Assembly: GCA_020444545.1 (NCBI GenBank)
Contig: JAHLKT010000001.1
Location: 372,001-436,000, forward strand
Length of the DNA: 64,000 nt
Source of the DNA: Desulfarculaceae bacterium
GTDB taxonomy: Bacteria; Desulfobacterota; Desulfarculia; Desulfarculales; Desulfarculaceae
Direction: 5' to 3'
Shown here piece by piece: positions 1 to 64,000 of the stretch. How positions within the stretch are numbered: position 1 is the stretch's first letter; every line of letters begins with the position of its first letter. The position numbers and the translations under genes are program-made. A model generated the notes under the pieces. That model did not search any database and had not been told where the DNA came from. It worked only from the letters and a program-made list of their open reading frames with translations.

Positions 1-2
1 TC

Positions 3-533
3 ACCCGGGGCGAGCTGACCATCGTGGACGCGCCCCTGGAGCACCTGACCAGCGTGGTAGGCAAGCTCAAGGAGGCGGGCATCCGCTTCCAGCCCACGCC
101 CAAGGGCCTGGTGGTCAGCGCCCGGCGGGCCCCCCGCCCGGTGAGCATCATCACCGGCCCCTACCCCGGCTTCCCCACGGACCTGCAAGCCCAGCTCATG
201 GCCCTGATGTGCCTCAACTCGGGCAGCGCAGTGTTCCAGGAAACGATTTTCGAAAACCGCTTCATGCACGTATCCGAGCTGCGCCGCCTGGGCGCGGAGG
301 TCGAGGTTACCGGCTCCACCGCCGTGGTCAAGGGGGTGCGCGGCCTCAAGGGGGCCCAGGTAATGGCCACCGACCTGCGGGCCAGCGCCTGCCTGGTGCT
401 GGCCGCCCTGGCCGCCGAGGGCGAGACCCACATCAGCCGGGTGTACCACCTGGACCGGGGCTACGAGGCCATCGACCAGAAGCTCACCAGCGCCGGGGCC
501 ACTGTCCGCCGCGAGGCGGAGTCGGGGCCGTAG
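3..533 (+). CDS. murA: UDP-N-acetylglucosamine 1-carboxyvinyltransferase, C-terminal part (5' end outside window)
   Basis: MurA transfers enolpyruvate from PEP to UDP-GlcNAc, the first committed step of peptidoglycan synthesis, in the cytoplasm. The reading frame is open from base 3 and carries about 176 residues of the usual ~420. Visible family motifs are YPGFPTDLQAQ (substrate-binding Asp), FENRFMHV, DLRASACLVLA and the terminal DRGYEAIDQKL, all in the order seen in MurA. The catalytic Cys loop lies upstream of the window. The gene is followed by its own terminator at 566-608. The product call is firm; the start cannot be seen. Confidence 0.96.
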   Translation, partial: TRGELTIVDAPLEHLTSVVGKLKEAGIRFQPTPKGLVVSARRAPRPVSIITGPYPGFPTDLQAQLMALMCLNSGSAVFQETIFENRFMHVSELRRLGAEVEVTGSTAVVKGVRGLKGAQVMATDLRASACLVLAALAAEGETHISRVYHLDRGYEAIDQKLTSAGATVRREAESGP

Positions 534-565
534 TAAAGCGGGAAGAGACAAGAAGCGAGTAATAA

Positions 566-608
566 AAAGAGGGTAAGGCGGCGATGGCGGCCTTCCCTCT
601 TTCTTTTT
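566..608 (+). terminator. Rho-independent terminator of murA
   Basis: AAAGAGGG plus AAGGC pair with GCCTT plus CCCTCTTT (13 bp with one bulged T, 10-nt loop) and run into CTTTTT. It sits 33 nt after the murA stop. Confidence 0.85.
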
Positions 609-698
609 CCCAGCGCCCCGACCTGGGCCCGTCACTGTTTCAGCGCCCGATAGGACTATCTTCCCGCACCACCTTCGGCACAGCCAGGCGGCGGCAGA

Positions 699-794
699 CA
701 AGGCGCGGGCAAGCGAGTTCCGCAGGCGTATATGCCAATACGCCGAGGAAACGAGCGCCCCCCGCAACACCGTATGCCGTCGTCTGGCGAAGCC
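699..794 (+). repeat. Dispersed hairpin repeat, copy A
   Basis: A 96-nt intergenic element. Its core is a 7-bp hairpin (GGCGTAT / ATACGCC, 725-744) followed by CGAGGA, and it ends in TCTGGCGAAGCC. The reverse complement recurs at 31139-31234 with 90 of 96 positions identical, including 61 consecutive identical bases (699-759). An 80-codon open frame across it (584-826) is not considered a gene. More divergent copies lie at 31923-32020 and 42546-42630. Confidence 0.85.
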
Positions 795-822
795 GCCTCC
801 AATTAAACTACAATGACTTCCC

Positions 823-3249
823 ATGAGCCGCTTGCATCCGCTTGTCATACCTGCGTGCGGCCTGGTGGGGGGAATCGTCCTGACCAACTGGCTGGGTCCC
901 TGGCCCGGCTGGCTCCTGCTGGCCCTGGCTGCCTTGCCTCTGGCGCTCCTGCTCTGGCGGGGCCTGGGGGGCCGCTCCCTCTCGCCCTGGCTGCTGGCCC
1001 TGGCCTGCCTCCTGGCCGGGGCGGGGCTCTTTTCCCTGGAGCAAAGCGCTCCCCTGCCCTTGGACCACGTCGCCCGCCTGGCCGACGGCAAGCAGCACCA
1101 GCTCACCGCCCTGGCCCTGGCCCCGGCCGAGCCGGGCACGCGAGGCTTCCGCCTGGAGGCCGAAGCGCTCAGCCTGGACGGCCATCCGGTGAGCGGCAAG
1201 CTGCGCCTCTCCCTGGCCGAAGGCACTGCCCCGCCTCCGGCGGGCAGCCGCTTTGCGGCGCGGGTCAGCCTGCGCCCGGTGGTGGGCCTGGCCAACCCCG
1301 GCGGCTTCGACTACGCCGAGCACCTGGCCGGGCAGGGCATCCACGCCACGGCCTACGCGGGCAAGCGGGCGGGGCTCAAGCTGCTGGAGCGCCGCGCCGC
1401 CTCCGGCCCCCGCGCCTGGCTCATGGCCGCCCGCCAGCGCCTGGCCGGCGAGCTGAACGCCCTGCCCGAGGGCCAAGGCCGGGCGCTGCTCAGAGCCCTG
1501 ATCCTGGGGCAGCGCGGCGGGCTCAGCGGCCACACCCGCGAGGCCTTCGGGGCCACGGGCACTGCCCACCTCATCGCCATCAGCGGGCTGCACATCGGCC
1601 TGGTGTGGGGCCTGGCCTATCTGCTCTTGCGCTGGGGCCTGGCCGCCTGGCCCGGCCTGCCCCTGCGTTGGCCGGTGATCAAGCTGGCCTCGGCCGGGGC
1701 GCTCATCCCGGCGGCGGCCTACGCCGCCCTGGCCGGGGCGGGCACGCCCACCCTGCGCGCCCTGATCATGATCGCCTGCCTGGTGGCCGCCCTGTGGGCG
1801 GGCCGCCCCTACCGCCCCGCCGGGGGGCTGGCCCTGGCCGCGTTGGTCATCGGGCTGCTCTGGCCTAGCGCGCCCCTCACGCTCTCCTTTCAGATGTCCT
1901 TCGTGGCCGTGGCCGCCATCCTCCTGGCCGCCGGGCCCCTGTCCCGCTGGCTGCGCGGCCTGGCGCCGGGGCCGCGCGCGGTGGGAGCGGTGCTGGGCTG
2001 GCTGGGGCTCAGCGGCGCGGTGGGCCTGGCCGTGTGGCCCCTGGCGGTGCTTAGCTTCCACCAGCTCCCGGTGCTCTCCCTGCCGGCCAACGCCCTCTTG
2101 ATCCCTCTGGTAGCCATGCTCACCCTGCCCCTAGCGCTCATCGCCGCCGGGGTGGGCCTGGTGTGGGGCTTTGGCGGCGAGGCGCTCCTGGCCCTGGCCG
2201 CCTGGCCCGCCACGGGCGCGGTGGAGCTGGTGGCCTGGCTGGCCGCCCTGCCCGGGGCCACGCGCTATCTGGCCGGTCCCGGCCCCGTGTCGGTGGCCCT
2301 CATCTACGCCGGGGCCCTGGCCGCCCTCATCCTTCCCCGGGTGTGGCGCTGGGGCTTGGGCGGGGCCCTGGGTCTGGCGGGCCTGCTCTTGTGGCTGGGC
2401 ACGGGCGGGCCGCCACCCCCCGACGGCCAGCTGCGGGCCTGGGTTCTGGACGTGGGGGCGGGCTCAGCCACTGTCCTGCGCCTGCCGCGCGGCCAGGTGG
2501 TGGTGGTGGACGGCGGCGGCTGGCCGGGCAGCGACTTCGACTTCGGCCGCCAGGTGGTGGCCCCCTTCCTGTGGGGCCATGGCTTCGACCGCGTGGACGT
2601 TCTGGCTTGCAGCCACCGCGACCAGGACCACGCGGGCGGCCTGCCCTTCTTGCTGCGCTGGTTCGCGCCGCGCCAGCTGTGGACCAACGGCGCGCCGCCT
2701 CAGGGCGGGTCCTATGGCCGCTTGCTGGAGCTGGCCCGGGAGCGTGGGGTGCCGGTGTTGGGGCCCGGCCAGATTGCGCGCGTTAGGGAAATCGGCGGGG
2801 CCGAGCTGCGCCTACTCTGGCCCCGGCCGGGCCAGGACGCGGCCGCCCTGCCCAGCAACGACCGCTCCCTGTGGCTGGGCTTCGGCCTGGAAGGCTCCTG
2901 GCTGTGGCTGCCCGGGGACAACGGCCCCCGGGTGGAGCGGGCGGTGGCCGGCCAAGTGCCGCCAGGCGGCAGCCAGATCATCCTGGCCCCGCACCACGGG
3001 GCCAAGAGCTCGCTCACCCCGGAACTGATGGCCCGGCTGGCCCCCCGCGCGGTGTTCTTCTCCAGCGCCTGCTGGGGCCGCTGGCCCTCGCCCAACCGCG
3101 CCCCCCTGGAACGCGCCCGCTCGGCCGGGGCCGTGGTGTACGGCACCAACTGGCAGGGCTGCCTGTCCCTGAGCACCGGCGGCGGCCCCTGGCGGGTGGA
3201 GCCTTTCCTGGCCGCGCCCCGCCGCTGCCTCCAGCCCATGCCAAAATAA
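823..3249 (+). CDS. comEC: ComEC/Rec2-type DNA internalisation channel protein
   Basis: Inner-membrane protein thought to carry single-stranded DNA into the cytoplasm during natural transformation. The 808-residue length fits full ComEC proteins. It has an N-terminal hydrophobic/DUF4131-like region (~1-190) and a multi-helix Competence domain (~200-500) with the GTAHLIAISGLHIGL block. A C-terminal metallo-beta-lactamase-like domain (~535-790) carries the metal motif SHRDQDHAGG (597-606), PGDN near 697 and APHHGAKSS near 722. The start is the ATG at 823; no convincing ribosome-binding site is visible because repeat A abuts the gene. No other competence gene is nearby, so transformation ability is an inference from the family. 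Confidence 0.93.
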   Translation: MSRLHPLVIPACGLVGGIVLTNWLGPWPGWLLLALAALPLALLLWRGLGGRSLSPWLLALACLLAGAGLFSLEQSAPLPLDHVARLADGKQHQLTALALAPAEPGTRGFRLEAEALSLDGHPVSGKLRLSLAEGTAPPPAGSRFAARVSLRPVVGLANPGGFDYAEHLAGQGIHATAYAGKRAGLKLLERRAASGPRAWLMAARQRLAGELNALPEGQGRALLRALILGQRGGLSGHTREAFGATGTAHLIAISGLHIGLVWGLAYLLLRWGLAAWPGLPLRWPVIKLASAGALIPAAAYAALAGAGTPTLRALIMIACLVAALWAGRPYRPAGGLALAALVIGLLWPSAPLTLSFQMSFVAVAAILLAAGPLSRWLRGLAPGPRAVGAVLGWLGLSGAVGLAVWPLAVLSFHQLPVLSLPANALLIPLVAMLTLPLALIAAGVGLVWGFGGEALLALAAWPATGAVELVAWLAALPGATRYLAGPGPVSVALIYAGALAALILPRVWRWGLGGALGLAGLLLWLGTGGPPPPDGQLRAWVLDVGAGSATVLRLPRGQVVVVDGGGWPGSDFDFGRQVVAPFLWGHGFDRVDVLACSHRDQDHAGGLPFLLRWFAPRQLWTNGAPPQGGSYGRLLELARERGVPVLGPGQIARVREIGGAELRLLWPRPGQDAAALPSNDRSLWLGFGLEGSWLWLPGDNGPRVERAVAGQVPPGGSQIILAPHHGAKSSLTPELMARLAPRAVFFSSACWGRWPSPNRAPLERARSAGAVVYGTNWQGCLSLSTGGGPWRVEPFLAAPRRCLQPMPK

Positions 3250-3272
3250 AACCCGCCTCGCAAGGAGGCGGG
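3243..3272 (-). terminator. Terminator shared by comEC and the convergent MerR gene
   Basis: CCCGCCTC / GAGGCGGG, 8 bp with a 5-nt loop (3252-3272). On the minus strand it is followed by TTTTATTTT, so it reads best as the terminator of the minus-strand MerR gene; on the plus strand the T tract is weak. Confidence 0.75.
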
Positions 3273-3295
3273 CCTGGTCTTGATCGTATGGGGGA

Positions 3296-3697
3296 TCAGC
3301 GGTTGGTCAGGCCGTCCACCAGGGCCAGGGTGCGGCTTTGGATATCCTTGAGGCGGTTCACCTGCTCCTCCAGGGAGCGCACCTTGGCTTTGAGCGAATC
3401 CACCTCAACGCGCAGGGCCTCGATCTGCCCGGCGGCGGAGACCCCGTCGCCGTCGTCGGTGAGGAGCTTGCGGGCCTGGCGTATGGAGAGGCCTTCGTCC
3501 TTGAGCAGGCGGCGCAGCTCGGTGAGGCGCTTGAGCGAGGCGGGGTCGAACATGCGGCGGCGGCCGGCCCCCCGGGTTATGCCCAGATACTCCTCGAACT
3601 GCTGATCGTAATAGCGAATGGTGGCCGCCGGAATCCCGGTCTGGGCCACCACTTCCTTGAGACTCATCAGGCTCGCCTGCTCACCGCCTACCTTCAT
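3296..3697 (-). CDS. MerR-family transcriptional regulator
   Basis: A 133-residue DNA-binding protein. The N-terminal winged helix-turn-helix shows SLKEVVAQTGIPAATIRYYDQ (helix-turn-helix followed by the RYY motif), then the wing GAGRRRMFDPASLKRL and a second helix pair LSIRQARKLL. The C-terminal third (~90-125) is a heptad-rich coiled coil expected to dimerise the protein. There are no C-terminal cysteine or ligand-domain motifs, so it is not a mercury- or copper-type sensor. Its length and layout resemble the small MerR/HspR-like proteins common in Desulfobacterota. It is divergent from the 3786 gene, 88 nt away, which is a possible target. Confidence 0.85.
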   Translation of the reverse strand: MKVGGEQASLMSLKEVVAQTGIPAATIRYYDQQFEEYLGITRGAGRRRMFDPASLKRLTELRRLLKDEGLSIRQARKLLTDDGDGVSAAGQIEALRVEVDSLKAKVRSLEEQVNRLKDIQSRTLALVDGLTNR

Positions 3698-3785
3698 GCG
3701 CGTAACCTCCCGCTGCTCCTAACCACCTATAGCACGCCGCCGGGCCGTGGGACAAGCTGGGGGCTCTGTGCTATATTCAAGCCCC

Positions 3786-4298
3786 ATGAAAACGCGTGCT
3801 TCCAATCGCTCCGCCTCCAACCCCCTGGCCCGCCTGAAGGCCTGGGAGTGGTGGGCCTTGGCCGTGATTCTGGCCCTGAGCATGGGCCTGACCCTGCGGG
3901 GGCTCTATCTGCGCGAGCCCCAGCCGGTGCGGGTTTTCCTGGAGCGGGCCCAGCAGATCGACGAGGCGGCGCGGCGTTTCGCGGCCGACCACAACGGGGC
4001 CTTCCCGCCCGACGGCATCATCACCCGGCGGCCCGCCGGGCTGATCGACCGCTACATCCGCTGGAACGACGCCTGGCTTATCGACTTCGAGACCGGCCCC
4101 AACGGCAAGGGCGGGCACTACGTGTGCCTGGAGTTCACCGCGCCCCACGGCCGCCACGAGTACCGCGGCCTCTGCCGCAACCCCGAATACCGCGAGCGCT
4201 ACGGCGAGGGCCAACCCATCCCCGGCTCGGACAACCGCATCTGGCTGATCGAGGAGAACGCCCGGGTGATGCCCCAGCCGCCGCCCAAGGGAAGCTAG
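3786..4298 (+). CDS. Hypothetical single-pass membrane protein, pseudopilin-like architecture
   Basis: 170 residues, family not recognised. A basic N-terminus is followed by one transmembrane helix (~20-42, rich in W, A, L) and then a soluble domain. The stretch just after the helix (RAQQIDEAARRFAADHNGAFP) resembles the post-helix region of type II/IV pseudopilins, where a helix leads to an NGxxPP-like turn, but no prepilin peptidase site (G-F-T-x4-E) precedes the helix. The soluble domain has two Cys. I chose ATG 3786 over an upstream frame extension because the extension (from 3747) lacks hydrophobic or conserved character; no clear SD is visible. It ends 4 nt before the radical SAM gene, so the two are probably co-transcribed. 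Confidence 0.6.
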   Translation: MKTRASNRSASNPLARLKAWEWWALAVILALSMGLTLRGLYLREPQPVRVFLERAQQIDEAARRFAADHNGAFPPDGIITRRPAGLIDRYIRWNDAWLIDFETGPNGKGGHYVCLEFTAPHGRHEYRGLCRNPEYRERYGEGQPIPGSDNRIWLIEENARVMPQPPPKGS

Positions 4299-4302
4299 CC
4301 CC

Positions 4303-5226
4303 GTGGATGCCGCCCGGCTGCAAGGCAGGATTAACCTGCTGGGGCCCTGGCTGCGGCGCGCCTTCGGCGGACCCACCGTAAAGATCGGCCTGGACGCGGG
4401 CCTGGGCTGCCCCCACCGGGCGGGCGGCACCGGACCCGGCGGCTGCCTGTATTGCCCCCCCGGCGGGGCGGGCGCGGGCCAAGGAGGCGGCGTGGCCGAG
4501 CAGCTGGCCAGCGGCCTGGAGCGCCTGCGGGCCCGCCATGCCGGCCGCCCCACCCCCCGGGTGCTGGCCTACTTCCAGGCCTACAGCGCCACCAACGCCC
4601 CGGCCAAGACCCTGGAGCCCATTTTCAACGCGGCGGCCCGCCACCCGGCAGTGGCCGGGATCATCATCTCCACCCGCCCCGACTGCCTGCCCCCCGAGAC
4701 CTGGGAACTGATCGCCGGGCTGGCCAAGGAGCGGCCCCTGTGGCTGGAGTTGGGCCTGCAAAGCGCCCATGACGAGACCCTGGCGCGCATCAACCGGGGC
4801 CACGACACGGCCTGCTTCGACCAGGCCGTGGACCAGGCCAAGGCGCGGGGGATCAGGGTGGTGGCCCATGTCATGCTGGGCCTGCCCGGCGAGGGGCGGG
4901 AGCACACCAACGCCACGGCCCGCCATTTGGCCCGGGCCGGGGTGTGGGGGGTCAAGCTGCACAACCTCATGGTGCTGGCCGGGGCTCCCCTGGCCCGGCA
5001 ACACGCCGCCGGCGAGCTGGCCCTTTGGGGGCAAGAGGAATATGCTCAAGGGGTGGCCCAGTTTTTGGCCCGCCTGCCCCGCGCGGTGCTGGTGCACCGC
5101 CTGGCCGCCGACCCCGGCCCGGACGAGCTCATCGCCCCGGCCTGGGCCGCCGACAAGGACGCCACCCTAGGGGCCATCGCCACGGCCCTGGAAACCGCTA
5201 ATCTGGAGCAAGGCAGCCTGGCATGA
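4303..5226 (+). CDS. TIGR01212/YhcC-family radical SAM protein
   Basis: 307 residues. The radical SAM 4Fe-4S motif is the YhcC-type C-x11-C-x2-C (C36, C48, C51; ...GGCLYC), followed by the TIM-barrel strands AYFQAYSATNAP, IIISTRPDCLP and ELGLQSAHDETLARINRGH, typical of this family. It is predicted to cleave S-adenosylmethionine reductively in the cytoplasm; the substrate is unknown. The start is GTG 4303, 4 nt after the preceding stop. The last four bases overlap the ogt start (ATGA), implying translational coupling with DNA repair protein Ogt. Confidence 0.9.
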   Translation: MDAARLQGRINLLGPWLRRAFGGPTVKIGLDAGLGCPHRAGGTGPGGCLYCPPGGAGAGQGGGVAEQLASGLERLRARHAGRPTPRVLAYFQAYSATNAPAKTLEPIFNAAARHPAVAGIIISTRPDCLPPETWELIAGLAKERPLWLELGLQSAHDETLARINRGHDTACFDQAVDQAKARGIRVVAHVMLGLPGEGREHTNATARHLARAGVWGVKLHNLMVLAGAPLARQHAAGELALWGQEEYAQGVAQFLARLPRAVLVHRLAADPGPDELIAPAWAADKDATLGAIATALETANLEQGSLA

Positions 5227-5738
5227 AAGAGCTGAAGGTCTTCACGATGGAAACGCCCATCGGCCTGGTGCGCGGCGCGGTGGGACCCAAGGGCCTGGTG
5301 GCCCTGACTTTGCGGCAAGACGAGGCCGCCGAGTTCGAGCGGGTGCTGGCCAAGCGCGCCCCGGGCGTGGCGCTCAGGGAGGTTCCCGCCGAGGAAACCA
5401 AGGCGGGCCGCCAGATCGCATCCTACTTCGCGGGCAGCCGGGCCAAGCTCAGCGCGGCGGTGGACCTGGAGGGGCTCACCGAGTTCACCCGCGACGTGCT
5501 GAAAACCACCTGCGACATCCCCCGGGGCCAGACCTTGTCTTACGGCGAAGTGGCCCGGATCATCGGACGCCCCCGCGCGGCCCGCGCGGTGGGCCAGGCC
5601 CTGCACAACAACCCGGTGCCTCTGTTCGTGCCCTGCCACCGGGTGGTGGGCTCCACCGGGGCGCTCACCGGCTTCGGCTCCGGCGTTCCCATCAAGGAAG
5701 CATTGCTCAAGCTGGAATCAGGGGAGAACCCCTTCTAG
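5223..5738 (+). CDS. ogt: Methylated-DNA--[protein]-cysteine S-methyltransferase
   Basis: Suicide repair protein that removes the alkyl group from O6-alkylguanine onto its own cysteine. The 171 residues show the N-terminal ribonuclease-like domain and a C-terminal domain with YGEVARIIGRPRAARAVGQAL (DNA-binding helix, Arg finger) and the active site PCHRVVG with nucleophile C138. There is no N-terminal Ada methylphosphotriester domain, so it is the short Ogt type. It overlaps the upstream radical SAM gene by 4 nt. Confidence 0.95.
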   Translation: MKELKVFTMETPIGLVRGAVGPKGLVALTLRQDEAAEFERVLAKRAPGVALREVPAEETKAGRQIASYFAGSRAKLSAAVDLEGLTEFTRDVLKTTCDIPRGQTLSYGEVARIIGRPRAARAVGQALHNNPVPLFVPCHRVVGSTGALTGFGSGVPIKEALLKLESGENPF

Positions 5739-5814
5739 GAAGGCTCAGGCAGCCAAACCCTACGGAGGGCCGCGTGGCTGGCACCGAGGGAAGTCTATCT
5801 TTTACATTTCCAAT

Positions 5815-5884
5815 GTAGAGGCGGGGTTTATATCCACCTTCTTCGGCCGAAGCGCTGGCGGGCGGGGATAAACCCCGCCCCTAC
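5815..5884. repeat. Long inverted repeat with nested palindrome
   Basis: The arms 5815-5835 and 5866-5884 pair over about 18 bp (GGCGGGGTTTAT against ATAAACCCCGCC). A perfect 12-nt palindrome CTTCGGCCGAAG lies at 5841-5852 in the loop. It lies between the convergent ogt and diguanylate cyclase genes, where such elements can act as bidirectional terminators, but it lacks a T tract. GTAGGGGCGGGGTTTATCCC-type elements are recurrent in many bacterial genomes. Confidence 0.7.
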
Positions 5885-5924
5885 CTCAAGACATCAATAC
5901 CAACCCTACCTTGACAACCTCAGC

Positions 5925-6701
5925 TTAGGCGGCGGCCAGCTCTATGCGGTCGCCGCCCATATCCTTGGCGCGGTACAGGGCGCGGTCGGCCAGGCCCAAG
6001 AGCTCGTCCGCCCCGTGCACGCCCTGCTCGTTGCTAACCACCCCCAGGCTGGCGCCCAGGCGCACCGTGCCTTCGGGCAGCACAATGCGGGCCTGTGCGA
6101 CCGCCTCGCGCACCCGCTCGGCCAGGCGGGCCGCCGCCTCCAAGCCGGTGTTGGGGGCCAGCACCAAAAACTCGTCTCCCCCGAAGCGGCCCAACACGTC
6201 GCCCTGACGAATGCCGGCCTGGATGGCCGCCGCGCAGGCGGCCAAGGCCCGGTCGCCGGCTAGATGGCCCATCTGGTCGTTGATCTGCTTGAAGCCGTCC
6301 AGATCCAGCAGGAGAAGGCCCACCGCCTGGCCGCTGCGCTGGGCCAGGCCCAGCTCGCGCTGGGCGATCTCCATGAAGTAACGCCGGTTGTGGGCCCCGG
6401 TGAGCTCGTCGTTCTGGGAAAGGCGTTCCACCTCCCGGCGCGACTCCACCAGTTGGCGCATGAGGTCGAAGCTCTTGTAGGCCATGGGCGGAGCCACCAG
6501 CAGGGGGGCGATGGTGGTAACCACCGCCGCCACCAGCCATTCGCGGGGCCCGGCGGTGGTGGCCAGGAGCCACATGAGCCCTCCGGTGAGCACCCAGGAG
6601 ACCAGCAGGGAAAGCACCGAAACGATGAGGGTGGCCCGCACCACCGCCTGGCGGTCGTTCATCTGGAGCCAGGAAATGCTGGTGGTCTTGGCTGGCGGCA
6701 A
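5925..6701 (-). CDS. Membrane diguanylate cyclase (GGDEF), paralogue 1
   Basis: Predicted to make cyclic di-GMP from two GTP. 258 residues: two transmembrane helices (~20-47 and ~55-75) with almost no periplasmic loop, a short linker helix, then a GGDEF domain. The catalytic motif GRFGGDEF is intact (GGDEF ~174-178), and an RxxD inhibitory site (RQGD) sits exactly five residues upstream, so product inhibition is expected. The domain opens with NDELTGAHNRRYF. The start is TTG 6701 with GGAGA eight bases upstream; ATG 6662 is an alternative. The protein at 8208-8981 is a clear paralogue, ending in the same ...MGGDRIELAAA. Confidence 0.92.
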   Translation of the reverse strand: MPPAKTTSISWLQMNDRQAVVRATLIVSVLSLLVSWVLTGGLMWLLATTAGPREWLVAAVVTTIAPLLVAPPMAYKSFDLMRQLVESRREVERLSQNDELTGAHNRRYFMEIAQRELGLAQRSGQAVGLLLLDLDGFKQINDQMGHLAGDRALAACAAAIQAGIRQGDVLGRFGGDEFLVLAPNTGLEAAARLAERVREAVAQARIVLPEGTVRLGASLGVVSNEQGVHGADELLGLADRALYRAKDMGGDRIELAAA

Positions 6702-7009
6702 GCTTGCATTCTCCGATGATTCAGCCGGCGCGGTCGGATTGCCTTAGCCAGGATATACCACGGCGGGCTAGGCGGCGGCAAAGCGTATTAGGGAGATGGG
6801 TTGGCAAAGCGGTGCCCTTCAGCCCCAACACGGCCGGGGGCGGGACCGAGCGATGGGCCGCGCCCTGTAACCAACAGGACATACAACGATTTTATTATTA
6901 ATTATCGGAATGTTATTCAGCCAAGCCCCACGAGACCCGTTTTTTTTGATTGACAAATAGCCGCCCGGCGGCAAACATACCGACAGTCGGTTTTTATAAA
7001 GGGAAAACC
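6702..7009 (+). promoter_or_regulatory. Intergenic region with promoter and autoregulatory operator of the 7010 TetR gene
   Basis: The 308 nt between divergent genes hold no supportable gene. A -35 TTGACA lies at 6950-6955 with a weak -10 around 6973-6978. The perfect palindrome ACCGAC-A-GTCGGT (6979-6991) overlaps the start region, the placement and sequence type expected of a TetR-family operator. An AT-rich patch occupies ~6885-6910. Confidence 0.65.
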
Positions 7010-7603
7010 ATGACCCGTCAACTGCCTCAGAAACAACGCCGCGAGCAAATAATCGACGCCGCCATTATGGAGTTTGCCGAAAAAGGCTATGAGAAGGCGT
7101 CCATGGGCTCCATCGCCGCCAGGGCGGGCCTGAGCAAGGGCGGCTTGTACCACCACTTCGCCAGCAAGGATGCCGTGTTGGCCGCCGCCAATGAACGCGT
7201 GTCCGTTCCAGTAACTCATTTTTTCCGGGAAATGGACGGCCTGGTCAGCCCCCGCCTGAAGCTGAAGACCTACATCAGCGAGTATCTGGATTATTGGTCC
7301 CAGAGCCGCAAGGAGTTGGCCTTCATCTTCATCTCCATTGCCAAGAGCATCTTCGAGCCCGAGCTGTTCAAGGCCTATGAACAATACATATCCCGGACCG
7401 TGGATTCCCTGGCCGCCGTGTATCGCTCGGGTATCGAACAAGGCGAGCTAATCGAGCACGACTGCCGGGCTCAGGCCCTGGCCCTGTGCGCCGCCCTGGA
7501 CGGGGTGTCCTTGTATCTCAACACCGGCTCCGCCCTGGACCTGTCCGAGATCAAGGCCAGTTATGGCAAGACCTTTGTGGACTCGCTGAGCAAAAGGAGC
7601 TGA
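7010..7603 (+). CDS. TetR/AcrR-family transcriptional regulator
   Basis: 197 residues. The N-terminal helix-turn-helix reads REQIIDAAIMEFAEKGYEKASMGSIAARAGLSKGGLYHHFASKDAVL, a textbook TetR DNA-binding domain spread over residues ~10-55 (quoted here as overlapping blocks REQIIDAAIMEF, SMGSIAARAGLSKGGLYHHF). The rest is the helical ligand/dimer domain. I chose ATG 7010 because AAAGGG lies six bases upstream and because the palindromic operator at 6979-6991 would fall inside the gene if an upstream start were used. It probably represses itself and the 7682 membrane protein 78 nt downstream. The inducer is unknown. Confidence 0.9.
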   Translation: MTRQLPQKQRREQIIDAAIMEFAEKGYEKASMGSIAARAGLSKGGLYHHFASKDAVLAAANERVSVPVTHFFREMDGLVSPRLKLKTYISEYLDYWSQSRKELAFIFISIAKSIFEPELFKAYEQYISRTVDSLAAVYRSGIEQGELIEHDCRAQALALCAALDGVSLYLNTGSALDLSEIKASYGKTFVDSLSKRS

Positions 7604-7681
7604 AACATGGCCCTTGAACGCCCGGCGGGCCCGGCTCACGCGACCAGGAAAGCGCCCACACGTTCGCCAGAGAGGTGATCA

Positions 7682-8200
7682 ATGCAACCGGTTAAAGAGC
7701 TGAACTCATCGCGGCCGGCCGCCTGCCATTTGGCCGAGGGGTTCGGCCTGCGCGAGAAGATATGGGCCCAAACTTCCTTCATGCTCATGGGCATCCTGGG
7801 CACCATCGGCATCGCCAGGGCGGATTGGCCCTGGCTGCTGCCTTATATTTTCGTCTTTTGGTACGGGGTCCCGGGCATCATGATGCGGCACCTGGCCTGC
7901 CCCCGCTGCCCCCACCTGCACCGTTACCACGACTGCCTGCAAGCCCCGCCGGCCATCACCAGGTGGCTGGTGAAGCGCCCCACCGAACAGCCCTTCAACC
8001 GCGCCCAAAAAGTTTGGTTTTGGTTCCTCATGCTGGCCATACCGATCTACCCGCTCTACTGGTTGATCGGCCAGCCCGTGCTATTGGTGATGTTTTTGGC
8101 CTCGGCCTTGGCCTGGTATGGTGGTCAGCTGCTGCGCTTTTGCTCCCGTTGCCGGGTGCGGAGCTGCCCCTTCAGGCGGGTGGCGGCGGCAAGGGGATGA
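7682..8200 (+). CDS. Hypothetical polytopic membrane protein with two cysteine clusters
   Basis: 172 residues, family not recognised. There are four likely membrane segments in two pairs (~30-45, 49-66, 113-131, 133-150). After the first pair comes HLACPRCPHLHRYHDC (C-x2-C-x8-C with three His), and after the second pair FCSRCRVRSC (C-x2-C-x4-C). Both clusters lie on the same side of the membrane if the pairs are hairpins, suggesting a shared metal or Fe-S site; that is inference. The SD GAGAGGTG sits six bases before the ATG. It is likely in an operon with the TetR gene. Confidence 0.75.
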   Translation: MQPVKELNSSRPAACHLAEGFGLREKIWAQTSFMLMGILGTIGIARADWPWLLPYIFVFWYGVPGIMMRHLACPRCPHLHRYHDCLQAPPAITRWLVKRPTEQPFNRAQKVWFWFLMLAIPIYPLYWLIGQPVLLVMFLASALAWYGGQLLRFCSRCRVRSCPFRRVAAARG

Positions 8201-8207
8201 CCCGCGG

Positions 8208-8981
8208 CTAGGCGGCGGCCAGCTCTATGCGGTCGCCGCCCATCTCCTTGGCGCGGTAAAGGGCCTGATCGGCCAGGCCCAAGAGCTCGTCCTCGCTGTT
8301 GACGCCCTGCTCGTTGCTCACCACCCCCACGCTGAGGTGCACCGACACCCGCCGGTTGTCCACCATCACCCCCGACTCGGCCATGGCCCGCCGGATGCGC
8401 TCGGCCAACAGCGCCGCGCTTTCCAGGCCGGTGAAGGGGGCCAGCACCAGGAACTCGTCGCCTCCGAAGCGCCCCAGCACGTCGCCCATGCGGATGGTGT
8501 CCTTGATCAGCCCGGCGCAGGCCAACAGGGCCCGGTCCCCGGCCAGGTGGCCCAGGCTGTCGTTTATCTCCTTAAAGGAGTCCAAGTCCATCAGGAGCAG
8601 GGACACGGGATAGCCGTGGCGGGCGGAAAGAGCCAGCTCCCGCCGGGTCATCTCCATGAAGTAGCGCCGATTGTAGGTCTGGGTCAGGTCGTCGGTGCGC
8701 GAGAGGCGCTCCACCTCGCTACAGGCCTGATTGAGCCGCAGCATGAGCTTGAAATTGCGCCGGGACAACAGGGGCGCGGCCACCAGGGGGGCCAGGGTGC
8801 TGGCCAGGGCGGCGGTGACGAGCCCGGCCGGGGAGAAGGACCTGATGGTCAGGATGAGGACCCCGGTGATCAGCCAGGACACCAGCAAGGCCACGCCGGT
8901 GACCAGGACCGTGGCCCGCGTCACGTCCTTGGGGCTCTCCAGAGCCAGTCTATTGTGTAGGGTGGTCCGGGGCTCGCGCAA
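8208..8981 (-). CDS. Membrane diguanylate cyclase (GGDEF), paralogue 2
   Basis: 257 residues, same architecture as the 5925-6701 protein: two closely spaced N-terminal transmembrane helices and a GGDEF domain with intact GRFGGDEF (~173) and an RMGD inhibitory site five residues upstream. The opening TDDLTQTYNRRYFMEMTRRELAL and the last ~50 residues are nearly the same as in paralogue 1, while the membrane part is more diverged. The start is TTG 8981 with AAAGGAA about five bases upstream. It is convergent with the 7682 membrane-protein gene, with the stop codons 7 nt apart. Confidence 0.92.
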   Translation of the reverse strand: MREPRTTLHNRLALESPKDVTRATVLVTGVALLVSWLITGVLILTIRSFSPAGLVTAALASTLAPLVAAPLLSRRNFKLMLRLNQACSEVERLSRTDDLTQTYNRRYFMEMTRRELALSARHGYPVSLLLMDLDSFKEINDSLGHLAGDRALLACAGLIKDTIRMGDVLGRFGGDEFLVLAPFTGLESAALLAERIRRAMAESGVMVDNRRVSVHLSVGVVSNEQGVNSEDELLGLADQALYRAKEMGGDRIELAAA

Positions 8982-9092
8982 AACGCTTCCTTTACCGCAG
9001 ACCGCCGGGGGGCGGCGTTATTGTTTTATTTATAGCATCTTACCCCGGCCCGCGGAAACCATACTTTCCCCCTGGCCGGGCTGCCCCCGGGC

Positions 9093-9121
9093 AAAAAAAG
9101 GGAGCCCCGAGCGGGGCTCCC
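9093..9121 (-). terminator. Rho-independent terminator of oadB
   Basis: GGGAGCCCC / GGGGCTCCC, 9-bp perfect stem with a 4-nt loop, followed on the minus strand by seven T. It lies 22 nt after the oadB stop. Confidence 0.9.
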
Positions 9122-9142
9122 CTGTTTGGCGGGCGATAGTGC

Positions 9143-10336
9143 CTAGAAGTTGATGAACAGGCCCAGGAAGTAACCTCCGGCCACGGCCGAGCCGATGACG
9201 CCGGCCACGTTGGGGCCCATGGCGTGCATCAGCAGGAAGTTCTTCTTGTTGTTCTTCTGGCCCAGGTGGTGCACGATGCGCGCGCTCATGGGAACCGCGC
9301 TGACGCCGGCCGCGCCCAGCATGGGGTTGAAGGGCTCCTTGCTAAACTTCGACATGATCTTGCCGAAGATCACCCCGGCCCCGGTGCCCACGCAGAAGGC
9401 GGCCAGACCCAGGAAGAGCACCAAGAGGGTGCGCGGGTCCATCACCCGGTCGGCGGGCATGGAGGCGCCGATGCCCAGCATCAGCAGGATGGTGATGATG
9501 TTGATCAGCTCGTTCTGGGCGGTGTTGCTCAGGCGCTCGACCACCCCGGACTCGCGGAACAGGTTGCCCAACAGCAGGAAGCCCACCAGCGGGGCGCTCT
9601 TGGGGATGATCAAGACGATCAGCAGCATGGCCACGATGGGGAACAGGATGCGTTCCGCCCGGCTCACCGGCCGCAGCATGGGCTTCATGTAGGTGGAGCG
9701 TTCGGCCTTGGAGGTCAAGAGCTTGATGATGGGCGGCTGGATGATGGCCACCATGGCCATGTAGGAATAGGCCGCCGTGGCGGTGATGCCCATGATGTCC
9801 GGGGCCAGCAGGCCGGTGGTGTAGATGGTGGTTGGGCCGTCCGCCCCGCCGATGATGCCGATGGAGCAGGCCTCCTTGAGCGAGAAGCCCCAGTCAGGCC
9901 AAATGAGCCCCACGGCCAGGGCGCCCAGGAAGCTTGAGTAGATGCCCACCTGGGCCGCCGCGCCCAAGAGGAAGGCCCGGGGGTTGGCGATGAGCGGGCT
10001 GAAGTCGGTGAGCGCCCCGATGCCGAAGAAGATGAACTGGGGCAATATGGTCCAGGTGTAAAGGCCGTACTTAAGGATGATGCCCAGCACTCCGGCCATG
10101 CCCGGCTGCATTCCCGGCTCGGGCTGGCTGGTCAGGCCGGTGAGCGGCAGGTTGGCCAGGATCATGCCCGCGCCGATGGGCAGCAGCTCGTAAGGCTCCC
10201 ATTCCTTGACAATGGCCAGGGTGATGAATCCCAAGCCCACCAGAATCATGACGATGTGGGGCAGGTCGAGATTGCCGAAGCCGACCTGGACGCCCATGAT
10301 CTTGAGAACACCTTCGTGATAGGCGATCCAGCTCAT
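9143..10336 (-). CDS. oadB: Sodium-translocating decarboxylase, beta subunit
   Basis: Integral membrane subunit that couples decarboxylation of a carboxybiotin-bound substrate to Na+ export. The 397-residue length and sequence fit the OadB/GcdB/MmdB family: multiple transmembrane helices, the ion-site motif IGIIGGADGPT carrying the essential Asp, GASMPADRV, and the C-terminal block SARIVHHLGQKNNKKNFLLMHAMGPNVAGVIGSA, which I cite only as its parts MSARIVHH and HAMGPNVAGVIGS. The substrate (oxaloacetate, methylmalonyl-CoA or glutaconyl-CoA) cannot be told from the beta subunit. It overlaps the gamma subunit gene by 4 nt (ATGA). No alpha or biotin carrier gene is adjacent. Confidence 0.93.
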   Translation of the reverse strand: MSWIAYHEGVLKIMGVQVGFGNLDLPHIVMILVGLGFITLAIVKEWEPYELLPIGAGMILANLPLTGLTSQPEPGMQPGMAGVLGIILKYGLYTWTILPQFIFFGIGALTDFSPLIANPRAFLLGAAAQVGIYSSFLGALAVGLIWPDWGFSLKEACSIGIIGGADGPTTIYTTGLLAPDIMGITATAAYSYMAMVAIIQPPIIKLLTSKAERSTYMKPMLRPVSRAERILFPIVAMLLIVLIIPKSAPLVGFLLLGNLFRESGVVERLSNTAQNELINIITILLMLGIGASMPADRVMDPRTLLVLFLGLAAFCVGTGAGVIFGKIMSKFSKEPFNPMLGAAGVSAVPMSARIVHHLGQKNNKKNFLLMHAMGPNVAGVIGSAVAGGYFLGLFINF

Positions 10337-10509
10337 GCCGCCGCCTCCTTGGCCTTGGCCGCGGCCTTTTTCCTGGCCTCGCGGGCCATGAAGAACTTGC
10401 CCATTAGCGTGGTGGCCACGGCCAGCAGCGACATGATAAGGAACACCACCAGAACCCCGCCTCCCACGATGCGGAAGGCCTGGCCCCAGTCGATTGGAAC
10501 AGGTTGCAT
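10333..10509 (-). CDS. oadG: Sodium-translocating decarboxylase, small gamma subunit (OadG family)
   Basis: A 58-residue protein: a short N-terminus MQPVPIDWGQAFRIVGGG, one transmembrane helix (~17-38, VLVVFLIMSLLAVATTLMG), then a Lys/Ala-rich cytoplasmic tail. This is the layout of OadG/MmdD subunits that anchor the carboxyltransferase and biotin carrier to the beta subunit. The stop TGA overlaps the oadB start. AGGGAGA and AGGAA precede the ATG. The call rests on size, topology and position rather than on strong sequence motifs. Confidence 0.82.
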   Translation of the reverse strand: MQPVPIDWGQAFRIVGGGVLVVFLIMSLLAVATTLMGKFFMAREARKKAAAKAKEAAA

Positions 10510-10666
10510 TTTCCTAACTCTCCCTAAGACGATGCACGGTGGGCGTCTCGCCCAGGCGCCCGCGGTCCCCGCCGCGTCTTTCCGGTCGGGGCCCGATCGA
10601 ATTTTGAATATATGAGCGTGTCAGGCGGGTGTCAAGTAAAGGTTAGACCTTCGGGCAGGGCGCTTA

Positions 10667-12475
<1,809 letters not shown>

Positions 12476-12677
12476 GGTATTCCTCAATTGCTTAGGGTGT
12501 TCTCTGCCAGGGTGAGAATATCCTCCCTGGGTTGATTCGTCAAATGCCACAGCCCCTTGCCCGGGGAGGTACGTGAGGCGCTCCCCCGTAGGCCCCATTT
12601 AGCCTGGCTAACAACGCTCTTGCTTTTTGAGTTTAATTAATTATAGATTTTGATTACACCTAACAGGGAGAAGAGGC

Positions 12678-13064
12678 ATGCCCACCCATTTTGCCCCCCT
12701 GCCCGGCCAGGCCGCCCCGGCCCCCCCGGCCAAGGCCAAGGCCGCGCCGACTCACTTGCAAACCGCCCTCCTGGTCGACGAGAGCGGCTATCTTTCCAAC
12801 CACAGCCGCGACGTTCTGAAGTTCCTGGGCTACAGCCCGGGCCTGGTGCCGCCGCGCCTGAACCTGCTCAGCCACGTGGCCCACTGGGACCGCTACCGCG
12901 CCTCGCGGGACATGGCCCAAAGCATGACCAGCGGCCGGGAACACCGGGCGGTCTACACCTTCATCCTGGCCGACGGGAGCTCCTTCGCGGCCAGCATGGT
13001 CTGCGCGCCCTGCCATTGCTCCGGCCGCCCGGCCGGGCTCAAGGTTTCCTTGAGCCGCTGCTGA
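12678..13064 (+). CDS. Small stand-alone PAS-like domain protein
   Basis: 128 residues. A low-complexity Ala/Pro/Lys N-terminus (~1-25) precedes a single domain with PAS-like features: TALLVDESGYLSNHSRDVLKFLGYSP (hydrophobic strand, VD-x-G turn, helix), a basic middle helix region, then YTFILADGSSFAASM, the usual beta strands. The C-terminal part carries CAPCHC, an unusual cysteine cluster, and ends in Cys. No output domain is present. The SD GGGAGAAGAGG lies just upstream of the ATG and an AT-rich promoter-like stretch lies at ~12632-12655. The PAS assignment is by pattern, moderately sure; the role is unknown. Confidence 0.6.
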   Translation: MPTHFAPLPGQAAPAPPAKAKAAPTHLQTALLVDESGYLSNHSRDVLKFLGYSPGLVPPRLNLLSHVAHWDRYRASRDMAQSMTSGREHRAVYTFILADGSSFAASMVCAPCHCSGRPAGLKVSLSRC

Positions 13065-13094
13065 GCCCGTCCCTCAGGCTCGCCCCGGTTGGGC

Positions 13095-13132
13095 CTCGCC
13101 TTTATCCGGCGGGCCGCCGAGGCGAGCTTTTT
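13095..13132 (+). terminator. Rho-independent terminator of the PAS gene
   Basis: CTCGCC (13095-13100) pairs with GGCGAG (13121-13126), with a nested CGGCG / CGCCG stem, followed by CTTTTT. An alternative 7-bp pairing uses GCTCGCC at 13078-13084. Confidence 0.6.
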
Positions 13133-13266
13133 GGCCGGCCCAGACATCGATCACCAAAAGTGATGCCAACGAGCATTATAAATAATTAGTAATAATGATA
13201 TCGCCTCGTTAGCCTTCTTGCCAGGTTGGACCGCAATGCCGCGGCCGGCACTGAAAGGGGGCTCCC

Positions 13267-13452
13267 ATGCACCACCTACCCAGCGACGCTTCCCTGCTTT
13301 TCGTGCTGCTTCTGCCCGTGGGGCTCATGGCCCTGGGCCTGGCCGCCCTGCTGGCCGGCGGGGCCGTCATACTGGCCCGCAGGCTGAGGTCATGGGCCCG
13401 CGCCAGGCGCGCCCGAGCCGCCGCCCGAGGCCCCGCCTTGCAAGGACCCTAA
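13267..13452 (+). CDS. Small single-pass membrane protein (61 residues)
   Basis: A short polar N-terminus, one long hydrophobic helix (~9-38, LLFVLLLPVGLMALGLAALL...), and an Arg/Ala-rich tail (RRLRSWARARRARAAARG), giving an N-out/C-in orientation by the positive-inside rule. AAAGGGGG lies six bases before the ATG. A longer frame in another phase (13218-13484) covers the same DNA but is Arg/Pro-rich and featureless. No family recognised. The function is unknown, and the gene itself is only moderately supported. Confidence 0.5.
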   Translation: MHHLPSDASLLFVLLLPVGLMALGLAALLAGGAVILARRLRSWARARRARAAARGPALQGP

Positions 13453-13528
13453 GCTTATGTTATTTTAATTACAGAGTTATTTGATCGAGACCCAAACCGC
13501 CAAGGCAAAGTTAGTAGTTTATAAGCCA

Positions 13529-13577
13529 ACTCCGCGCTTTCCGGCCATAGACCAGGAAAGGCGGAGTTTCGTTTTTT
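13529..13577 (+). terminator. Strong terminator or attenuator in the asnB leader
   Basis: ACTCCGC plus CTTTCC pair with GGAAAG plus GCGGAGT (13 bp, one bulged G, 12-nt loop), followed by TTCGTTTTTT. It ends about 54 nt before the asnB start. It may end the small membrane gene transcript, or act as an attenuator if the asnB promoter lies in the AT-rich stretch at ~13455-13485. Confidence 0.85.
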
Positions 13578-13630
13578 CATGAGGCCATCCCGGGGCGGCG
13601 GGAGGGCCGCAAACAAGGAGAAGATCAATC

Positions 13631-15280
13631 ATGTGCACCATCTGTGGGCATTTCGTGCAAGGTGGCCGGATTTGTTCCAGCGACATCTTTGACATGCTCA
13701 AGAAGATGGACCATCGCGGCCCCGACACCCATGGGGTCTATCTGGACAACCAGGTCATTCGCACCCGCAGCGTGGACGAGCTTCAAGACGAGCTGCGAGG
13801 CGAAAGCCACATCGCCCTGGGCCATTCCCGGCTGAGCATCGTGGGCCGGGAGCAATCCACCCAGCCCTACACCTCTTGCGACGGCAAGCTGGCCCTGATC
13901 CACAATGGCGAGATCTACAATTATCAAAAGCTCTCCACCCTGCTCTTCCAAGAGCACGACATCGAGACCACCAGCGACTCCGAGGTGATCGTGCACCTGC
14001 TGGAGGAGGCCTATCAGGGCGACCTGCTGGACGCGGTGCAAAAGGTCTGCGGCCTTTTGGACGGCATGTACGCCCTGGCGGTCACCGACGGCCGCACCGT
14101 GGTGGTGGCTCGCGACCCCATCGGTAAAAAGCCCCTGTACTTCATCCAGAACGGGCCGGTGGTCTACTTCGCCTCCGAGAAAAAGGCCCTGTGGAACGGG
14201 ACCGACGAGCCCATCCGCATCAACCCCGGCGAGATGCTCTACATCGACGACACCAAGACCGAGCTCTGCGAGGGCTACCGCCTGGAGCTGCCCCAGATCG
14301 ACATCGTGGACTTCCGCGAGGCGGTGGAAACCTACAAGGAGGCCCTGACCACGGCGGTTAACAAGCGCCTCACCGGGCTCACCGAGTCCACCCTGGGGGT
14401 GATCTTCTCCGGGGGCATCGACAGCGTGCTGGTGGCAAATCTCTTGATGCGCGAGGGCAAGAACATCGTGTGCTACTGCACCGGCACCGCCGACAGCGCC
14501 GACGTGCAGGCGGCCGAGGCCGTGGCCCAGGACCTGGGCCTGGTCTTGAAGACCTCGATCATCGACGAGGCCATGGTGGAAGAGCTCTTGCCCGAGGTGA
14601 TCACCAACGTGGAGGAGAGCGGCCTGTTGCAGGTGGAGGTGGCCATTCCCATGTATTTGGCCGCCAAGCTGGCCGCGGCCGACGGCATCCGGGTGATGTT
14701 CACCGGCCAGGCGGCGGACGAGATCTTCGCGGGCTATCCCTGGTACAACGACGTCTTGGCCGAGCACGGCTATCTGCGCCTGCACGAGAAGCTCTGGGAA
14801 GACCTGGGCATGCTCTACACCGACACCCTGGAGCGCGAGGACAAGCTGACCATGGCCCACAGCATCGAGCTACGGGCCCCCTACCTGGACCGCGACGTGA
14901 TCCTGACCGCAATGCGCATCTCGCCGCGTCTGAAGCTGGAGGGCCCGGAGGACGACCTGCGCAAGCGGGTGCACCGCCAGGCGGCGGCCGAGCTGGGGGT
15001 GCCGCCCTATCTGGCCTTCCGCACCAAGGACCCGGCCCAGTCCGGCTCGGGCATCCACCAGATCATCCAAAACATCGCGGCGGCCAAGGGCGGCGCGGTG
15101 CAGCAGGAGGTGGTGGATAAGAACATCCGGCGCGACAAGGGCAGCCTCTACCGCTACGGCGACGAGGAGTACGGCCGCGACCTGGCCCGCTTCTATCTGC
15201 AAAAGATCGAGGACGACATCCGCCAGCGCTTCATCCCGCCCTTTTTGGAATGCGAGGCCTCGGCCGCCCCGGCGGCCTAG
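13631..15280 (+). CDS. asnB: Glutamine-hydrolysing asparagine synthase family protein
   Basis: Converts Asp (or a related carboxylate) to the amide using glutamine nitrogen and ATP in the cytoplasm. 549 residues: an N-terminal class II glutaminase with the nucleophile Cys2 directly after the start Met, MDHRGPD, HSRLSI and HNGEIYN; a C-terminal synthetase with the PP-loop SGGIDS (S260-S265) and TGQAADEIFAGYPWY. SD AAGGAGA eight bases before the ATG. It is followed after 18 nt by a nitrilase-family gene, probably co-transcribed. The leader has a strong intrinsic terminator. It could also amidate a substrate other than Asp; the partner gene hints at this but does not prove it. Confidence 0.93.
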   Translation: MCTICGHFVQGGRICSSDIFDMLKKMDHRGPDTHGVYLDNQVIRTRSVDELQDELRGESHIALGHSRLSIVGREQSTQPYTSCDGKLALIHNGEIYNYQKLSTLLFQEHDIETTSDSEVIVHLLEEAYQGDLLDAVQKVCGLLDGMYALAVTDGRTVVVARDPIGKKPLYFIQNGPVVYFASEKKALWNGTDEPIRINPGEMLYIDDTKTELCEGYRLELPQIDIVDFREAVETYKEALTTAVNKRLTGLTESTLGVIFSGGIDSVLVANLLMREGKNIVCYCTGTADSADVQAAEAVAQDLGLVLKTSIIDEAMVEELLPEVITNVEESGLLQVEVAIPMYLAAKLAAADGIRVMFTGQAADEIFAGYPWYNDVLAEHGYLRLHEKLWEDLGMLYTDTLEREDKLTMAHSIELRAPYLDRDVILTAMRISPRLKLEGPEDDLRKRVHRQAAAELGVPPYLAFRTKDPAQSGSGIHQIIQNIAAAKGGAVQQEVVDKNIRRDKGSLYRYGDEEYGRDLARFYLQKIEDDIRQRFIPPFLECEASAAPAA

Positions 15281-15298
15281 GCAAAGGCTGGAGGCAAT

Positions 15299-16123
15299 AT
15301 GAAGATCACCCTGGCCCAGATAAACTTCGCGCCCGAGGACCTGGAGGGGCATCTGGACCGGCTCATGGAGATCATCAGCGAGCATCGCGACAGCGACCTG
15401 ATCGTCTTCCCCGAGCTGATCTTGCAAGGCCATCCCTCGGACGTGAAGCCCGAGGGCTTCCTTTACCGCCAGGCCAAGTGCCATCTGCACGACGCCTCGC
15501 GCCAGATCCGCGAGCACGTGAAGCGTTGCGGAACCCGGGTGGTTTTGGGCGAGCTCCAGCGCGAGGGCGACAACTACCGCAACCTGGCCACCTACGTGGA
15601 CGCCCACGGGGCCAAGAGCTACGCCAAGAGCCACGTGCACTGGACCGAGAGCTTCGTGCCCGGCAACAAGCTCAAGGTGTTCAGCACCCCCCTGGGCCGT
15701 TTGGGGCTCAACATCTGCTACGACTCGGCCTTCAGCGAGGTATGGCGGGTGTTGGCCCTGAACGGGGCCCGCCTGGTGGTGAACATCTCGGCGGTGCCGG
15801 CCCACTTCCCGGTGGAGTACATGCGCCGCCGGATGCGGGGCGCGGCGGCCTTCAACCAGTACTTCGTGGTTTACGCGAACCGCCCCGGCCCGGTGTTCGC
15901 CGGGGGCAGCGCGGCCTACGACCCCCATGGCGACGAGCTGTTGTCCTTGGGCGGCGGCGAGGAGATCACCTCGCTGGAGATCGACCTGGACCAGGCCGAG
16001 GCCTGGCGCGAGGAAGAGTTGCTCTTTCCCAACCGGCGGCCCCTGCTCTACCGCCGGGTGGCCAGCCGCAACAAGGAAGTGCCCGCCCCCCGCCGAAAAG
16101 CCAAGCTCCGCGCGGTCAGTTAG
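15299..16123 (+). CDS. Carbon-nitrogen hydrolase (nitrilase superfamily amidase)
   Basis: 274 residues with the complete nitrilase-superfamily catalytic triad in order: E39 in VFPEL, K110 in SYAKSH, C140 in NICYDSAF. Such enzymes hydrolyse or transfer amides, nitriles or carbamoyl groups. GGAGG sits five bases before the ATG. Directly downstream of asnB in the same orientation, so the pair may make and process one amide compound, or the amidase may supply ammonia to the synthase. The substrate is not identifiable. The basic C-terminal tail (~250-274) is extra relative to the core fold. Confidence 0.9.
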   Translation: MKITLAQINFAPEDLEGHLDRLMEIISEHRDSDLIVFPELILQGHPSDVKPEGFLYRQAKCHLHDASRQIREHVKRCGTRVVLGELQREGDNYRNLATYVDAHGAKSYAKSHVHWTESFVPGNKLKVFSTPLGRLGLNICYDSAFSEVWRVLALNGARLVVNISAVPAHFPVEYMRRRMRGAAAFNQYFVVYANRPGPVFAGGSAAYDPHGDELLSLGGGEEITSLEIDLDQAEAWREEELLFPNRRPLLYRRVASRNKEVPAPRRKAKLRAVS

Positions 16124-16768
16124 CTAGGGAGCGGGCGACAGGGAGATGTCCCCGTACCAGGCCTTGGCGCTGGTGCCGGTGTTGTCGCTGTCGGTCATTA
16201 GGGCCACCGCGCCCAGGGCGGGCGGGTCCTCGCCGTAGAGGCGGCGGTAGTCGGCCAGCACATCGCGGCGATGGCTGACCCACTGGCCCGCCTTGGCCTC
16301 GCCGCTGTCCACGGCCAGCATCATCACCGCCTTGCCGGCGAAGGCGTTGGGCCAGGCCTTGCCCACGGGCAAACGGTTGGCCCACACGTAGGTGATGGCC
16401 CGCGTGTTCCAGAAAAAGAAGGAAGGGAACACCAGGTAGACCCGGGCCGCGAAGTCGTCGCCTTCTTTGGTCAGGCCGTCGCCCCCCGCCACGGTGCGCT
16501 CGATCTTCCAGGACCAGCTAAGGATGGGCCGGTCCTTGAGCTCCAAGTCCACCTTTTTAACCAGGCCCGAGGCAGTGCCTTGGCTGGCGGCCTGTAGCAC
16601 CTTGCGGCCGTCCTGGTCCACGATGGCGTAGGCGGTGCGTCCCTTGAACTCCTCGGGCTCCCAGCCGCTCAGATCGCCCGCGCTGAACTCGCCCACAATG
16701 AGCGGGGCCAGCCCGGCGGCCAGCAGCAGACCCGCCAGGGCCAGCAGGGCCAGGCCCGGAAGGCGCAT
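16124..16768 (-). CDS. DUF3047 domain protein, exported
   Basis: 214 residues. An N-terminal hydrophobic signal (~3-24, LALLALAGLLLAAGLAPLIV) precedes a DUF3047 domain with its recognisable blocks LSWSWKIERT, DDFAARVYLVF, FFWNTRAITYVWANRLP, and the closing ALMTDSDNTGTSAKAWYGDI. It is predicted to be periplasmic, with a jelly-roll-like fold; the biochemical role of the family is unknown. The start ATG 16768 overlaps the stop of the upstream small Cys-rich gene (TGATG), so the two are translationally coupled. It converges on the nitrilase gene with no gap. Confidence 0.88.
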   Translation of the reverse strand: MRLPGLALLALAGLLLAAGLAPLIVGEFSAGDLSGWEPEEFKGRTAYAIVDQDGRKVLQAASQGTASGLVKKVDLELKDRPILSWSWKIERTVAGGDGLTKEGDDFAARVYLVFPSFFFWNTRAITYVWANRLPVGKAWPNAFAGKAVMMLAVDSGEAKAGQWVSHRRDVLADYRRLYGEDPPALGAVALMTDSDNTGTSAKAWYGDISLSPAP

Positions 16769-16974
16769 CAGGCCGATTCCCGGCGGGGACGGCTCTGCAC
16801 GGTGAGGCCGGTGCAGGTGCAGTGGATCAGCGAGCCCTCCCAGGGCCCGCCCGGAGCCACCGCCCGGCGCATGGCCAACCAGCCGGGGCAGCCCCGGCAG
16901 AACATGCCGCGCGGCCCCATGCAGGGAGGCGTGGCGCCCTTGCGCACTATCTGCAAGCTGTCGTTTTTTTCCAT
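16768..16974 (-). CDS. Small cysteine-rich protein coupled to DUF3047
   Basis: 68 residues, no recognised family. Five Cys, with CRGC and HCTC forming a C-x2-C and C-x-C pair on either side of a basic/Gly-Pro middle; this could be a zinc or Fe-S knuckle. Reality is supported by the TGATG stop-start overlap with the DUF3047 gene and by the Cys pattern; only a weak SD (GTAGG) precedes the ATG. There is no signal peptide, so it is predicted cytoplasmic while its partner is exported. Confidence 0.6.
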   Translation of the reverse strand: MEKNDSLQIVRKGATPPCMGPRGMFCRGCPGWLAMRRAVAPGGPWEGSLIHCTCTGLTVQSRPRRESA

Positions 16975-17016
16975 GCCTACAATTCTAACCGGGTCTCCGG
17001 GCTCTGGCGAGGGGGC

Positions 17017-17523
17017 TCAGGGCGCGGCGTGGCGGATGAGCGCCACTAGGTGAAGATGGCCGTGATCAAAAGGCACGCTGAGGGACCATCCCTGCTTGGG
17101 GCTGGTGACCACCGCGCCCATGCCCGGCGGCCGCGCCGCCCCGGCCAGGGCCTGGCCCAGCACTTCCTTGAGCGCCTCGGCCGGGTAGACCCCGCCGCTG
17201 GCCGTGGCCACCAGCCGGCCCACCTCGGGCCGCTCCACCAGGGCCCGGTCGCTGCGCGCGCTCTGGCCGCCGCCCGGCTCGTTGGCCTTGATCAGCAGCA
17301 CCGGGCCGCCGGGTTTCTTGCTCCGGTCGGGCAGGGCCGCCCACAGCTTCAGGCCATCCACGCTTTTGACGAAGTTGCGGGCCGGGGGGTTGTTGCCGGC
17401 CTGGCCCTCGATGAAGCCCAGCTCCTCCAGCAAGGCGGGCAAGCCCTCCCCTTCCGCCCCGCCGGAGCAGGCGGCCAAGAGGACCAGGGCCAGGAGCAGC
17501 CAGGCCAGGGCGAAGCGAGACAT
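17017..17523 (-). CDS. Predicted lipoprotein, last gene of the DUF169 operon
   Basis: 168 residues. A signal peptide MSRFALAWLLLALVLLAAC ends in the lipobox LAAC, so Cys19 would be lipidated and the protein held at the membrane facing the periplasm. The remainder is soluble, of unrecognised family, with no further Cys. It starts 7 nt after the DUF169-CoaE stop in the same direction, which makes it the distal gene of that operon, an odd location for an envelope protein among predicted cytoplasmic enzymes. Confidence 0.75.
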   Translation of the reverse strand: MSRFALAWLLLALVLLAACSGGAEGEGLPALLEELGFIEGQAGNNPPARNFVKSVDGLKLWAALPDRSKKPGGPVLLIKANEPGGGQSARSDRALVERPEVGRLVATASGGVYPAEALKEVLGQALAGAARPPGMGAVVTSPKQGWSLSVPFDHGHLHLVALIRHAAP

Positions 17524-17530
17524 GGGCGCG

Positions 17531-18955
17531 CTAGCCCTCTTGGGCCATGGCCTGGAGCTGGTCCCACAGGGCCATGATCTGGGCCTCGGTTTGCTCTGGC
17601 GCGCCGTCGTTGTCCACCACCAGGTCGGCGAAGCCCCTCTTCTGCTCCATGCCCAACTGGTTGGCGATGATCTGCCGGGCTTCCTCTTGGCTTATGCCGT
17701 CGCGGGACATGAGCCGCGCCACCTGGGTCTCGGGGGAGACCACCACCACCAGTATCTGCTCGAACAGATACATGAGGTTCAGCTCCACCAACAGCGGCAC
17801 GTCCACGATGATCACCCCTTGCGGGTCGCGGGCGGTTATCTCCTGGAGCTGGGCAAAAAACTCCTCGTAGATGCGCGGGTGGGTGAAGCTCTCCAGCTTT
17901 TTGCGCTTCTCCAGATCCGAGAACACGATGGCCGAGACCTTTTTGCGGTCCAGGCCGCCGTCCTCGCCCAGCACCTGCTTGCCGAAGTAATCCACGATCT
18001 CATCGAAGGCGGGCCGGCCCGGCTCCACCACCTGGCGGGCGATGAGGTCGAAGTCGATGAGGTGCGCCCCCAGCTCCACCAGACGCCGCGACACGGTGCT
18101 CTTGCCGCTGGCGATGCTGCCGGTGAGGCCCACGATCACCCCGTGGGGCATGCCGCGCACCTTGGTGAGCATCTCTTCCAGGCGCGTATAGGACACCGGC
18201 AGGGTGGCGGTGATGTCGCCCTCCACCCCGGAATAGCTGATGGGATAGCGCACCCCCCGGCGGTAGAGGCTCTCCAGCCCGGCCAGGGCCTTGGGCATCA
18301 GGCGGGCGGGCAGGGCCATGACCATCTCGTCGTCCTGGGCGTGGCCGTAGCGCCGCTCGCCGTAGCAGGGGATGCTCAGGGAGGGCTTGTCGTCCAAATA
18401 GCAGCGGGCGATGGCGTCCGAGCAAGAGGACTCACCCACGCAGGAGAAATTCATCACCTGGTAGTCCTCGAACTGCAACGCATTTATAAGCAGGATCATC
18501 TGGGCCGGGTTGCCGTAGATCAAGACGATCTCCGGCTCAAAGGGCTCGTACACCAGCGGGGCCAGGGCCACCGCCTGGTAGCGTTGGGTGGGCAGGCGGG
18601 GGATGGCCTCTTCGTAGCGGCGGCCGTCCTTTTTGGTGGCCACCCACACGATGCTGCGGAAGGTGCCGTCGCGGTGATACTCGGGCAGATCCCGGAGGCC
18701 CAGGATGGAGGGGCAGGCCGCGAAGACGAAGTCGTCCAGGTCCGCCCCCACGCTCCAGTCGAAGTTCCGCACCAGGCTGATGAGCTGGCACAGGCTCATC
18801 TTGTGCTCCGGCCGCCGCAAGAAAGGAATGCGGCCCAGCTCTTCCCTATCCTCCAGCATCTTGAAGGCCACGGGGAAGCTCTTGAGGCGCAGCAGTTGCT
18901 CCATGCGGCGCACCAGCTTGGTCCATTGGCCTTTGGGCATATCGGGCATGTTCAC
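17531..18955 (-). CDS. DUF169 - dephospho-CoA kinase (CoaE) fusion protein
   Basis: 474 residues in one uninterrupted frame. Residues ~5-265 are a DUF169 domain (COG2043 type) with YGNPAQMILLINALQ, a Cys-containing ESSCSDAIA, SIPCYGERR and AQDDEMVMALP; the same blocks appear in the DUF169 protein at 20620-21393. Residues ~273-470 are a whole CoaE domain: Walker A GLTGSIASGKST (~277-287), then LIDFDLIARQVVEPG, FTHPRIY and VVDVPLLVE. CoaE phosphorylates the ribose 3'-OH of dephospho-CoA in the last step of CoA synthesis. GTG 18955 overlaps the upstream stop (GTGA); ATG 18949 is an alternative. Whether this serves general CoA synthesis or a dedicated role is not known. Confidence 0.88.
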   Translation of the reverse strand: MNMPDMPKGQWTKLVRRMEQLLRLKSFPVAFKMLEDREELGRIPFLRRPEHKMSLCQLISLVRNFDWSVGADLDDFVFAACPSILGLRDLPEYHRDGTFRSIVWVATKKDGRRYEEAIPRLPTQRYQAVALAPLVYEPFEPEIVLIYGNPAQMILLINALQFEDYQVMNFSCVGESSCSDAIARCYLDDKPSLSIPCYGERRYGHAQDDEMVMALPARLMPKALAGLESLYRRGVRYPISYSGVEGDITATLPVSYTRLEEMLTKVRGMPHGVIVGLTGSIASGKSTVSRRLVELGAHLIDFDLIARQVVEPGRPAFDEIVDYFGKQVLGEDGGLDRKKVSAIVFSDLEKRKKLESFTHPRIYEEFFAQLQEITARDPQGVIIVDVPLLVELNLMYLFEQILVVVVSPETQVARLMSRDGISQEEARQIIANQLGMEQKRGFADLVVDNDGAPEQTEAQIMALWDQLQAMAQEG

Positions 18956-20091
18956 TCGGCCTTTCCGGCCCCCCGAAAGGGCACCGCTTGGTAGGAGCCG
19001 TGGCGCAGGGCGGCCAGCAGGTCGGCCTGGCTGGTGATGATCTTGTCAAAGCGGGTGGCGTAGAAGCCCACCTCGCCGGCCTGATGGGCGTCGCTGCCCC
19101 CGGTGCCCGGCTTGGCCAGGGCCCCGGCCACCCGGGCGCAGAACCCGTTCTCGCCTGGGGTCACCTTGCTGTTGAGCACCTCCAGGGCGTCGACCTGGGC
19201 GAACATGGCCCGCCCCGCCGCCTGCTCCACCCCCATGCCCAGTTCCTCCACCCCCACGGTGAGGAAGCCCCGGAAGGGATGGGCCGCCACGATGAAGCCG
19301 CCCGCCGCGGCCACCCGGGCCCGTAGCTCCTCCAGGGGGATGATGCCCTCGATGGGCTCGTCAAAGCCGAAGACCACCATGTCGCCCTGGGCGGTGGTTA
19401 TCTCGTTGCCCCCCAGCACCACCAGGCCGTGGCGCTCCGAGAGCGCGGCCAGCTCCTCCGGGTCCCATAGATAATGGTGGTCCGTGAGGCAGACCCCGTG
19501 CAGGCCGATGCGCTTGGCCTCGGCCAACACCTGGTCCACCTCGTCGCTGGCGCAGGGCGAGGCCGGGAAGGTGTGCGCGTGCAGGTCCAGGAAGAAGCCC
19601 TGGGGCGCGTCCTCCAGGGCGGCATAGGCCACTGCCAGGTCCTGGTCCGGCGCGGCCTGGGCCACGGCCCGGCGGGGCCGCGCGGCCACGGCCGGTTCGG
19701 CGGGCCGCTCCGGGGTTTCATCGGTGGCTACGCCAATCTCGCCCCGCTCCACGGCCCGCGCCTTGAGCACACAGTCGCAGCACTCCAGGATCAGGTTGGC
19801 GAAATGGCGGCAGGCCTGGCGGCCCACCAGCTTGTGCACCTGCTGGCTGAACTCCGGGTCGCTGAGGCACAGCCCCTCGGCCCGGCCCAAAAACTGCACG
19901 GCGCGGGGGCACTCGGGGGTGGTGTAGCGCCGCCAGGCCCCTTGCACGCTCTCCAGGCGCAGGCTGTCCGCGTCGATGCTGAGAGCCACCTCCAGGCCGT
20001 AGATATGGTCCTCCAGAACGCCCTTGGCCAGCCAGGTGCCGGGCGAGGGGCGCTCCACCCCCACCAGCTTGTTGCGCATGAAGCTGATCAT
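18952..20091 (-). CDS. DUF2889-like domain fused to a PHP phosphoesterase domain
   Basis: 379 residues. Residues ~15-110 resemble DUF2889 (EDHIYGLEVALSID..., ...GRQACRHFANLILECC), a linker follows (~115-160), then a PHP domain (~165-370) with metal-binding motifs DLHAHTFPAS, VCLTDHHYLWD, GGNEITT, AAHPFRG and GGSDAH. PHP domains hydrolyse phosphate esters using two or three metal ions (histidinol phosphatase and polymerase types). I chose ATG 20091 because AGGGGAG is six bases upstream; the open extension to 20280 overlaps the preceding gene. It overlaps both neighbours by 4 nt. The substrate is unknown. Confidence 0.85.
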   Translation of the reverse strand: MISFMRNKLVGVERPSPGTWLAKGVLEDHIYGLEVALSIDADSLRLESVQGAWRRYTTPECPRAVQFLGRAEGLCLSDPEFSQQVHKLVGRQACRHFANLILECCDCVLKARAVERGEIGVATDETPERPAEPAVAARPRRAVAQAAPDQDLAVAYAALEDAPQGFFLDLHAHTFPASPCASDEVDQVLAEAKRIGLHGVCLTDHHYLWDPEELAALSERHGLVVLGGNEITTAQGDMVVFGFDEPIEGIIPLEELRARVAAAGGFIVAAHPFRGFLTVGVEELGMGVEQAAGRAMFAQVDALEVLNSKVTPGENGFCARVAGALAKPGTGGSDAHQAGEVGFYATRFDKIITSQADLLAALRHGSYQAVPFRGAGKAE

Positions 20092-20597
20092 GGCTGCTCC
20101 CCTTCGGGCGGCTCCGCGCCTTTCACCAAGGGGCTCTCCTCGGCAAAGGCCGCGCAGCGCCCCACCAGGCGGGTGTTGCGCCGGATCATGTCCTCGAAGT
20201 GCGCGCGGGAATCCACCGGCTCGCGGGGCGCCTTGGCCAGCTCCTGCTTGGTCAGGCCCAGGATCACCCCGTGGCAGCATTCCTCCACCATGAAGCTGAG
20301 CTCGGCCAGGGCCCCCTCGCGGCCCACCAGCCCCTCGATGATCTTGAGCATGCCCGAACCCACCCGCACCCCGAGCACCTTTTGCAGGCGCTCATGGGCA
20401 TCAAGCGGCAGGGGCGGCGCGGCGCGGCGGGCCTCCAGGCCCACGGCGCTTATCTCCAGGCCGGGCAGGCTCACCTCGATCCAGACCATCAGGTCCATGA
20501 GGTCGTCTTGCAGGCGGCAGGTGGAGCGCAGGAGCTTGTCGCTCCGCTGCTCCAGGGCGGTGCAGCGGTTGCGGCCAAAGGCGGCGAGATGGGCCAT
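20088..20597 (-). CDS. DUF2889 family protein
   Basis: 169 residues. The centre matches the DUF2889 pattern: DLMVWIEVSLPGLEISAVGLE, then DAHERLQKVLGVRVGSGMLK, then a Gly-containing ELSFMVEECCHGVI where the family usually has a His/Cys-containing helix. The family function is unknown. It overlaps the next gene, also DUF2889-like, by 4 nt, so two DUF2889 modules are made in tandem from one mRNA and may pair with each other. The starting ATG 20597 lies 22 nt after the DUF169 gene. Confidence 0.78.
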   Translation of the reverse strand: MAHLAAFGRNRCTALEQRSDKLLRSTCRLQDDLMDLMVWIEVSLPGLEISAVGLEARRAAPPLPLDAHERLQKVLGVRVGSGMLKIIEGLVGREGALAELSFMVEECCHGVILGLTKQELAKAPREPVDSRAHFEDMIRRNTRLVGRCAAFAEESPLVKGAEPPEGEQP

Positions 20598-20619
20598 GGG
20601 AATCCTTTCGCGCGGGAGC

Positions 20620-21393
20620 TTACTCGCTGGCCTCCAGGTCCTTCATCAGGGCCTGATAGGTGTCGGGCATCTCGGTGTGGAAGCGCAGGTAGGGAGTCAC
20701 CGGGTAGCGCAGGCCCGCCTTGGCGGTGGCCTCCAGGCCGCTGAGCACCTTGTCCAGCTCCCCGGCGGGTATGGCGAAGGCCATCTCGTCGTCCTGGGCC
20801 ATGGCGAAGATGCGGTCCCCGGCCCCGCAGGGCACCAGCTGGCACTGGCCGCTGATGAGCGCCTGGGAAACGTAGGTGGCGCAACCGATGCCGCCCAGAG
20901 CGGTGAAGCTGATGGCCTTGCCGGTGTGGTGCACCAGGGCCTGCACCATGCGCACCATCTGGGCCGGGTTGCCGAAGACCAGCACCAGCTGGGGCTCCCA
21001 GTCCACCTGCTCCAGGGGGGCCACGATGAAGCGGGTCCCTTGGCCGTGGGGCAGCTTGGGGATATCCTCGGCCACCACCGCGCGGGCCGCGTCCGAGCAG
21101 ACCCAGTTGGGCACCCCGGTGTGTCCCTCCAGGAAGCCCTCGCTGGCGGGCACGAAACCCAGGGCCACCGCGCCCAGGGGGCACACCATGTCCTCGGGCT
21201 CCAGCATCACCTTCCAGCCGTAGCGCCGGGCCAGGGTTATGGCCTGGCACACCAGCATGGGACTGCGCCGTCCCTCCAGCTTCACGAAGTCCGGGGGCAG
21301 CTGGTCTTCCGGACCCAGGACGCTCAGGCCCACCGGATAGGTGGCTGGGCGCAGAAAATGGGTAAGCTTTTGTTCGACCTGTTTGGCTTCCAT
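20620..21393 (-). CDS. DUF169 family protein
   Basis: 257 residues from ATG 21393 (GGAG about ten bases upstream; the open extension to 21513 crosses the divergent promoter region). Family blocks: GRRSPMLVCQAITLARRYG, DMVCPLGAVALGF, LVLVFGNPAQMVRMVQAL, GGIGCATYVSQAL, LVPCGAGDR and AQDDEMAFAIPAGEL. DUF169 (COG2043) is common in strict anaerobes and archaea and is uncharacterised; it contains conserved Cys that could bind metal or carry a thioester. It is the first gene of the operon and shares its GNPAQM, PCxGxR and AQDDEM motifs with the N-terminal half of the CoaE fusion. Confidence 0.9.
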   Translation of the reverse strand: MEAKQVEQKLTHFLRPATYPVGLSVLGPEDQLPPDFVKLEGRRSPMLVCQAITLARRYGWKVMLEPEDMVCPLGAVALGFVPASEGFLEGHTGVPNWVCSDAARAVVAEDIPKLPHGQGTRFIVAPLEQVDWEPQLVLVFGNPAQMVRMVQALVHHTGKAISFTALGGIGCATYVSQALISGQCQLVPCGAGDRIFAMAQDDEMAFAIPAGELDKVLSGLEATAKAGLRYPVTPYLRFHTEMPDTYQALMKDLEASE

Positions 21394-21445
21394 GGCGGGA
21401 TCTCCGGCCCGAGAGGCTTGGCGGGCTTGCCTCCGGGCTTCCGAG

Positions 21446-21458
21446 GTGATTAAATCAC
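21446..21458. promoter_or_regulatory. 13-nt perfect palindrome in divergent promoter region
   Basis: GTGATT-A-AATCAC lies almost exactly midway between the DUF169 start (21393) and the molybdoenzyme start (21512), 53 nt from each. It resembles Crp/Fnr half-sites but with a 3-nt spacer instead of 4, so the binding protein is not assigned. Confidence 0.5.
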
Positions 21459-21511
21459 TACATTTCGCCGGAATTATAACTCCTGGGGACCACGAGAGGA
21501 AGCATAAGGGC

Positions 21512-23587
21512 ATGGCAGGGCCGATTCAGGAGATCAAAACCCACTGCTCCTATATGGATCACGGGGGCTGCGGGATTATCGCGACGGTTGAGGACGGGCG
21601 TATCACCAAGATAAAGCCCGACCCGGACGGCTGGCTCAACCAGGGCTACGCCTGCCCCAAGGGCCTCAACGCCCACCACCGCCTGTATCACCCCCAGCGC
21701 CTCAGGCATCCCCTGCGGCGCAAGGGCCCACGCGGCTCGGGGCAGTGGGAGCGCATCTCCTGGGACGAGGCCCTGAGCCAAATCGCCGAGGGCCTGGACG
21801 CCATCCGGCAAAAGGACGGGGCCCGCGCGGTGGCCTTTGCCCTGGGCATGCCCAAGGGCCTGGACCACTTCGCCATGATCCGCCTGGCCAACACCTTCGG
21901 CTCGCCCAACCTGGTGGCCAACCAGGACGTGTGCCACGCTCCCCGCGAGATCACCGGAGTGCACACCTGCGGCTTCTACCCGGTGGTGGATTACAAGCAG
22001 CCCAGCGAGCTGGTGGTGCTCTGGGCCTCCAACCCCCTGGCCACCCACGAGGAAGGCGGCATCGGCTCCCAGCTCACGGCCCGCCTCAAGGCGGGCAGCC
22101 GTTTGATGGTCATCGACCCGCACCGGAGCGAGCTGGCCGAAAAGGCCGAGCTGCACCTCCAGCTGCGGCCGGGCAGCGACGCGGCCCTGGCCTTGGGCAT
22201 GCTCAACGTAATCATCGCGGAAAAGCTCTACGACGAGGCTTTCGTGGCCGAGCACACCCACGGCTTTGCCGAGCTGGCCGAGGCGGTGGCCGAGTTCACC
22301 CCAACCCGGGTGGGCGAGATAACCTGGCTGGAACCCGCGCAAATCCAGCAGGCGGCCCGGCTCTACGCCTCGGCCAAGCCCGCGGCCCTGGCCTGGGGCA
22401 ACCCCATCGAGCACACCAACCACGCCTTTTCCGCCGCCCGCGCCCTGGTCTGCCTCATGGCCCTGAGCGGCAACCTGGATGTGCCCGGAGGCAACATCGC
22501 GCCCCTGGAGCCGCCCATCGCCGGGCTGGGTGCTTTCGTGCGGGCCGACCTGGTGCCCGACAAGCGCACCGCGATGCTCAGCGCGGCCCACGGGGTGATC
22601 CCCCGCTTCATGACCATCCCCCCGGCCTATCTGCGCCGCGCGGTCTTGGAAGGCGAGCCCTACCCGGTCAAGGGCATGTTCTTTTTCGACACCAACCCGC
22701 TCATGGTCTGGGCCGACAGCCGCCGGGCCAAAGAGGCCCTGGAGCGCCTGGAGTTTTTGGCCTGCGCCGAGCTGTACCTGACCCCCAGCGCGGCTCTGTG
22801 TGACGTGGTGCTGCCCTCGGCGGCCAGCCTGGAGTTCGACGACATCGGCCACTACGGCCTGGGCCACGGCTACATCCTGGCCCGCCCCCAGGTGGTGGAT
22901 CCGCCCGCCGAGTGCCGCCCGCCCGCCCAGATCTGCTGCGACCTGGGCCGCCGCCTGGCCGGAGAGGAGCTGTGGCCCGAGGACTACCGCGCGCTCAACC
23001 AGATGGTGCTGGAGCCCAGCGGCCTGAGCTGGGAGGAGTTCGCGGCCAAGGGGCACTTGCAGGGGCCGCCCAAGTTCGAGAAGTTCCGCGCCAAGGGCTT
23101 CCGCACCGCCAGCGGCAAGGTGGAGCTCATGCTCTCCACCGCCGCCAAGTTCGGCCTGCCGCCCCTGCCCGCGTGGGAGGGCTTCCCCGAGGAGACCAGC
23201 GAGGCGTTCCCCCTGGTGCTCACCGGGCGCAAGAAGCTCACCGCCCTGCATTCATCCTATCGCTGGGTGGATGAGCTGCGGGCCCGCGACCCCGAGCCGG
23301 TCATGGAGATGCACCCGGCCGACGCCGAGGCCCGGGGCATCAACCAGGGCGACGAGGTAATCATCAGCACCCGGGCGGGGAGCATCGCGCAGAAGGCGCG
23401 GCTCAGCGAGAGGGTGCTGCCCGGCACGGTCTACGCGGAGCACGGCTGGTGGTTCCCCGAGGACGACGACCCCCTGGGCGGCTGGGACAGGAGCAACTTC
23501 AACCTGCTGACCAGCGCGGACAAGCTGGGCCGCGAGTTCGGCACCCCCAACCTGGCGGCCATCCCCTGTCAGGTGGAGCCAAAGTAA
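21512..23587 (+). CDS. Molybdopterin-dependent oxidoreductase-family enzyme, atypical (acetylene hydratase-like features)
   Basis: 691 residues, DMSO-reductase superfamily, with the domain order Fe-S (1-60), molybdopterin domains (~60-570) and dinucleotide-binding C-terminal domain (~570-690, VMEMHPADAEARGINQGDEV). The N-terminal cluster motif is C12-S-Y-M15-D16-H-G-G-C20 ... C48, with Met where the second cluster Cys usually is. C141 (NQDVCHAPRE) is at the Mo/W ligand position. No signal peptide, so cytoplasmic. No small Fe-S or membrane subunit is adjacent, which suggests a redox-neutral or electron-partner-free reaction as in acetylene hydratase. ATG 21512 is preceded by AGAGGA. The substrate is unknown. 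Confidence 0.85.
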   Translation: MAGPIQEIKTHCSYMDHGGCGIIATVEDGRITKIKPDPDGWLNQGYACPKGLNAHHRLYHPQRLRHPLRRKGPRGSGQWERISWDEALSQIAEGLDAIRQKDGARAVAFALGMPKGLDHFAMIRLANTFGSPNLVANQDVCHAPREITGVHTCGFYPVVDYKQPSELVVLWASNPLATHEEGGIGSQLTARLKAGSRLMVIDPHRSELAEKAELHLQLRPGSDAALALGMLNVIIAEKLYDEAFVAEHTHGFAELAEAVAEFTPTRVGEITWLEPAQIQQAARLYASAKPAALAWGNPIEHTNHAFSAARALVCLMALSGNLDVPGGNIAPLEPPIAGLGAFVRADLVPDKRTAMLSAAHGVIPRFMTIPPAYLRRAVLEGEPYPVKGMFFFDTNPLMVWADSRRAKEALERLEFLACAELYLTPSAALCDVVLPSAASLEFDDIGHYGLGHGYILARPQVVDPPAECRPPAQICCDLGRRLAGEELWPEDYRALNQMVLEPSGLSWEEFAAKGHLQGPPKFEKFRAKGFRTASGKVELMLSTAAKFGLPPLPAWEGFPEETSEAFPLVLTGRKKLTALHSSYRWVDELRARDPEPVMEMHPADAEARGINQGDEVIISTRAGSIAQKARLSERVLPGTVYAEHGWWFPEDDDPLGGWDRSNFNLLTSADKLGREFGTPNLAAIPCQVEPK

Positions 23588-23649
23588 CTCCGCATATTTT
23601 CCTACATAAGCCTTCATTTAAAAAACATTGCGTAGCAGTGGTTTGCACC

Positions 23650-23695
23650 TAGGGCTTGATTTATATGCCTACTAATTGTAGGCTATTAAGCCCTA
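23650..23695 (+). terminator. Two-tier stem-loop after the molybdoenzyme gene
   Basis: The outer stem TAGGGCTT / AAGCCCTA encloses an inner stem GCCTAC / GTAGGC with loop TAATT. It lies 63 nt after the stop. It lacks a T tract, so it is more an mRNA 3' structure or operator-like palindrome than a canonical terminator. Confidence 0.5.
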
Positions 23696-23704
23696 TCAAC
23701 CCCG

Positions 23705-23730
23705 TCCCCGGCGCATAGCTACGCCGGGGA
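23705..23730 (+). promoter_or_regulatory. GC-rich hairpin upstream of the CGGC-domain gene
   Basis: TCCCCGGCG / CGCCGGGGA, 9-bp perfect stem with an 8-nt loop, ending 23 nt before the chosen GTG start of the next gene. It is close enough to influence its leader mRNA. Confidence 0.6.
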
Positions 23731-23753
23731 GACGATAATAAATGGAGGCCAAG

Positions 23754-24119
23754 GTGGAAAAGGTTTTGATCGTGGGATGCAAGCGGGCCATGGACGATGT
23801 CTGCATCGGTTGCTCGCGCTGCCTGGTGGCCTTCAACCGGCGCGAAGGGGTCTTCGAGATTTACGAGGACAGCCCGGCCCAGGTGATGGGCCTGTTGTCT
23901 TGCGGCGACTGCCCCGGGGCCACCATCGTGACCCGCCTGGCCCAGGTGAGCCTTTGGAACAAGCCCCTGGAGGAAAAGCCCACCGTGGTCCACGTGGCCC
24001 CCTGCATCACCGACCACTGTCCCCACGCCGAGACCATCCTCAAGAAGATCAAGGCCAAGGCCGGGGTGCGGGTGATCGAGGGAACCCACCCCTACATGCC
24101 CAGCGACATATTCGCCTGA
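23754..24119 (+). CDS. CGGC-domain (predicted metal-binding) protein
   Basis: 121 residues. Cys pairs are spread along the chain: IVGCKRAMDDVCIGCSRC, GLLSCGDCPGAT and VAPCITDHCPHAE, the arrangement of the CGGC domain, with the closing EGTHPY. The domain is predicted to bind metal; function unknown. I prefer GTG 23754 because GGAGG lies five bases before it, whereas the upstream ATG 23742 overlaps that SD. Same strand as the molybdoenzyme with a 166-nt gap containing two hairpins, so linkage to that gene is suggestive only. Confidence 0.85.
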   Translation: MEKVLIVGCKRAMDDVCIGCSRCLVAFNRREGVFEIYEDSPAQVMGLLSCGDCPGATIVTRLAQVSLWNKPLEEKPTVVHVAPCITDHCPHAETILKKIKAKAGVRVIEGTHPYMPSDIFA

Positions 24120-24132
24120 GGGCCCGCCGCGC

Positions 24133-24879
24133 CTACTCCTCCAGGGTGAACTTCCAGGCGCAGTACCATTCGTCCGGATGATCCGGCGGGCAGCCCACGC
24201 AGGTGGTGGTGATGCGCTCGTCGATGGAGCTGGCGAAGGAGGGATACTCCACGTTGCCCACCGAGTGGCAGGGGTAGTCGTCCAGACCCTGGCGCTTGCG
24301 GGCCGACTGCACCCGGCAGTCGTTCATCTGGAAGATGAAGCTGTGCTCGTCCACCTCGTGGATGGACTGCTTGTTGAGTAGCGAGTAGTTGCGGAAGTTC
24401 AGCGCCTGCTTGAGGCCCGCCAGACCGGGGCGCTCGCCCAGGCCCAGGAACTGCTTGATGTTGTAGGCCTCGTGGGGGCTCAGGCGGGCCCAGCACAGAT
24501 CGTTGGCCCGCTTGGCGTAGTCCATGCTCCGGTCGCGCTCCACCTGCTGGAACCAGATCCCGTCGGTGACCAGCCAGTTGGCCGCCGAGGCGGTGGCCAG
24601 CTCGACCAGCTCGTCCGGGCTCATTTGCCTCAGCCGCGCGGGCACGCCGTCCTTATCCACTTCGAAGCCCAGGAGCTTGCCCAAGCGTTTCATCTGATAA
24701 GCGAGGTTGGTGCGGAACACGGCGGCGTCGGCGGCCAGGGCGGCGGGCAGCCCCTCCTGGTGCTCCACCTCGCGGAACCACAGGCCGTAGTGGATCAGGT
24801 TGCGGTGAAAGGTCTCCAATACGAACCACACCAGGTCTTCCTGGGACAGCTCCCGCACGTCTTGCGCGTCCTTGGGCAT
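24133..24879 (-). CDS. DUF6125 family protein
   Basis: 248 residues. It has the pattern of a Desulfobacterota family I recall as DUF6125: two similar helical segments each with a GLWF or GIWFxxVE motif (NLIHYGLWFREVEHQEGL and NWLVTDGIWFQQVERDRS), then a C-terminal Cys region with NDCRVQSARKRQGL, DYPCHSVGNVEYPSF, TCVGCPPD and WYCAWKFTLEE. Five Cys in the last 70 residues suggest metal binding. AAGGAGGAG precedes ATG 24879 by six to seven bases; the much longer open frame to 25497 is antisense to the TetR gene and not used. It is divergent from that TetR gene, a plausible regulator. Confidence 0.8.
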   Translation of the reverse strand: MPKDAQDVRELSQEDLVWFVLETFHRNLIHYGLWFREVEHQEGLPAALAADAAVFRTNLAYQMKRLGKLLGFEVDKDGVPARLRQMSPDELVELATASAANWLVTDGIWFQQVERDRSMDYAKRANDLCWARLSPHEAYNIKQFLGLGERPGLAGLKQALNFRNYSLLNKQSIHEVDEHSFIFQMNDCRVQSARKRQGLDDYPCHSVGNVEYPSFASSIDERITTTCVGCPPDHPDEWYCAWKFTLEE

Positions 24880-24957
24880 GGGCTCCTCCTTGGCTGCAAT
24901 GGGCGGCCCATTGTAACCCAAGCGCGCCCGCCTGTCTAAACCCCAAGGCCCGGCCGG

Positions 24958-24987
24958 TTGACACGAAGCGCGGGGGCAAGCGACAAT
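24958..24987 (+). promoter_or_regulatory. Candidate promoter of the 24995 TetR gene
   Basis: TTGACA (24958-24963), 18-nt spacer, GACAAT (24982-24987). The expected start of transcription falls at or beside the ATG at 24995, which has no SD, so the mRNA may be leaderless. Confidence 0.45.
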
Positions 24988-24994
24988 CGCCGAC

Positions 24995-25618
24995 ATGGAA
25001 AGCGCCACCCCATCCCCCCGCCAGCTGCGCCGCCGCGAGGCGGCCCGCCGCCTGAGCGAGGCGGGTCTGAGGCTCATGGCCACCCAGGGCCTGGAGGCCA
25101 CCAAGGTGGCCCAGATAACCGCCGCCGCCGGGGTGGGCAAAGGGACCTTCTTCACCCACTGGCCCAGTAAGGACGCCTTCGTGGCCGCCCTGGTGGACGG
25201 TTTGCTCACCGACCTGGCCCGGCGGGTGCGGCCGGTGGGCCTGGCCCCCACCGACGCCGAGGCGCTCATCGCCGACGTGGCCGCGGTGCATCTGCGCTTC
25301 TTCCAGCTCCGGCCCGAGGCGGCAGGGCTTTTGAACCAGTCCCTGGCCCTGGCCAAGGGCGGCGAGGCCCACGCCCTGGTGGCCGCGCGCCTGGAGCAAC
25401 ATCTGGAGCTGGTGGCCGGGATGATCGCTCCGGCAGGGGAGCAGCTGGGCTGGCCCCGGGAGCGGGCCCGCGAGCTGGCCCTGGCCGTGCTCGCCACGGC
25501 CTCGGGCTATTTCTGGCTGGGCGGAGCTCTGGGCCTGGGGGCGGACACGCCCCTGGAGCTCTTGGACCGGCTGGCCCGGGCCCTGGCCCGGGGGCTGGCC
25601 CGGCCCACTCAGAGCTAG
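24995..25618 (+). CDS. TetR/AcrR-family transcriptional regulator
   Basis: 207 residues. The helix-turn-helix part reads RRLSEAGLRLMATQGLEATK, VAQITAAAGVGKGTFFTHW, PSKDAFVAALVDGL, the canonical TetR DNA-binding domain at ~12-58. The ligand domain is Ala/Leu-rich and helical with no informative motif. It is divergent from the DUF6125 gene (115 nt apart) and upstream of the SpoIIAA-like gene, either of which may be controlled by it. No SD before the ATG; see the promoter entry. Confidence 0.88.
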   Translation: MESATPSPRQLRRREAARRLSEAGLRLMATQGLEATKVAQITAAAGVGKGTFFTHWPSKDAFVAALVDGLLTDLARRVRPVGLAPTDAEALIADVAAVHLRFFQLRPEAAGLLNQSLALAKGGEAHALVAARLEQHLELVAGMIAPAGEQLGWPRERARELALAVLATASGYFWLGGALGLGADTPLELLDRLARALARGLARPTQS

Positions 25619-25737
25619 ACGCCGGGGCGCGGCCCCGGGTTAGAATACTTTAATGGAGGCCGGCGCCCGCCGGCGACAACCAGCGCGAGACAGCATGAGC
25701 CGGACGGCCTCAGCCATTCCCACGGCGGAGGAAAACC

Positions 25738-26100
25738 ATGCTGGAGCTGTTACCCCAGAGCACCGACCAGGCCATCGCTCTTTTGGCCAAGGGCAAGCTG
25801 ACCGACACCGACTATCAGCAGGTGATGATCCCGCGCCTCAGGGAGCTGATCGCCAAGCAGGGCAAGGCCCGGGTGATGCTGGTGTTGGCCCACGACTTCC
25901 TGGGCTGGGAGCCCAAGGCCGCCTGGGACGACGCCAAGTTCGGCATGAAGCATCGCAAGGACTTCGCCAAGCTGGCCATGGTGGGCGCGCCCAGGTGGGT
26001 CAAGTGGGCCACGGACGTGGGAGCCAACTTCATGTCCGGCGAGGTGCGCACCTATGGCGCGGCCCAGGAGCCCGAGGCCTGGGACTGGGTCAGCTCCTAG
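25738..26100 (+). CDS. SpoIIAA-like (STAS-related) family protein
   Basis: 120 residues. A SpoIIAA-like/CRAL-TRIO-type fold is indicated by an opening strand-loop, IPRLRELIAKQGKARVMLVL, a central DFLGWEPKAAWDDAKFGMKHRKDFAKLAMVG (quoted only as its parts GWEPKAAWDDAKFG and DFAKLAMVG), then WVKWATDVGANFMSGEVRTY, the usual order of the family. Members are small soluble proteins of unknown role, some membrane- or lipid-associated. GGAGG lies eight bases before the ATG. Likely monocistronic. Confidence 0.82.
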   Translation: MLELLPQSTDQAIALLAKGKLTDTDYQQVMIPRLRELIAKQGKARVMLVLAHDFLGWEPKAAWDDAKFGMKHRKDFAKLAMVGAPRWVKWATDVGANFMSGEVRTYGAAQEPEAWDWVSS

Positions 26101-26113
26101 GCGGGGCCGCCTC

Positions 26114-26443
26114 TCACGCCTCCAGGAGGCGCCTCATCAAGAGGGCCTGCATGTCCCGCCGCCCGTCGGCGATGAGCATCACGTAGACCCGGCTATCCAA
26201 CACTTGATAGATGATGCGGTAGGGCTTGAAAAATATCTCGCGGTACTGCTTGATGCCCAAGGCTAGCAGCTCTTTGGGATAGGCCCCCCGGTTGGGCGAC
26301 TGGCTCAGCCGGTCAAAGGCCTTTTCTATTTTTCCCAACACATACTCCGCCCGCTCCGGGGCGTCGTGGCGGGCAATGTAATCGTAAAGCTGCTCCAGGT
26401 CCCGGGCCGCGTCCTCGGTCAGGAATACTTGATGGGTCATCAA
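26114..26443 (-). CDS. RelE/ParE-superfamily toxin
   Basis: 109 residues with the ParE/RelE plasmid-stabilisation pattern: VFLTEDAARDLEQLYDYIARHD, YVLGKIEKAFDRLSQSPNRG, YREIFFKPYRIIYQVLDSRVYVMLIADGRRD. Members are either mRNA interferases (RelE) or gyrase poisons (ParE); the YRIIY...V.I.AD.R layout leans to ParE or YafQ-like, not decidable here. It overlaps the antitoxin gene by 4 nt, antitoxin first, the normal type II toxin-antitoxin order. Confidence 0.9.
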   Translation of the reverse strand: MMTHQVFLTEDAARDLEQLYDYIARHDAPERAEYVLGKIEKAFDRLSQSPNRGAYPKELLALGIKQYREIFFKPYRIIYQVLDSRVYVMLIADGRRDMQALLMRRLLEA

Positions 26444-26715
26444 GCTTCCCGCCGACCCCGGCGCAGGCGCTCCACCACCTCCCCGGCGGGGCGCACCCTG
26501 CCTTGCTCTATCTGGCGGTTGCCCAGGGCCAGAATCTTCAGTAGGGCCAGGGTCTCCTGGGTCTGCTCATAGGAAGCGATGTCCTGCATCACCGCCTTGG
26601 CCTCGCCGTTCTGGGTGATGATCAGGGGCTCGTCCTGCTCGCCAAGGGTGCGCACGATCTCCGCCGCGTGGGCCTTGAGAAAGCTTATGGGTTTGATCTG
26701 GCGGGAAGCCTTCAT
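26440..26715 (-). CDS. Phd/YefM-family antitoxin
   Basis: 91 residues. The N-terminal domain KASRQIKPISFLKAHAAEIVRTL, followed by PLIITQNGEAKAVMQDIASYEQTQETLALLKIL, is typical of Phd/YefM: a DNA-binding dimer domain and a disordered toxin-neutralising tail. AGGAGG lies about seven bases before the ATG. The 4-nt overlap with the toxin gene implies coupled translation, and the antitoxin is expected to repress its own promoter, which would lie around 26716-26780. Confidence 0.9.
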   Translation of the reverse strand: MKASRQIKPISFLKAHAAEIVRTLGEQDEPLIITQNGEAKAVMQDIASYEQTQETLALLKILALGNRQIEQGRVRPAGEVVERLRRGRREA

Positions 26716-26783
26716 GGCCTTGCCTCCTTTTCCCTACAAGACCAAATTTAGTCCGCAAACAGGTCATACGTCAAGGGTTTGGC

Positions 26784-26819
26784 CAATAAAAACCGGGGCC
26801 GACCCGAAGGCCGGCCCCG
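26784..26819 (-). terminator. Rho-independent terminator of tpx
   Basis: GGGGCCG / CGGCCCC stem (26795-26801 with 26812-26818), extended by one C-G pair, with a TTTTTATT tract on the minus strand. Confidence 0.85.
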
Positions 26820-26842
26820 TTAGGCTTTCGCTTGGCAATGGC

Positions 26843-27358
26843 TTAGGAGGCCGCCTTCACCGCGGCCAGCACTTCTTCGTAGTTGGGCTCCTCGCTCAAC
26901 TCCTTGACCAACTGGATATAGGTGATCTTCTGCTCGCGGTCCAGGACCAGGACGCAGCGGGCCAACAGGCGCAGCTCTTTGATCAAGAGGCCGTAGGCCT
27001 CGCCAAAGGCGGCCTCCTTGTAATCCGAAAGGGTCTTGACCGCCTCCACCCCGGCCGCGCCGCACCAGCGGGCCTGGGCAAAGGGCAGGTCCATGCTGAT
27101 GGTGAGGATGGCCACGTCGTCGCCCAGGCCGGCGGCCTCGGAGTTGAAGCGCCGGGTCTCCAGGTCGCAGGTGGGGGTGTCCAGGGAGGGCACCGCCGAG
27201 AGCACCACCACCTTGCCCTTGTAGTCGCTGATATTCACCGGGCTCAGGTCGTTGGCCGCCAGGGTTACGTCCGGGGCGATATCGCCCACCTTCACCTCCG
27301 CGCCCACCAGGGTCAGAGGGTTGCCGTGCATGGTAACAGCGCCGTTACGCTCACTCAT
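26843..27358 (-). CDS. tpx: Thiol peroxidase (atypical 2-Cys peroxiredoxin)
   Basis: Reduces hydroperoxides at the expense of thioredoxin. 171 residues from ATG 27358 (AAAGGAGA five to six bases upstream). The peroxidatic Cys C64 lies in PSLDTPTCDLETRRFN and the resolving C99 in RWCGAAGVEAVKTLSDY, the positions and spacing of Tpx. It is divergent from rubrerythrin, 221 nt away, forming an oxidative-stress pair usual in strict anaerobes. Confidence 0.96.
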   Translation of the reverse strand: MSERNGAVTMHGNPLTLVGAEVKVGDIAPDVTLAANDLSPVNISDYKGKVVVLSAVPSLDTPTCDLETRRFNSEAAGLGDDVAILTISMDLPFAQARWCGAAGVEAVKTLSDYKEAAFGEAYGLLIKELRLLARCVLVLDREQKITYIQLVKELSEEPNYEEVLAAVKAAS

Positions 27359-27495
27359 CTTGGTCTCCTTTGGTAAGAATTTCCGTCCCCCGGGCGGACC
27401 GGGCAAATTTTCGCCTTTCAATCCATTGTAAAGGCGTAGTCCGAGGCTTGTCACATCGCGGCCCATGCCTCAGACTGTTTTTTATGGGCTCGGGC

Positions 27496-27542
27496 TTGAC
27501 AACGCCCGTCCGTTTCACTATATAGTAATAGTAATCATTATC
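27496..27542 (+). promoter_or_regulatory. Sigma-70-type promoter and Fur/PerR-like box of rubrerythrin
   Basis: TTGACA (27496-27501), 17-nt spacer, TATATA (27519-27524). Overlapping its downstream edge, 27524-27542 matches the 19-nt Fur consensus at 15 positions, ending in ATCATTATC. This layout fits repression by a Fur or PerR protein, relieved by iron limitation or peroxide. Confidence 0.65.
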
Positions 27543-27579
27543 GATAACAACCCTAAACTTAAGCAGAGGGGAGAATCCC

Positions 27580-28077
27580 ATGTCCAAGTCGCAAGAATTC
27601 CTGGCCGAAGCATTTGCCGGTGAGTCCCAAGCCAACCGCAAGTACCTGGCCTTTGCCGAGAAAGCCGACTCCGAGGGTATGCCGCAGGTGGCCCGCATGT
27701 TCCGGGCCGCGGCCGCTGCCGAGACGGTGCACGCCCACAACCACCTTCGTGCCATGAAAGGCATCGGCTCCACCGCCGACAACCTCAAGGCGGCCATCGA
27801 GGGCGAGACCCACGAGTTCGAGCACATGTATCCCGAGATGATCGAGGCGGCCAAGGCCGAGGACGCCAAGGAAGCCCTCAGGTCCTTCGAGTGGGCCAAC
27901 ACGGTCGAGAAGGTGCACGCCGACCTGTACCAGAAGCTGCTGGACGGCCTGGGCGGCGACCTGGGCGAATACGCCTACTACGTCTGCCCGGTGTGCGGCT
28001 ACACCGCCGAGGGCAGCGCGCCGGAGCGTTGTCCGGTGTGCGGCGCCAAGGGCGAGCGCTTCATGAAAGTCGACTAA
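27580..28077 (+). CDS. rbr: Rubrerythrin
   Basis: Non-haem iron peroxidase of anaerobes that reduces H2O2 with electrons from rubredoxin or NADH-linked reductases. 165 residues: an N-terminal ferritin-like four-helix domain with diiron ligands in AGESQANRKYLAFAEKA, AETVHAHNHL and FEHMYPEMIEAA; a C-terminal rubredoxin-like domain with YVCPVCGYTAEG and RCPVCGAKGERF holding a Cys4 iron site. GGGGAG sits seven bases before the ATG. Controlled by the strong promoter and Fur-like box just upstream and ended by a clear terminator, so monocistronic. Confidence 0.97.
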   Translation: MSKSQEFLAEAFAGESQANRKYLAFAEKADSEGMPQVARMFRAAAAAETVHAHNHLRAMKGIGSTADNLKAAIEGETHEFEHMYPEMIEAAKAEDAKEALRSFEWANTVEKVHADLYQKLLDGLGGDLGEYAYYVCPVCGYTAEGSAPERCPVCGAKGERFMKVD

Positions 28078-28102
28078 GCCTCCATTCCCTAGCTCAACCC
28101 CA

Positions 28103-28133
28103 GCGGGGCCGCTTCGGCGGCCCCGTTGCTTTT
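28103..28133 (+). terminator. Rho-independent terminator of rbr
   Basis: CGGGGCCGC-TTCG-GCGGCCCCG, 9-bp stem with a stable UUCG tetraloop, then TTGCTTTT. It lies 26 nt after the stop. Confidence 0.9.
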
Positions 28134-28178
28134 GGGGCGCGCCCTGTGCTGCAATCGGAAGGGAAAGGCTGGTGATGC

Positions 28179-29735
28179 ATGGACCCTGCCCTGTCCGCGC
28201 GGCGCGATAAGCCGGTTTTGATCCTGGGGGCCACGGGCTACGTGGGCGGCCGCCTGGCCCCCCGCCTGCTGGCCGCTGGCTGGCGGGTGCGGGCCCTGGG
28301 CCGCAACCTGAACAAGCTCTCCTGCCGCCCCTGGGCCTCGCACCCCAACTGCGAGCTGGTGGCGGGCGACGTGATGGACCCGTTCTCCCTGGCCCGGGCG
28401 GCAAAAGGCTGCTGGGCCGCCTTTTACCTGGTCCACTCCATGAACCGGGACACCCCGGACTTCGCGGCCGCCGACCGCAAGGCGGCGCGCAACATGTCCC
28501 TGGCCGCGGCCGCCGCTGGGCTGGAGCGCATCGTCTACCTGGGCGGCCTGGTGCCCGAAGGTCCGGGCATCAGCCACCATCTGCGCTCCCGGGCCGAGGT
28601 GGGCCAAATCCTGCAAAGCGGCGAGGCGCCCTGCACCTGGTTGCGCGCGGCCATGATCCTGGGCGCGGGCAGCGCCTCCTTCGAGCTCCTGCGCTATCTG
28701 GCCGAGCGCCTGCCAATTATGATCACTCCCCGCTGGGTGCGCTCCCGGGTCCAGCCCATCGCCATCGGCGACGTGCTGGCCTATCTGGCGGGCTGCCTGG
28801 AGCAGGACGAAGTCTCCGGCCAGACCCTGGACATCGGCGGCCCGGACATCCACACCTATGAGGAGATGTTCCGGATCTTCGCCCGGGAGGCCGGGCTCAA
28901 GCCCCGCATCATCGTGCCGGTGCCGGTGCTCAGCCCCCGCCTGAGCTCCTTGTGGATACACCTGATCACCCCGGTGCCCGCCAGCCTGGCCCGTCCCCTG
29001 GCCGAGGGCCTGAGCAACACCGTGGTCTGCCGCGACCACCGCATATTGCAAATGATTCCCCGCGAGCTGACCCCGGCCCGGGTGGCCATCCGCCGGGCCC
29101 TGGAGCGCATCGCCCAGGAGCGGGTGGAGACCTGCTGGATGGACGCTGGCCATATGACCCCGCCGGAATGGGTGGCCTGCGGGGACGCGCCCTATGCCGG
29201 GGGCGCCGCCTTCCGGGAGGGCTACCAGATCGCCCTGCCCGTGCCCCAGGAAGAGGCCTGGCAGAGCGTGGCCGGGGTGGGCGGCCGTTCGGGCTGGCCC
29301 TGGGGCAACTGGCTGTGGCGGATTCGCGGCTACATGGACGAGGCGGTCGGCGGGCCGGGCCTCAGGCGGGGACGGCGCAGCGGCCGCGAGCTTCGGGTGG
29401 GCGACGCCCTGGACTTCTGGCGGGTGCTGGAGCTGGAGGCTCCGCAGCGCCTGCTGCTCCTGGCCGAGATGAAGCTGCCCGGCGAGGCCACCTTGGAGCT
29501 TAAGCTGGAGCCAAGCGGCCTGGACTCCTGCCGCCTCAGCCTGGTGGTCAGCTACCTGCCCCGGGGGCTCATGGGCCTGGCCTATTGGTACGCGGTGTGG
29601 CCCCTGCACCGGGGGGTGTTCCCCGGCCTCGTCACCGGCCTGGCCCGGCGCATGGGCGCGGCAGCCCCCGGCCCGGTGGGCAGTTTCGACCCAGACCAGG
29701 CCCAGACCTGCGCTTTGCCGCCTTCATCCCATTGA
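28179..29735 (+). CDS. SDR-family NAD(P)-binding protein with C-terminal DUF2867 domain
   Basis: 518 residues. The N-terminal Rossmann domain (~12-290) opens with VLILGATGYVGGRL (GxxGxxG dinucleotide loop) and resembles atypical SDRs of the complex I NDUFA9/isoflavone reductase type: YLVHSM, RIVYLGGLVP, GQTLDIGGPD. The C-terminal ~150 residues (YQIALPVPQEEAWQSVAGVG, WRVLELEAPQRLLLLAEMKLPG, GLAYWYAVWPLHRGVFPGLV) match DUF2867, a SRPBCC-like fold often fused to such SDRs. Substrate unknown. The Tyr-x3-Lys catalytic pair of classical SDRs is not evident. The start ATG 28179 has no strong SD. Confidence 0.88.
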   Translation: MDPALSARRDKPVLILGATGYVGGRLAPRLLAAGWRVRALGRNLNKLSCRPWASHPNCELVAGDVMDPFSLARAAKGCWAAFYLVHSMNRDTPDFAAADRKAARNMSLAAAAAGLERIVYLGGLVPEGPGISHHLRSRAEVGQILQSGEAPCTWLRAAMILGAGSASFELLRYLAERLPIMITPRWVRSRVQPIAIGDVLAYLAGCLEQDEVSGQTLDIGGPDIHTYEEMFRIFAREAGLKPRIIVPVPVLSPRLSSLWIHLITPVPASLARPLAEGLSNTVVCRDHRILQMIPRELTPARVAIRRALERIAQERVETCWMDAGHMTPPEWVACGDAPYAGGAAFREGYQIALPVPQEEAWQSVAGVGGRSGWPWGNWLWRIRGYMDEAVGGPGLRRGRRSGRELRVGDALDFWRVLELEAPQRLLLLAEMKLPGEATLELKLEPSGLDSCRLSLVVSYLPRGLMGLAYWYAVWPLHRGVFPGLVTGLARRMGAAAPGPVGSFDPDQAQTCALPPSSH

Positions 29736-29815
29736 CCTCTACCCCGGCAACATCTAAGCTTTAGCCCTTAAGACGCATTCACCCGGCGGCCCCGGCGGGG
29801 CCTGGAGGCATGGTC

Positions 29816-31117
29816 ATGCATGGATCGCGGTTGGGGGCCTTGGCCCTGCTATTGCTGGCAATGCTGGCGGCGGGCCCGGCGGGGGCGGAGCAGGTGCTCT
29901 CCCTGGACCAGGCGGTGGGCCTGGCCCTGAAGAAAAACCCCACCCTGGAGGCGGCCCGCCAAGAGGTGGCCCAGGCCGAGGGCCGGGTGACCCAGGCCAC
30001 CAGCCGCTGGTTCCCGCAGCTCAACGCCACGGCGGACTACACCCGCAACTACTCCGACCGCTCGCGCACCTCCAACTACAGCGGCAACTACAACTACTAC
30101 GACACCGGCCTGACCCTGACCCAGAAGATCTACGACTTCGGCCAGACCGGGGGCAAGGTGGAGGCCAGCCGCCAGGAGCTGAGCGCCACCCAGCACGATC
30201 TGGGCACCCGGCGCGACGAGGTGGTCCTGGCGGTGCGCGCCAGCTACTTCGAAGTGCTCAAAAACCAGCGCCTGGTCAAGGTGGCGGTCAAGACCCTGGC
30301 CTCGCAGCAGCGCCACCTGGAGCAGGCCAAGGGCTTCTACGCCACCGGCCTTCGGCCCAAGATCGACGTGGCCCGCGCCTCGGTGGACCTGGCCAACGCC
30401 CGCCTGGCCCTGATCAGCGCCCAGTACCGCCAGCGCGAGGCCCGGGTGGCCCTGGAGCGCATCATGGGCGGCCGCCCCTGGAAGAGCGATTACGCCCTGG
30501 CCTCTGAAAAGGGCTTGCCTCCCCTGCCCGGCAAGCTGGACCCGCTTCTGGCCGAGGCCCTGGCCCAGCGGCCCGAGATGGCCAGCGTCAAGGCCCTGGT
30601 GGCCGCCTCCCAGGGCCGCCTGGAATCGGCCCAGGGCGGCTATTGGCCCTCCTTGGACGCGGGCGGCTCCTATCAGTACGGCAACACCGAGCTCCCCCTG
30701 GAGAACAACTGGGAGGCCGGGGTGGGCCTGAGCTGGTCCATCTTCTCCGGCTTCCTCACCAAGGGCCAGGTCAACGAGGCCCGCGCCCAGATCTTGCAGC
30801 GCAAGGCGCGGCTGAGGGAGCTGGAGCTGGGCATCGGCGAGGAGGTGGAGCAGGCCTGGCTGGTGGTGCGCGAGTCGTTGGAGCGCATCGAGGTGGCCCG
30901 CACCGCCCTGGAGGCGGCGGAGGAGAACTTCCGCCTTTCCCAGGGGCGCTACGACAACGGGGTGGGCAACGCCATCGAGTTCACCGACGCCCAGGTGTCC
31001 CGCTTCCAGGCGGCCAGCGATCTGGTCAAGGCCCGCTACAACTACTTGCAGGCTTTTGCCGCGCTGGAGAGGGCGTTGGGGCGGCCCCTGGCAGCCAGCA
31101 AGATCGTTATGAAATAG
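29816..31117 (+). CDS. TolC-family outer membrane efflux protein
   Basis: 433 residues. A signal peptide (MHGSRLGALALLLLAMLAAG, cut after ~AGA) is followed by two repeats of the OEP domain: VGLALKKNPTLEAARQEV, LTLTQKIYDFGQTGGKVEAS, AQRPEMASVKALVAASQGRL, GLSWSIFSGFLTKGQVNEAR. It forms the outer-membrane channel of tripartite exporters or type I secretion. I chose ATG 29816 because GGAGG is seven bases upstream; the ATG at 29810 is only one base from that SD. No periplasmic adaptor or inner-membrane pump is adjacent, so its partner is encoded elsewhere. Confidence 0.92.
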   Translation: MHGSRLGALALLLLAMLAAGPAGAEQVLSLDQAVGLALKKNPTLEAARQEVAQAEGRVTQATSRWFPQLNATADYTRNYSDRSRTSNYSGNYNYYDTGLTLTQKIYDFGQTGGKVEASRQELSATQHDLGTRRDEVVLAVRASYFEVLKNQRLVKVAVKTLASQQRHLEQAKGFYATGLRPKIDVARASVDLANARLALISAQYRQREARVALERIMGGRPWKSDYALASEKGLPPLPGKLDPLLAEALAQRPEMASVKALVAASQGRLESAQGGYWPSLDAGGSYQYGNTELPLENNWEAGVGLSWSIFSGFLTKGQVNEARAQILQRKARLRELELGIGEEVEQAWLVVRESLERIEVARTALEAAEENFRLSQGRYDNGVGNAIEFTDAQVSRFQAASDLVKARYNYLQAFAALERALGRPLAASKIVMK

Positions 31118-31138
31118 TTTTCTGCCGGGCGAGGGTGC

Positions 31139-31234
31139 GGCTTCGCCAGACGGCGTGATGCGGCGTTGCGGGCGGCGCTCGTTTCCTCGGCGTATTGGCA
31201 TATACGCCTGCGGAACTCGCTTGCCCGCGCCTTG
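31139..31234 (-). repeat. Dispersed hairpin repeat, copy B
   Basis: Reverse complement of copy A (699-794), 90 of 96 positions identical, the 61-nt core 31174-31234 exactly so. It lies 22 nt after the TolC stop. The rest of the 219-nt gap holds nothing else recognisable. Confidence 0.85.
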
Positions 31235-31336
31235 CCTGCGAAGCCGTAGCTGTGCCGACGGATACCGTGGGCCTATCCTCAGAACAACTTAATCATCACC
31301 AAATTTGCGATACGAAAAGCGACGACGGTTTAGGCG

Positions 31337-31831
31337 CTAGTTCGGCTTGTGGGGGACCGGCGTGCCCTGACCGGGGCGGATGGTGGTGGTCTGGCCGGGC
31401 TTGAGCTCCAGGACAAAGCGCTGGTTGGTCCCGGCCACGCTGATGGGCCAGTAGGTCCAACCTTCGCGCAGGCCCACGTAGCCGTCCACGATGAGGCGAT
31501 AGGCGTGCTTGCCCGGCGGGGCCAGGAACACGGTGTCGCGCTTCAGGCGCGGCCCCTGGATCACGGTGAGCTGTTGGGGCGGGTCGGGCGGCAGGCGGGT
31601 GAGGCGGCCGTCCCTTTCCAGCCACAGGCCCCAGTCCCAGGAGGTGTAGGGCGTGGTGTCATCGAACTGGTTGAAACGGGAGCGGTCGGTCTTAAAATCC
31701 ACCAGCACCCGCACCCGGGCCGGGTTGGGGCCCGGGTCCACATAGCGCTCCGCCGCGCAACCCGCCAGCAGCGCGGCCAGCAGCAAGAGCGCCAGCGCCA
31801 GGAGCCGGGCGCGGCGAATCAAGCCAAGCAA
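31337..31831 (-). CDS. Predicted lipoprotein, hypothetical
   Basis: 164 residues. The hydrophobic signal ends in the lipobox LLAGC. The mature part has VRVLVDFKTDRSRFNQFDD, WDWGLWLERDG, KHAYRLIVDGYVG and a C-terminal FVLELKPGQTTTIRPG, suggesting a small beta-rich (Ig or carbohydrate-binding-like) domain; no family is claimed. Start: TTG 31831, with AAAAGGGGG seven bases upstream; the frame stays open to 31915 but that extension runs into repeat copy C and would bury the signal peptide. It follows the next lipoprotein gene on the same strand with the repeat between them. Confidence 0.7.
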   Translation of the reverse strand: MLGLIRRARLLALALLLLAALLAGCAAERYVDPGPNPARVRVLVDFKTDRSRFNQFDDTTPYTSWDWGLWLERDGRLTRLPPDPPQQLTVIQGPRLKRDTVFLAPPGKHAYRLIVDGYVGLREGWTYWPISVAGTNQRFVLELKPGQTTTIRPGQGTPVPHKPN

Positions 31832-31922
31832 GTTAGCGCCCCCTTTTAGGTGAGGAGCAAACGCCCAAACTGGACCCGAGGTGTTCGAGTTCGGCAGCGA
31901 GGCGCGAAGCTGCAACGGTTTG

Positions 31923-32020
31923 GCGACGGAGGCGTACTTAAAGCGTACGCCGAGGAGGCAAACCGCGAAGCCAGCGCCGCAGCCCGAAATCGGACGCCGA
32001 GCACGGTGGCTGGCGAAGCC
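31923..32020 (+). repeat. Dispersed hairpin repeat, copy C (divergent)
   Basis: Same layout as copy A: hairpin GGCGTAC / GTACGCC (31931-31951), CGAGGA, a GC-rich middle, and terminal CTGGCGAAGCC. The hairpin loop and middle differ from A and B. It ends 3 nt from the stop of the 32024 gene. Confidence 0.75.
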
Positions 32021-32023
32021 GGC

Positions 32024-32647
32024 CTAGTAGACCCAGGGACCTCCCCACCCATCCACGGAATCAACTGCGTCGATATCCATGTCGAAGCGGTGCACCTCTT
32101 CCACGCCGCCCCGAATGATGGGCATGATGATGGCCAGCTGGTTGGGCCAGTCGCCCTGGGAGATCTGCGGCTCGGTGAGCGGGGCCAGCAGCCACTGCCC
32201 GTCGCGCTTGGCCTCGCGGGCGGGGCGCAGGTCGTCCTGGATGGTCTGGCCCGGCCCCACGGTGGTGGGCTTGAGGTTGGTGACCGGCCCCCAGTAAGGC
32301 GCGCCGTTGTGGGCCAAGTGGTAGTTGTAGCCCGCCCCGTTGATGTAGTAGGTCTTGGCCCAGTTGATGGTGATGGGCGTTTCGTTCTGGTTGATCAGCT
32401 TGAGCTCGAATATGAACTCACGTTCCGCGTCCAAGCGCAGTTGCACCTTCACCCCGCCGGCGCTGTAGGACCACTGCATCAGGCCGGTGGGATAGGTGTT
32501 GGCCAGCTGGGGCCAGGTGTCCCGGCGCATGGAGGTCTCGTCGCGGTAATAGTCCACCGCGTTGGGGCCGCCGCCGGCGCAGGATACCAACACGAAAATG
32601 ACCAACCAGATAGAGCAGGCCGCCACGCGGCGGGTGAATGCGCGCAT
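32024..32647 (-). CDS. Predicted lipoprotein, hypothetical
   Basis: 207 residues. Signal peptide with lipobox LVSC (Cys23), then a soluble domain rich in aromatic residues: NAVDYYRDETSMRRDTWPQL, FELKLINQNETPITINWAKT, WGPVTNLKPTTVGPGQTIQ, IIMPIIRGGVEEVHRFDMDI. No family recognised; the Ig-like strand pattern in the centre is suggestive only. GAGGAGGAA lies about eight bases before the ATG. Probably faces the periplasm. Same strand as the neighbouring lipoprotein gene at 31337, 192 nt apart. Confidence 0.75.
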   Translation of the reverse strand: MRAFTRRVAACSIWLVIFVLVSCAGGGPNAVDYYRDETSMRRDTWPQLANTYPTGLMQWSYSAGGVKVQLRLDAEREFIFELKLINQNETPITINWAKTYYINGAGYNYHLAHNGAPYWGPVTNLKPTTVGPGQTIQDDLRPAREAKRDGQWLLAPLTEPQISQGDWPNQLAIIMPIIRGGVEEVHRFDMDIDAVDSVDGWGGPWVY

Positions 32648-32742
32648 TAGAATCTTCCTCCTCGGCCCGGCGCCACGCCGGGAAACGCCCCATTAATACC
32701 ACGGAAAAGGCCCGGGGGGAAAAAGGATGGGCTGGCGGGGCC

Positions 32743-32773
32743 AAAAAAAGCCCGCCCCCAACGGGGAGCGGGC
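32743..32773 (-). terminator. Rho-independent terminator of hsp20
   Basis: GCCCGC / GCGGGC stem with an inner CCCC / GGGG pairing, then seven T on the minus strand, 22 nt after the hsp20 stop. Confidence 0.9.
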
Positions 32774-32794
32774 GCTTTGCGGGCGGGCGGCGGG

Positions 32795-33241
32795 CTAGCC
32801 GGCCTTCACCTCGATGGTCTTGGAGGAGCTCTTGGCGCTCTTGGGCAGGCTGACCTTGAGCACCCCGTCCTTGTGGGTGGCGCTCAACTTTTCCACGTCC
32901 ACCTCGCTGGGCAGGCGCACCGAGCGGCTGAAGGAGCCGTAGCGGCGCTCCACCACGTGCCAGGAGCCCTGCTCCTCGTCGATCTCCTGCCTTTTCTCGC
33001 CGCTCAGGGTGAGGATGCCGTCGCTGTATTCCACGCTGATGTCCTCGGGCTTGAGCCCGGGCACCTCGGCGCACACCTCATAGGCCCCCTCGGACTCTTT
33101 CACGTCGATGGAGGGCACAAAGGCCCCTTCGGCCACCCCGCTGTTTTCGCCGGTGTCGAAAAAGCGGCTGAACAGGTCGTCCACGTCCCGGCGCAGGCGG
33201 TTGAGGCCACGAAACTGGCCATAGGGAATCAAATAGGTCAT
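32795..33241 (-). CDS. Small heat-shock protein, Hsp20/alpha-crystallin family
   Basis: ATP-independent holdase chaperone forming large oligomers. 148 residues: a variable N-terminus (LNRLRRDVDDLFSRFFD), then the alpha-crystallin domain with VPSIDVKESEGAYEVCAEVPG, GILTLSGEKR, ERRYGSFSRSVRLPSEVDVE and DGVLKVSLPK, ending with a short C-terminal extension containing the IEV variant of the IxI motif. SD AAAGGAGG six bases before the ATG. No clear sigma-32 promoter or CIRCE element was seen upstream. Confidence 0.95.
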   Translation of the reverse strand: MTYLIPYGQFRGLNRLRRDVDDLFSRFFDTGENSGVAEGAFVPSIDVKESEGAYEVCAEVPGLKPEDISVEYSDGILTLSGEKRQEIDEEQGSWHVVERRYGSFSRSVRLPSEVDVEKLSATHKDGVLKVSLPKSAKSSSKTIEVKAG

Positions 33242-33368
33242 CGTTGCCTCCTTTCTTGGGAATTACTCGCAATAACAGCTAGATATATCATGCTTACGCA
33301 TATTAAGTTAATCCGGCGAAAGACGCTTGCAAGCCCTGGGCGGCAAAATTTTTGGGGGAATTCGGGCC

Positions 33369-33402
33369 AAAAAGAACCCGCCCCGGCCGAGGCCGGAGCG
33401 GG
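33369..33402 (-). terminator. Rho-independent terminator of the cysE-cysK operon
   Basis: CCCG...CCGGC / GCCGG...CGGG imperfect stem (33377-33402) followed on the minus strand by TTCTTTTT. It lies 27 nt after the cysK stop. Confidence 0.8.
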
Positions 33403-33429
33403 AGGGGAAAACGCCTGTAATTCGGCGGA

Positions 33430-34365
33430 TCAGTCGTCCAGATACAGCTCGGTTGACTGGTAGCGCTCGCCGGTGGAGGGCAGCACGGCCACGATGGTCT
33501 TGCCCACGTTCTCGGGCCGGCGGGCCACCTGCCAGGCGGCCCAGGCCGCCGCGCCCGAGGAGATGCCGCAAAGCAGGCCCTCGTGGCGGGCCAGAAGGCG
33601 GGCGGTGTCCATGGCCTGGTCATTGGTCACGGTGATCACCTCGTCGACGATATCGCGGTTGAGGATCGGGGGCACGAAGCCCGCCCCGATGCCCTGGATC
33701 TTGTGGGGGCCGGGCTGCCCGCCGCTGAGCACCGGGCTGTCGGCCGGCTCCACGGCGATGGCCTTGAACTCGGGCTTGAGGGGCTTGATGTACTCGCTGA
33801 TCCCGGTGATGGTGCCTCCGGTGCCCACCCCGGCCACCAGGATGTCCACCGCGCCGCCGGTGTCGTTCCATATCTCCGGGCCGGTGGTGTGGCGGTGCAC
33901 CGCCGGGTTGGCCGGGTTGCTGAACTGGTCGGGCATGTAGGCCTTGGGGTTCTCGGCCACGATCTCCCTGGCCTTTTCGATGGCCCCCTTCATGCCCCCC
34001 GCCGCCGGGGTAAGCACCAGTTCGGCCCCCAGGTGCTTGAGCAGACGGCGGCGCTCGATGCTCATGGACTCGGGCATGGTGAGCATGAGCTTGTAGCCCT
34101 TGACCCCGCAGACCATGGCCAGGCCGATGCCGGTGTTGCCGCTGGTGGGCTCCACGATCAGGGAGTCCTTGTCGATCTTGCCCTCGGCCTCGGCCGCGCC
34201 GATCATGGCCACCGCGATGCGATCCTTCACCGAGCCCAGGGGGTTCTGGTACTCCAGCTTGGCCAGCACCGGGGCCACCATGCCCTCCAGGCAGTTCTCC
34301 GAGAGCAGCACCAGGGGGGTGCCCCCCACCACGCGGATGACGTCGGGATTGATGTGGGTGGCCAT
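33430..34365 (-). CDS. cysK: Cysteine synthase A (O-acetylserine sulfhydrylase)
   Basis: PLP enzyme that makes cysteine from O-acetylserine and sulfide. 311 residues from ATG 34365 (AAAGGAA six bases upstream; the open frame continues far upstream only as antisense-free read-through of cysE). Motifs: PLP lysine K47 in [18 protein letters not shown], the phosphate loop GTGGTITG, and [11 protein letters not shown]. Second gene of cysE-cysK, 32 nt after cysE; the two products normally form the cysteine synthase complex. Confidence 0.96.
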
Positions 34366-34397
34366 AGCCGTTCCTTTCCTGCCCCGGCGGGGGGCCT

Positions 34398-35354
34398 CTA
34401 CTTGCGGGGCTCCACGTAGACTAGCTCGGGCTTTTTCAAGAACACCTTGGTGTCCGGGGGCACCGACCCGGTGAGCCACACGTTGCCCCCGATCACCGAG
34501 CGGGTGCCCACCACGGTGTCGCCGCCCAGGATGGTGGCCCCGGAGTAGATCGTCACCTCGTCCTCGATGGTGGGGTGGCGCTTGGCCCCGCGCAGGTCTT
34601 CCACCTGGCCCCGGGGCAAAGACAAGGCCCCCAGGGTCACGCCTTGGTACAGGCGCACCCGCTGGCCCAACACGGCGGTCTCGCCGATCACCACGCCGGT
34701 GCCGTGGTCGATGAAAAAGCTCTCGCCGATCTCGGCCCCGGGGTGAATGTCGATGCCGGTCTTGGCGTGGGCGTACTCGCTCATCATGCGGGGCAGCAGC
34801 GGCACCTCCAGATGGCGCATGCGGTGGGCCAGGCGGTATACCGTCACCGCGAACAGGCCGGGGTAGGAGAAGATGATCTCGTCCACCCCGCCGCTGGCCG
34901 GGTCGCCCTCCTGGGCGGCCTGCACGTCCAGGGCCAGGAGGCGGCGTATCTCGGGCAGGGACTGCACGAAGGCCAGGGCCGCCCGGTTGCCCCGGTCGGC
35001 GCAGTGGCTGCATTCCAGCTCGTGGCGGAAGCAGTCGTGGCGCACCGCCCAGGTTATCTGGTCCGAGACCAGCTCGAACAGGCGCAGCAGCTCGGTGCCC
35101 AGGTGGTACTCCAGGCTCACCTGCTCGATCTTCTTGCCGTCGAAATAGCCGGGAAAAAGCACCCGCCGGGCCAGGGCCACGATCTCCACCACCGCGTCGT
35201 GGCTGGGCAGGGGCACCGGGCTGATGTGGTCGAAGCAGGCGGCGGTGCCGCAGGTGGCCACCAGTTCCTTGACCACCTTGGGCAGCTCATCATGGGGCCG
35301 CAGGGCCAAACCCTGGTCCAGGGTGCACTCGTGTAGGCTGGCTCGGTCGGGCAT
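34398..35354 (-). CDS. cysE: Serine O-acetyltransferase
   Basis: Acetylates L-serine with acetyl-CoA, the rate-limiting step of cysteine synthesis. 318 residues from ATG 35354 (AAAGGA eight bases upstream). A helical N-terminal domain (~1-185), longer than in enteric CysE, precedes a left-handed beta-helix of hexapeptide repeats: [62 protein letters not shown]. The catalytic His/Asp pair is in SFFIDHGTG and KRHPTI. It belongs to the long EpsC-like subgroup common in anaerobes. Co-transcribed with cysK. Confidence 0.95.
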
Positions 35355-35430
35355 GGCCGCGTCCTTTCCCTGTGCCCCGGTTTTAGGTTCCGGGGCGCCC
35401 TCTTTCAACGATAGCATATTTCGGCGGGGG

Positions 35431-36222
35431 TTAATTCGGGGGCCGGCCGTCGGCCAGGGCCTTGCGGGCCAGCTGCTGCCACATCTGGCACTCGGGCATC
35501 AGGGCGGGGATGGGGCGGCCCTGGGCCACCTCCTCCAGGAGCTTGCGCGCCTGGTCGTTTTTGCCCTGCTGGTAGTAGAGATCGGCCAGGTATAGCTGGT
35601 TCAGCCAATAGCGCGGGCCGTAGCTGATGGCCTTTTTGTAGTTCTGCTCGGCCAGCTCGTTGTCCCCGCCGATGAAACCCGGCATCTTGTAGTAGATGCG
35701 CCCCAGCACCCGCTCGGGACCGCCGTAATAATAGCCGGGATGGCTGGCGGCCAGCTCGGCCATGTTCTTCATGGCCTGCTTGACCAGCATCAGGGCCTCG
35801 GGGAAGGAGGCCACGTCGGCCAGCATGCCCTGGCCCACGCCCATGTAGAACAGGGGGCCGGGGTCTTGGGGATGGGCCCGCCGGGCGGCCGAGGCCACGG
35901 CGATCAGCTCGCGGAAATGCTCCTCGGCCTGCTCGTCGGGCTTTTGGGCCCCTATCCACACCAACAGCTCGCAAAGGCGCATGGAGGCTTCCAGGTCGTC
36001 GGGCGCCTCCACCAAGAGGCGGCGGTACATCTGGGCGCTCAGGGCCGCCTTGGCCAAGTCGCCGCGCTGCTCGTAGAGCGCGTCGGCCCGCATGTTGAGC
36101 TGCCTTTTGTCAAAGGATCGGGCCGGGGAGGCCAGCAGGCAGAGCGCCAGCAGGGCCAGCAGCAGCGAGGTCAGGCGCAGCGCGGCAGGCGGTTTCTCGG
36201 TGTAATTGCAGGCTCTGGACAA
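35431..36222 (-). CDS. TatT-like (TRAP-associated tetratricopeptide) periplasmic protein
   Basis: 263 residues. An N-terminal signal segment (LRLTSLLLALLALCLLASPARS) is followed by TPR-like helical repeats. The stretch GYYYGGPERVLGRIYYKMPG with GGDNELAEQNYKKAISYGPRYW matches the T-component family (TatT) that trimerises in the periplasm and is sometimes linked to TRAP transporters. No TRAP gene is adjacent here; the TRAP system at 53.9-56.9 kb is of the TAXI class. The only start compatible with the signal peptide is TTG 36222, without a good SD. Medium confidence on family, low on role. Confidence 0.7.
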   Translation of the reverse strand: MSRACNYTEKPPAALRLTSLLLALLALCLLASPARSFDKRQLNMRADALYEQRGDLAKAALSAQMYRRLLVEAPDDLEASMRLCELLVWIGAQKPDEQAEEHFRELIAVASAARRAHPQDPGPLFYMGVGQGMLADVASFPEALMLVKQAMKNMAELAASHPGYYYGGPERVLGRIYYKMPGFIGGDNELAEQNYKKAISYGPRYWLNQLYLADLYYQQGKNDQARKLLEEVAQGRPIPALMPECQMWQQLARKALADGRPPN

Positions 36223-36303
36223 GGCGGCGCGGCCCTCCGGGAAAAGACAATCAAATTAGGTTAATCCCTGAATTTTGACACTGGTTCTCCGATGGGTCAA
36301 GAG

Positions 36304-36957
36304 TCAGGCCACCAGGCCCACCGAGCAGGCGATGGCGAACTGGCCGCCGTAGTACAGGGGCAGGCCGATCAGGCGGTTGTCCCAGCCCGGGCTCTTGAAG
36401 CGGTCGCGGGCCACGAACAGGTCGCTGAGGTAGAAGATCAGCGCGCCGATAAAGATCACCCACCCCGCCGTGGGCGGCACGGTGCGTTGGAAAAGCGCGG
36501 CCCAGCCCGCGATCACCATCACCGTGATCACCACCACGTAGGCCAGCACCGGCCCCAGCATCTTGCCCAAGGTAGGCCTGAGCCACAGGAACACCAGGCC
36601 GCTCACCGCGCACACGGCCAGGATGCCGGGGTTTATCCATTGGCTGGGCGGGGTGAGCCCGGCAAAGGCCACCACGTAGGCCACGTGGCCCAAGAGAAAC
36701 GACACCAGGCCCAAACGGAAGGCCTTGTCGCCCTTGAGGGCCAGGCACACGTCGCCGATGAGCCCCAGCACCAGCCCGGCCAGCACCAGGCCGAAGTACC
36801 AGCCCACGGGGTGGGGGCTGATCAGGGCCGCGACCACGAACAGGATTGACAGGGGGGCCTTGAACAACAGCACCCGGCCGGGCTCCTGGCCCCGCTCGGC
36901 CCAGATGAGGCCGATGAGCAGCAAAACGGCGGGAATGAACAGATAGTACACGGGCAT
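36304..36957 (-). CDS. Lysoplasmalogenase / YhhN-TMEM86 family membrane protein
   Basis: 217 residues, about eight transmembrane helices. Family markers: FKAPLSILFVVAAL, the acidic GLIGDVCLALKGDKAFRLGLVSFLLGHVAYV (given here as GLIGDVCLAL and LVSFLLGHVAYV), and GALIFYLSDLFVARDRF. Members hydrolyse the vinyl-ether bond of lysoplasmalogens; plasmalogens occur in many strict anaerobes, which fits. I chose ATG 36957 with GGAGGGGG five bases upstream. Confidence 0.88.
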   Translation of the reverse strand: MPVYYLFIPAVLLLIGLIWAERGQEPGRVLLFKAPLSILFVVAALISPHPVGWYFGLVLAGLVLGLIGDVCLALKGDKAFRLGLVSFLLGHVAYVVAFAGLTPPSQWINPGILAVCAVSGLVFLWLRPTLGKMLGPVLAYVVVITVMVIAGWAALFQRTVPPTAGWVIFIGALIFYLSDLFVARDRFKSPGWDNRLIGLPLYYGGQFAIACSVGLVA

Positions 36958-37227
36958 GATCCCCCTCCAGCGCGGACGACGGGCCCAACATAGCACAAGG
37001 ATCGGGAGATTGTCAGGAAGACGTCTCCCCGGCGGGCCGCCTCAGTCCCAGAGGGCGATCAGATGGAAGTGCAGGTCAAAACGGCCGGTGGCCGGGCAGT
37101 AGTAGCTCACCTTGTCCCCAAAGTTCAGGGGCACCTGCTTGCGCGCGGGCGGGCCCGCCCGGCCCGCGACGCTTGCCAGCCGCCCCGGCGGCCCGCTAAC
37201 ATGACTCCCCGGGAGGGGACAAAATCC

Positions 37228-39435
37228 ATGGACGCCTCGGCCGGCTATATCACGCGCTTGTACCGGCGGCACATCCATCCCTACGACCCCTCCTTCCTCA
37301 CCTTGCGCCGCAGCCTCAAAACCCTGGTGGCCATGGCCATCTGCCTGTGGATCTATTGGCCCTACCCCAGCCTGCTGGCCTGGGGGCCGCTGGCCGCCTT
37401 CACCCTGAGCCAGGTGCCGCCCGGCCTGCCCCTGGCCGCGCGGCGGCGGGCCATGCTCTTTCTGGTGGGGGCCGCCGCCCTATTGGTGATCCCGGCCACG
37501 GTGCTGGGCTTCGGGGTGGCCGTGCCCACGGTTTTCATCGTGCTGGCCACCCTGGCCGCCTTCGGGGCCGCCGCCCTGGGCCCGGCCTACGGGGCCTGCT
37601 CCCTGTGGGCGCTGCTCTTGGTGGTGGTGGCCCTGGGCAAGCCCGGCCCCCTGGAGGAAGGCCTGGCCCGCGCCCTGGCCGTGGTGGTGGGCGGCCTGGT
37701 CTGCTGGGCCCTGCACTTTCTGGTCTTGCCCATGCGGGCCCGCCAGCTCTACCGGAGCACCTTGTCCCTGGCCCTGGTCAACCTGGAGGAGCTGTGGGAC
37801 ACGGTGCACGACGGCTTCCCCAGCGGCAAGGTGGACCAGGCCCGCCTGGAGCAGGCCAAGGAGCAGGCGCTCAAGGCCCTGCACCGTTTGCGCGGCCTGC
37901 CCCAGTTTTTGGAGACCCCGCCCGACCAGGAGGGCAGCGGCGCGGTGGCGGTGCTGGCCCTGGGCCTGGACCTGGTGCGGGTCTACGAGAACCTCCTGGC
38001 CCTGTGGCAGCTGCGCCAGGCGGCCCTGGGCTCGGCCCTCTACGACCAATACGGCCCTCGCCTGGGCCAGCTAATGACCCGGGCGCGGGCGCTCCTGGAA
38101 GAGCTGCGCCGCGCGGTGCAGGAAGGCGGGGGCCGGGTGGAGTCCAGCGGACTGATCGACGCCCTGCGCGACGACGTGGAAAAGATGCGCACCCAAAAGG
38201 CGGCCGACGGCGGGCATAGCGTGGGCGAGTACGTGCTGGTGTTCAACTCCCTGGCCGCGCTGTTGGCCCTGGCCCGCGACCTGGGCCGGGCCGAGGGCCA
38301 GCGCCGGGCGGTGGATCTGTTGCACCTGCCCCCGGACAAGCCCGCGCCCTCCTGGGCCGGGTTCTGGGGCCGCCTGCGGGCCGAGCTCAAGCCCGATTCC
38401 CCCACCCTGCGCTCCGCCGGGCAGGCCGCCGTGGCCACCGGGGCCTCCATGCTCCTGGTGAAGGCCGTCGACCTGCCCAACGGCTACTGGGTGGTGCTGT
38501 TCGCCATGCTCATGGTCAAGCCGGACCTGGGCACCACCCTGGCCCTGGGCAAGTACCGCATCCTGGGGGTGTGTCTGGGCACCGCCGGGGCCAGCGCCTT
38601 TTTACTGGGCCTGGGCGACCAGGGCGCGGCCTACTACCTGGCCTGCGGTCTGGGCGCCTTCGTCACCCTGTACCTGATGAGCTTCCCCCACCCGGTGGTC
38701 TCCGGCGCCATGAGCAGCTTCACCATGATCATGATCACCTCCACCGTCTCGCCCCTGGGCTGGGCGGTGGGGCTGCTTCGGGTGGGCGAGGTGATCCTGG
38801 CGGTGATCATCGGCCTGCTCACCGCCCGCTTCCTGTGGCCCAACCGGGCCAGCCGCCGGGTGCGCGGCGAGGCGGCCGCGGTGTACCGGGGCCTGGCCGG
38901 CTTTTTGGACCAGGCGGTGGCGGGCTATCTGGCCGGGGGCCTGCCCGTGGACCGGCTCAGCTCCCTGCGCCAGGAGCTGCAAGACCAGATCGCGGCGCTC
39001 AAGGCCTCCTACGCCGCCGCCGGGCGGGAGCCGGGGCGCAACCCGGCCCTGGGCCGCCACTTCGGGGAGGTCATCTCCCACGCCGGGCGCATGTACGACC
39101 AGTTGCTCATCCTGGAGGCGTCGGCGGTGCGCGGGGCCCCGCCCGGCCCCTGGCAAAAGGCCTCGGACCAGGTGCGCGAGCTGGGCGCGGAGCTAAGCCG
39201 CCTGCTGGACAACCTGGGCAGCTCCCTGGCCGCGGCCAAGCGCCCGGCCAAGCCACCGGAGTTGGAGGCGCGCCACGCCCGTCTGTTGGGCTCGCTCCGG
39301 GGCATCAAGGCCGCCTCCGGCGAGCTGGCCGGCCAGGGCCGCCTGACCCTCTCGGCCTTTTTATGGGAACTCCGTCAGGTGGAGCGCGAGGCCCTGGCCG
39401 CCCGGGGCGAGGCCGCCGCCCTGGCCAACGATTAG
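37228..39435 (+). CDS. FUSC-family (aromatic acid exporter/YccS-like) membrane protein
   Basis: 735 residues with the two-half FUSC layout: an N-terminal block of ~6 helices (~30-180), a cytoplasmic helical region (~185-400), a second block of ~6 helices (~405-560; PNGYWVVLFAMLMVKPDLG is the family signature) and a long C-terminal coiled region. Related proteins (AaeB, YccS) export aromatic acids or similar compounds. GGAGGGG precedes ATG 37228 by about ten bases; ATG 37201 and the open upstream frame are less likely. Monocistronic; no AaeA-type membrane fusion partner is adjacent. Confidence 0.88.
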   Translation: MDASAGYITRLYRRHIHPYDPSFLTLRRSLKTLVAMAICLWIYWPYPSLLAWGPLAAFTLSQVPPGLPLAARRRAMLFLVGAAALLVIPATVLGFGVAVPTVFIVLATLAAFGAAALGPAYGACSLWALLLVVVALGKPGPLEEGLARALAVVVGGLVCWALHFLVLPMRARQLYRSTLSLALVNLEELWDTVHDGFPSGKVDQARLEQAKEQALKALHRLRGLPQFLETPPDQEGSGAVAVLALGLDLVRVYENLLALWQLRQAALGSALYDQYGPRLGQLMTRARALLEELRRAVQEGGGRVESSGLIDALRDDVEKMRTQKAADGGHSVGEYVLVFNSLAALLALARDLGRAEGQRRAVDLLHLPPDKPAPSWAGFWGRLRAELKPDSPTLRSAGQAAVATGASMLLVKAVDLPNGYWVVLFAMLMVKPDLGTTLALGKYRILGVCLGTAGASAFLLGLGDQGAAYYLACGLGAFVTLYLMSFPHPVVSGAMSSFTMIMITSTVSPLGWAVGLLRVGEVILAVIIGLLTARFLWPNRASRRVRGEAAAVYRGLAGFLDQAVAGYLAGGLPVDRLSSLRQELQDQIAALKASYAAAGREPGRNPALGRHFGEVISHAGRMYDQLLILEASAVRGAPPGPWQKASDQVRELGAELSRLLDNLGSSLAAAKRPAKPPELEARHARLLGSLRGIKAASGELAGQGRLTLSAFLWELRQVEREALAARGEAAALAND

Positions 39436-39850
39436 CCTCCTACCATTCGGTAGGCAAGCCTTCCTCACATACAATTTGGTATGTTTCGTTTTTGTAGACT
39501 TGTGAAAGGCCCCGGAGCCCTATCCAGCCGCCAATCACGGCCCCCGGCACGGCTATTTTGGGCCGCGCCGTCACAAGTTATTCCGGCTTATACATCTATT
39601 TTAACTACATTATTATAATTGCGCCTCGCGGCGGACCATCCGGGCGGGCCCCGGGGCCTTCCGGCCCGCCCCGGCGGCCGTCCCATCCCCGGCCCGGGGC
39701 TATGAATTTACTTTTTTGTTGACCGCCAGGTAGGCTGCCTACCATTTGGTAGGCGTAATTAGTTTACATTTTTGTAGATTCTGGATGCTCCCTCCGGTTT
39801 TGGCCCTTAATAGCGGGCCTTAGCTTGTCTCCTCTTTTTGCCTTCCGGCT
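39436..39850. promoter_or_regulatory. Long regulatory intergenic region with operator-like palindromes upstream of amtB
   Basis: No gene is supportable here. Four palindromic sites are visible: CCTACC-ATTC-GGTAGG (39439-39454), ACATAC-6nt-GTATGT (39467-39484), and alternating half-sites GGTAGGC-T-GCCTACC-ATTT-GGTAGGC (39729-39754). Both groups are followed by TTTTTGTAGA. They lie 100-410 nt upstream of the sigma-54 promoter, the usual distance of enhancer sites. Confidence 0.6.
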
Positions 39851-39866
39851 TGGTACGAAGCTTGCG
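39851..39866 (+). promoter_or_regulatory. Sigma-54 (RpoN) promoter of amtB-glnK
   Basis: TGGTACG-AAGC-TTGCG matches the -24/-12 consensus TGGCACG-N4-TTGCW at nearly all positions, with the invariant GG and GC at the required 10-nt spacing. The predicted start of transcription is near 39877, giving a ~90-nt leader before amtB. Confidence 0.8.
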
Positions 39867-39967
39867 TAGTTGGGCCCCCGAGGAAGTAGTGTGCCCGCCG
39901 GGCGGCTAGGGGCTTGGCAAGGGGATAGGCCCCTGGCACGGACAATTTGGCTTTTGAGGAGGGTGTG

Positions 39968-41191
39968 ATGGCCAACATCAACACGGGTGACACCGCTTGG
40001 CTTTTGGTCTGCTGCTCGCTGGTCCTGCTGATGACCCCGGGCCTGGCCTTTTTTTACGGCGGCATGGTCCGCAAGAAAAACATTCTGTCCACGCTAACCC
40101 TGAGCTACGCCTTCATGGCGGTCATCGGGGTGCAGTGGGTGCTCTACGGCTACAGCCTGTCCTTCGGCCCGGACATCGGGGGCATCATCGGCGGGCTGGA
40201 CTTTCTGGGCTTCATGCGGGTGACCGCCGCGCCCAACGCGGCCTATAGCGCCACGGTGCCCCACCAGCTTTTCGCCGCCTTCCAGATGATGTTCGCGGTG
40301 ATCACCCCGGCGCTGATCACCGGCGGCTTCGTGGAGCGCATCCGCTTCAAATCGTTCCTCATCTTCGGCCTGATCTGGGCCACTCTGGTCTACGACCCCC
40401 TGTGCCACTGGGTGTGGGGCGTGGGCGGCTGGCTCCGTGAGCTGGGCACCCTGGACTTCGCGGGCGGCACGGTGGTGCACATCGCGGCCGGGTTCAGCGC
40501 CCTGGCCTTCGCCATGGTCATCGGCCCGCGCAAGGGCTACGGACACAGCACCTGGGAGCCGCACAACATCCCCTACACCGTCTTGGGCACCGGCCTGCTG
40601 TGGGTGGGCTGGTTCGGCTTCAACGCGGGCAGCGCCCTGGGGGCCAACGAGGTGGCGGTGAGCGCCCTGGTGGCCACCAACACCTCCGGGGCGGCGGCCG
40701 GGGTGGTGTGGATGATCCTCTCCTGGCTCGACGGCCGCCCCTCCACCCTGGGCCTGGTCACGGGCATGGTGGTGGGCCTGGCTGCGGTCACTCCGGCCTC
40801 GGGCTACGTCACTCCCCTGGCGGCCATGGTCATCGGCGCGGTGGCCGCGCCCATCAGCTACTACACCATCCGCTTCCGGGAAAACCGGGGCCTGGACGAG
40901 TCCCTGGACGTGTTCGCCTGCCACGGCATGGCCTCCACCTGGGGCATGTTGGCCACCGGCCTGTTCGCCACCAAGCTGGTCAACCCCGGCGGGGCCAACG
41001 GCCTGTTCTACGGCAACCCCTCCCAGGTCGGGGTGCAGATCCTGGCCTCGGTGGTCACCATGGTCTTCGCCTTCGGGGTCACTTACGTGGTGGCCAAGGC
41101 CCTGAACATGAGCATCGGCCTCAGAGCCACCACCATTGAAGAGGAAGTGGGGCTTGACATCAGCGGCCACGGTGAACGAGCTTATTCTTAG
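39968..41191 (+). CDS. amtB: Ammonium transporter
   Basis: Trimeric inner-membrane channel for ammonium. 407 residues, 11 predicted helices. Motifs: LVLLMTPGLAFFYGGMVRKK at the N-terminus, the twin pore histidines in TVVHIAAGFSALA and FACHGMASTWGM, and WFGFNAGSAL. The start is ATG 39968 with GAGGAGGG four bases upstream. Followed by glnK after 23 nt and preceded by a sigma-54 promoter, so it should be induced on nitrogen limitation through an NtrC-like activator. Confidence 0.97.
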   Translation: MANINTGDTAWLLVCCSLVLLMTPGLAFFYGGMVRKKNILSTLTLSYAFMAVIGVQWVLYGYSLSFGPDIGGIIGGLDFLGFMRVTAAPNAAYSATVPHQLFAAFQMMFAVITPALITGGFVERIRFKSFLIFGLIWATLVYDPLCHWVWGVGGWLRELGTLDFAGGTVVHIAAGFSALAFAMVIGPRKGYGHSTWEPHNIPYTVLGTGLLWVGWFGFNAGSALGANEVAVSALVATNTSGAAAGVVWMILSWLDGRPSTLGLVTGMVVGLAAVTPASGYVTPLAAMVIGAVAAPISYYTIRFRENRGLDESLDVFACHGMASTWGMLATGLFATKLVNPGGANGLFYGNPSQVGVQILASVVTMVFAFGVTYVVAKALNMSIGLRATTIEEEVGLDISGHGERAYS

Positions 41192-41214
41192 GGATACACA
41201 GGGAGTGGTGAGCC

Positions 41215-41610
41215 ATGCTTAAGAAGATCGAAGCCATTATCCGCGAAGACAAGGTGGGCGACGTCAAGGACGCGCTCAACGAGATAGGCATCCGGGGCAT
41301 GAACGTCTTCGAGATCCGGGGACAGGGCCGCCAGGGCGGCATCACCCTGGCCGGGCGTTCGGGCACCTATCAGGTGGACATGCTGCCCAAGATGCAGATG
41401 AACATCATCCTCAGCGAGGAAAACGTGGACGAGACCATCGCCACCATCCTGAAGGTCGCCCAGACCGGCGCGGCGGGAGACGGGCTCATCTTCGTCTACC
41501 CGGTGGAGGAGGTGGTGCGCATCCGCACCGGCGAGCGCGGCCGCGAGGCGGTGATGTACCCCGGCGACATCGACGAAAAGAAGGGCCGGGGCAAGGCCAA
41601 GGCCTCCTGA
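41215..41610 (+). CDS. glnK: Nitrogen regulatory protein P-II (GlnK type)
   Basis: Small trimeric signal protein that plugs AmtB and senses 2-oxoglutarate and ADP/ATP. 131 residues. The T-loop GQGRQGGITLAGRSGTYQVD carries a tyrosine (Y52) at the uridylylation position. B- and C-loop motifs TGAAGDGLIFVYPVEEVVRIRTGE are intact. The C-terminal tail (EKKGRGKAKAS) is longer and more basic than in enteric GlnK. The T-loop lacks the usual acidic HTEL/HTEY segment, replaced by ITLAGRSG, as in some anaerobe P-II proteins. Co-transcribed with amtB and closed by a strong terminator. Confidence 0.95.
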   Translation: MLKKIEAIIREDKVGDVKDALNEIGIRGMNVFEIRGQGRQGGITLAGRSGTYQVDMLPKMQMNIILSEENVDETIATILKVAQTGAAGDGLIFVYPVEEVVRIRTGERGREAVMYPGDIDEKKGRGKAKAS

Positions 41611-41632
41611 TCCTTACAACAAGGCCGTATCC

Positions 41633-41665
41633 GGGGCGGGGCCGCGAGGCTCCGCCCCTTTTTTT
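41633..41665 (+). terminator. Rho-independent terminator of amtB-glnK
   Basis: GGGGCGG-GCC / GGC-CCGCCCC with a GCGA loop, followed by seven T. It lies 23 nt after the glnK stop. Confidence 0.9.
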
Positions 41666-41711
41666 GCGCATCGCGCGGCCGGGGGTATACTAGCCGCCGG
41701 AGAGGAGAGCC

Positions 41712-42515
41712 ATGGAAGCGATTATCCCCTGGTTGGTCTTTGCGGGCGTGGGCGCGTTGGCCGGCGTGTTGGCCGGTCTGTTGGGCGTGGGCGGCGGCCT
41801 GGTCATGGTCCCGGCGGTGGTTTTCTATCTGGAGGCCGCCGGCGTGGCCCCCCAGAACGTGTTGCACATGGCCCTGGGCACCTCCCTGGCCATCATCGTG
41901 TTCACCTCCATCTCCAGCTTCCGGGCCCACCACAAGCGCGGTGCGGTGGAATGGCCCATCGTGGCCAAGATCACCGGCGGCATCCTGGTGGGCACCTACG
42001 GCGGCTCCTACATCGCCGCCCAGCTCTCCACCCACTTCCTCACCGTGTTCTTCGTTGTCTTCCTCTATCTGGTGGCCATCCAGATGCTCCTGGACTTCAA
42101 GCCCAAGGCCGCCCGCACCATGCCCGGCATCGCGGGCACCAGCACGGTGGGCCTGGGCATCGGCTGCCTCAGCGCCCTGGTGGGCATCGGCGGCGGCTCC
42201 CTCTCCGTGCCTTTCATGACCTGGTGCAACGTGCCCATCCACCGCGCCATCGGCACCTCGGCGGCCATCGGCCTGCCCATCGCCCTGTCCGGCGCGGCGG
42301 GCTACGTGGTCAACGGCTGGGACGTGCCCGGCCTGCCCGCCCACAGCCTGGGCTTCGTATACCTCCCCGCCCTCATCGGGGTGGCCGCGGTCAGCGTGTT
42401 CTTCGCGCCCCTGGGGGCCAAGCTGGCCCACCGCCTGCCCACGGGCATCCTGAAGAAGGTCTTCGCCGCCTTCATCATCCTGGTGGGCACCAAGATGCTC
42501 TGGAGCCTCTTTTAA
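41712..42515 (+). CDS. TauE/SafE-family sulfite/anion exporter
   Basis: 267 residues, about eight helices. The family signature LAGLLGVGGGLVMVPAVVF occurs near the N-terminus and its inverted-repeat counterpart SALVGIGGGSLSVPFMTW in the middle, as expected for the duplicated fold. Members export sulfite, sulfoacetate or similar organosulfur anions; the actual substrate is unknown. GGAGAGGAG precedes the ATG. Confidence 0.9.
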   Translation: MEAIIPWLVFAGVGALAGVLAGLLGVGGGLVMVPAVVFYLEAAGVAPQNVLHMALGTSLAIIVFTSISSFRAHHKRGAVEWPIVAKITGGILVGTYGGSYIAAQLSTHFLTVFFVVFLYLVAIQMLLDFKPKAARTMPGIAGTSTVGLGIGCLSALVGIGGGSLSVPFMTWCNVPIHRAIGTSAAIGLPIALSGAAGYVVNGWDVPGLPAHSLGFVYLPALIGVAAVSVFFAPLGAKLAHRLPTGILKKVFAAFIILVGTKMLWSLF

Positions 42516-42520
42516 GCCCG

Positions 42521-42859
42521 GAAATTTCATGGAGGTCGTGCGCCCGGCTTCGCCAGCCACCGGTATACGGTGTTGCTGGCCGCGCTCGGGCCTTGACGTA
42601 GCTATGGCTACGCCAGCGGCCCTCGCTTGCCAGCGTGCCGCCGGCGGCATGTCGGGTCGAGCAGTAATTTGCTCCCACCAGCGCCCTAGGCTCCCCGTGA
42701 AACCCATTGGCAGCCCAAGCCTTGGGCCGCCTTGTCTGCCGGCGGCTGGCTGTGCCGGTGGGGGAACAAACCGTACCCAGACAAAGCCAACGCCTTTTTC
42801 ATTAAGCCCCCATGAAAATTTAATCATTATTTGAGGCCACCCAACCTCCATGAAATCTC
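42521..42859. repeat. 339-bp segment bounded by 16-bp inverted repeats, containing repeat copy D
   Basis: Arms 42521-42536 and 42844-42859 are inverted copies with one mismatch (ATTTCATGGAGGT against ACCTCCATGAAAT). Between them lie repeat copy D (42546-42630) and ~210 nt without an open reading frame I can support. No target-site duplication is obvious, so a MITE-like origin is only a possibility. This is most of the 417-nt gap between TauE and mscS. Confidence 0.6.
42546..42630 (-). repeat. Dispersed hairpin repeat, copy D
   Basis: On the minus strand it reads GCAAGCGAG, a hairpin CGTAGC / GCTACG (42597-42612), CAGCAACACCGTAT and CTGGCGAAGCCG, in the same order and spacing as copy A. It is about two thirds identical to A by eye. 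Confidence 0.75.
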
Positions 42860-42905
42860 CAGGCTAGGCAACTTGCCCCGTTCGTCCGAGCTTGGGCATA
42901 CTAAG

Positions 42906-42933
42906 TGGAACCAATAGCTTCAAGGTGGTTCCA
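42906..42933 (+). promoter_or_regulatory. Hairpin enclosing the ribosome-binding site of mscS
   Basis: TGGAACCA (42906-42913) pairs with TGGTTCCA (42926-42933). The AAGG SD core is in the 12-nt loop and the first base of the ATG is in the stem. Such a fold could limit ribosome access. Confidence 0.5.
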
Positions 42934-44561
42934 TGCGTCATCTCTTTGCCCTGTCGCTTTGCCTGGCCCTCTTTTTGGGCGCGGCCGCGCCCTGCCCGGC
43001 CGAAGAGACCCCCACCCTCAAGGAAGTGATACAGCCCAGCGGCGGCAAGGCCCAGGCCACGGCGGCCAAGCCCGCCCCGGACGGCCAGATGCGCCCCTCC
43101 CCCCGCCAGGCGCTCATCGACTTCGCCCTGGCCGCGCGCGCCGGCAAGTACGCCGACGCGGCCCATTACCTGGACCTCAGCGGCATCCCCGAGGCCGAGC
43201 GGGACGAGCTGGGCCCGCGCCTGGCCTACCGCCTCATGGCCGCCGGGACCCGCGCCCTGCTGTTGGACATCGAGCAGATAAATGACAGCCCCCAGGGCGA
43301 CCTGAACGACGGCCTGCCCAAGGACCTGGAAAAGATCGGCACGGTGCGCACCCCCGAGGGCCCGGTGGACCTCTACCTCCAGCGCAAGAGCCTGCCCGGC
43401 GGCGAGGTCATCTGGCGCTTCACCCCGCGCACCGTGGCCCAGATCGACCTGGCCTACCGCCATTTCGGCCATGGAGTGCTGGGCGAAAAGCTCACCGAGT
43501 ATCTGCCCGACTACTGGTTCCTGGGCATGCAGCTCTGGCAGTGGGCCGCCGCCTTCATCCTCGCTATCCTGTGCTACCTGGGGGCCTGGCTGGCCACCGC
43601 CCTGATCGAATGGCTCCTGGCCCGGCGGCCCAAGGGCCTGGGCGACCCCGGCCGCCGCTTTTTGCGCGGGCCCCTCCGCCTGCTCATGGCGGCCATGGTC
43701 TACACCTGGAACGTGGACATCATCGGCCCCTCCATGACCGCCAAGGCCATCATGAGGGGCCGCACCATACCCCTCATCGCGGTCACCTGGTGCCTGGTGC
43801 GCCTGGTGGACATCGCGGTGGAGCGCCTGGCCCAGCACATGCAGCGGGCGGGCAACCAGCAGGCCACGGTGCTGCTCAAACCCGTGGGCACCATCCTCAA
43901 GGTGCTCTTGGTCATGACCGCGGCGGTGGTGTGGCTGGACAACTTCGGCTTCAAGGTGACCACCATCCTGGCCAGCCTGGGGGTGGGCGGCATCGCGGTG
44001 GCCCTGGCCGCCCAGGACACCCTTAAAAATTTCCTGGGCTCCATCGCCATCCTCCTGGACAAGCCCTTCCGGGTGGGCGAGCGCATCGTGGTTCAAGGCC
44101 ACGACGGCTTCGTGGAGGAGATCGGCCTGCGCTCCACCAAGCTGCGCCAGCTGGACGGCCACCAGGCGGTGGTGCCCAACGAGCTGGTGGCCCGGGTGGA
44201 TTTGGAAAACATCGGGCGGCGGCCCCATATCCGGCGGGTGGCCAATCTGCGCCTGGCCTCGCGCACCAGCGCGGCCCAGGCCCGCCGCGCGGTGGCCATC
44301 GTGGAGGATCTCTTAAAGGACCGTGAGGGCATGGACCCCGAGCTGCCGCCCCGGGTCTATCTGAACGAGTTCAACCCGGACTCGCTCAACCTGCTGATGA
44401 TCTACTGGTACGTGCCCCCGGACTTCTGGGCCTACAACGCCTTTGGCAACGAGCTGAACCTGAGCATCCTGGAGCGCTTCGAGGCCGAGGGCATCCGCCT
44501 GGCCGAGCCCGCGGTCCGGGCCGTGGTCAGCCAGGAGCCGGGAGAAGATATTCCGGCCTAG
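42933..44561 (+). CDS. MscS-family mechanosensitive ion channel
   Basis: 542 residues. A signal peptide (LFALSLCLALFLGAAAPCPA) is followed by a ~180-residue periplasmic domain, five or so helices, and the MscS core: TTILASLGVGGIAVALAAQD (pore helix TM3), NFLGSIAILLDKPFRVGERI (beta domain start), GLRSTKLRQLDGHQAVVPNE and a C-terminal alpha/beta domain. Opens under membrane tension to release solutes in hypo-osmotic shock. The SD AAGGTGG lies inside a potential hairpin. A second MscS protein of different architecture is at 59822. Confidence 0.93.
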   Translation: MRHLFALSLCLALFLGAAAPCPAEETPTLKEVIQPSGGKAQATAAKPAPDGQMRPSPRQALIDFALAARAGKYADAAHYLDLSGIPEAERDELGPRLAYRLMAAGTRALLLDIEQINDSPQGDLNDGLPKDLEKIGTVRTPEGPVDLYLQRKSLPGGEVIWRFTPRTVAQIDLAYRHFGHGVLGEKLTEYLPDYWFLGMQLWQWAAAFILAILCYLGAWLATALIEWLLARRPKGLGDPGRRFLRGPLRLLMAAMVYTWNVDIIGPSMTAKAIMRGRTIPLIAVTWCLVRLVDIAVERLAQHMQRAGNQQATVLLKPVGTILKVLLVMTAAVVWLDNFGFKVTTILASLGVGGIAVALAAQDTLKNFLGSIAILLDKPFRVGERIVVQGHDGFVEEIGLRSTKLRQLDGHQAVVPNELVARVDLENIGRRPHIRRVANLRLASRTSAAQARRAVAIVEDLLKDREGMDPELPPRVYLNEFNPDSLNLLMIYWYVPPDFWAYNAFGNELNLSILERFEAEGIRLAEPAVRAVVSQEPGEDIPA

Positions 44562-44624
44562 ACCGGCCCCCCCGGCCTGGCCCCCGCATGGCGGAACCTT
44601 GCGCGGCGGGATTAAGAGGCAGGT

Positions 44625-44804
44625 AAGCAGGTAAAAAGGGAAAGCCAAGAGGAGGGTTCGCCGGGCCCTGCCTGGCCGCCCGGCCACGCCATGCGCCGGC
44701 AAGCCCACGGACCGCCGGGTTGAGCGTTTGCTTCAGCGCGGTGCCTAGTTCCCGTATACGAGACCGCCCCCCCAAGGAGCCCTTCTTTCCTTACCTGCTT
44801 TTTT
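44625..44804 (+). other. Intergenic segment bounded by a long-range inverted repeat ending in a T tract
   Basis: AAGCAGGTAA plus GGAAAG (44625-44634, 44639-44644) can pair with CTTTCC plus TTACCTGCTT (44785-44800), 16 bp with a 4-nt bulge, then TTTTTT. The 140 nt between is GC-rich. It could be a structured mscS 3' end or a small RNA with a terminator; nothing codes here. Confidence 0.35.
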
Positions 44805-44857
44805 ATTGCGTTTCGAGCCGGCCCGAGGCCGCGCCTGCCCCCGGCACGGCCAGCCGC

Positions 44858-45901
44858 CTACCCTAGCTCAAGGCTGTACTGCAAAACCAGATAGGCCGCG
44901 TAGATGCTCAGAATCCAGGCGCCTTGCCAGCGCTTGAACCAGCCGTCGGTGTTCATGAAGATGAAGGCCCGGAAGCTATAGAGAATGAGCAGCATGGCCG
45001 GGAAATGGAAGGTGAAGAAGTTGGGCGGCACGGCCAGGGGCCGGGCCACCGACGCCGCGCCGACCACAAACAGGCAGTTGAGTACGTCGGCCCCCACCAC
45101 GTTGCCCACCATGATCTGGGGCTGGCCCTTGCGGATTGAGCTGATGGCGGTCATCAGCTCGGGCAGGCTGGTGCCGAAGGCCACCAGGGTGGCCGCGATC
45201 ACGTCCTGGGGCACCCCGATCCGAAGAGCGCCCTCGGCCGCGGTGGGCACCAGCACCCGGGAACCGGCCACCACTCCCACCAGGCCCAGCAGGGTGAAGC
45301 CCAGGGCCTTGCCCACTCCCCAGTCGCGCTCCTCGCCCACGTCCTCGGCCAGCAGGCCGCTCTGGCGGGCCCAGCGGTAGGACATGTACAGATAGACCAC
45401 GAGCAGCAGCAGCAAAAACAGCCCGGCCCCGCGCCCCAGGGTGGGGGCGGCGGGAGCGGCCCACAGGGCGATCAGGCACATCACCACCAGCAGGGTGGCC
45501 GAGCCCACCTGCCACCAGCCGGTGCGGTTGAGGATAAAACGCCTCACCGGCACCCGGCTGATCAGGCACATGAGCCCGAAGATGAGCCCGGTGTCGCAGA
45601 TGATGGAGCCCACCCCGTTGCCCAGGGCCAGGCCGGGGTTGCCGGTCCAGGCGGCCAGCACGCTCACGAACATCTCGGGAGTGGTGGTGCCCAGGCTGAT
45701 GATGGTGGCCCCGATGACGATGCGGGGCAGGCCGGTGCGCTGGGCCAGGGAGACCGCGCCGTCCACCATGAGGTCCGCGCCCTTGGAAAGCACCACGATG
45801 CACACCGCCAGGAGCACCAGCAGGCCCCAGGCGGGCAGACCGGCCACCAGCTGATTGAGGGCCTCGTCGCTGCCGATCCATCTGACTAATTGGGAAAGCA
45901 C
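44858..45901 (-). CDS. CaCA-family sodium/calcium exchanger (YrbG-like)
   Basis: 347 residues, ~10 helices, with the two alpha repeats of the family: GATIISLGTTTPEMFVSVLA with ALGNGVGSIICDTG, and AATLVAFGTSLPELMTAISS with MVGNVVGADVLNCLF. These carry the ion-coordinating Thr/Ser-Glu pairs. It exchanges Na+ for Ca2+ or a related cation across the inner membrane. A long cytoplasmic loop between repeats (SYRWARQSGLLAEDVGEERDW) separates the halves. Confidence 0.93.
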   Translation of the reverse strand: MLSQLVRWIGSDEALNQLVAGLPAWGLLVLLAVCIVVLSKGADLMVDGAVSLAQRTGLPRIVIGATIISLGTTTPEMFVSVLAAWTGNPGLALGNGVGSIICDTGLIFGLMCLISRVPVRRFILNRTGWWQVGSATLLVVMCLIALWAAPAAPTLGRGAGLFLLLLLVVYLYMSYRWARQSGLLAEDVGEERDWGVGKALGFTLLGLVGVVAGSRVLVPTAAEGALRIGVPQDVIAATLVAFGTSLPELMTAISSIRKGQPQIMVGNVVGADVLNCLFVVGAASVARPLAVPPNFFTFHFPAMLLILYSFRAFIFMNTDGWFKRWQGAWILSIYAAYLVLQYSLELG

Positions 45902-45949
45902 GCCATGGGCTCCAGGGGCTCGGTTTGCGGGGGGATGCCGGAGGCCGCC

Positions 45950-46276
45950 CTACTCGGGGCAGCGCTCCCAGCCCAGGATTTTCAGGCAGGATTCGAGATT
46001 CCAGGCGGTGGGGCCCTTGGCGCCGGCCTTGCCCAGGGTCTCGCTCAGATACTTGCGCCGCTCGGCCACCCGCTGCTGGCAATACTTGCGGGCCTTGTCC
46101 AGATCCGCCTCGCCTTCGGGCACCCAGCGGTAGCACCAGCCCTCGTACTGATACTCCAGGCTGCGGCCATCGGGGCTCTCGGGCCCAAGCCCGCCGCCGC
46201 AGGCGGATACGGCCGCCAGGGCCAATAGGGCCAGAGCGGCCAGCAGCAACCATTTCGCCATGCGCCTGGGGTTCAT
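45950..46276 (-). CDS. Predicted small lipoprotein, hypothetical
   Basis: 108 residues. A signal peptide (MAKWLLLAALALLALAAVSAC) has lipobox VSAC. The mature part is short and charged with four further Cys (GWCYRWV, RKYCQQRV, ESCLKILGWERC), consistent with two disulfides in the periplasm. Start ATG 46276 or the in-frame ATG twelve bases downstream; neither has a convincing SD. No family recognised. Confidence 0.65.
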   Translation of the reverse strand: MNPRRMAKWLLLAALALLALAAVSACGGGLGPESPDGRSLEYQYEGWCYRWVPEGEADLDKARKYCQQRVAERRKYLSETLGKAGAKGPTAWNLESCLKILGWERCPE

Positions 46277-46451
46277 TTCTCGCTCAGTCCGTCTCCCGGC
46301 TCGGGGACAACGAAAGGGGCCAATACGCGCCCGGCGGGAGATGCCCCGCCGCAACGACTGAATTATTAACACAATAGCACGGAACCGGCCAACCGCGCCT
46401 TGACCGGGTGAAACGGCGCGGCTTGTGGTATATCAAGGCCAGGAGGCAGCC

Positions 46452-46718
46452 ATGCAACCCGACCACCAGACCCCGGAAAAAGAGCCCGCCTGGATCGACC
46501 CGGAAGAACGGGCCAAGCAGGCCAACGAGGCCTGGCTGCAAGGCCACTGGAAGATCGTGGCCCCCCTGCTCATCCTGTTCGTCCTGGCCGTGTTCGTGGT
46601 GCCCCTGTTCTTCTTTTCCTTCCTGGAGGCCCTGTGCATCCAGATAGGCGGGGCCGCGGTCCTCTATCTGTTGGGGCGCAAGTTCACCACCGCCTTTGAC
46701 CGCAAGCGTCCTTTCTGA
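46452..46718 (+). CDS. Small two-helix membrane protein
   Basis: 88 residues. A polar acidic N-terminus (EKEPAWIDPEERAKQANEAW) is followed by two hydrophobic segments (~40-60 and ~62-78) and a basic tail KFTTAFDRKRPF. No family recognised. AGGAGG sits six bases before ATG 46452, which decides this start over the upstream in-frame codon at 46425. Stands alone, 199 nt ahead of the large sensor kinase. Confidence 0.65.
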   Translation: MQPDHQTPEKEPAWIDPEERAKQANEAWLQGHWKIVAPLLILFVLAVFVVPLFFFSFLEALCIQIGGAAVLYLLGRKFTTAFDRKRPF

Positions 46719-46917
46719 GCCAACCGCCTGGTTAAGCTTGCCTTTTCTAGGGCTTATAGTGTAATTAGGAACTAGTAATGCGTCCAATAGCCTTGCTACG
46801 GCGATCGTAAAGCATCACTAGGCCGCCCCTGACGCCCGGCGGCGCATCGAAACCACCCAGCCGGTCCGCAACGAGTTTTTGGCCGCGAACCAATTAGCCT
46901 CTTAGGCACCTGCCCTC

Positions 46918-49900
46918 ATGTGCCGGGAGCAACAGGTCTTGGCCACCGAGCCCAAGCTAGGCAACGACGGAAGCCTGCCCCACCGCCTTATCCTGGAGAG
47001 CGTGGGCGAGGACACCCTTACTCAAGTCGCTTCCGATTATCTGGACCTGCTGGGCACCGCGGCGGTCATCCACGAAAAAAACGGCTCTCTCGCCCTGAGC
47101 GTGTTCGCCTCGGACTGGTGCCGCCTGCTGTGCGACGCCCCCTGCCTCGCCAGCCAGGGCGAATCCGCAAGGCAATCGCCCGAGGAGACCTCCTGCTGGG
47201 ACGAGTGCTCCCGCCGGGCCATGGAAACCGGCGGCCCGGTGGAGGTGGCCTGCCAGGGCGGCCTGGAACTCTTCGGCGTGCCCATCATGGCCGGCGAGGT
47301 GGTGGTGGGCGCCATCAGCTTCGCCCATGGGCAGCCGCCCGAAGACCCCGCCGAGCAGGCCCGGCTGGCCGAAGCCCACAGTCTGGACCCCGCCGTTTTG
47401 CAGGCCGAAACCGGCAAGCTGCCTCCCAAGTCCCCGGCCATCGTCGAGCGGGCCAAGCGGCGCCTGGCCACCTCGGCCCGGCTCATCGGCTCGGTGGTGC
47501 AGGCCGAGCTGACCTCCCGCGCCCTGCGCGAGAACGAGGAGAAGTTCCGGCTGCTGACCGAGAACATGAGCGACATCGTCTGGACCACGGACCTCGCCTT
47601 CCAGACCACCTACATGAGCCCCTCGGCGGAGTGGGTGCTCGGCTTCTCTTCCCAAGAACGCGAAGCGCTGACCCTAGAGCAAAAGATCACCCCGGAATCG
47701 GTCCGCAAGCTTTATGACCTGTTCAAGGGCAAGACGCCCCCCGAGGCCAGGGGCAGCCGGCCCGGCGACCCCCTCAAGATGGAGATGGAGTATTACCGCA
47801 AGGACGGCTCCACCGTCTTGATGGAAAACATCATCACCGCCATGCACGACAGCAAGGGCGAGATCATCGGTTTCCACGGGGTCTCGCGCGACATCACTGA
47901 ACGCAAAAAGGCGCAGGAAGAGCTGACTCGCCGCGAGGAGACCCTCCGGGGCATCTTCGACACGGTGCAGGCGGGCATCATCCTGGTGGACGACCAGGGC
48001 GTGATCACCCTTGCCAACCCGCGCATGGCCCAGATGCTGGGGGTCCGCCAGGCCGAGCTGATCGGCACACCCTACCTGGGCCACGTGGCCCAGGATCAGA
48101 TCCCCCATGCCGACCGGGCTATGCGCCAGCTCATGGCCGGCGAGGTGGACCAGGCATCCCAGGAAAGGCTCTACCGCCGGGCCGACGGCTCGCGGTTTTG
48201 GGGCCATCTCACCGGTCAACGCCTGCACCACGCCGACGGCAGCTTCTGGGCCCTGGTGGGGGTCATCCAGGACATCACCGAACGCCGCCGGGCCGACAAA
48301 GCCATCCGGAAGAGCGAGGCCCGCTTCCGCCAACTGGTTGAGAACATCAGCGAGGTCTTTTGGGTGGGCTCGCCGGACTGGCAGGAGGTGAGCTACGTAA
48401 GCCCCTCCTACGAGCAGGTATGGGGCCGCAGCCGGCAAGGCCTCTACGACGAGCCGACATCCTGGATGGAGCTACTGCCCGATGAGGACCGCCAGGCGGT
48501 GACGGACTACATACAGGCCGCCGACCCCGGCCAGCCGGGCACCTTCCCCCTGTACCGCCTGCAACGTGAAGACGGGGAAACCCGCTGGATTTCGGCCCGT
48601 TACTACCCCGTGCGCGACGAGTCGGGCAAGGTGGTGAGCATCTGCGGAATCGCCGAGGACATCACCCGGCAGAAGCAGGCTGAGCAGGAGCTGCGCCAGA
48701 CCCTGGAGCGCCTAAAATCCCACCTGGAGAACTCCCCCTTGGGAGTGGTGGAGTTCGACAGCGAGTACAAGGTCATCTATTGGTCGCCCCAGGCGGAGGA
48801 AATCTTCGGGTGGAAGGCCGAGGAGATGCTGGGCCGGTTCATCGGCGATGTGAGATTCATCCACGAAGACGACGCCGACCAGGTGTACCGGCTCTTCAAG
48901 GAGATGGAGTCCGGGCACCTGAAGAGCAACACCAATTTCAACCGCAACTACCGAAAAGACGGCACGGTCATCGACTGCGCCTGGTACAACTCGGCCCCGC
49001 TGGACGAAAACGGCGAACTCATCTCGGTTTTCTGCAGCGTGTTGGACATTACCGAACGCAAGCGGGACGAGCAGCGCCTCAAGGACAGCGAGGAGCGCTA
49101 CCGCCTGCTGTTCCAGTCCATGCTCTCGGGCTTTTCGCTGCACGAGATAATCACCGACGACGACGGCAAGCCGGTGGACTACACCTTCCTGGAGATGAAC
49201 CCCGCCTTCGAGCGCTTCACCGGGCTCAAGGCTGAGGAGGTGAGGGGCCGCACGGTGCGGGAGGTCTGGCCCGACATCGAGGACTCCTGGATCGAGACCT
49301 ACGGCGAGGTGGCCCTGACCGGCCGGCCCGCCCGCTTCGACGACTACAGCCAGGCCCTGGGCCGCCACTTCGAGGTGGCCGCCTACTCCCCGGCCCCGGG
49401 GCAGTTCGCCACCGTGTTCCAAGATGTCAGCGAGCGCAAGCAGGCCGAAGAGGCCCTGAAGCAGAGCGAGGAGAAGTTCCGCTCCGCCTTTGACAACGCG
49501 GGCGTGGGCATGGCCCTGGTGGACATGGAAGGCTACTTCCTCTCGGCCAACAGCGCCCTGTGCGAAATGCTGGGCTACGACCCGGAAGAGTTCAGGAGCT
49601 TGCGTTTTCTGGAAATCTCCCATCCCGACGACCGGGCGGAGAGCTGGGACCAGGTGAAGCTGATACTCAAGGGCGGGCCAGAGTCCTTCTCGCTGCAAAA
49701 GCGCTACCTGCACAAGGACGGCCGGATCATCTGGGGCCGGGCCAACGTCTCCCTGGTGCGCGGCACGGACGGCGAGCCCTTGTTCGCGGTGGTCCAGATA
49801 GCCGACATTACCGAGACCAAGGAGGCCCAGGAGGAGCTCGCCGAGATCTTCAACATGTCCCTGGACCCGATCTGCGTGGCCGACATCAACAGCGCCACCT

Positions 49901-52900
49901 TCCTCAAGGTCAACCCCGCCTTCACGGCCACCCTGGGCTATTCCGAGCAGGAGTTGCTGGGCGTCTCCTTCATGGAGTTCGTGCACCCCGACGACGTGCA
50001 GCCCACCCTGGATGTTCTGGAGAAGGAACTATCCCGGGGCAACATGGTGATCAACTTCACCAACCGTTACCGCCGCAAGGACGGCGAGTACGTCTGGCTG
50101 AACTGGAACTCCCACCCGGACATGGAAAAGGGCATCACCTACGCGGTGGCCCACGACATCACCGAGCAGCGCCGCTACGAGCGGGAGCTGGAGGAGCGCG
50201 AGGCCCTGCTCAACGAGGTGGGCAGCATCGCCAAGATCGGCGGCTGGGAAATGGACCTGGTCACCCGCAGGTCCAAATGGACCAAGGGCACCTACGACAT
50301 CGTGGAGATCGAGCCGGGCCAGCCCATCCCCGGCCCGGACGATCACATCGCATTTTACCTGCCCCAATACCGGGACATAGTCAGGGAGGCCATGCGGGCC
50401 CTGGAAGAGGACGACGTCCCCCTGGACTTCGAGGCCGAGGCGCTTACCCCCAAGGGCAACGTGAAATGGTGCCGCGCCCTGGGCCGCGCCCAGCGGGTGG
50501 GCGGCAAGGCGGTCCGGCTCTACGGCACCTTCCAGGACATCACCGAGCGTAAAAAGGCAGAGGAAGAGCTTCACGAGAGCGAACAAAAATTCAGGCTGGT
50601 GACCGAAACCATCCAGGACGTGTTCTGGTTGAGCACCTGCGGCGTGGAAGAGATGATCTACGTCAGCCCGGCCTATGAAAACGTATGGGGCCTTTCGCTA
50701 GAAGAGCTTTACAGGAGCCCCAGGGCCTTTTTGGAATCCCTGCATCCGGACGACAAGGAAGGCTACCTGAAAACGATCGGCGAGTACCACCGCCGTGGGA
50801 AAGCCTACGAATGCTCCTACCGCATACTCAGAAAGGGCGGCGAGATCAGGTGGATTGAGGAAAAAGGCTATCCCGTGGCCGAGCCTTCGGGGCGCACCCG
50901 CCTTATGACCGGGGTATGCACGGACATCACCGAGCGTAAAAAGGCAGAGGAGGCGCTCAGGGAGTCCCGCCTGTGGCTGGAGACCATATTCAACGCCCAG
51001 GAGGACGCCATCTTCGTGACCACCCCGGGCCGTCGCACCGTGCAGGTTAACCCCGCGGCCGGCGAGATGTTCGGCTACAGCGATCAGGAGCTTTTCGAGC
51101 GGTCCACCGAGCTGGTGCACGTGGACCAAGCCCACTACGAGGAGTTCGGGCGTCGCATCACCCAAGCCTTCGAGCGGGGGGAGACGGCCCACTTCGAGTA
51201 CGAAATGATGCGCAAGAACGGCGAAGTGTTCCCCACCGAGCACACCGTTTCCATGCTCAAGAGCGAGCTGGGCGAGCCCATGGGCATCCTCAGCGTGGTG
51301 CGCGACATCACCCAGCGCAAGCGGGCCGAGGAGGCCCTGGCCCAGACCCAAGAGCGCTTCCGCCAGCTCATGGAACAGTCACCCTCGGTGATCGAGATCT
51401 ACGACCTGGACGGCACCCAGATCATGGCCAACCGGGCCTACGAGGAGCTGTGGGGCTTCCCGGCCAGCCACACCAAGGGCCGCTTCAACCTGTTCAAAAG
51501 CGAGGAATTCCTCCGCCTGGGCCTGGAGCCATACGCCCGGCGGGCCTATGAGGGGGAGGCCGTGGACATCCCTCCCTACCGCTTCGACGGCACCGGCCCC
51601 ACCGAAGGCCGGGGCCGGGGCCGGACGCGCTGGCTCAAGACCCGCTTATACCCCCTCAAGGACGGCCAGGGGCGGGTGCAGAACCTGGTGATCACCCACG
51701 AGGACTACACCGAGGTGAAAGAGGCCGAGCAGCAAAACCGGGAGCTGGAGGCCCAGCTGAGGCAAAGTCAGAAGCTGGAAGCGGTGGGCACCTTGGCCGG
51801 GGGCATCGCCCACGACTTCAACAACATCCTGGCCGCTATCATGGGCTACGCCGAGCTGACCCAGGACGACCTGCCCGCCGGGCATCCGGGGCACGAGAGC
51901 ATTGAGCAGATACTCAAGGCCACCCGCCGGGCCCGCGACCTCACCCGCCAGGTGCTCAACTTCAGCCGCCCCGGCGAGGAGCACCAGCGGCCCATGCAGC
52001 TGGCCGTGTTGGTCAGGGAGACCCTCAAGCTGCTCCGGCCCTCCATCCCCGCCTACGTGGATTTCCGGAGCGTTATCCGCGACGAAAAGCTGATGATCAA
52101 GGCCGACCAGAGCCAGATGCACCAGGTGCTTCTGAACCTGTGCACCAACGCGGCCCAGGCCCTGAACGAGGGGGGGGTCATCGAGGTGGGTCTGGAAAAG
52201 GTGGAGCTGGACCCGGAGGACCCCCAGGCCCCGCCCGGCCTGCCCTCCGGGGTGTATCAGATGCTTTGGGTCAAGGACAACGGCCCGGGCATGGAACAGG
52301 GCACCCTGGCCCGGATCTTCGATCCCTTCTTCACCACCAAGGAGCCCGGCATGGGCAGCGGCATGGGCCTGTCGGTGGTGCACGGCATCGTGCAGGCCCA
52401 CGACGGCGCGGTGGCCGTGGAAAGCGAGCTGGGTCAGGGCTCGGTTTTCCGGGTGTATTTGCCGGTATTGTCCAAAGGGGAGCTGAGCGGGGAGGCCGCC
52501 CCCGACGCCCCGCCCCGGGGCAGCGAGCATGTCCTCCTGGTGGACGACGAGCCCGCCCTGGTGGACGTGGGGCGCCACGTGCTGGAGCGCCTGGGCTACC
52601 GGGTGACCGCCGCCACCTCCAGCCGGGAGGCCCTGGGGCTCTTCCAGGAGGCCCCCGGGGAGTTCGACCTTTTGCTCACCGACCTCACCATGCCCGGGCT
52701 CACCGGCACCGCCCTGGCCGAGCGCATCCTGGCCATCCGGCCCGATATGCCCGTCATCCTGTGCACCGGCTACAGCTACGAGCATGTCACCGAGGCCCAG
52801 ATGCAGGCCATGGGCATCAGGCGTCTGGCCCACAAGCCCCTGCGCGCGGCGGAGATCGCCGAGATCATCCGCGAAGTGCTGGACGAGCCGCCGGACCGGC

Positions 52901-52905
52901 AATAG
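46918..52905 (+). CDS. PocR / 11x PAS hybrid sensor histidine kinase with receiver domain
   Basis: 1,995 residues. An N-terminal PocR-type sensory domain (~20-180; CQGGLELFGVPIMAGEVVVG) is followed by eleven PAS-PAC units beginning near residues 205, 337, 463, 592, 721, 847, 974, 1091, 1218, 1347 and 1474, each ending in an ITERKKAEEEL-like linker. The kinase has H1632 (GGIAHDFNNIL), an N-box (NLCTNAAQAL), DNGPGM and FDPFFTTKEPG. A C-terminal receiver has LVDDEP and phospho-acceptor D1922 (LLTDLTMP). No transmembrane helix, so cytoplasmic. No separate response regulator is adjacent. Start ATG 46918 lacks a strong SD. Ligand unknown. Confidence 0.93.
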   Translation: MCREQQVLATEPKLGNDGSLPHRLILESVGEDTLTQVASDYLDLLGTAAVIHEKNGSLALSVFASDWCRLLCDAPCLASQGESARQSPEETSCWDECSRRAMETGGPVEVACQGGLELFGVPIMAGEVVVGAISFAHGQPPEDPAEQARLAEAHSLDPAVLQAETGKLPPKSPAIVERAKRRLATSARLIGSVVQAELTSRALRENEEKFRLLTENMSDIVWTTDLAFQTTYMSPSAEWVLGFSSQEREALTLEQKITPESVRKLYDLFKGKTPPEARGSRPGDPLKMEMEYYRKDGSTVLMENIITAMHDSKGEIIGFHGVSRDITERKKAQEELTRREETLRGIFDTVQAGIILVDDQGVITLANPRMAQMLGVRQAELIGTPYLGHVAQDQIPHADRAMRQLMAGEVDQASQERLYRRADGSRFWGHLTGQRLHHADGSFWALVGVIQDITERRRADKAIRKSEARFRQLVENISEVFWVGSPDWQEVSYVSPSYEQVWGRSRQGLYDEPTSWMELLPDEDRQAVTDYIQAADPGQPGTFPLYRLQREDGETRWISARYYPVRDESGKVVSICGIAEDITRQKQAEQELRQTLERLKSHLENSPLGVVEFDSEYKVIYWSPQAEEIFGWKAEEMLGRFIGDVRFIHEDDADQVYRLFKEMESGHLKSNTNFNRNYRKDGTVIDCAWYNSAPLDENGELISVFCSVLDITERKRDEQRLKDSEERYRLLFQSMLSGFSLHEIITDDDGKPVDYTFLEMNPAFERFTGLKAEEVRGRTVREVWPDIEDSWIETYGEVALTGRPARFDDYSQALGRHFEVAAYSPAPGQFATVFQDVSERKQAEEALKQSEEKFRSAFDNAGVGMALVDMEGYFLSANSALCEMLGYDPEEFRSLRFLEISHPDDRAESWDQVKLILKGGPESFSLQKRYLHKDGRIIWGRANVSLVRGTDGEPLFAVVQIADITETKEAQEELAEIFNMSLDPICVADINSATFLKVNPAFTATLGYSEQELLGVSFMEFVHPDDVQPTLDVLEKELSRGNMVINFTNRYRRKDGEYVWLNWNSHPDMEKGITYAVAHDITEQRRYERELEEREALLNEVGSIAKIGGWEMDLVTRRSKWTKGTYDIVEIEPGQPIPGPDDHIAFYLPQYRDIVREAMRALEEDDVPLDFEAEALTPKGNVKWCRALGRAQRVGGKAVRLYGTFQDITERKKAEEELHESEQKFRLVTETIQDVFWLSTCGVEEMIYVSPAYENVWGLSLEELYRSPRAFLESLHPDDKEGYLKTIGEYHRRGKAYECSYRILRKGGEIRWIEEKGYPVAEPSGRTRLMTGVCTDITERKKAEEALRESRLWLETIFNAQEDAIFVTTPGRRTVQVNPAAGEMFGYSDQELFERSTELVHVDQAHYEEFGRRITQAFERGETAHFEYEMMRKNGEVFPTEHTVSMLKSELGEPMGILSVVRDITQRKRAEEALAQTQERFRQLMEQSPSVIEIYDLDGTQIMANRAYEELWGFPASHTKGRFNLFKSEEFLRLGLEPYARRAYEGEAVDIPPYRFDGTGPTEGRGRGRTRWLKTRLYPLKDGQGRVQNLVITHEDYTEVKEAEQQNRELEAQLRQSQKLEAVGTLAGGIAHDFNNILAAIMGYAELTQDDLPAGHPGHESIEQILKATRRARDLTRQVLNFSRPGEEHQRPMQLAVLVRETLKLLRPSIPAYVDFRSVIRDEKLMIKADQSQMHQVLLNLCTNAAQALNEGGVIEVGLEKVELDPEDPQAPPGLPSGVYQMLWVKDNGPGMEQGTLARIFDPFFTTKEPGMGSGMGLSVVHGIVQAHDGAVAVESELGQGSVFRVYLPVLSKGELSGEAAPDAPPRGSEHVLLVDDEPALVDVGRHVLERLGYRVTAATSSREALGLFQEAPGEFDLLLTDLTMPGLTGTALAERILAIRPDMPVILCTGYSYEHVTEAQMQAMGIRRLAHKPLRAAEIAEIIREVLDEPPDRQ

Positions 52906-52950
52906 GCCCGGAAGTTTGCATTCCCCGCCCGGGGCAGGCATAACCTAGAT

Positions 52951-53862
52951 ATGGCTCATTCGTCCAAATTCATCATCCACGCCGCCTTGGTGGGCAACCT
53001 GTTGGTGGCGGCCACCAAGTTCGTGGCCGCCTACTTCACCCGCAGCTCGGCCATGATCTCCGAGGGCATCCACTCCCTAGTGGACACGGGCAACCAGGCG
53101 CTATTGCTCTGGGGCCTGAGGCAGTCGGCCCGCCCGGCCGAGCCCGACTTCCCCTTCGGCCACGGCAAGGAGATCTACTTCTGGAGCTTCGTGGTGGCGG
53201 TGCTCATCTTCGCGGTGGGCGCGGGGGTCTCGCTCTACGAGGGCGTGCTGCACATCCTGCAGCCGGTGCCCATCGAGAACATCATGGTGAACTACATCGT
53301 GCTGGTCTGCGCCATGGGCTTCGAGGGCATGGCCTGGCTCTTCGCCATGCGCGAGTTCAAGCGCACCAAGGGGCGCGACGGCTACTTCCAGGCGGTGCAC
53401 AAGGGCAAGGACCCCACCCTGTTCGTGGTGGTGTTCGAGGACTCGGCGGCCATGCTGGGCCTGTTGGTGGCCCTGGGCGGCAACTTGCTCTACCAGCTCA
53501 CCGGCAACCCCTATTTCGACGGCGGGGCCTCCATCGTCATCGGGCTGATATTGGGGGCCACGGCCATCTGGCTGGCCTACGAGACCAAGGGGCTGTTGAT
53601 CGGGGAGCGGGCGGCGCGCCAAGTGATCAGCGGCATCACCGCCGCGCTTACCGCCCACCCGGTGGTGAGTCACGTCAACGAGGTGCTGACCATGCACCTG
53701 GGGCCCGAGGACATCCTGGCCAACATCAGCGTGGACCTGGACGACCACGCCAACGGCGGAGAGATCGAGAAGGCCCTGGCCGAGATCGAGGCCCGCATCA
53801 AGGCGGACTATCCCCAGGTGAAAAACATCTACATCAAGGCCCAGGCGCGGCCTCCGCTCTAG
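52951..53862 (+). CDS. Cation diffusion facilitator (CDF) family transporter
   Basis: 303 residues, six helices followed by a cytoplasmic ferredoxin-like domain (~210-300). Metal-site motifs: SEGIHSLVDTGNQALLLWG in helix 2 (His-x3-Asp type) and FEDSAAMLGLLVAL in helix 5. Exports Zn2+, Fe2+ or another divalent metal in exchange for protons; the His/Asp set suggests Zn/Fe but does not settle it. The stop codon overlaps the convergent TRAP permease gene by 4 nt. Confidence 0.92.
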   Translation: MAHSSKFIIHAALVGNLLVAATKFVAAYFTRSSAMISEGIHSLVDTGNQALLLWGLRQSARPAEPDFPFGHGKEIYFWSFVVAVLIFAVGAGVSLYEGVLHILQPVPIENIMVNYIVLVCAMGFEGMAWLFAMREFKRTKGRDGYFQAVHKGKDPTLFVVVFEDSAAMLGLLVALGGNLLYQLTGNPYFDGGASIVIGLILGATAIWLAYETKGLLIGERAARQVISGITAALTAHPVVSHVNEVLTMHLGPEDILANISVDLDDHANGGEIEKALAEIEARIKADYPQVKNIYIKAQARPPL

Positions 53863-55919
53863 GCGGCCGCCCGCCTCAGCCCCCACTTCTGACCCAGCCA
53901 CACCAGCAGGAACGTGGCGGTGCCCAGGGCCTGGGCCGCGGCCGCGCCGGGCAAGCCCAGCCAGGCGGCCGAGGCCTCGGGCCGGAGGATCACCGCCGCC
54001 GCCGTCAGCAGCGCCAGGGTCTCCCACCAGCGGTTGCGGCGGCTAAGGAAGCCCTGGGTGGCGCTGGCAAAGGCGAACATGGCCGCCACCCCGCTGAGCC
54101 CCACCCACAGCCCCAGCCACCAGGAATGCACCCCGATCAGGAGCAGCTGGGTGTTGAAGATGAACATGAAGGGCAGGATGGCGGTGCGCAGGTCGTAGGT
54201 GAAGCTTTGCAGGCCGGTGGGGATGGGGTTGGAGCGGGCGATGGCGCTGGCCGCGTAGGCGGCCAGGCCCACCGGCGGGGTGTCGTCGGCCAGGATGCCG
54301 AAGTAGAACACGAACAGATGGGCCGCGATCAGCGGCACCACCAGCCCGGCCGAGGGGCCCAGCTCCACGATGACCACGGCCATCAGGGAGGCCATGACGA
54401 TGTAGGTGGCCGTGGTGGGCAGGCCCATGCCCATGATGAGGCAGGCAAAGGCGGTCAGCGCCAGGAGCAGGTAGAGGTTGTCCCCGGCCACGATCTCCAC
54501 GATCTCGGTGATCAGCCCGCCCAGGCCCATGTTGACCACCCCCACGATGAGCCCGGCCCCGGCCACGGCCACGCCGATGCCCATCATGTTGCGCCCGCCG
54601 GCCACCAGGGACTGCCACAAAACGTTCCCCGCCCGCCTGAGCCCCACGGCCCAGCCCTCGCCCCCGCGCATTGCCCGCCAAAGGTTCAGGGCCACGATGA
54701 GCCCGGCCAGGACCACGATGGCCCGGAACACGGCCAGGGCCGGGCTGTGGCGCAGGATCATGAGCTCGTAGATGAGCACCGCCAGGGGGGCCAGAAAATG
54801 GAAGCCCGAGCGCAGGGTGGGCCAGAAAAGGGGCAGCTCGGCGCGGGGCACGCTGGCCAGGCCCAGCTTGCCCGCCTCCAGGTGGGTGATGAAAAACAGG
54901 GTGCAGTAGCTTAAGAGCGCGGGCAGCGCCGCCGCCTTGACCACGGCCATGTACTCCAGGTTGCAGTACTCGGCGATGATGAAGGCGGCCGCGCCCATGA
55001 TGGGCGGCATGAGCTGGCCGTCGGTGGAGGCGGCCACTTCTATGGCCGCGGCCTTTTTGGGCGGATAGCCCGCCGAGGTCATCAGGGGGATGGTGAAGGT
55101 GCCGGTGGTCACCACGTTGGCGATGGAGCTGCCCGAGACCAGGCCGGTGAGGCCCGAGGCCATCACCGCCGCCTTGGCCGGGCCGCCCTTGAACGAGCCC
55201 AGCAGGCTGAAGGCCAGGCGCACGAAGTAGCGCCCCCCGCCCGCCCGCTCCATCATGGCCCCGAACAACACGAAGAGAAACACGATGCTGGCCGACACGT
55301 CCAGGGGGATGCCGTAGATGCCCTCGGTGGACATGGTCTCCTGGCCCATGAAGCGGCTCAGGCTCACGCCCTTGAAGGCGATGGCGTCGGGCATGTAGGG
55401 GCCGAAAAAGGCGTAGACCATGAAGGCCAGGGCCACCAGCACCAGAGCCGGGCCCAGGGCGCGGCGCACCGCCTCCAGCAAGAGCACCACCAGCACCCCG
55501 CCGGCCACCAGGTCGCGGGTGAGGGGGTCGCCCTGGCGCATGGCCAGGCCTTGGTGGTCCAGGGCGATGTAGAGCGCGGCCAGCCCGGCCACCCCGGCCA
55601 GGACCAGGTCCAGAAGCACCACGCGCTTTCGCTGGGAGAAGTAGATCAAACGGCCGTTCAGGTCGCGCTGCTTGATGGCCGGGAAGCAGAGATAGACCAG
55701 CACCAGGGCAAAGGCCAGGTGCACCGCCCGCACGTAGACCGTTTCCAGGAGGATGGCCCAAGGCAACAAAAGCTGGAACCCCGACCAGGCGGCGGCCACG
55801 ACGGGGATCAGGCCCCGCTGCCATCCTTGGGGATCGCGCAGGCCCAGGTCGGCCGCCGCCGCGGCCTGGGCTTGGGCCACGCCGGAATCGAGGGAAGTTG
55901 GCTCCTGAGTGGAAGTCAC
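53859..55919 (-). CDS. TRAP transporter fused permease (DctQM-type, TAXI class)
   Basis: 686 residues, about 16 or more helices. The N-terminal part corresponds to the small DctQ subunit and the rest to the large DctM subunit: GLVSGSSIANVVTTGTFTIPL, PPIMGAAAFIIAEY, MGLPTTATYIV, FYFGILADDTPPVGLAAYAA. Secondary, Na+-driven uptake of an organic acid. It forms a two-gene operon with the TAXI binding protein 18 nt upstream. The substrate is unknown. Confidence 0.94.
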   Translation of the reverse strand: MTSTQEPTSLDSGVAQAQAAAAADLGLRDPQGWQRGLIPVVAAAWSGFQLLLPWAILLETVYVRAVHLAFALVLVYLCFPAIKQRDLNGRLIYFSQRKRVVLLDLVLAGVAGLAALYIALDHQGLAMRQGDPLTRDLVAGGVLVVLLLEAVRRALGPALVLVALAFMVYAFFGPYMPDAIAFKGVSLSRFMGQETMSTEGIYGIPLDVSASIVFLFVLFGAMMERAGGGRYFVRLAFSLLGSFKGGPAKAAVMASGLTGLVSGSSIANVVTTGTFTIPLMTSAGYPPKKAAAIEVAASTDGQLMPPIMGAAAFIIAEYCNLEYMAVVKAAALPALLSYCTLFFITHLEAGKLGLASVPRAELPLFWPTLRSGFHFLAPLAVLIYELMILRHSPALAVFRAIVVLAGLIVALNLWRAMRGGEGWAVGLRRAGNVLWQSLVAGGRNMMGIGVAVAGAGLIVGVVNMGLGGLITEIVEIVAGDNLYLLLALTAFACLIMGMGLPTTATYIVMASLMAVVIVELGPSAGLVVPLIAAHLFVFYFGILADDTPPVGLAAYAASAIARSNPIPTGLQSFTYDLRTAILPFMFIFNTQLLLIGVHSWWLGLWVGLSGVAAMFAFASATQGFLSRRNRWWETLALLTAAAVILRPEASAAWLGLPGAAAAQALGTATFLLVWLGQKWGLRRAAA

Positions 55920-55937
55920 CTTAGGCAGGGTTGCCCC

Positions 55938-56909
55938 CTATTTGAGGCCAGCCTCTTGGTAATACTTGAGCGCGCCCGGATGCAGCGGGGCGCTCAGGCC
56001 CTGAAGCATCTCTTGGGGCGCGAGCACCTCCAGGGCGGGGTGCAGCTTCTTTAGCGCGGCCAGGTTGCTGAACACCGTCTTGGTGAGGGCGTAGACCACA
56101 TCGTCGGGCATGTCGGCACGGGTGACAAAGGTGGCCTTGACCGCGAAGGTGGGCACGTCCTGCTTATTCAGGGCCGATTCGTAGAAGCGCACCGGGATGA
56201 AGGCCTTCACGTAGTAGGGGCGGCCGTTCAAGAGCTTGGCCAGGGCCTCGTCCGTGGTGGCCAAAAAGCGCACCTCGACCCGACCGCTGGTGGCCTCCTT
56301 GATGAGCCCGGCGGGGTTGCCCACGGTGTAGGCGAAGGCGTCCACCCGGCCGTCCTGCAACACCTTGGCCGACTCCGAGGCCTTGAGCCCCTCGGCCCGG
56401 CCCAGGCTCTCCAGGTTCAGGCCGTAGGCGGCCAGGATGTCCTTGGAGTTCTGGCGGGTGCCGGAGCCGGGGTTGCCCACGGCCACGGCCTTGCCTTTCA
56501 GGTCCGCGTAGCCCTTTATGCCGCTATTCTGGCTGGCCACCAGGAAGAAGGTCTCCGGGTGCAGGCTGAACACGGCGCGCAGCTTCTTTTGCTTGCCCTT
56601 GGCCTTCCACTCGGCCAGGCCGTGCACCGCCTCGTACTGGCGGTCGGACTGGGCCACGCCGAAGTCCAGGTCCCCGCCCAAGACCGCGTTGATGTTGAAC
56701 ACCGAGCCGCCGGTGGACTCCACGGTGACGCGCAAGCCGTACTGTTTGCCCTGGGCGTTGACCAGCTTGGCAATGGCCTTGCCCACGGGATAGTAAACCC
56801 CGGTGACCCCGCCGGTGCCGATGGTCACGAAGCGTTTGGCCGCCAGGGCGGGGGAAAAAGGCATGAGGAGCAGGCAAAGGGCGAGCAGGATTTTGAGGGC
56901 GTAAGACAT
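55938..56909 (-). CDS. TAXI-family TRAP transporter solute-binding protein
   Basis: 323 residues. A signal peptide (ALKILLALCLLLMPFSPALA) precedes the TAXI domain: RFVTIGTGGVTGVYYPVGKA, TVESTGGSVFNINAVLGGDLDFGVAQSD (cited as TVESTGGSVFN and DLDFGVAQSD), GNPGSGTRQNS. Periplasmic receptor that captures the substrate and delivers it to the fused permease encoded directly downstream. Confidence 0.95.
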   Translation of the reverse strand: MSYALKILLALCLLLMPFSPALAAKRFVTIGTGGVTGVYYPVGKAIAKLVNAQGKQYGLRVTVESTGGSVFNINAVLGGDLDFGVAQSDRQYEAVHGLAEWKAKGKQKKLRAVFSLHPETFFLVASQNSGIKGYADLKGKAVAVGNPGSGTRQNSKDILAAYGLNLESLGRAEGLKASESAKVLQDGRVDAFAYTVGNPAGLIKEATSGRVEVRFLATTDEALAKLLNGRPYYVKAFIPVRFYESALNKQDVPTFAVKATFVTRADMPDDVVYALTKTVFSNLAALKKLHPALEVLAPQEMLQGLSAPLHPGALKYYQEAGLK

Positions 56910-57025
56910 GATGGACCTTTGTCTCCAATGAGGGCGCGGCCACCCCGAGGCGGGAGCGTCCGGCTGGTTGGCTGGCAGAATAACCCATCGCTGGGACGGA
57001 GTCCAGGCGGCCGGGAGCTGAACTC

Positions 57026-58216
57026 CTAGAGGCGGGTGCGCGGAGTGCGCGGGACCTCGTGCTCCGGGGGCGGGGGCGGGGTGCCCCGGGCCAGCAGGCG
57101 GAAAAGGCTGGGCCCGATGAAGCAGGTGAGCAGGGCCAGGAGCACGATGGCGTCCTTGTCCGCCACGGTGAGCACCCCCTGGCGCAGGCCGATGGAGGCG
57201 GCGGCCACGATGAGGCTGAGCCGGGCCGACAAGAGCAGGCCGGTTTGCAACGAACCCCGGAGGCTCATGCCCTGCAAAAGGAACAGCAGCCCGGGCAGCA
57301 GCTTCACCCCCAGGGCCAGGCCCAACAGGAGCAGGGCGAAGCTGAGGCTGCCCGGCCGGGCCAGGCTGGCCAGGTCGAACTGCATGCCCACGTGGATGAA
57401 AAAGATGGGGATCAAAAAGCCGAAGCTCAGGCCCGAGAGCTTGCTTTGCAGCTGGGCCCGTTCCAGCATAACGAAGCTGATCACGCAGCCGCCCATGAAG
57501 GCGCCCAGCACCGGCTCCAGGCCGATGAGCTCGCTGAGGGCCACGAACAAGAAAAGCACCGCCAGGGTGAGGCGCACCCCCTGTTCCTGGGGGTCGTCCG
57601 AGAGCAGCAGGCGCTCGGCCAGCTCAGGCTGCCACCAGGCCCAGAGCCGCCCCAGCCACAACAGGAGGCCAAAGCCCGCGAACATGGTCAGGGGCAGGGA
57701 CAGCTGCCAAGAGAAGCCGTGGTCCATGTAGATGTCGTGAAAGGTAAGGGCCAGCAGGGTGAGAAAGTCGGCCAGGGTGGCGGCGATGAGAATGCTCTGG
57801 GCCAGGGGGCTTTTGATCAGCCCAGTCTCCTTGAGGCTAGGCAACACCAGGCCCAGGGAGGTGGTGGAGAGTACCAGGGCCATGAACAGCCCCCGGTTTA
57901 ATAGCAGCGCGGCCAGCACGGCCAGGGCCACGGTGATCGCGAACACCAAAAGCTGGAAGGCTAGCTGGCCGGGGCGCTGGCGGCCCAGGGCCTTGAAGTC
58001 GATCTCCAGGCCCGCGTGCAGCATGAGCATGAGGAAGCCCAGCTGGGCCAAAAAGGACATCCACTGGCCGTGCAGCTGGAGGTCGAACAGGCTCTTGCCC
58101 AGGATGACCCCGAAGATGATCTCCAGCACCGGGGCGGGCAGGCGCAGCAAGGAGGCCACGCCGGGCAGCAAGGCGGCGGCCACGGTGATTAGCAGCAGGG
58201 AGTAGGCTTGCTCCAC
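57026..58216 (-). CDS. CPA2-family cation:proton antiporter
   Basis: 396 residues, 11-13 helices, KefB/NhaS-like. Family blocks: PAPVLEIIFGVILGKSLFD, FLAQLGFLMLMLHAGLEID, STTSLGLVLPSLKETG, and GLEPVLGAFMGGCVISF. It lacks the C-terminal TrkA-N domain of KefB itself; that function is supplied by the next gene, whose stop is 3 nt from this start. Probably a K+ or Na+/H+ antiporter for pH or potassium control. Confidence 0.92.
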   Translation of the reverse strand: MEQAYSLLLITVAAALLPGVASLLRLPAPVLEIIFGVILGKSLFDLQLHGQWMSFLAQLGFLMLMLHAGLEIDFKALGRQRPGQLAFQLLVFAITVALAVLAALLLNRGLFMALVLSTTSLGLVLPSLKETGLIKSPLAQSILIAATLADFLTLLALTFHDIYMDHGFSWQLSLPLTMFAGFGLLLWLGRLWAWWQPELAERLLLSDDPQEQGVRLTLAVLFLFVALSELIGLEPVLGAFMGGCVISFVMLERAQLQSKLSGLSFGFLIPIFFIHVGMQFDLASLARPGSLSFALLLLGLALGVKLLPGLLFLLQGMSLRGSLQTGLLLSARLSLIVAAASIGLRQGVLTVADKDAIVLLALLTCFIGPSLFRLLARGTPPPPPEHEVPRTPRTRL

Positions 58217-58219
58217 GGC

Positions 58220-59659
58220 TCAGCTCTTTTCGGCCACCGCCAGCACCGAGCAGGCCGCCTTCTGGGCCAGGTGCTCGCCCACGTTGGGCGTGAACAGGCT
58301 GTGCCTGCGGCTGGAGCCGCCCACCACCATGAGGTCGTAATCCCCGCTGATGGCGGTGATCTGGCGCACCGGGTTGCCTTGCAGGCTAACCTCGGCCAGG
58401 TTGAGCTTTTGCTGGCGCACCGTTTCCTTGGCTTGGGCCCAGGCCTTTTCGCGCCAGACGGCCCCGTCCTCGCCCTTGATGAACTCCGGCTCCTCCACCA
58501 GGGCCACGCCCAGCTCGCCTCCGGTCTGCACCGCCACCTCGGCGGCCACCTCCAGGGCGGCCTCGGCCCGGGCGCCGCCGTTGAAAGGCACCAGGATGCG
58601 CTGGTAGGGGGCGGTGCCCGCCGAGTAGACCACCGGGGCGCAGAAGGATTCGGCCAGGCCCAGCAGGGCGCCCCCGGTCAGGGACTCCAGCCAGCTGGGC
58701 TCGTATCTGCCCAGCACCACCAGGCCCACCTTCTCCTGCTCGCAAATCTTGTGGGCGCGGGGCAACAGGCCCTCGGGCACGCTCTCCACGCGCACCGAAG
58801 CCGCGGCGGGCCACTCGTCCAGAAGGTCCTGGAAGCCGCATTGGTCCGAGCGGCAGAGGATCAGGGTCTCCTGCACCCGGCTGTTCAGCGCCCAGAAGAG
58901 CGCCTCGGTGAGCAGCCCCTCGTGCTGGTCCTGGTTTTTGGGGGTCAGCACCACCAAGAGGGTGTGGCCCCAGGACAAGGGGAAGCCGGGCAGGCCGCAG
59001 CTCAGGTCGGCGCAGATCTGGTTGAACATGTCCGCCTGGCCCAACAGCACCATCCGGTCCCCGGCCTGGATGCGCTCGCCGGGCTTGGGCAGGACCAGCT
59101 CCTTGGAGCGCATGAGCCCCACCAGGCGCCAGTCCGGCCCGCGCAGGGAGCGGGCCAGCCGCCCCACCATGTGGGGCGCGTCGGCGGTGTCCATCTCCAG
59201 CATGGCCCCGCGCCCCAGGGACAGGGGCGTGACCCGCACCCCCGGGTTTTCCAGGAAGTGGTGCACCTCCCGGGCCAGGCTGGCGCTGGCCAAGAGGGCC
59301 TCGGCCCCCAGCTGACGGAACAGGTCCTGGTTCACCGCCTCGTTGTACAGGGCCAGCACGTGGTCCACCTTGGCCTCGGCGGCGGCCGAGGCCACGGCCA
59401 GGTTCACCTGGTCGTCGGGCCCCAGGGCCAAGACATAATCCTGCCCGGCCAGAGCGGCCTCCTGGAGCACCACCGGGCTGGAGGGATCGCCCTCCACGCT
59501 CCGGGCCCGGCCGGCAAAGGCGGCCTCCGCCCGCTCCAGCTCGGCCTGGCGGGCCCCCACCAGGGTGACCTCCCAGCCCTCGCCCAGGCGTTTGAGCAGC
59601 TCACGGGTCACCGCGCCGTCGCCGCAGATCATCAGTTTGCGTTGGGACTGCTGGTTCAT
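58220..59659 (-). CDS. TrkA-N/TrkA-C and universal stress domain protein, antiporter partner
   Basis: 479 residues. An N-terminal TrkA-N-like Rossmann domain (~5-125; LMICGDGAVTRELLKRL) is followed by a TrkA-C domain (~135-215; LVLPKPGERIQAGDRMVLLG) and two universal-stress-type alpha/beta halves (~235-360 and ~365-475; ILVPFNGGARAEAALEVAAE, DLMVVGGSSRRHSLF with the GSxxRxxxF nucleotide pattern). It likely gates the adjacent CPA2 antiporter in response to NAD(H) or ATP. Start ATG 59659; no SD seen. Confidence 0.88.
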   Translation of the reverse strand: MNQQSQRKLMICGDGAVTRELLKRLGEGWEVTLVGARQAELERAEAAFAGRARSVEGDPSSPVVLQEAALAGQDYVLALGPDDQVNLAVASAAAEAKVDHVLALYNEAVNQDLFRQLGAEALLASASLAREVHHFLENPGVRVTPLSLGRGAMLEMDTADAPHMVGRLARSLRGPDWRLVGLMRSKELVLPKPGERIQAGDRMVLLGQADMFNQICADLSCGLPGFPLSWGHTLLVVLTPKNQDQHEGLLTEALFWALNSRVQETLILCRSDQCGFQDLLDEWPAAASVRVESVPEGLLPRAHKICEQEKVGLVVLGRYEPSWLESLTGGALLGLAESFCAPVVYSAGTAPYQRILVPFNGGARAEAALEVAAEVAVQTGGELGVALVEEPEFIKGEDGAVWREKAWAQAKETVRQQKLNLAEVSLQGNPVRQITAISGDYDLMVVGGSSRRHSLFTPNVGEHLAQKAACSVLAVAEKS

Positions 59660-59821
59660 GGGGCATATTGTGGCCTGTCGCGGACCGATGCACAACCCCG
59701 CCCGCCCCTGGCCGCGCAAAAAGGAGGCTTTTCCCTTGTCTGGAGCCGGACGCCTTCGCACAATGGTCTATAGTAAAGGAACCGCCGGACGCCCCCGGCT
59801 TTTGCCCATTGGGAGACCACC

Positions 59822-61132
59822 TTGCGCCCTCGCCTTTTCAGATGCCTGCCCCTGCTTCTGGCCGCCCTACTCCTGGCCTGCCTGTCCGGCGCGGCCTGGG
59901 GAGCGGACCGGCTGGGCTCTCCGGAGATAAAGCCCGGCAGCGTGGCGGAGCGCGAGACGGCCCGCGCCTTGAAGGCGGTGTTCGCCCAGGTGCCCGAGTT
60001 CGCGGGCATCCGGCTCCGGGTGAAAGACGGCGTGGTGACCCTGAGCGGCCACACTGCCTCCCTGGCGGCCAACCAGGAGGCGGTGAAGGTCGCGGCCAAG
60101 ATGGCCGGGGTGGTCTACGTGGTGGACGACATCGTGGTGGAGGCCCGGGTGGGCTCCTATCTGGGCCCCGCCTGGGCCAAGCTGCGCCAGGTGCTGGAGC
60201 AGGCGATGAGCTTCGCGCCCCTGGTGGGCATCGCGCTGCTGTTGGTGCTGGCCTTTTATGCCGCCGGGCGGATGCTCACCGCCTGGGAGCTGCCCTACCG
60301 CCGCCTGGGCAACAGGCTCCTATTGCAAAACCTGGTGCGCCAGTTGGTGCGCTACGCCTTCGTGTTCTGCGGGCTGCTCATCGCCCTGGAGATATTGGGC
60401 CTCACCGCCCTGATCGGGGCCTTCATGGGCGCGGCGGGCATCGTGGGCCTGGCCCTGGGTTTCGCCTTCAAGGACATCGCCGAGAACTACGTGGCCGGCT
60501 TCCTCCTGGGGGTGCGCAGCCCCTTCGACTACCAGGACTGGATCGCGGTGGGGCCCCACGAGGGCTCGGTGATCCGGGTGACCGCCCGCGAGGTGGTGAT
60601 CATGACTCTGCAAGGCAACCACGTGCGCATCCCCAACTCCCAGGTGTTCAAGAGCGTGGTCTACAACTACACCCGCAACCCGCTCCGGCGCTTTGACATC
60701 GACCTGGGCGTGGGGGTGGAGGAAGACCTGAGCCGGGTGCAGGAGATCGGCTGCGGGGTCATCGCGGCCATGAAGGGGGTGGTGGCCGATCCGCCGCCGG
60801 GGATGCGCAACCGCGAGTTCGGCGACAGCGCCATGATGGTGCGCTTTTTCGGTTGGGTGGACCAGACCCAGGCCGACTTCATCAAGGTGCGCTCCGAGGC
60901 GGTGCGTATGCTCAAGGAGGCCCTGGACAGCGAGGGCGTGGATGTGCCGGTGCCCATCGCCAAGGTGATCAACGCGGTGGAGCCCCAGTCCCCCAAGCCC
61001 AAGGCCGGGGCGCGCCGCGAGCTGATGCGCGACGCGGGCCGGGCCGACGTGTCCCGCGAGTCCTATCTGGAAGAGCAGATCGCCCAGGACAAGGCCCAAA
61101 GCGGCGAAAAAGACCTGCTGCCGGGCAAGTGA
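59822..61132 (+). CDS. BON-domain MscS-family mechanosensitive channel
   Basis: 436 residues. Signal peptide (LLLAALLLACLSGAAWG), a BON domain (~38-100; LRVKDGVVTLSGHTASLAAN) thought to bind the envelope or lipid, three helices, and an MscS core: ALIGAFMGAAGIVGLALGFA (pore), NYVAGFLLGVRSPFDYQDWI, NHVRIPNSQVFKSVVYNYTR. Start TTG 59822 is supported by GGGAGA six bases upstream. It is divergent from the antiporter operon, so osmotic and ion homeostasis genes are grouped. Confidence 0.92.
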   Translation: MRPRLFRCLPLLLAALLLACLSGAAWGADRLGSPEIKPGSVAERETARALKAVFAQVPEFAGIRLRVKDGVVTLSGHTASLAANQEAVKVAAKMAGVVYVVDDIVVEARVGSYLGPAWAKLRQVLEQAMSFAPLVGIALLLVLAFYAAGRMLTAWELPYRRLGNRLLLQNLVRQLVRYAFVFCGLLIALEILGLTALIGAFMGAAGIVGLALGFAFKDIAENYVAGFLLGVRSPFDYQDWIAVGPHEGSVIRVTAREVVIMTLQGNHVRIPNSQVFKSVVYNYTRNPLRRFDIDLGVGVEEDLSRVQEIGCGVIAAMKGVVADPPPGMRNREFGDSAMMVRFFGWVDQTQADFIKVRSEAVRMLKEALDSEGVDVPVPIAKVINAVEPQSPKPKAGARRELMRDAGRADVSRESYLEEQIAQDKAQSGEKDLLPGK

Positions 61133-61357
61133 GGTGCCCGCCCGGCTCCGGCCCGGCGGAAGCCCGGAACGAAAACACCGGCGATGACCGGGAGATAGGC
61201 GTCTCCCGCCTCTCGGACAGGGCTCACATAGGCCAAGTCCATCAAACATCTATACAAACAATTTAATTGATGCTATATGGAGCGGTGGGCGTACGGGCTC
61301 CGTGCGCCGTCCCCCCAGCTTCGCGCCCAAAAAGGGCTATTCCAGCGGGAGATGACC

Positions 61358-64000
61358 ATGGCTGAATCCAAGCTCAAACTCAACGGCACAGAGGTGGAGT
61401 TCGCGCCCGGCGAGACCTTGTTGCAGGTCGCCGAACGTAACGGCGTGGATATACCCACCTTGTGCTACCTCAAGGACTGCACCCCCACCGGCGCCTGCCG
61501 CATGTGCGTGGTGGAGGTTAAAGGGGCCCGCACCCTGGTGGCCTCCTGCGCCATGCCCGCCGGCAACGGCATGGAGGTGCAGACCGATACCGAGAAGGTG
61601 CGCACCGCCCGCCGCTTGGCGGTGGAGCTGCTCCTTTCTTCGGGCCACCACAACTGCCTGGTCTGCGAGGCCAACGGCGAGTGTAAGCTCCAGGCCCTGG
61701 CCTACGAGTACGGGGTGGACGCCGTCCGTTTCTCGCCCCCGGCCGAAACCTATCCCATTGAAGACGACAACCCGCTGATCACCCGGGACTTCTCCAAGTG
61801 CATCCTCTGCGGCCGCTGTGTGCAGGCCTGCAACGAGGTGCAGGTGAACCGGGCCATCGGCTTCGGGTATCGCGGGGCCGAGGCCAAGATCGTCACCACC
61901 GGCGACCGGCCCTACGACCAGAGCGACTGCGTGTTCTGCGGCCAGTGCGTGCAGGCCTGCCCGGTGGGGGCGCTCACCGAGAAGAAGGCCAAGGGCAAGG
62001 GCCGCTCCTGGGAGACCAAGAAGGTGCGCACCACCTGCCCCTACTGCGGGGTGGGCTGCCAGCTCTGGCTGCACGTGAAGGACAACCAGATCATCAAGGT
62101 CACTGCCGTGGAGGACGCTCAGCCCAACCGGGGCCGTTTGTGCGTGAAGGGCCGCTTCGGCTACGACTTCATCCACAGCCCCGAGCGCCTGACCACGCCG
62201 CTGATCAAGGAGAACGGCGAGTTCCGCGAGGCGAGCTGGGACGAGGCCCTGGACCTGGTGGCCGAGCGCTTCATGGAGATAAAGAAGGAGCACGGTCCCG
62301 ACTCCATCGCCGGGGTCAGCTGCGCGCGCAGCACCAACGAAGACTCCTATAACATGCAGAAACTCTTCCGCGCGGTGATCGGTACGAACAACATCGATCA
62401 CTGCGCACGAACCTGACACGCTCCCACTGTCGCCGGTCTGGCGACTTCTTTCGGCTCCGGGGCCATGACCAACAGCTTTGCCGACTTTGACAAGGCCAAG
62501 ATGTTCTTCATCATCGGCTCCAACATGACCGAGGCCCACCCCGTGGCGGCCACGTTCGTGAAGAACGCGGTAAACAACGGGGCCAAGATGATCCTGGTGG
62601 ACCCCCGGCGCACCGCGCTGGCGGAGTTTGCCACCATGCACCTGCCCCTCAAGGTGGGCAGCGACATCGCCCTGTTGAACGGGCTGATGCACGTGCTCAT
62701 CAAAGAGGACCTCTACGACAAGGAATACGTGAAGAGCTGCACCGTGGGCTTCGAGGAGCTCAAGGCCGCGGTGGAGAACTACCCGCCCGAGCGGGCGGAG
62801 GAGATCAGCGGCATCCCGGCGGAGACCATCGTGGAGGTGGCCCGCCTGATGGCCGCCAACAAGCCGGCCATGCTCATGTACACCTTGGGCATCACCGAGC
62901 ACACCTGCGGCGTGAACAACGTGATGTCCTGCGCCAACTTCCAGATGCTTCTGGGCAACGTGGGCTTCGAGTGCGGCGGCGTGAACCCGCTGCGCGGCCA
63001 GAACAACGTGCAGGGGGCCTGCGACATGGGCGCGCTGCCCAACGTGTACCCCGGCTACCAGAAGGTCACCGACCCCGACGCCAAGGCCAAGTTCGAGAAG
63101 GCCTGGGGCGTGGAATTGGACGACAAGCTGGGCATGATGATGCCGGCCATGTTCGACGGCCTGGGCGACGGCAAGGTCAAGGGCATGTACATCTTCGGCG
63201 AGAACGTGGCCAACACCGAACCGGACATCACCCATGTGGAGCACTGCATGGAGCACGCCGAGTTCATCGTGTGCAACGACATCTTCCATACCGAAACCAC
63301 CCGCTTCGCGGACGTGGTCTTGCCGGCCACGGCCTGGAGCGAGGACGACGGCACCTTCACCAACAGCGAGCGCCGGGTGAACCGGGTGCGCAAGGCGGTG
63401 GAGGCTCCCGGGGATGCCAAGCCCAACTGGTGGATCTTCAAGGAGATCGCCAAGCGCATGGGCCAGGAGTGGGAGTCGAACAGCGGCCAGGAGATCTGGG
63501 ACAACGAGGTATCCATGCTGGCCCCGTCCATGACCGGCATCAAGTTCAGCCGCATCGAGGGAGACGGCTTGCAGTGGCCGGTGCCCGACCTGGATCACCT
63601 GGGCACCCCGTTCCTGCACAAGGACGGCTGCTTCACCTGCGGGCTGGGCAACTTCAAGCCCGCCGAGTGGACCCCGCCGGCCGAGGTGCCGGACGAGGAG
63701 TACCCCCTGGTGCTCAGCACCGGGCGTAGGCTCTACCACTATCACACCCGCACCCAGACCGGGCGCAGCGGCGGGCTCAACGAGCTTTTGGGCGAGGAGA
63801 CGGCCGACATCTCCCTGGCCGACGCCAAAAAGCTGGGCATCGCCAACGGCGAGCGGGTGCGGCTCTCCTCGCGGCGCGGCTCCATCGAGCTCACCGCCAA
63901 GGTGACCCCCGAGGTGCAGGAAGGCATGGTGTGGATGGCCTTCCACTTCCGCGAGGCCTGCGCCAACTGGCTGACCAACGGGGTCTACGACCCGGTCTCC
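61358..64000 (+). CDS. fdhA: Selenocysteine-containing formate dehydrogenase, alpha subunit (3' end outside window)
   Basis: Oxidises formate or reduces CO2 at a Mo/W-bis-pterin site. Domains: a plant-type [2Fe-2S] domain (~1-80, first Cys C36), a His-Cys [4Fe-4S] segment (HHNCLVCEANGECKLQ), two [4Fe-4S] ferredoxin motifs (CILCGRCVQAC, CVFCGQCVQAC), then the catalytic part with C227-x2-C230-x3-C234 ... C262. An in-frame TGA at 62414-62416 is read as Sec353 in the context HCART-U-HAPTVAGL, matching FdhF-type enzymes, and is followed by a SECIS hairpin. The frame is open from there to the window end (881 residues). ATG 61358 has GGGAG six bases upstream. Confidence 0.95.
62429..62445 (+). promoter_or_regulatory. 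Bacterial SECIS element of fdhA
   Basis: GTCGCC-GGTCT-GGCGAC, a 6-bp perfect stem 12 nt after the UGA codon. The loop contains GGUCU, the loop sequence by which SelB recognises the E. coli fdhF SECIS. Needed for selenocysteine insertion at 62414-62416. Confidence 0.88.

Follow-up and report, generated by a model that had tools for sequence, protein, structure and literature searches.

The window, that is, the whole 64,000-nucleotide stretch of Desulfarculaceae DNA analysed here, carries a gene whose translation (21512-23587, + strand) is a protein of 691 aa, P0001. Three Pfam domains, Molybdop_Fe4S4, Molybdopterin and Molydop_binding, each scored above the gathering score, which places P0001 in the MopB (DMSO reductase) superfamily. 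The reading frame remained open upstream as far as 21341, and many orthologs begin near the ATG at 21512. Orthologs at 76-84% identity include Desulfarculaceae and Desulfarculus records. No signal sequence was found ahead of the cluster motif, either in P0001 or in the orthologs, and a cytoplasmic location is therefore presumed. Around the cluster, the sequence is T-H-C12-S-Y-M15-D16-H17-G-G-C20, with C48-P-K50 further along the chain. The usual, although not universal, four-Cys N-terminal [4Fe-4S] motif of the superfamily is broken in P0001, since the second Cys position is occupied by D16. An earlier sequence-only reading of this gene had drawn attention to C12, M15, D16, C20, C48 and C141, and the translation placed all of them as claimed (Table 1).

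Table 1. Position in the window of the enzyme gene and of the residues discussed in the text
Feature	Position	Strand	Basis
Mo/W-bis-MGD enzyme gene, acetylene hydratase (AH)-containing branch	21512..23587	+	Pfam, structure matches, tree
C12, first cluster ligand	21545..21547	+	invariant in 49/49 full-length members
M15	21554..21556	+	varies M/F/L/N/Q/W in family
D16, Asp at Cys-2 ligand position	21557..21559	+	alignment and HMM column
H17, at AH catalytic Asp13 if anchored on Cys-3	21560..21562	+	HMM, alignment
C20, cluster ligand	21569..21571	+	invariant (alignment)
C48 (last cluster ligand) to K50 (conserved Lys)	21653..21661	+	invariant (alignment)
C141-H142, presumed Mo/W thiolate ligand and next His	21932..21937	+	alignment; structure-sequence matches
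E180-E181, family-specific pair; E180 at AH Trp179	22049..22054	+	alignment
H447-Y448-G449; H447 and G449 family-specific; G449 at AH Trp472	22850..22858	+	alignment

The idea of a conserved operon was rejected, since in the 41 family loci every neighbour family was confined to six loci at most, and those loci came mainly from the window's own genus. The inspected neighbours are, we take it, unrelated housekeeping, flagellar, transport and other genes. Beside the enzyme gene, a divergent gene (20620-21513) encodes the second DUF169 protein of this region. The first is encoded at 17531-18955 (-), in one open frame with DUF169 on the N-terminal side and a dephospho-CoA kinase (CoaE) domain on the C-terminal side, which is either a fusion or two genes sharing one frame. 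Downstream lie genes for a CGGC-domain protein (23742-24119, +) and a DUF6125 protein (24133-24885, -); the DUF6125 family was near the enzyme gene in 6/41 loci, namely the window, four genus relatives and one genome of another family (L240). A ParE-type toxin and Phd/YefM antitoxin pair was found at 26114-26715 (-). Near the end of the window, a formate dehydrogenase-like frame (62018-63937, +) contains one in-frame TGA, probably encoding selenocysteine, and a second match of equal score is located on contig C5 of the genome.

The sequence-only reading took the motif as one with Met in place of a cluster Cys and with Asp after the third ligand position. The Asp in fact follows the second position (M15), and Met was rejected as the conserved replacement. 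In 51 distinct family sequences, a set collected by the motif itself from loci picked by similarity or pattern, position 15 varied (M 42, F 3, L 2, N 2, Q 1, W 1), while D16 was invariant. The C-x3-D-x3-C motif was present in 41/41 Desulfobacterota family members read, out of 64 places above 830 bits, and in all five Bacillota places read of the six found. Each family member read also retained the C-x3-D-H-G-G-C block.

The register of D16 was established with an HMM built from the 37 of 44 relatives that have C-x2-C-x3-C, of which 16 read C-x2-C-H-G-G-C. The HMM aligned D16 to the Cys-2 column in 51/51 family sequences, and the one-residue insertion of the family fell directly after C12. In the residue-column alignment, which held 49 of the 51 family sequences after two partial ones were dropped, the D16 column contained Asp in all 49 full-length members and Cys in all 43 relatives having a letter there. 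Thus, it is Cys-2 that has been replaced by Asp, and the one-residue insertion produces C-x3-D-x3-C. Some distant relatives (L028, L030) had other spacings between Cys-2 and Cys-3, so the spacing by itself is no proof of this alignment. The earlier view that the cluster motif is unusual was borne out, and for all family members read.

Sequencing error or a decayed gene was considered and rejected. The motif was the same in 51 distinct sequences, with Asp encoded by GAT in 29 and by GAC in 22, and the third codon positions were the most divergent from orthologs in the enzyme gene. The preservation of the motif throughout the family with both Asp codons in use indicated selection. C12, C20, C48 and K50 were invariant among the 49 full-length members; therefore, the cluster site is not decaying. 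As the sequence-only reading had proposed among its alternatives, an unusual [4Fe-4S] or [3Fe-4S] cluster is the best reading of the motif, and a 3-Cys/1-Asp [4Fe-4S] cluster, or else a [3Fe-4S] one, is likely.

The family was common in the host phylum. A profile of 11 orthologs (A1) was run against 395 genomes, with the best two candidates per genome scored. Scores above 830 bits came from 64 places, spread over 63 genomes or about one sixth of those sampled. The next score was 709 bits, and the 29 proteins read below this gap (L175-L203) had Cys where the family has Asp, most with C-x2-C-x3-C. The clade was also present, at 1090-1117 bits, in 5/199 genomes of the phylum of a Gracilibacter record (L100), which we take to be Bacillota. 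It was found in none of 500 genomes of two other phyla (0/201 for that of a Chloroflexi record and 0/299 for that of a Rhodospirillaceae record), where the three above-limit matches, at 601, 536 and 549 bits, all had Cys. A search of plasmids returned 19 records, every one below 60% identity, the best 10 of the 19 at 30-33%. One DNA-pattern match (L163) had no protein match to P0001 and was discarded as chance. The dsrA gene was found in 42/63 family genomes and 147/332 others (Fisher p 0.0014, ignoring kinship). Because this value ignores kinship, and because 21 family genomes are without dsrA, we claim no link to sulfate reduction.

Among solved structures, AH was the best match to P0001 in both sequence (8e-79 in one search; 375 bits vs 296 for the next in another) and fold, at an identity of 28-29%. 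The AlphaFold model of P0001 had a pLDDT of 86.5 and a pTM of 0.90, with a pLDDT of only 71 for residues 11-20. Foldseek gave AH a TM of 0.92 by query length, and fold comparison with AH (PDB 2e7z) gave a Z of 41.6 and an rmsd of 2.3 over 681 aligned residues, while the highest-scoring formate dehydrogenase reached a Z of 36.9. The first tree comprised 91 rows (26 family, 44 C-type, 8 own-genome, 10 others and 3 references). In it, the family formed a single clade (SH-aLRT 91) inside a 63-row branch that also contains AH (SH-aLRT 100), while the formate dehydrogenases fell outside this branch. A second tree, from which four long-branch rows and the N-terminal motif region were removed, retained the family (SH-aLRT 83), the AH-containing branch (95) and the grouping of the family with a CxxC sister group (96). 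The clade nests in the AH-containing branch, but AH itself is located in another sub-branch. The AH branch also contains a separate group (L051, L198, L249) without the first cluster Cys (GPGCH..C motif), which likewise seems to have just three cluster cysteines. Catechol dehydroxylases (Dadh, Hcdh and Cldh) are described as akin to AH (PMC7028382).

The landmarks of AH itself were mostly missing from the active site. AH residue numbers were taken from PMC12096430 and from a residue count along the printed chain, shifted by three, with Ile142 as the residue after Cys141. The columns of AH Ile142, Trp179 and Trp472 held H142, E180 and G449 in 49/49 members, and E146, E181, S173 and H447 were further residues found only in the family. 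Together these replacements make the pocket look more polar than that of AH. C141 shares a column with the AH tungsten ligand Cys141, as the sequence-only reading had it, but this Cys is also common to formate dehydrogenases and most relatives and is not specific to AH. The likeness to AH was supported in that AH is the closest solved structure. The match of D16 to the catalytic Asp13 found no support in the alignment anchored on Cys-3, which places Asp13 at H17. A true acetylene hydratase would account for the best sequence and fold match, yet the low identity, the differing pocket positions and the separate sub-branch make it very improbable.

The position of D16 relative to AH bears on what this residue does. 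AH is reported to have the motif C9-x2-C12-D13, with cluster ligands Cys9/12/16/46 and catalytic Asp13 (PMC12096430). P0001 departs from this ligand set, with D16 at the Cys12 position. According to the same source, Cys12 and one MGD share a bridging water, so the substituted corner may face the pterin. Asp13 corresponds to H17 when the alignment is anchored on Cys-3, as in the HMM, and to D16 when it is anchored on Cys-1. The latter register would suit a rival reading, in which D16 is not an iron ligand. A [3Fe-4S] cluster would sit on C12, C20 and C48, and the one-residue-longer loop would offer D16 to the Mo/W-bound water, like Asp13 of AH, for non-redox hydration, dehydration or isomerisation of a polar substrate. 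This arrangement would fit AH as the nearest structure and the lack of partner genes, and [3Fe-4S] clusters have been described for the IdrA/AioA line (PMC10100899). The HGGC flanks and the HMM, however, set D16 at Cys-2 and H17 at Asp13, and Ile142, Trp179 and Trp472 of AH were not retained. We therefore regard an unligated D16 as rather unlikely.

The absence of an adjacent redox partner, noted earlier for the window locus, held there and across the family loci. An Fe-S neighbour was defined as a gene on the same strand, no more than 1.5 kb away, that encodes a C-x2-C-x2-C-x3-C motif. By this definition, one was present in 1/41 family loci and in 9/20 loci of C-type relatives (Fisher p 8e-5; loci not independent), and all nine of the latter carried two motifs. 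Loci added later had such a neighbour in 0/4 for the family and 1/4 for the immediate CxxC sister group, giving pooled counts of 1/45 family loci vs 10/24 four-Cys relatives. Since the sister group was without an Fe-S neighbour in three of four loci, the loss of the partner cannot be attributed to the Asp change. The frequent two-cluster ferredoxin-type gene beside branch relatives implied that the ancestral reaction was probably redox. P0001 might still work by conventional redox chemistry, whether of the formate dehydrogenase kind or another, with a diffusible ferredoxin as its partner and the Asp doing no more than retune the cluster potential. C141-H142 corresponds to the Cys/Sec-His pair that formate dehydrogenases have at the metal, the CHAP string matches as well, and the ferredoxin-type neighbours of the relatives point the same way. 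On the other hand, the formate dehydrogenase model TIGR01591 gave 294.9 bits vs a cut-off of 666.25, no NCBIfam redox model reached its cut-off among the best 25 listed, the formate dehydrogenases lie outside the branch and no partner gene is present. An ordinary redox function thus deserves consideration as a minority possibility.

On balance, and with somewhat more confidence than doubt, we favour a single-subunit cytoplasmic enzyme with a 3-Cys/1-Asp cluster, a metal bound by C141 and no dedicated electron-transfer subunit. P0001 would be a Mo/W-bis-MGD enzyme of a distinct clade within the AH-containing branch of the superfamily. C12, D16, C20 and C48 would hold an N-terminal [4Fe-4S] cluster, probably easily interconverted with [3Fe-4S]. 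The Asp ligation would alter the cluster potential and possibly make iron loss ready. C141 would bind the metal in a pocket rebuilt with the polar residues H142, E146, E180/E181 and H447. The cluster may merely poise or stabilise the Mo/W site as in AH, or may trade electrons with a soluble carrier such as ferredoxin. We infer the binding of iron by D16, the cluster type, the identity of the metal and, at the protein level, the lack of a fixed redox partner. A non-redox reaction, also raised earlier, is conceivable for this enzyme. The cluster could be retained even then, because NarG requires its cluster before insertion of the Mo cofactor, and substitution of a Cys ligand of that cluster is reported to block insertion (PMC10609526).

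In the literature searched, with subscription papers mostly outside its coverage, we recognised no paper on a superfamily member whose N-terminal cluster has an Asp ligand, and none describing this clade. We suggest, as a tentative proposal, that the family is an undescribed and widespread class of stand-alone Mo/W-bis-MGD enzymes, with the first Asp-ligated N-terminal [4Fe-4S] of the superfamily and a reaction that is non-redox, of the hydration/dehydration type, or otherwise unknown. It is offered with the same reserve that the hosts are sulfate reducers and related anaerobes, and that the Asp lies at the corner facing the pterin in AH. AH is described as non-redox yet keeps redox cofactors, and its mechanism is without consensus (PMC12096430). 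A large natural family of the same branch with a Cys to Asp change and rare electron-transfer genes could help to show the role of the cluster, separating electron transfer, tuning of the metal site and maturation alone.

Among known systems, AH of Pelobacter acetylenicus resembles P0001 in its fold, its Cys metal ligand, the cluster motif preceding the bis-MGD domains and its tree branch. It differs in having four Cys cluster ligands, and Asp13, Ile142, Trp179 and Trp472 where P0001 has H17, H142, E180 and G449. The Cys/Sec formate dehydrogenases (8j83, 7vw6, 1fdi and 7qv7) share the fold, with Z up to 36.9, and 7qv7 has the same Cys-His with a CHAP string at the metal ligand; these enzymes differ in their four cluster Cys and in lying outside the branch. 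Asp-ligated [4Fe-4S] proteins of the ferredoxin kind have a fold unrelated to that of P0001 and no Mo/W cofactor. Asp-ligated [4Fe-4S] clusters are documented in Pyrococcus furiosus ferredoxin and others (PMC4432287), and in NsrR (PMC5411485). The P. furiosus ferredoxin would match P0001 in its three Cys and one Asp, provided that D16 ligates iron. Within the superfamily, the NarG-type enzymes also have one non-Cys N-terminal cluster ligand and x3/x3 spacing, the NarG motif being given as H-x3-C-x3-C in PMC8301774. The exceptional ligand there is His in the first position, whereas in P0001 it is Asp in the second, and NarG-type enzymes have NarH-type partner subunits, which the P0001 locus is without. 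Overall, the analysis points to a new cluster variant in the AH branch, and not to an acetylene hydratase; the fold is ordinary for the superfamily, but the change is consistent throughout the clade and affects a residue expected to be important for the cofactor.

Follow-up and report, generated by a model that had tools for sequence, protein, structure and literature searches.

How very long sensor arrays originate, and whether every module in them senses, is a general question addressed here through a single gene of a Desulfarculaceae bacterium. We analyzed a window of 64,000 nucleotides (C1:372001-436000; genome size 4.38 Mb), in which one intact open frame on the forward strand (46918..52905) encodes a hybrid histidine kinase of 1,995 amino acids with the architecture PocR-(PAS)11-HisKA-HATPase-REC, as established from the open reading frame, Pfam and TIGR00229. 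All features described below lie on this strand and are given in window coordinates. The catalytic part consists of a HisKA domain (aa 1624-1687, 51787..51978, E 3.3e-11), in which a motif search places the phospho-acceptor H1632 (GGIAHDFNNIL), a HATPase_c domain (aa 1730-1850, 52105..52467, E 1.3e-20) and a C-terminal receiver (Response_reg, aa 1872-1984, 52531..52869, E 9.9e-19) with the acidic pair D1876/D1877 and the residues D1922, T1950 and K1973 at their motif positions. Pfam and the single frame confirm the PocR domain and kinase-receiver core in 1,995 residues that the initial annotation had described, and the cytoplasmic location it proposed holds as likely, since the maximum hydropathy over 19 residues across the whole protein is only 1.86, within PocR, and no transmembrane segment is predicted. 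As a kind of protein, PocR-(PAS)n-HK-REC is ordinary. A whole-protein plasmid search at E 1e-100 gave no match, and both an Rfam scan (gathering threshold) and a tRNA scan of the window were empty.

The number of PAS units was counted in two ways. The sensory_box model TIGR00229 matches 11 stretches of the protein, and 11 PAC ends with a DIT-like motif (DIT itself nine times, DVS and DYT once each) occur at aa 325, 452, 581, 710, 836, 963, 1080, 1207, 1336, 1463 and 1596, so that every unit combines a PAS profile match with a PAC end. These are PAS1 (aa 205-330, 47530..47907), PAS2 (47908..48288), PAS3 (48289..48675), PAS4 (48676..49062), PAS5 (49063..49440), PAS6 (49441..49821), PAS7 (49822..50172), PAS8 (50173..50553), PAS9 (50554..50940), PAS10 (50941..51321) and PAS11 (51322..51720), the last running into the kinase dimerisation helix. 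Single Pfam models recognise seven to ten of them (PAS_4 10, PAS_3 9, PAS_9 8, PAS 8, PAS_8 7); in the genome search, TIGR00229 covers only the second half of the divergent PAS8. The eleven units read earlier from the sequence alone are confirmed, since the dedicated model does not recognise markedly fewer. The further claim that they stand at the extreme end of PAS number is correct for the genome itself, where 11 of the 140 TIGR00229 matches fall in this frame and make it the longest array seen, the next two frames having 7 PAS each. Beyond that genome the claim has to be toned down, because a 19-PAS kinase is published and 8-10 PAS occur in some of the kinases fetched from the order. According to the available excerpt of PMC10468136, proteins with PAS domains hold two on average, the maximum of 19 belongs to a cyanobacterial histidine kinase, and Phytophthora kinases exceed 14. 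Among the fetched kinases of the order, which were picked from search matches rather than sampled at random and counted with a profile built from the window's eleven units, L003 has 10, L043 has 10 (some partial), L054 has 9, and L047 and L060 have 8 each. The number is high, not a record.

The N-terminal PocR domain (PF10114, aa 32-190, 47011..47487) scores above the curated cut-off (E 1.5e-9, 38.2 bits vs 23.9) and is predicted to adopt a GAF-like fold. Its structural model has a pLDDT of 83.7 (about 84), falling below 50 in the loop 55-71, and the best Foldseek match, the sole one below 0.001, is the GAF domain of NifA (8jrc_A, E 7.9e-4; VIA Z 11.5, 119 aligned, rmsd 2.7). SpoVT (2w1t_A, Z 12.0) occupies the top VIA row, tied with 8jrc_A, and GAF-like folds fill the match list; a sequence-based structure search with PocR returned one match at chance level (E 0.83). 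Three of the six cysteines in the window's domain (68/72/76/93/97/112), namely C68, C93 and C112, are invariant in the alignment (n=14, L056 partial). Two further cysteines occur in 13 of 14 sequences, C76, absent from L098, and that of a KWLC-like motif, absent from the window, which has C72 and C97 as extra cysteines, the latter in common with L003. This conserved set may form a metal or Fe-S site. In the accessible part of PMC1592074, growth-substrate sensing is predicted for Methanosarcina MEDS and PocR proteins, and a title in its reference list gives binding of small hydrocarbon derivatives as the predicted role of PocR.

Searches with a query of 180 aa covering PocR gave matches in 3 of the 21 genomes from the order and in 11 of the 395 that were sampled from the phylum; the window's own genome and G001 count in both surveys, and the match in G020 in the order survey only. 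The phylum survey gave 15 places, of which 12 were fetched, excluding the window, the ortholog and a weak match in G376; the broken PocR fragment L056 from the order survey was also left out of the resulting set of 14 loci (12 fetched, the window and L003). In 12 of these 14, PocR is followed by zero or more PAS units and then a kinase, with weak kinase matches in L091 (19 bits) and L093 (26 bits), while no kinase was found within the PocR frames of L094 and L099. The PocR kinases form a series, with no detected PAS in L090, one in L092, L097 and L098, two in L093, three in L091, four in L088, L089 and L095 (interrupted by a stop and read as two pieces), five in L096, ten in L003 and eleven in the window, these counts being lower bounds for the distant kinases because the profile was made from window units.

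Among the matches listed, with at most 10 candidates scored per genome, 40 of 40 relatives had matches. The closest named relative is L003, in the metagenome-assembled genome Desulfarculaceae Tobar13.5m-G33 (JAIPEN010000002.1); the other five loci of the same six-locus search (L004-L008) reach 25-29% identity. Gene order between Amt and TrkA/Usp is collinear in both genomes, which makes the two loci orthologous. L003 shares with the window the PocR domain, the PAS array, the kinase, the receiver and the neighbours, but it has ten PAS units, lacks PAS9 and begins with a different PAS. Nine of the eleven window units align with L003 units at 56-85% identity and nearly without indels (PAS2 72, PAS3 59, PAS4 72, PAS5 73, PAS6 56, PAS7 74, PAS8 85, PAS10 71 and PAS11 81%). 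The kinase is 76.5% and the receiver 65% identical, the N-terminus with PocR merely 45%. PAS1 stands apart at 25.9%: judged by sequence, the first PAS of L003 is a different, non-orthologous PAS, to which no fetched unit is more than 32% identical, and the closest units to window PAS1 (51-56%) are in other kinases. The composition of PAS1 is normal (GC3 88%). In one of the two lineages, the window's or that of L003, PAS1 would have been replaced; as a single ortholog was found, the direction of this event and of that at PAS9 is read without an outgroup.

PAS9, for which unit-by-unit alignment gives no counterpart in L003, differs from the rest of the array at its borders, in its composition and in its kinship. 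The linkers after PAS8 (50535..50564) and after PAS9 (50922..50951) share an exact run of 30 nt, which is the second longest among 210 linker pairs from 12 loci (frames of at least 900 aa in which the motif matched four times or more). Leaving this pair aside, L047 accounts for four of the five longest runs, and in that kinase the tree of units described below shows real tandem duplicates. Among the codons of the run are CGT and GCA, two of the rarer ones, which make up 6.4% and 3.2% of their respective sets in this gene. If ten such codons were drawn twice, independently and among synonyms, the two draws would be identical with a probability of about 0.012, and this exact string would arise with a probability of about 3e-5, both values being approximate because the last of the ten codons differs at the third base between the linkers. 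GC3 in PAS9 is 92/124 (74%), compared with 1689/1872 for the remainder of the gene (Fisher p 1.2e-6, the segment having been selected once the ortholog had been compared); the other ten units range from 86 to 96%. Of all 129-codon stretches of the gene, GC3 is lowest in the one whose start, aa 1205, falls at the linker; elsewhere the lowest value is 84%. The closest kin of PAS9 are units of G020 (61%, in a different kinase, from another family), G138 (50%) and G045 (48%), the latter two at E 1e-22 or better; no donor was found, the other matches listed reaching at most 50%.

We interpret PAS9 as probably a recent acquisition. Loss from L003 is the main alternative: PAS9 would be ancestral, and gene conversion in the window genome would have made its two linkers alike. 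That only two orthologs are known leaves room for it, and the PAS8-PAS10 linker of L003 resembles the window's PAS9-PAS10 linker (38/45 nt), as a repeat-mediated deletion would leave it. Loss, however, accounts neither for a low GC3 restricted to PAS9 nor for the presence of its closest kin in other kinases, and we consider it unlikely. An odd composition between two identical 30-nt stretches might also suggest an assembly or binning chimera, yet the reading frame is kept, the DIT-to-DIT spacing of 387 nt equals that of PAS3 and PAS4, and a repeat of 30 nt is short for a false assembly join; this explanation is very improbable.

The other units were compared with those of the fetched kinases. 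Outside the ortholog, the units that match best come from a range of kinases for PAS1 (L042#3, 56%), PAS2 (L043#4, 59%), PAS3 (L059#4, 44%), PAS5 (L057_2201#2, 60%, from a second kinase of the ortholog's genome), PAS6 (L054#6, 50%), PAS7 (L042#2, 70%), PAS8 (L044#2, 71%) and PAS9 (L045#5, 61%). PAS4, PAS10 and PAS11 have distant kin only (29-35%), PAS4 and PAS10 being at most 32% identical over most of their length and PAS11 35%. In L042, a PAS7-like and a PAS1-like unit adjoin, an order absent from the window array. Within the protein, by comparison, the best pair of units is 36% identical. A tree was built from 110 of 170 extracted units of 20 kinases picked from search matches, units shorter than 96 aa being dropped; with few alignment columns, 52 of its 107 inner branches are starred. 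No pair of window units are sisters in it. Seven of the nine retained units (PAS2, 3, 4, 7, 8, 10 and 11) are sisters of the matching L003 units, PAS5 forms an unresolved trio with G001b_2 and the L003 unit, and PAS6 clusters with G020b_6 instead of the ortholog's unit (99/82). PAS1 and units of four other kinases make up a starred clade (100/94), and PAS9 falls with units of G020, G138 and G045 (100/91).

Tandem duplication as the origin of the array is out, given internal pairs of at most 36% identity and the lack of window sister units. The tree is able to detect such duplication, because the duplicates of L047 are visible in it (G002b units 3, 4, 5 and 8, which group in one clade together with G000c_5 and G001c_5). 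PAS3 and PAS9, both members of one clade of ten units (100/98), could have a very old origin in common. Growth of such arrays seems to proceed by uptake of modules from other kinases. We favor, with fair confidence, a PocR hybrid kinase with a mosaic PAS array, put together as single units were captured and exchanged at conserved linkers. Capture is not established for all units, because PAS4, PAS10 and PAS11 are without a close relative among the fetched units. The initial annotation missed the mosaic make-up, the probable recent gain of PAS9 and the non-orthologous PAS1. In the literature on domain shuffling, gain and duplication, of which our search covered few subscription journals, we found no publication on the capture of PAS units at linkers.

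By alignment, the inter-unit linkers are all of one length save that before PAS7, which is 7 residues shorter. In the fetched kinases, where 54 linkers were scored from 178 motif segments tried, 45 of 54 are 20 residues long, 5 are 13 and 2 are 16, and the last 2 (10 and 55 residues) look spurious; linkers of 20 and 13 residues differ by one heptad, as would be anticipated with coupled coiled coils. A heptad dependence of linker length, likely extending to serial sensors, is described in the part of PMC6798134 available. The observed lengths would fit a continuous coiled-coil relay.

In the mechanism that we propose, PocR, with its GAF-like fold and conserved cysteine set, would be the N-terminal sensor of a cytoplasmic hybrid kinase, and the eleven PAS units of a parallel dimer would act in series as a relay coupled through coiled coils, some adding ligand or redox inputs and the remaining ones transmitting. 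H1632 would be autophosphorylated and pass the phosphate to D1922 of the protein's own receiver, and from there to an HPt protein or a regulator encoded elsewhere. Recombination in the conserved PAC linkers would have let the array gain single PAS units and swap them with other multi-PAS kinases. Integration of PocR and some PAS inputs is the most likely function judging from the sequence, and the integration of many redox or ligand inputs, as first suggested, is plausible.

It is nevertheless quite possible, if somewhat less likely than not, that most PAS units are degenerate spacers, that sensing is done by PocR and perhaps one or two PAS, and that array length is near neutral, which would be compatible with a mosaic. 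PocR kinases range widely, from 0 to 11 detected PAS, as spacers would allow. Flavin-binding (FMN) LOV PAS domains have their reactive cysteine within an NCRFL motif, and haem PAS domains of the FixL/DosP type have a proximal histidine on the F helix; a search for N[CS]R[FIL]L found no LOV motif in the whole protein. Against solved PAS structures, PAS10 alone was compared, with weak matches (best E 1.8e-4); that to FixL (1d06) is weak too (E 0.002), and its histidines are not confidently aligned. What speaks against mere spacers is that nine units are kept in L003 at 56-85% identity, nearly indel-free. As for output, five HPt matches in the kinase's own genome all lie in frames of 517-1,069 aa, so no output partner can be named, and the HPt search of that genome revealed no small stand-alone HPt protein.

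The nameable neighbours by Pfam are transporters, channels and a P-II protein, and an 88-aa protein without a Pfam family lies directly upstream of the kinase. In agreement with the initial annotation, the part of the neighbouring ORFs tested with Pfam includes no DNA-binding regulator. A CDF-family cation efflux transporter (52951..53862, +) begins 45 nt downstream of the kinase, and the kinase might control this metal exporter or sense its substrate through a putative metal site at the PocR cysteines. The conserved cysteine set and the kinase-CDF adjacency kept in G000 and G001 agree with such a link, which we nonetheless rate as quite unlikely: the adjacency is of little weight because the whole block is collinear, the flanks fetched around three further CDF orthologs, in G003, G009 and G011, contain no match to a kinase (a contig of only 5.8 kb in G003), and a promoter-like TTGCAT-17-CATAA, identified by eye, precedes the CDF gene in both genomes. 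The same three observations leave an operon of kinase and CDF unsupported, and the CDF gene is probably transcribed separately.

Returning to the mosaic array, we tentatively suggest, at somewhat less than even chances, that the long PAS arrays of this lineage are made of exchangeable cassettes, with the conserved PAC-linker DNA as a recombination seam at which single units move between kinases. If true, PAS units would also cross species occasionally, always in coiled-coil register, so a working kinase would acquire new sensory inputs in a single step. The ortholog, which lacks PAS9 and differs in PAS1, together with the scar at the PAS9 joins, provides a comparison pair in which module capture is testable by single-unit deletion or swap, and sensor engineering obtains natural cases in which PAS units are tolerated by an array foreign to them.

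Besides the ortholog, related known systems include the kinases L088, L089, L096, L097 and L098 from other genomes of the phylum, which have PocR, PAS, HK and REC in the same order as the window, with one to five detected PAS and, in some, N-terminal extensions; their PocR domains carry the KWLC-type cysteine that the window lacks, and L098 is without another cysteine. The multi-PAS hybrid kinases L043, L047 and L054 of the order have a homologous kinase-receiver core and 8-10 PAS matches, but no PocR match, unlike the window kinase. L047 belongs to the same genus. Its array grew partly by tandem duplication, unlike that of the window. The cyanobacterial 19-PAS kinase A0A1Z4MZL8 likewise has a very long PAS array in one kinase, longer than that of the window, the comparison being based on its published description in the available excerpt (PMC10468136).

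The kinase gene sits inside a block with many ion and solute transport genes (window 39947-61132), namely Amt with P-II, TauE, MscS, a Na/Ca exchanger, the CDF-family cation efflux transporter, TRAP, CPA2 and TrkA/Usp. The locus of the kinase's syntenic ortholog, in the MAG Desulfarculaceae Tobar13.5m-G33 (JAIPEN010000002.1), shows a collinear version of this block in a comparison that took in all but P-II. Directly upstream of the kinase, an 88-aa protein (window 46452-46718), which looks hydrophobic as judged by eye, is conserved at the ortholog locus (81%), and a Pfam search assigned it to no family. On the downstream side, a promoter-like TTGCAT-17-CATAAC was read by eye in window 52916-52950, with six bases between its end and the CDF start codon; a similar sequence, likewise read by eye, is present at the ortholog locus. 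Judged from the sequence, the CDF transcript may be leaderless.

A second PocR domain in genome G000 (G000:C7:148023-148502) has a better score (E 5.8e-45) and lacks several of the PocR cysteines in the alignment. The frame that encodes it is 471 aa long, and its match to a kinase core is weak, at 30 bits. In L047 (G002:C6), a multi-PAS hybrid kinase locus from a different species of the window organism's genus, PAS units 3, 4, 5 and 8 group like tandem duplicates in the PAS-unit tree, and the linker comparison revealed identical runs of up to 36 nt.
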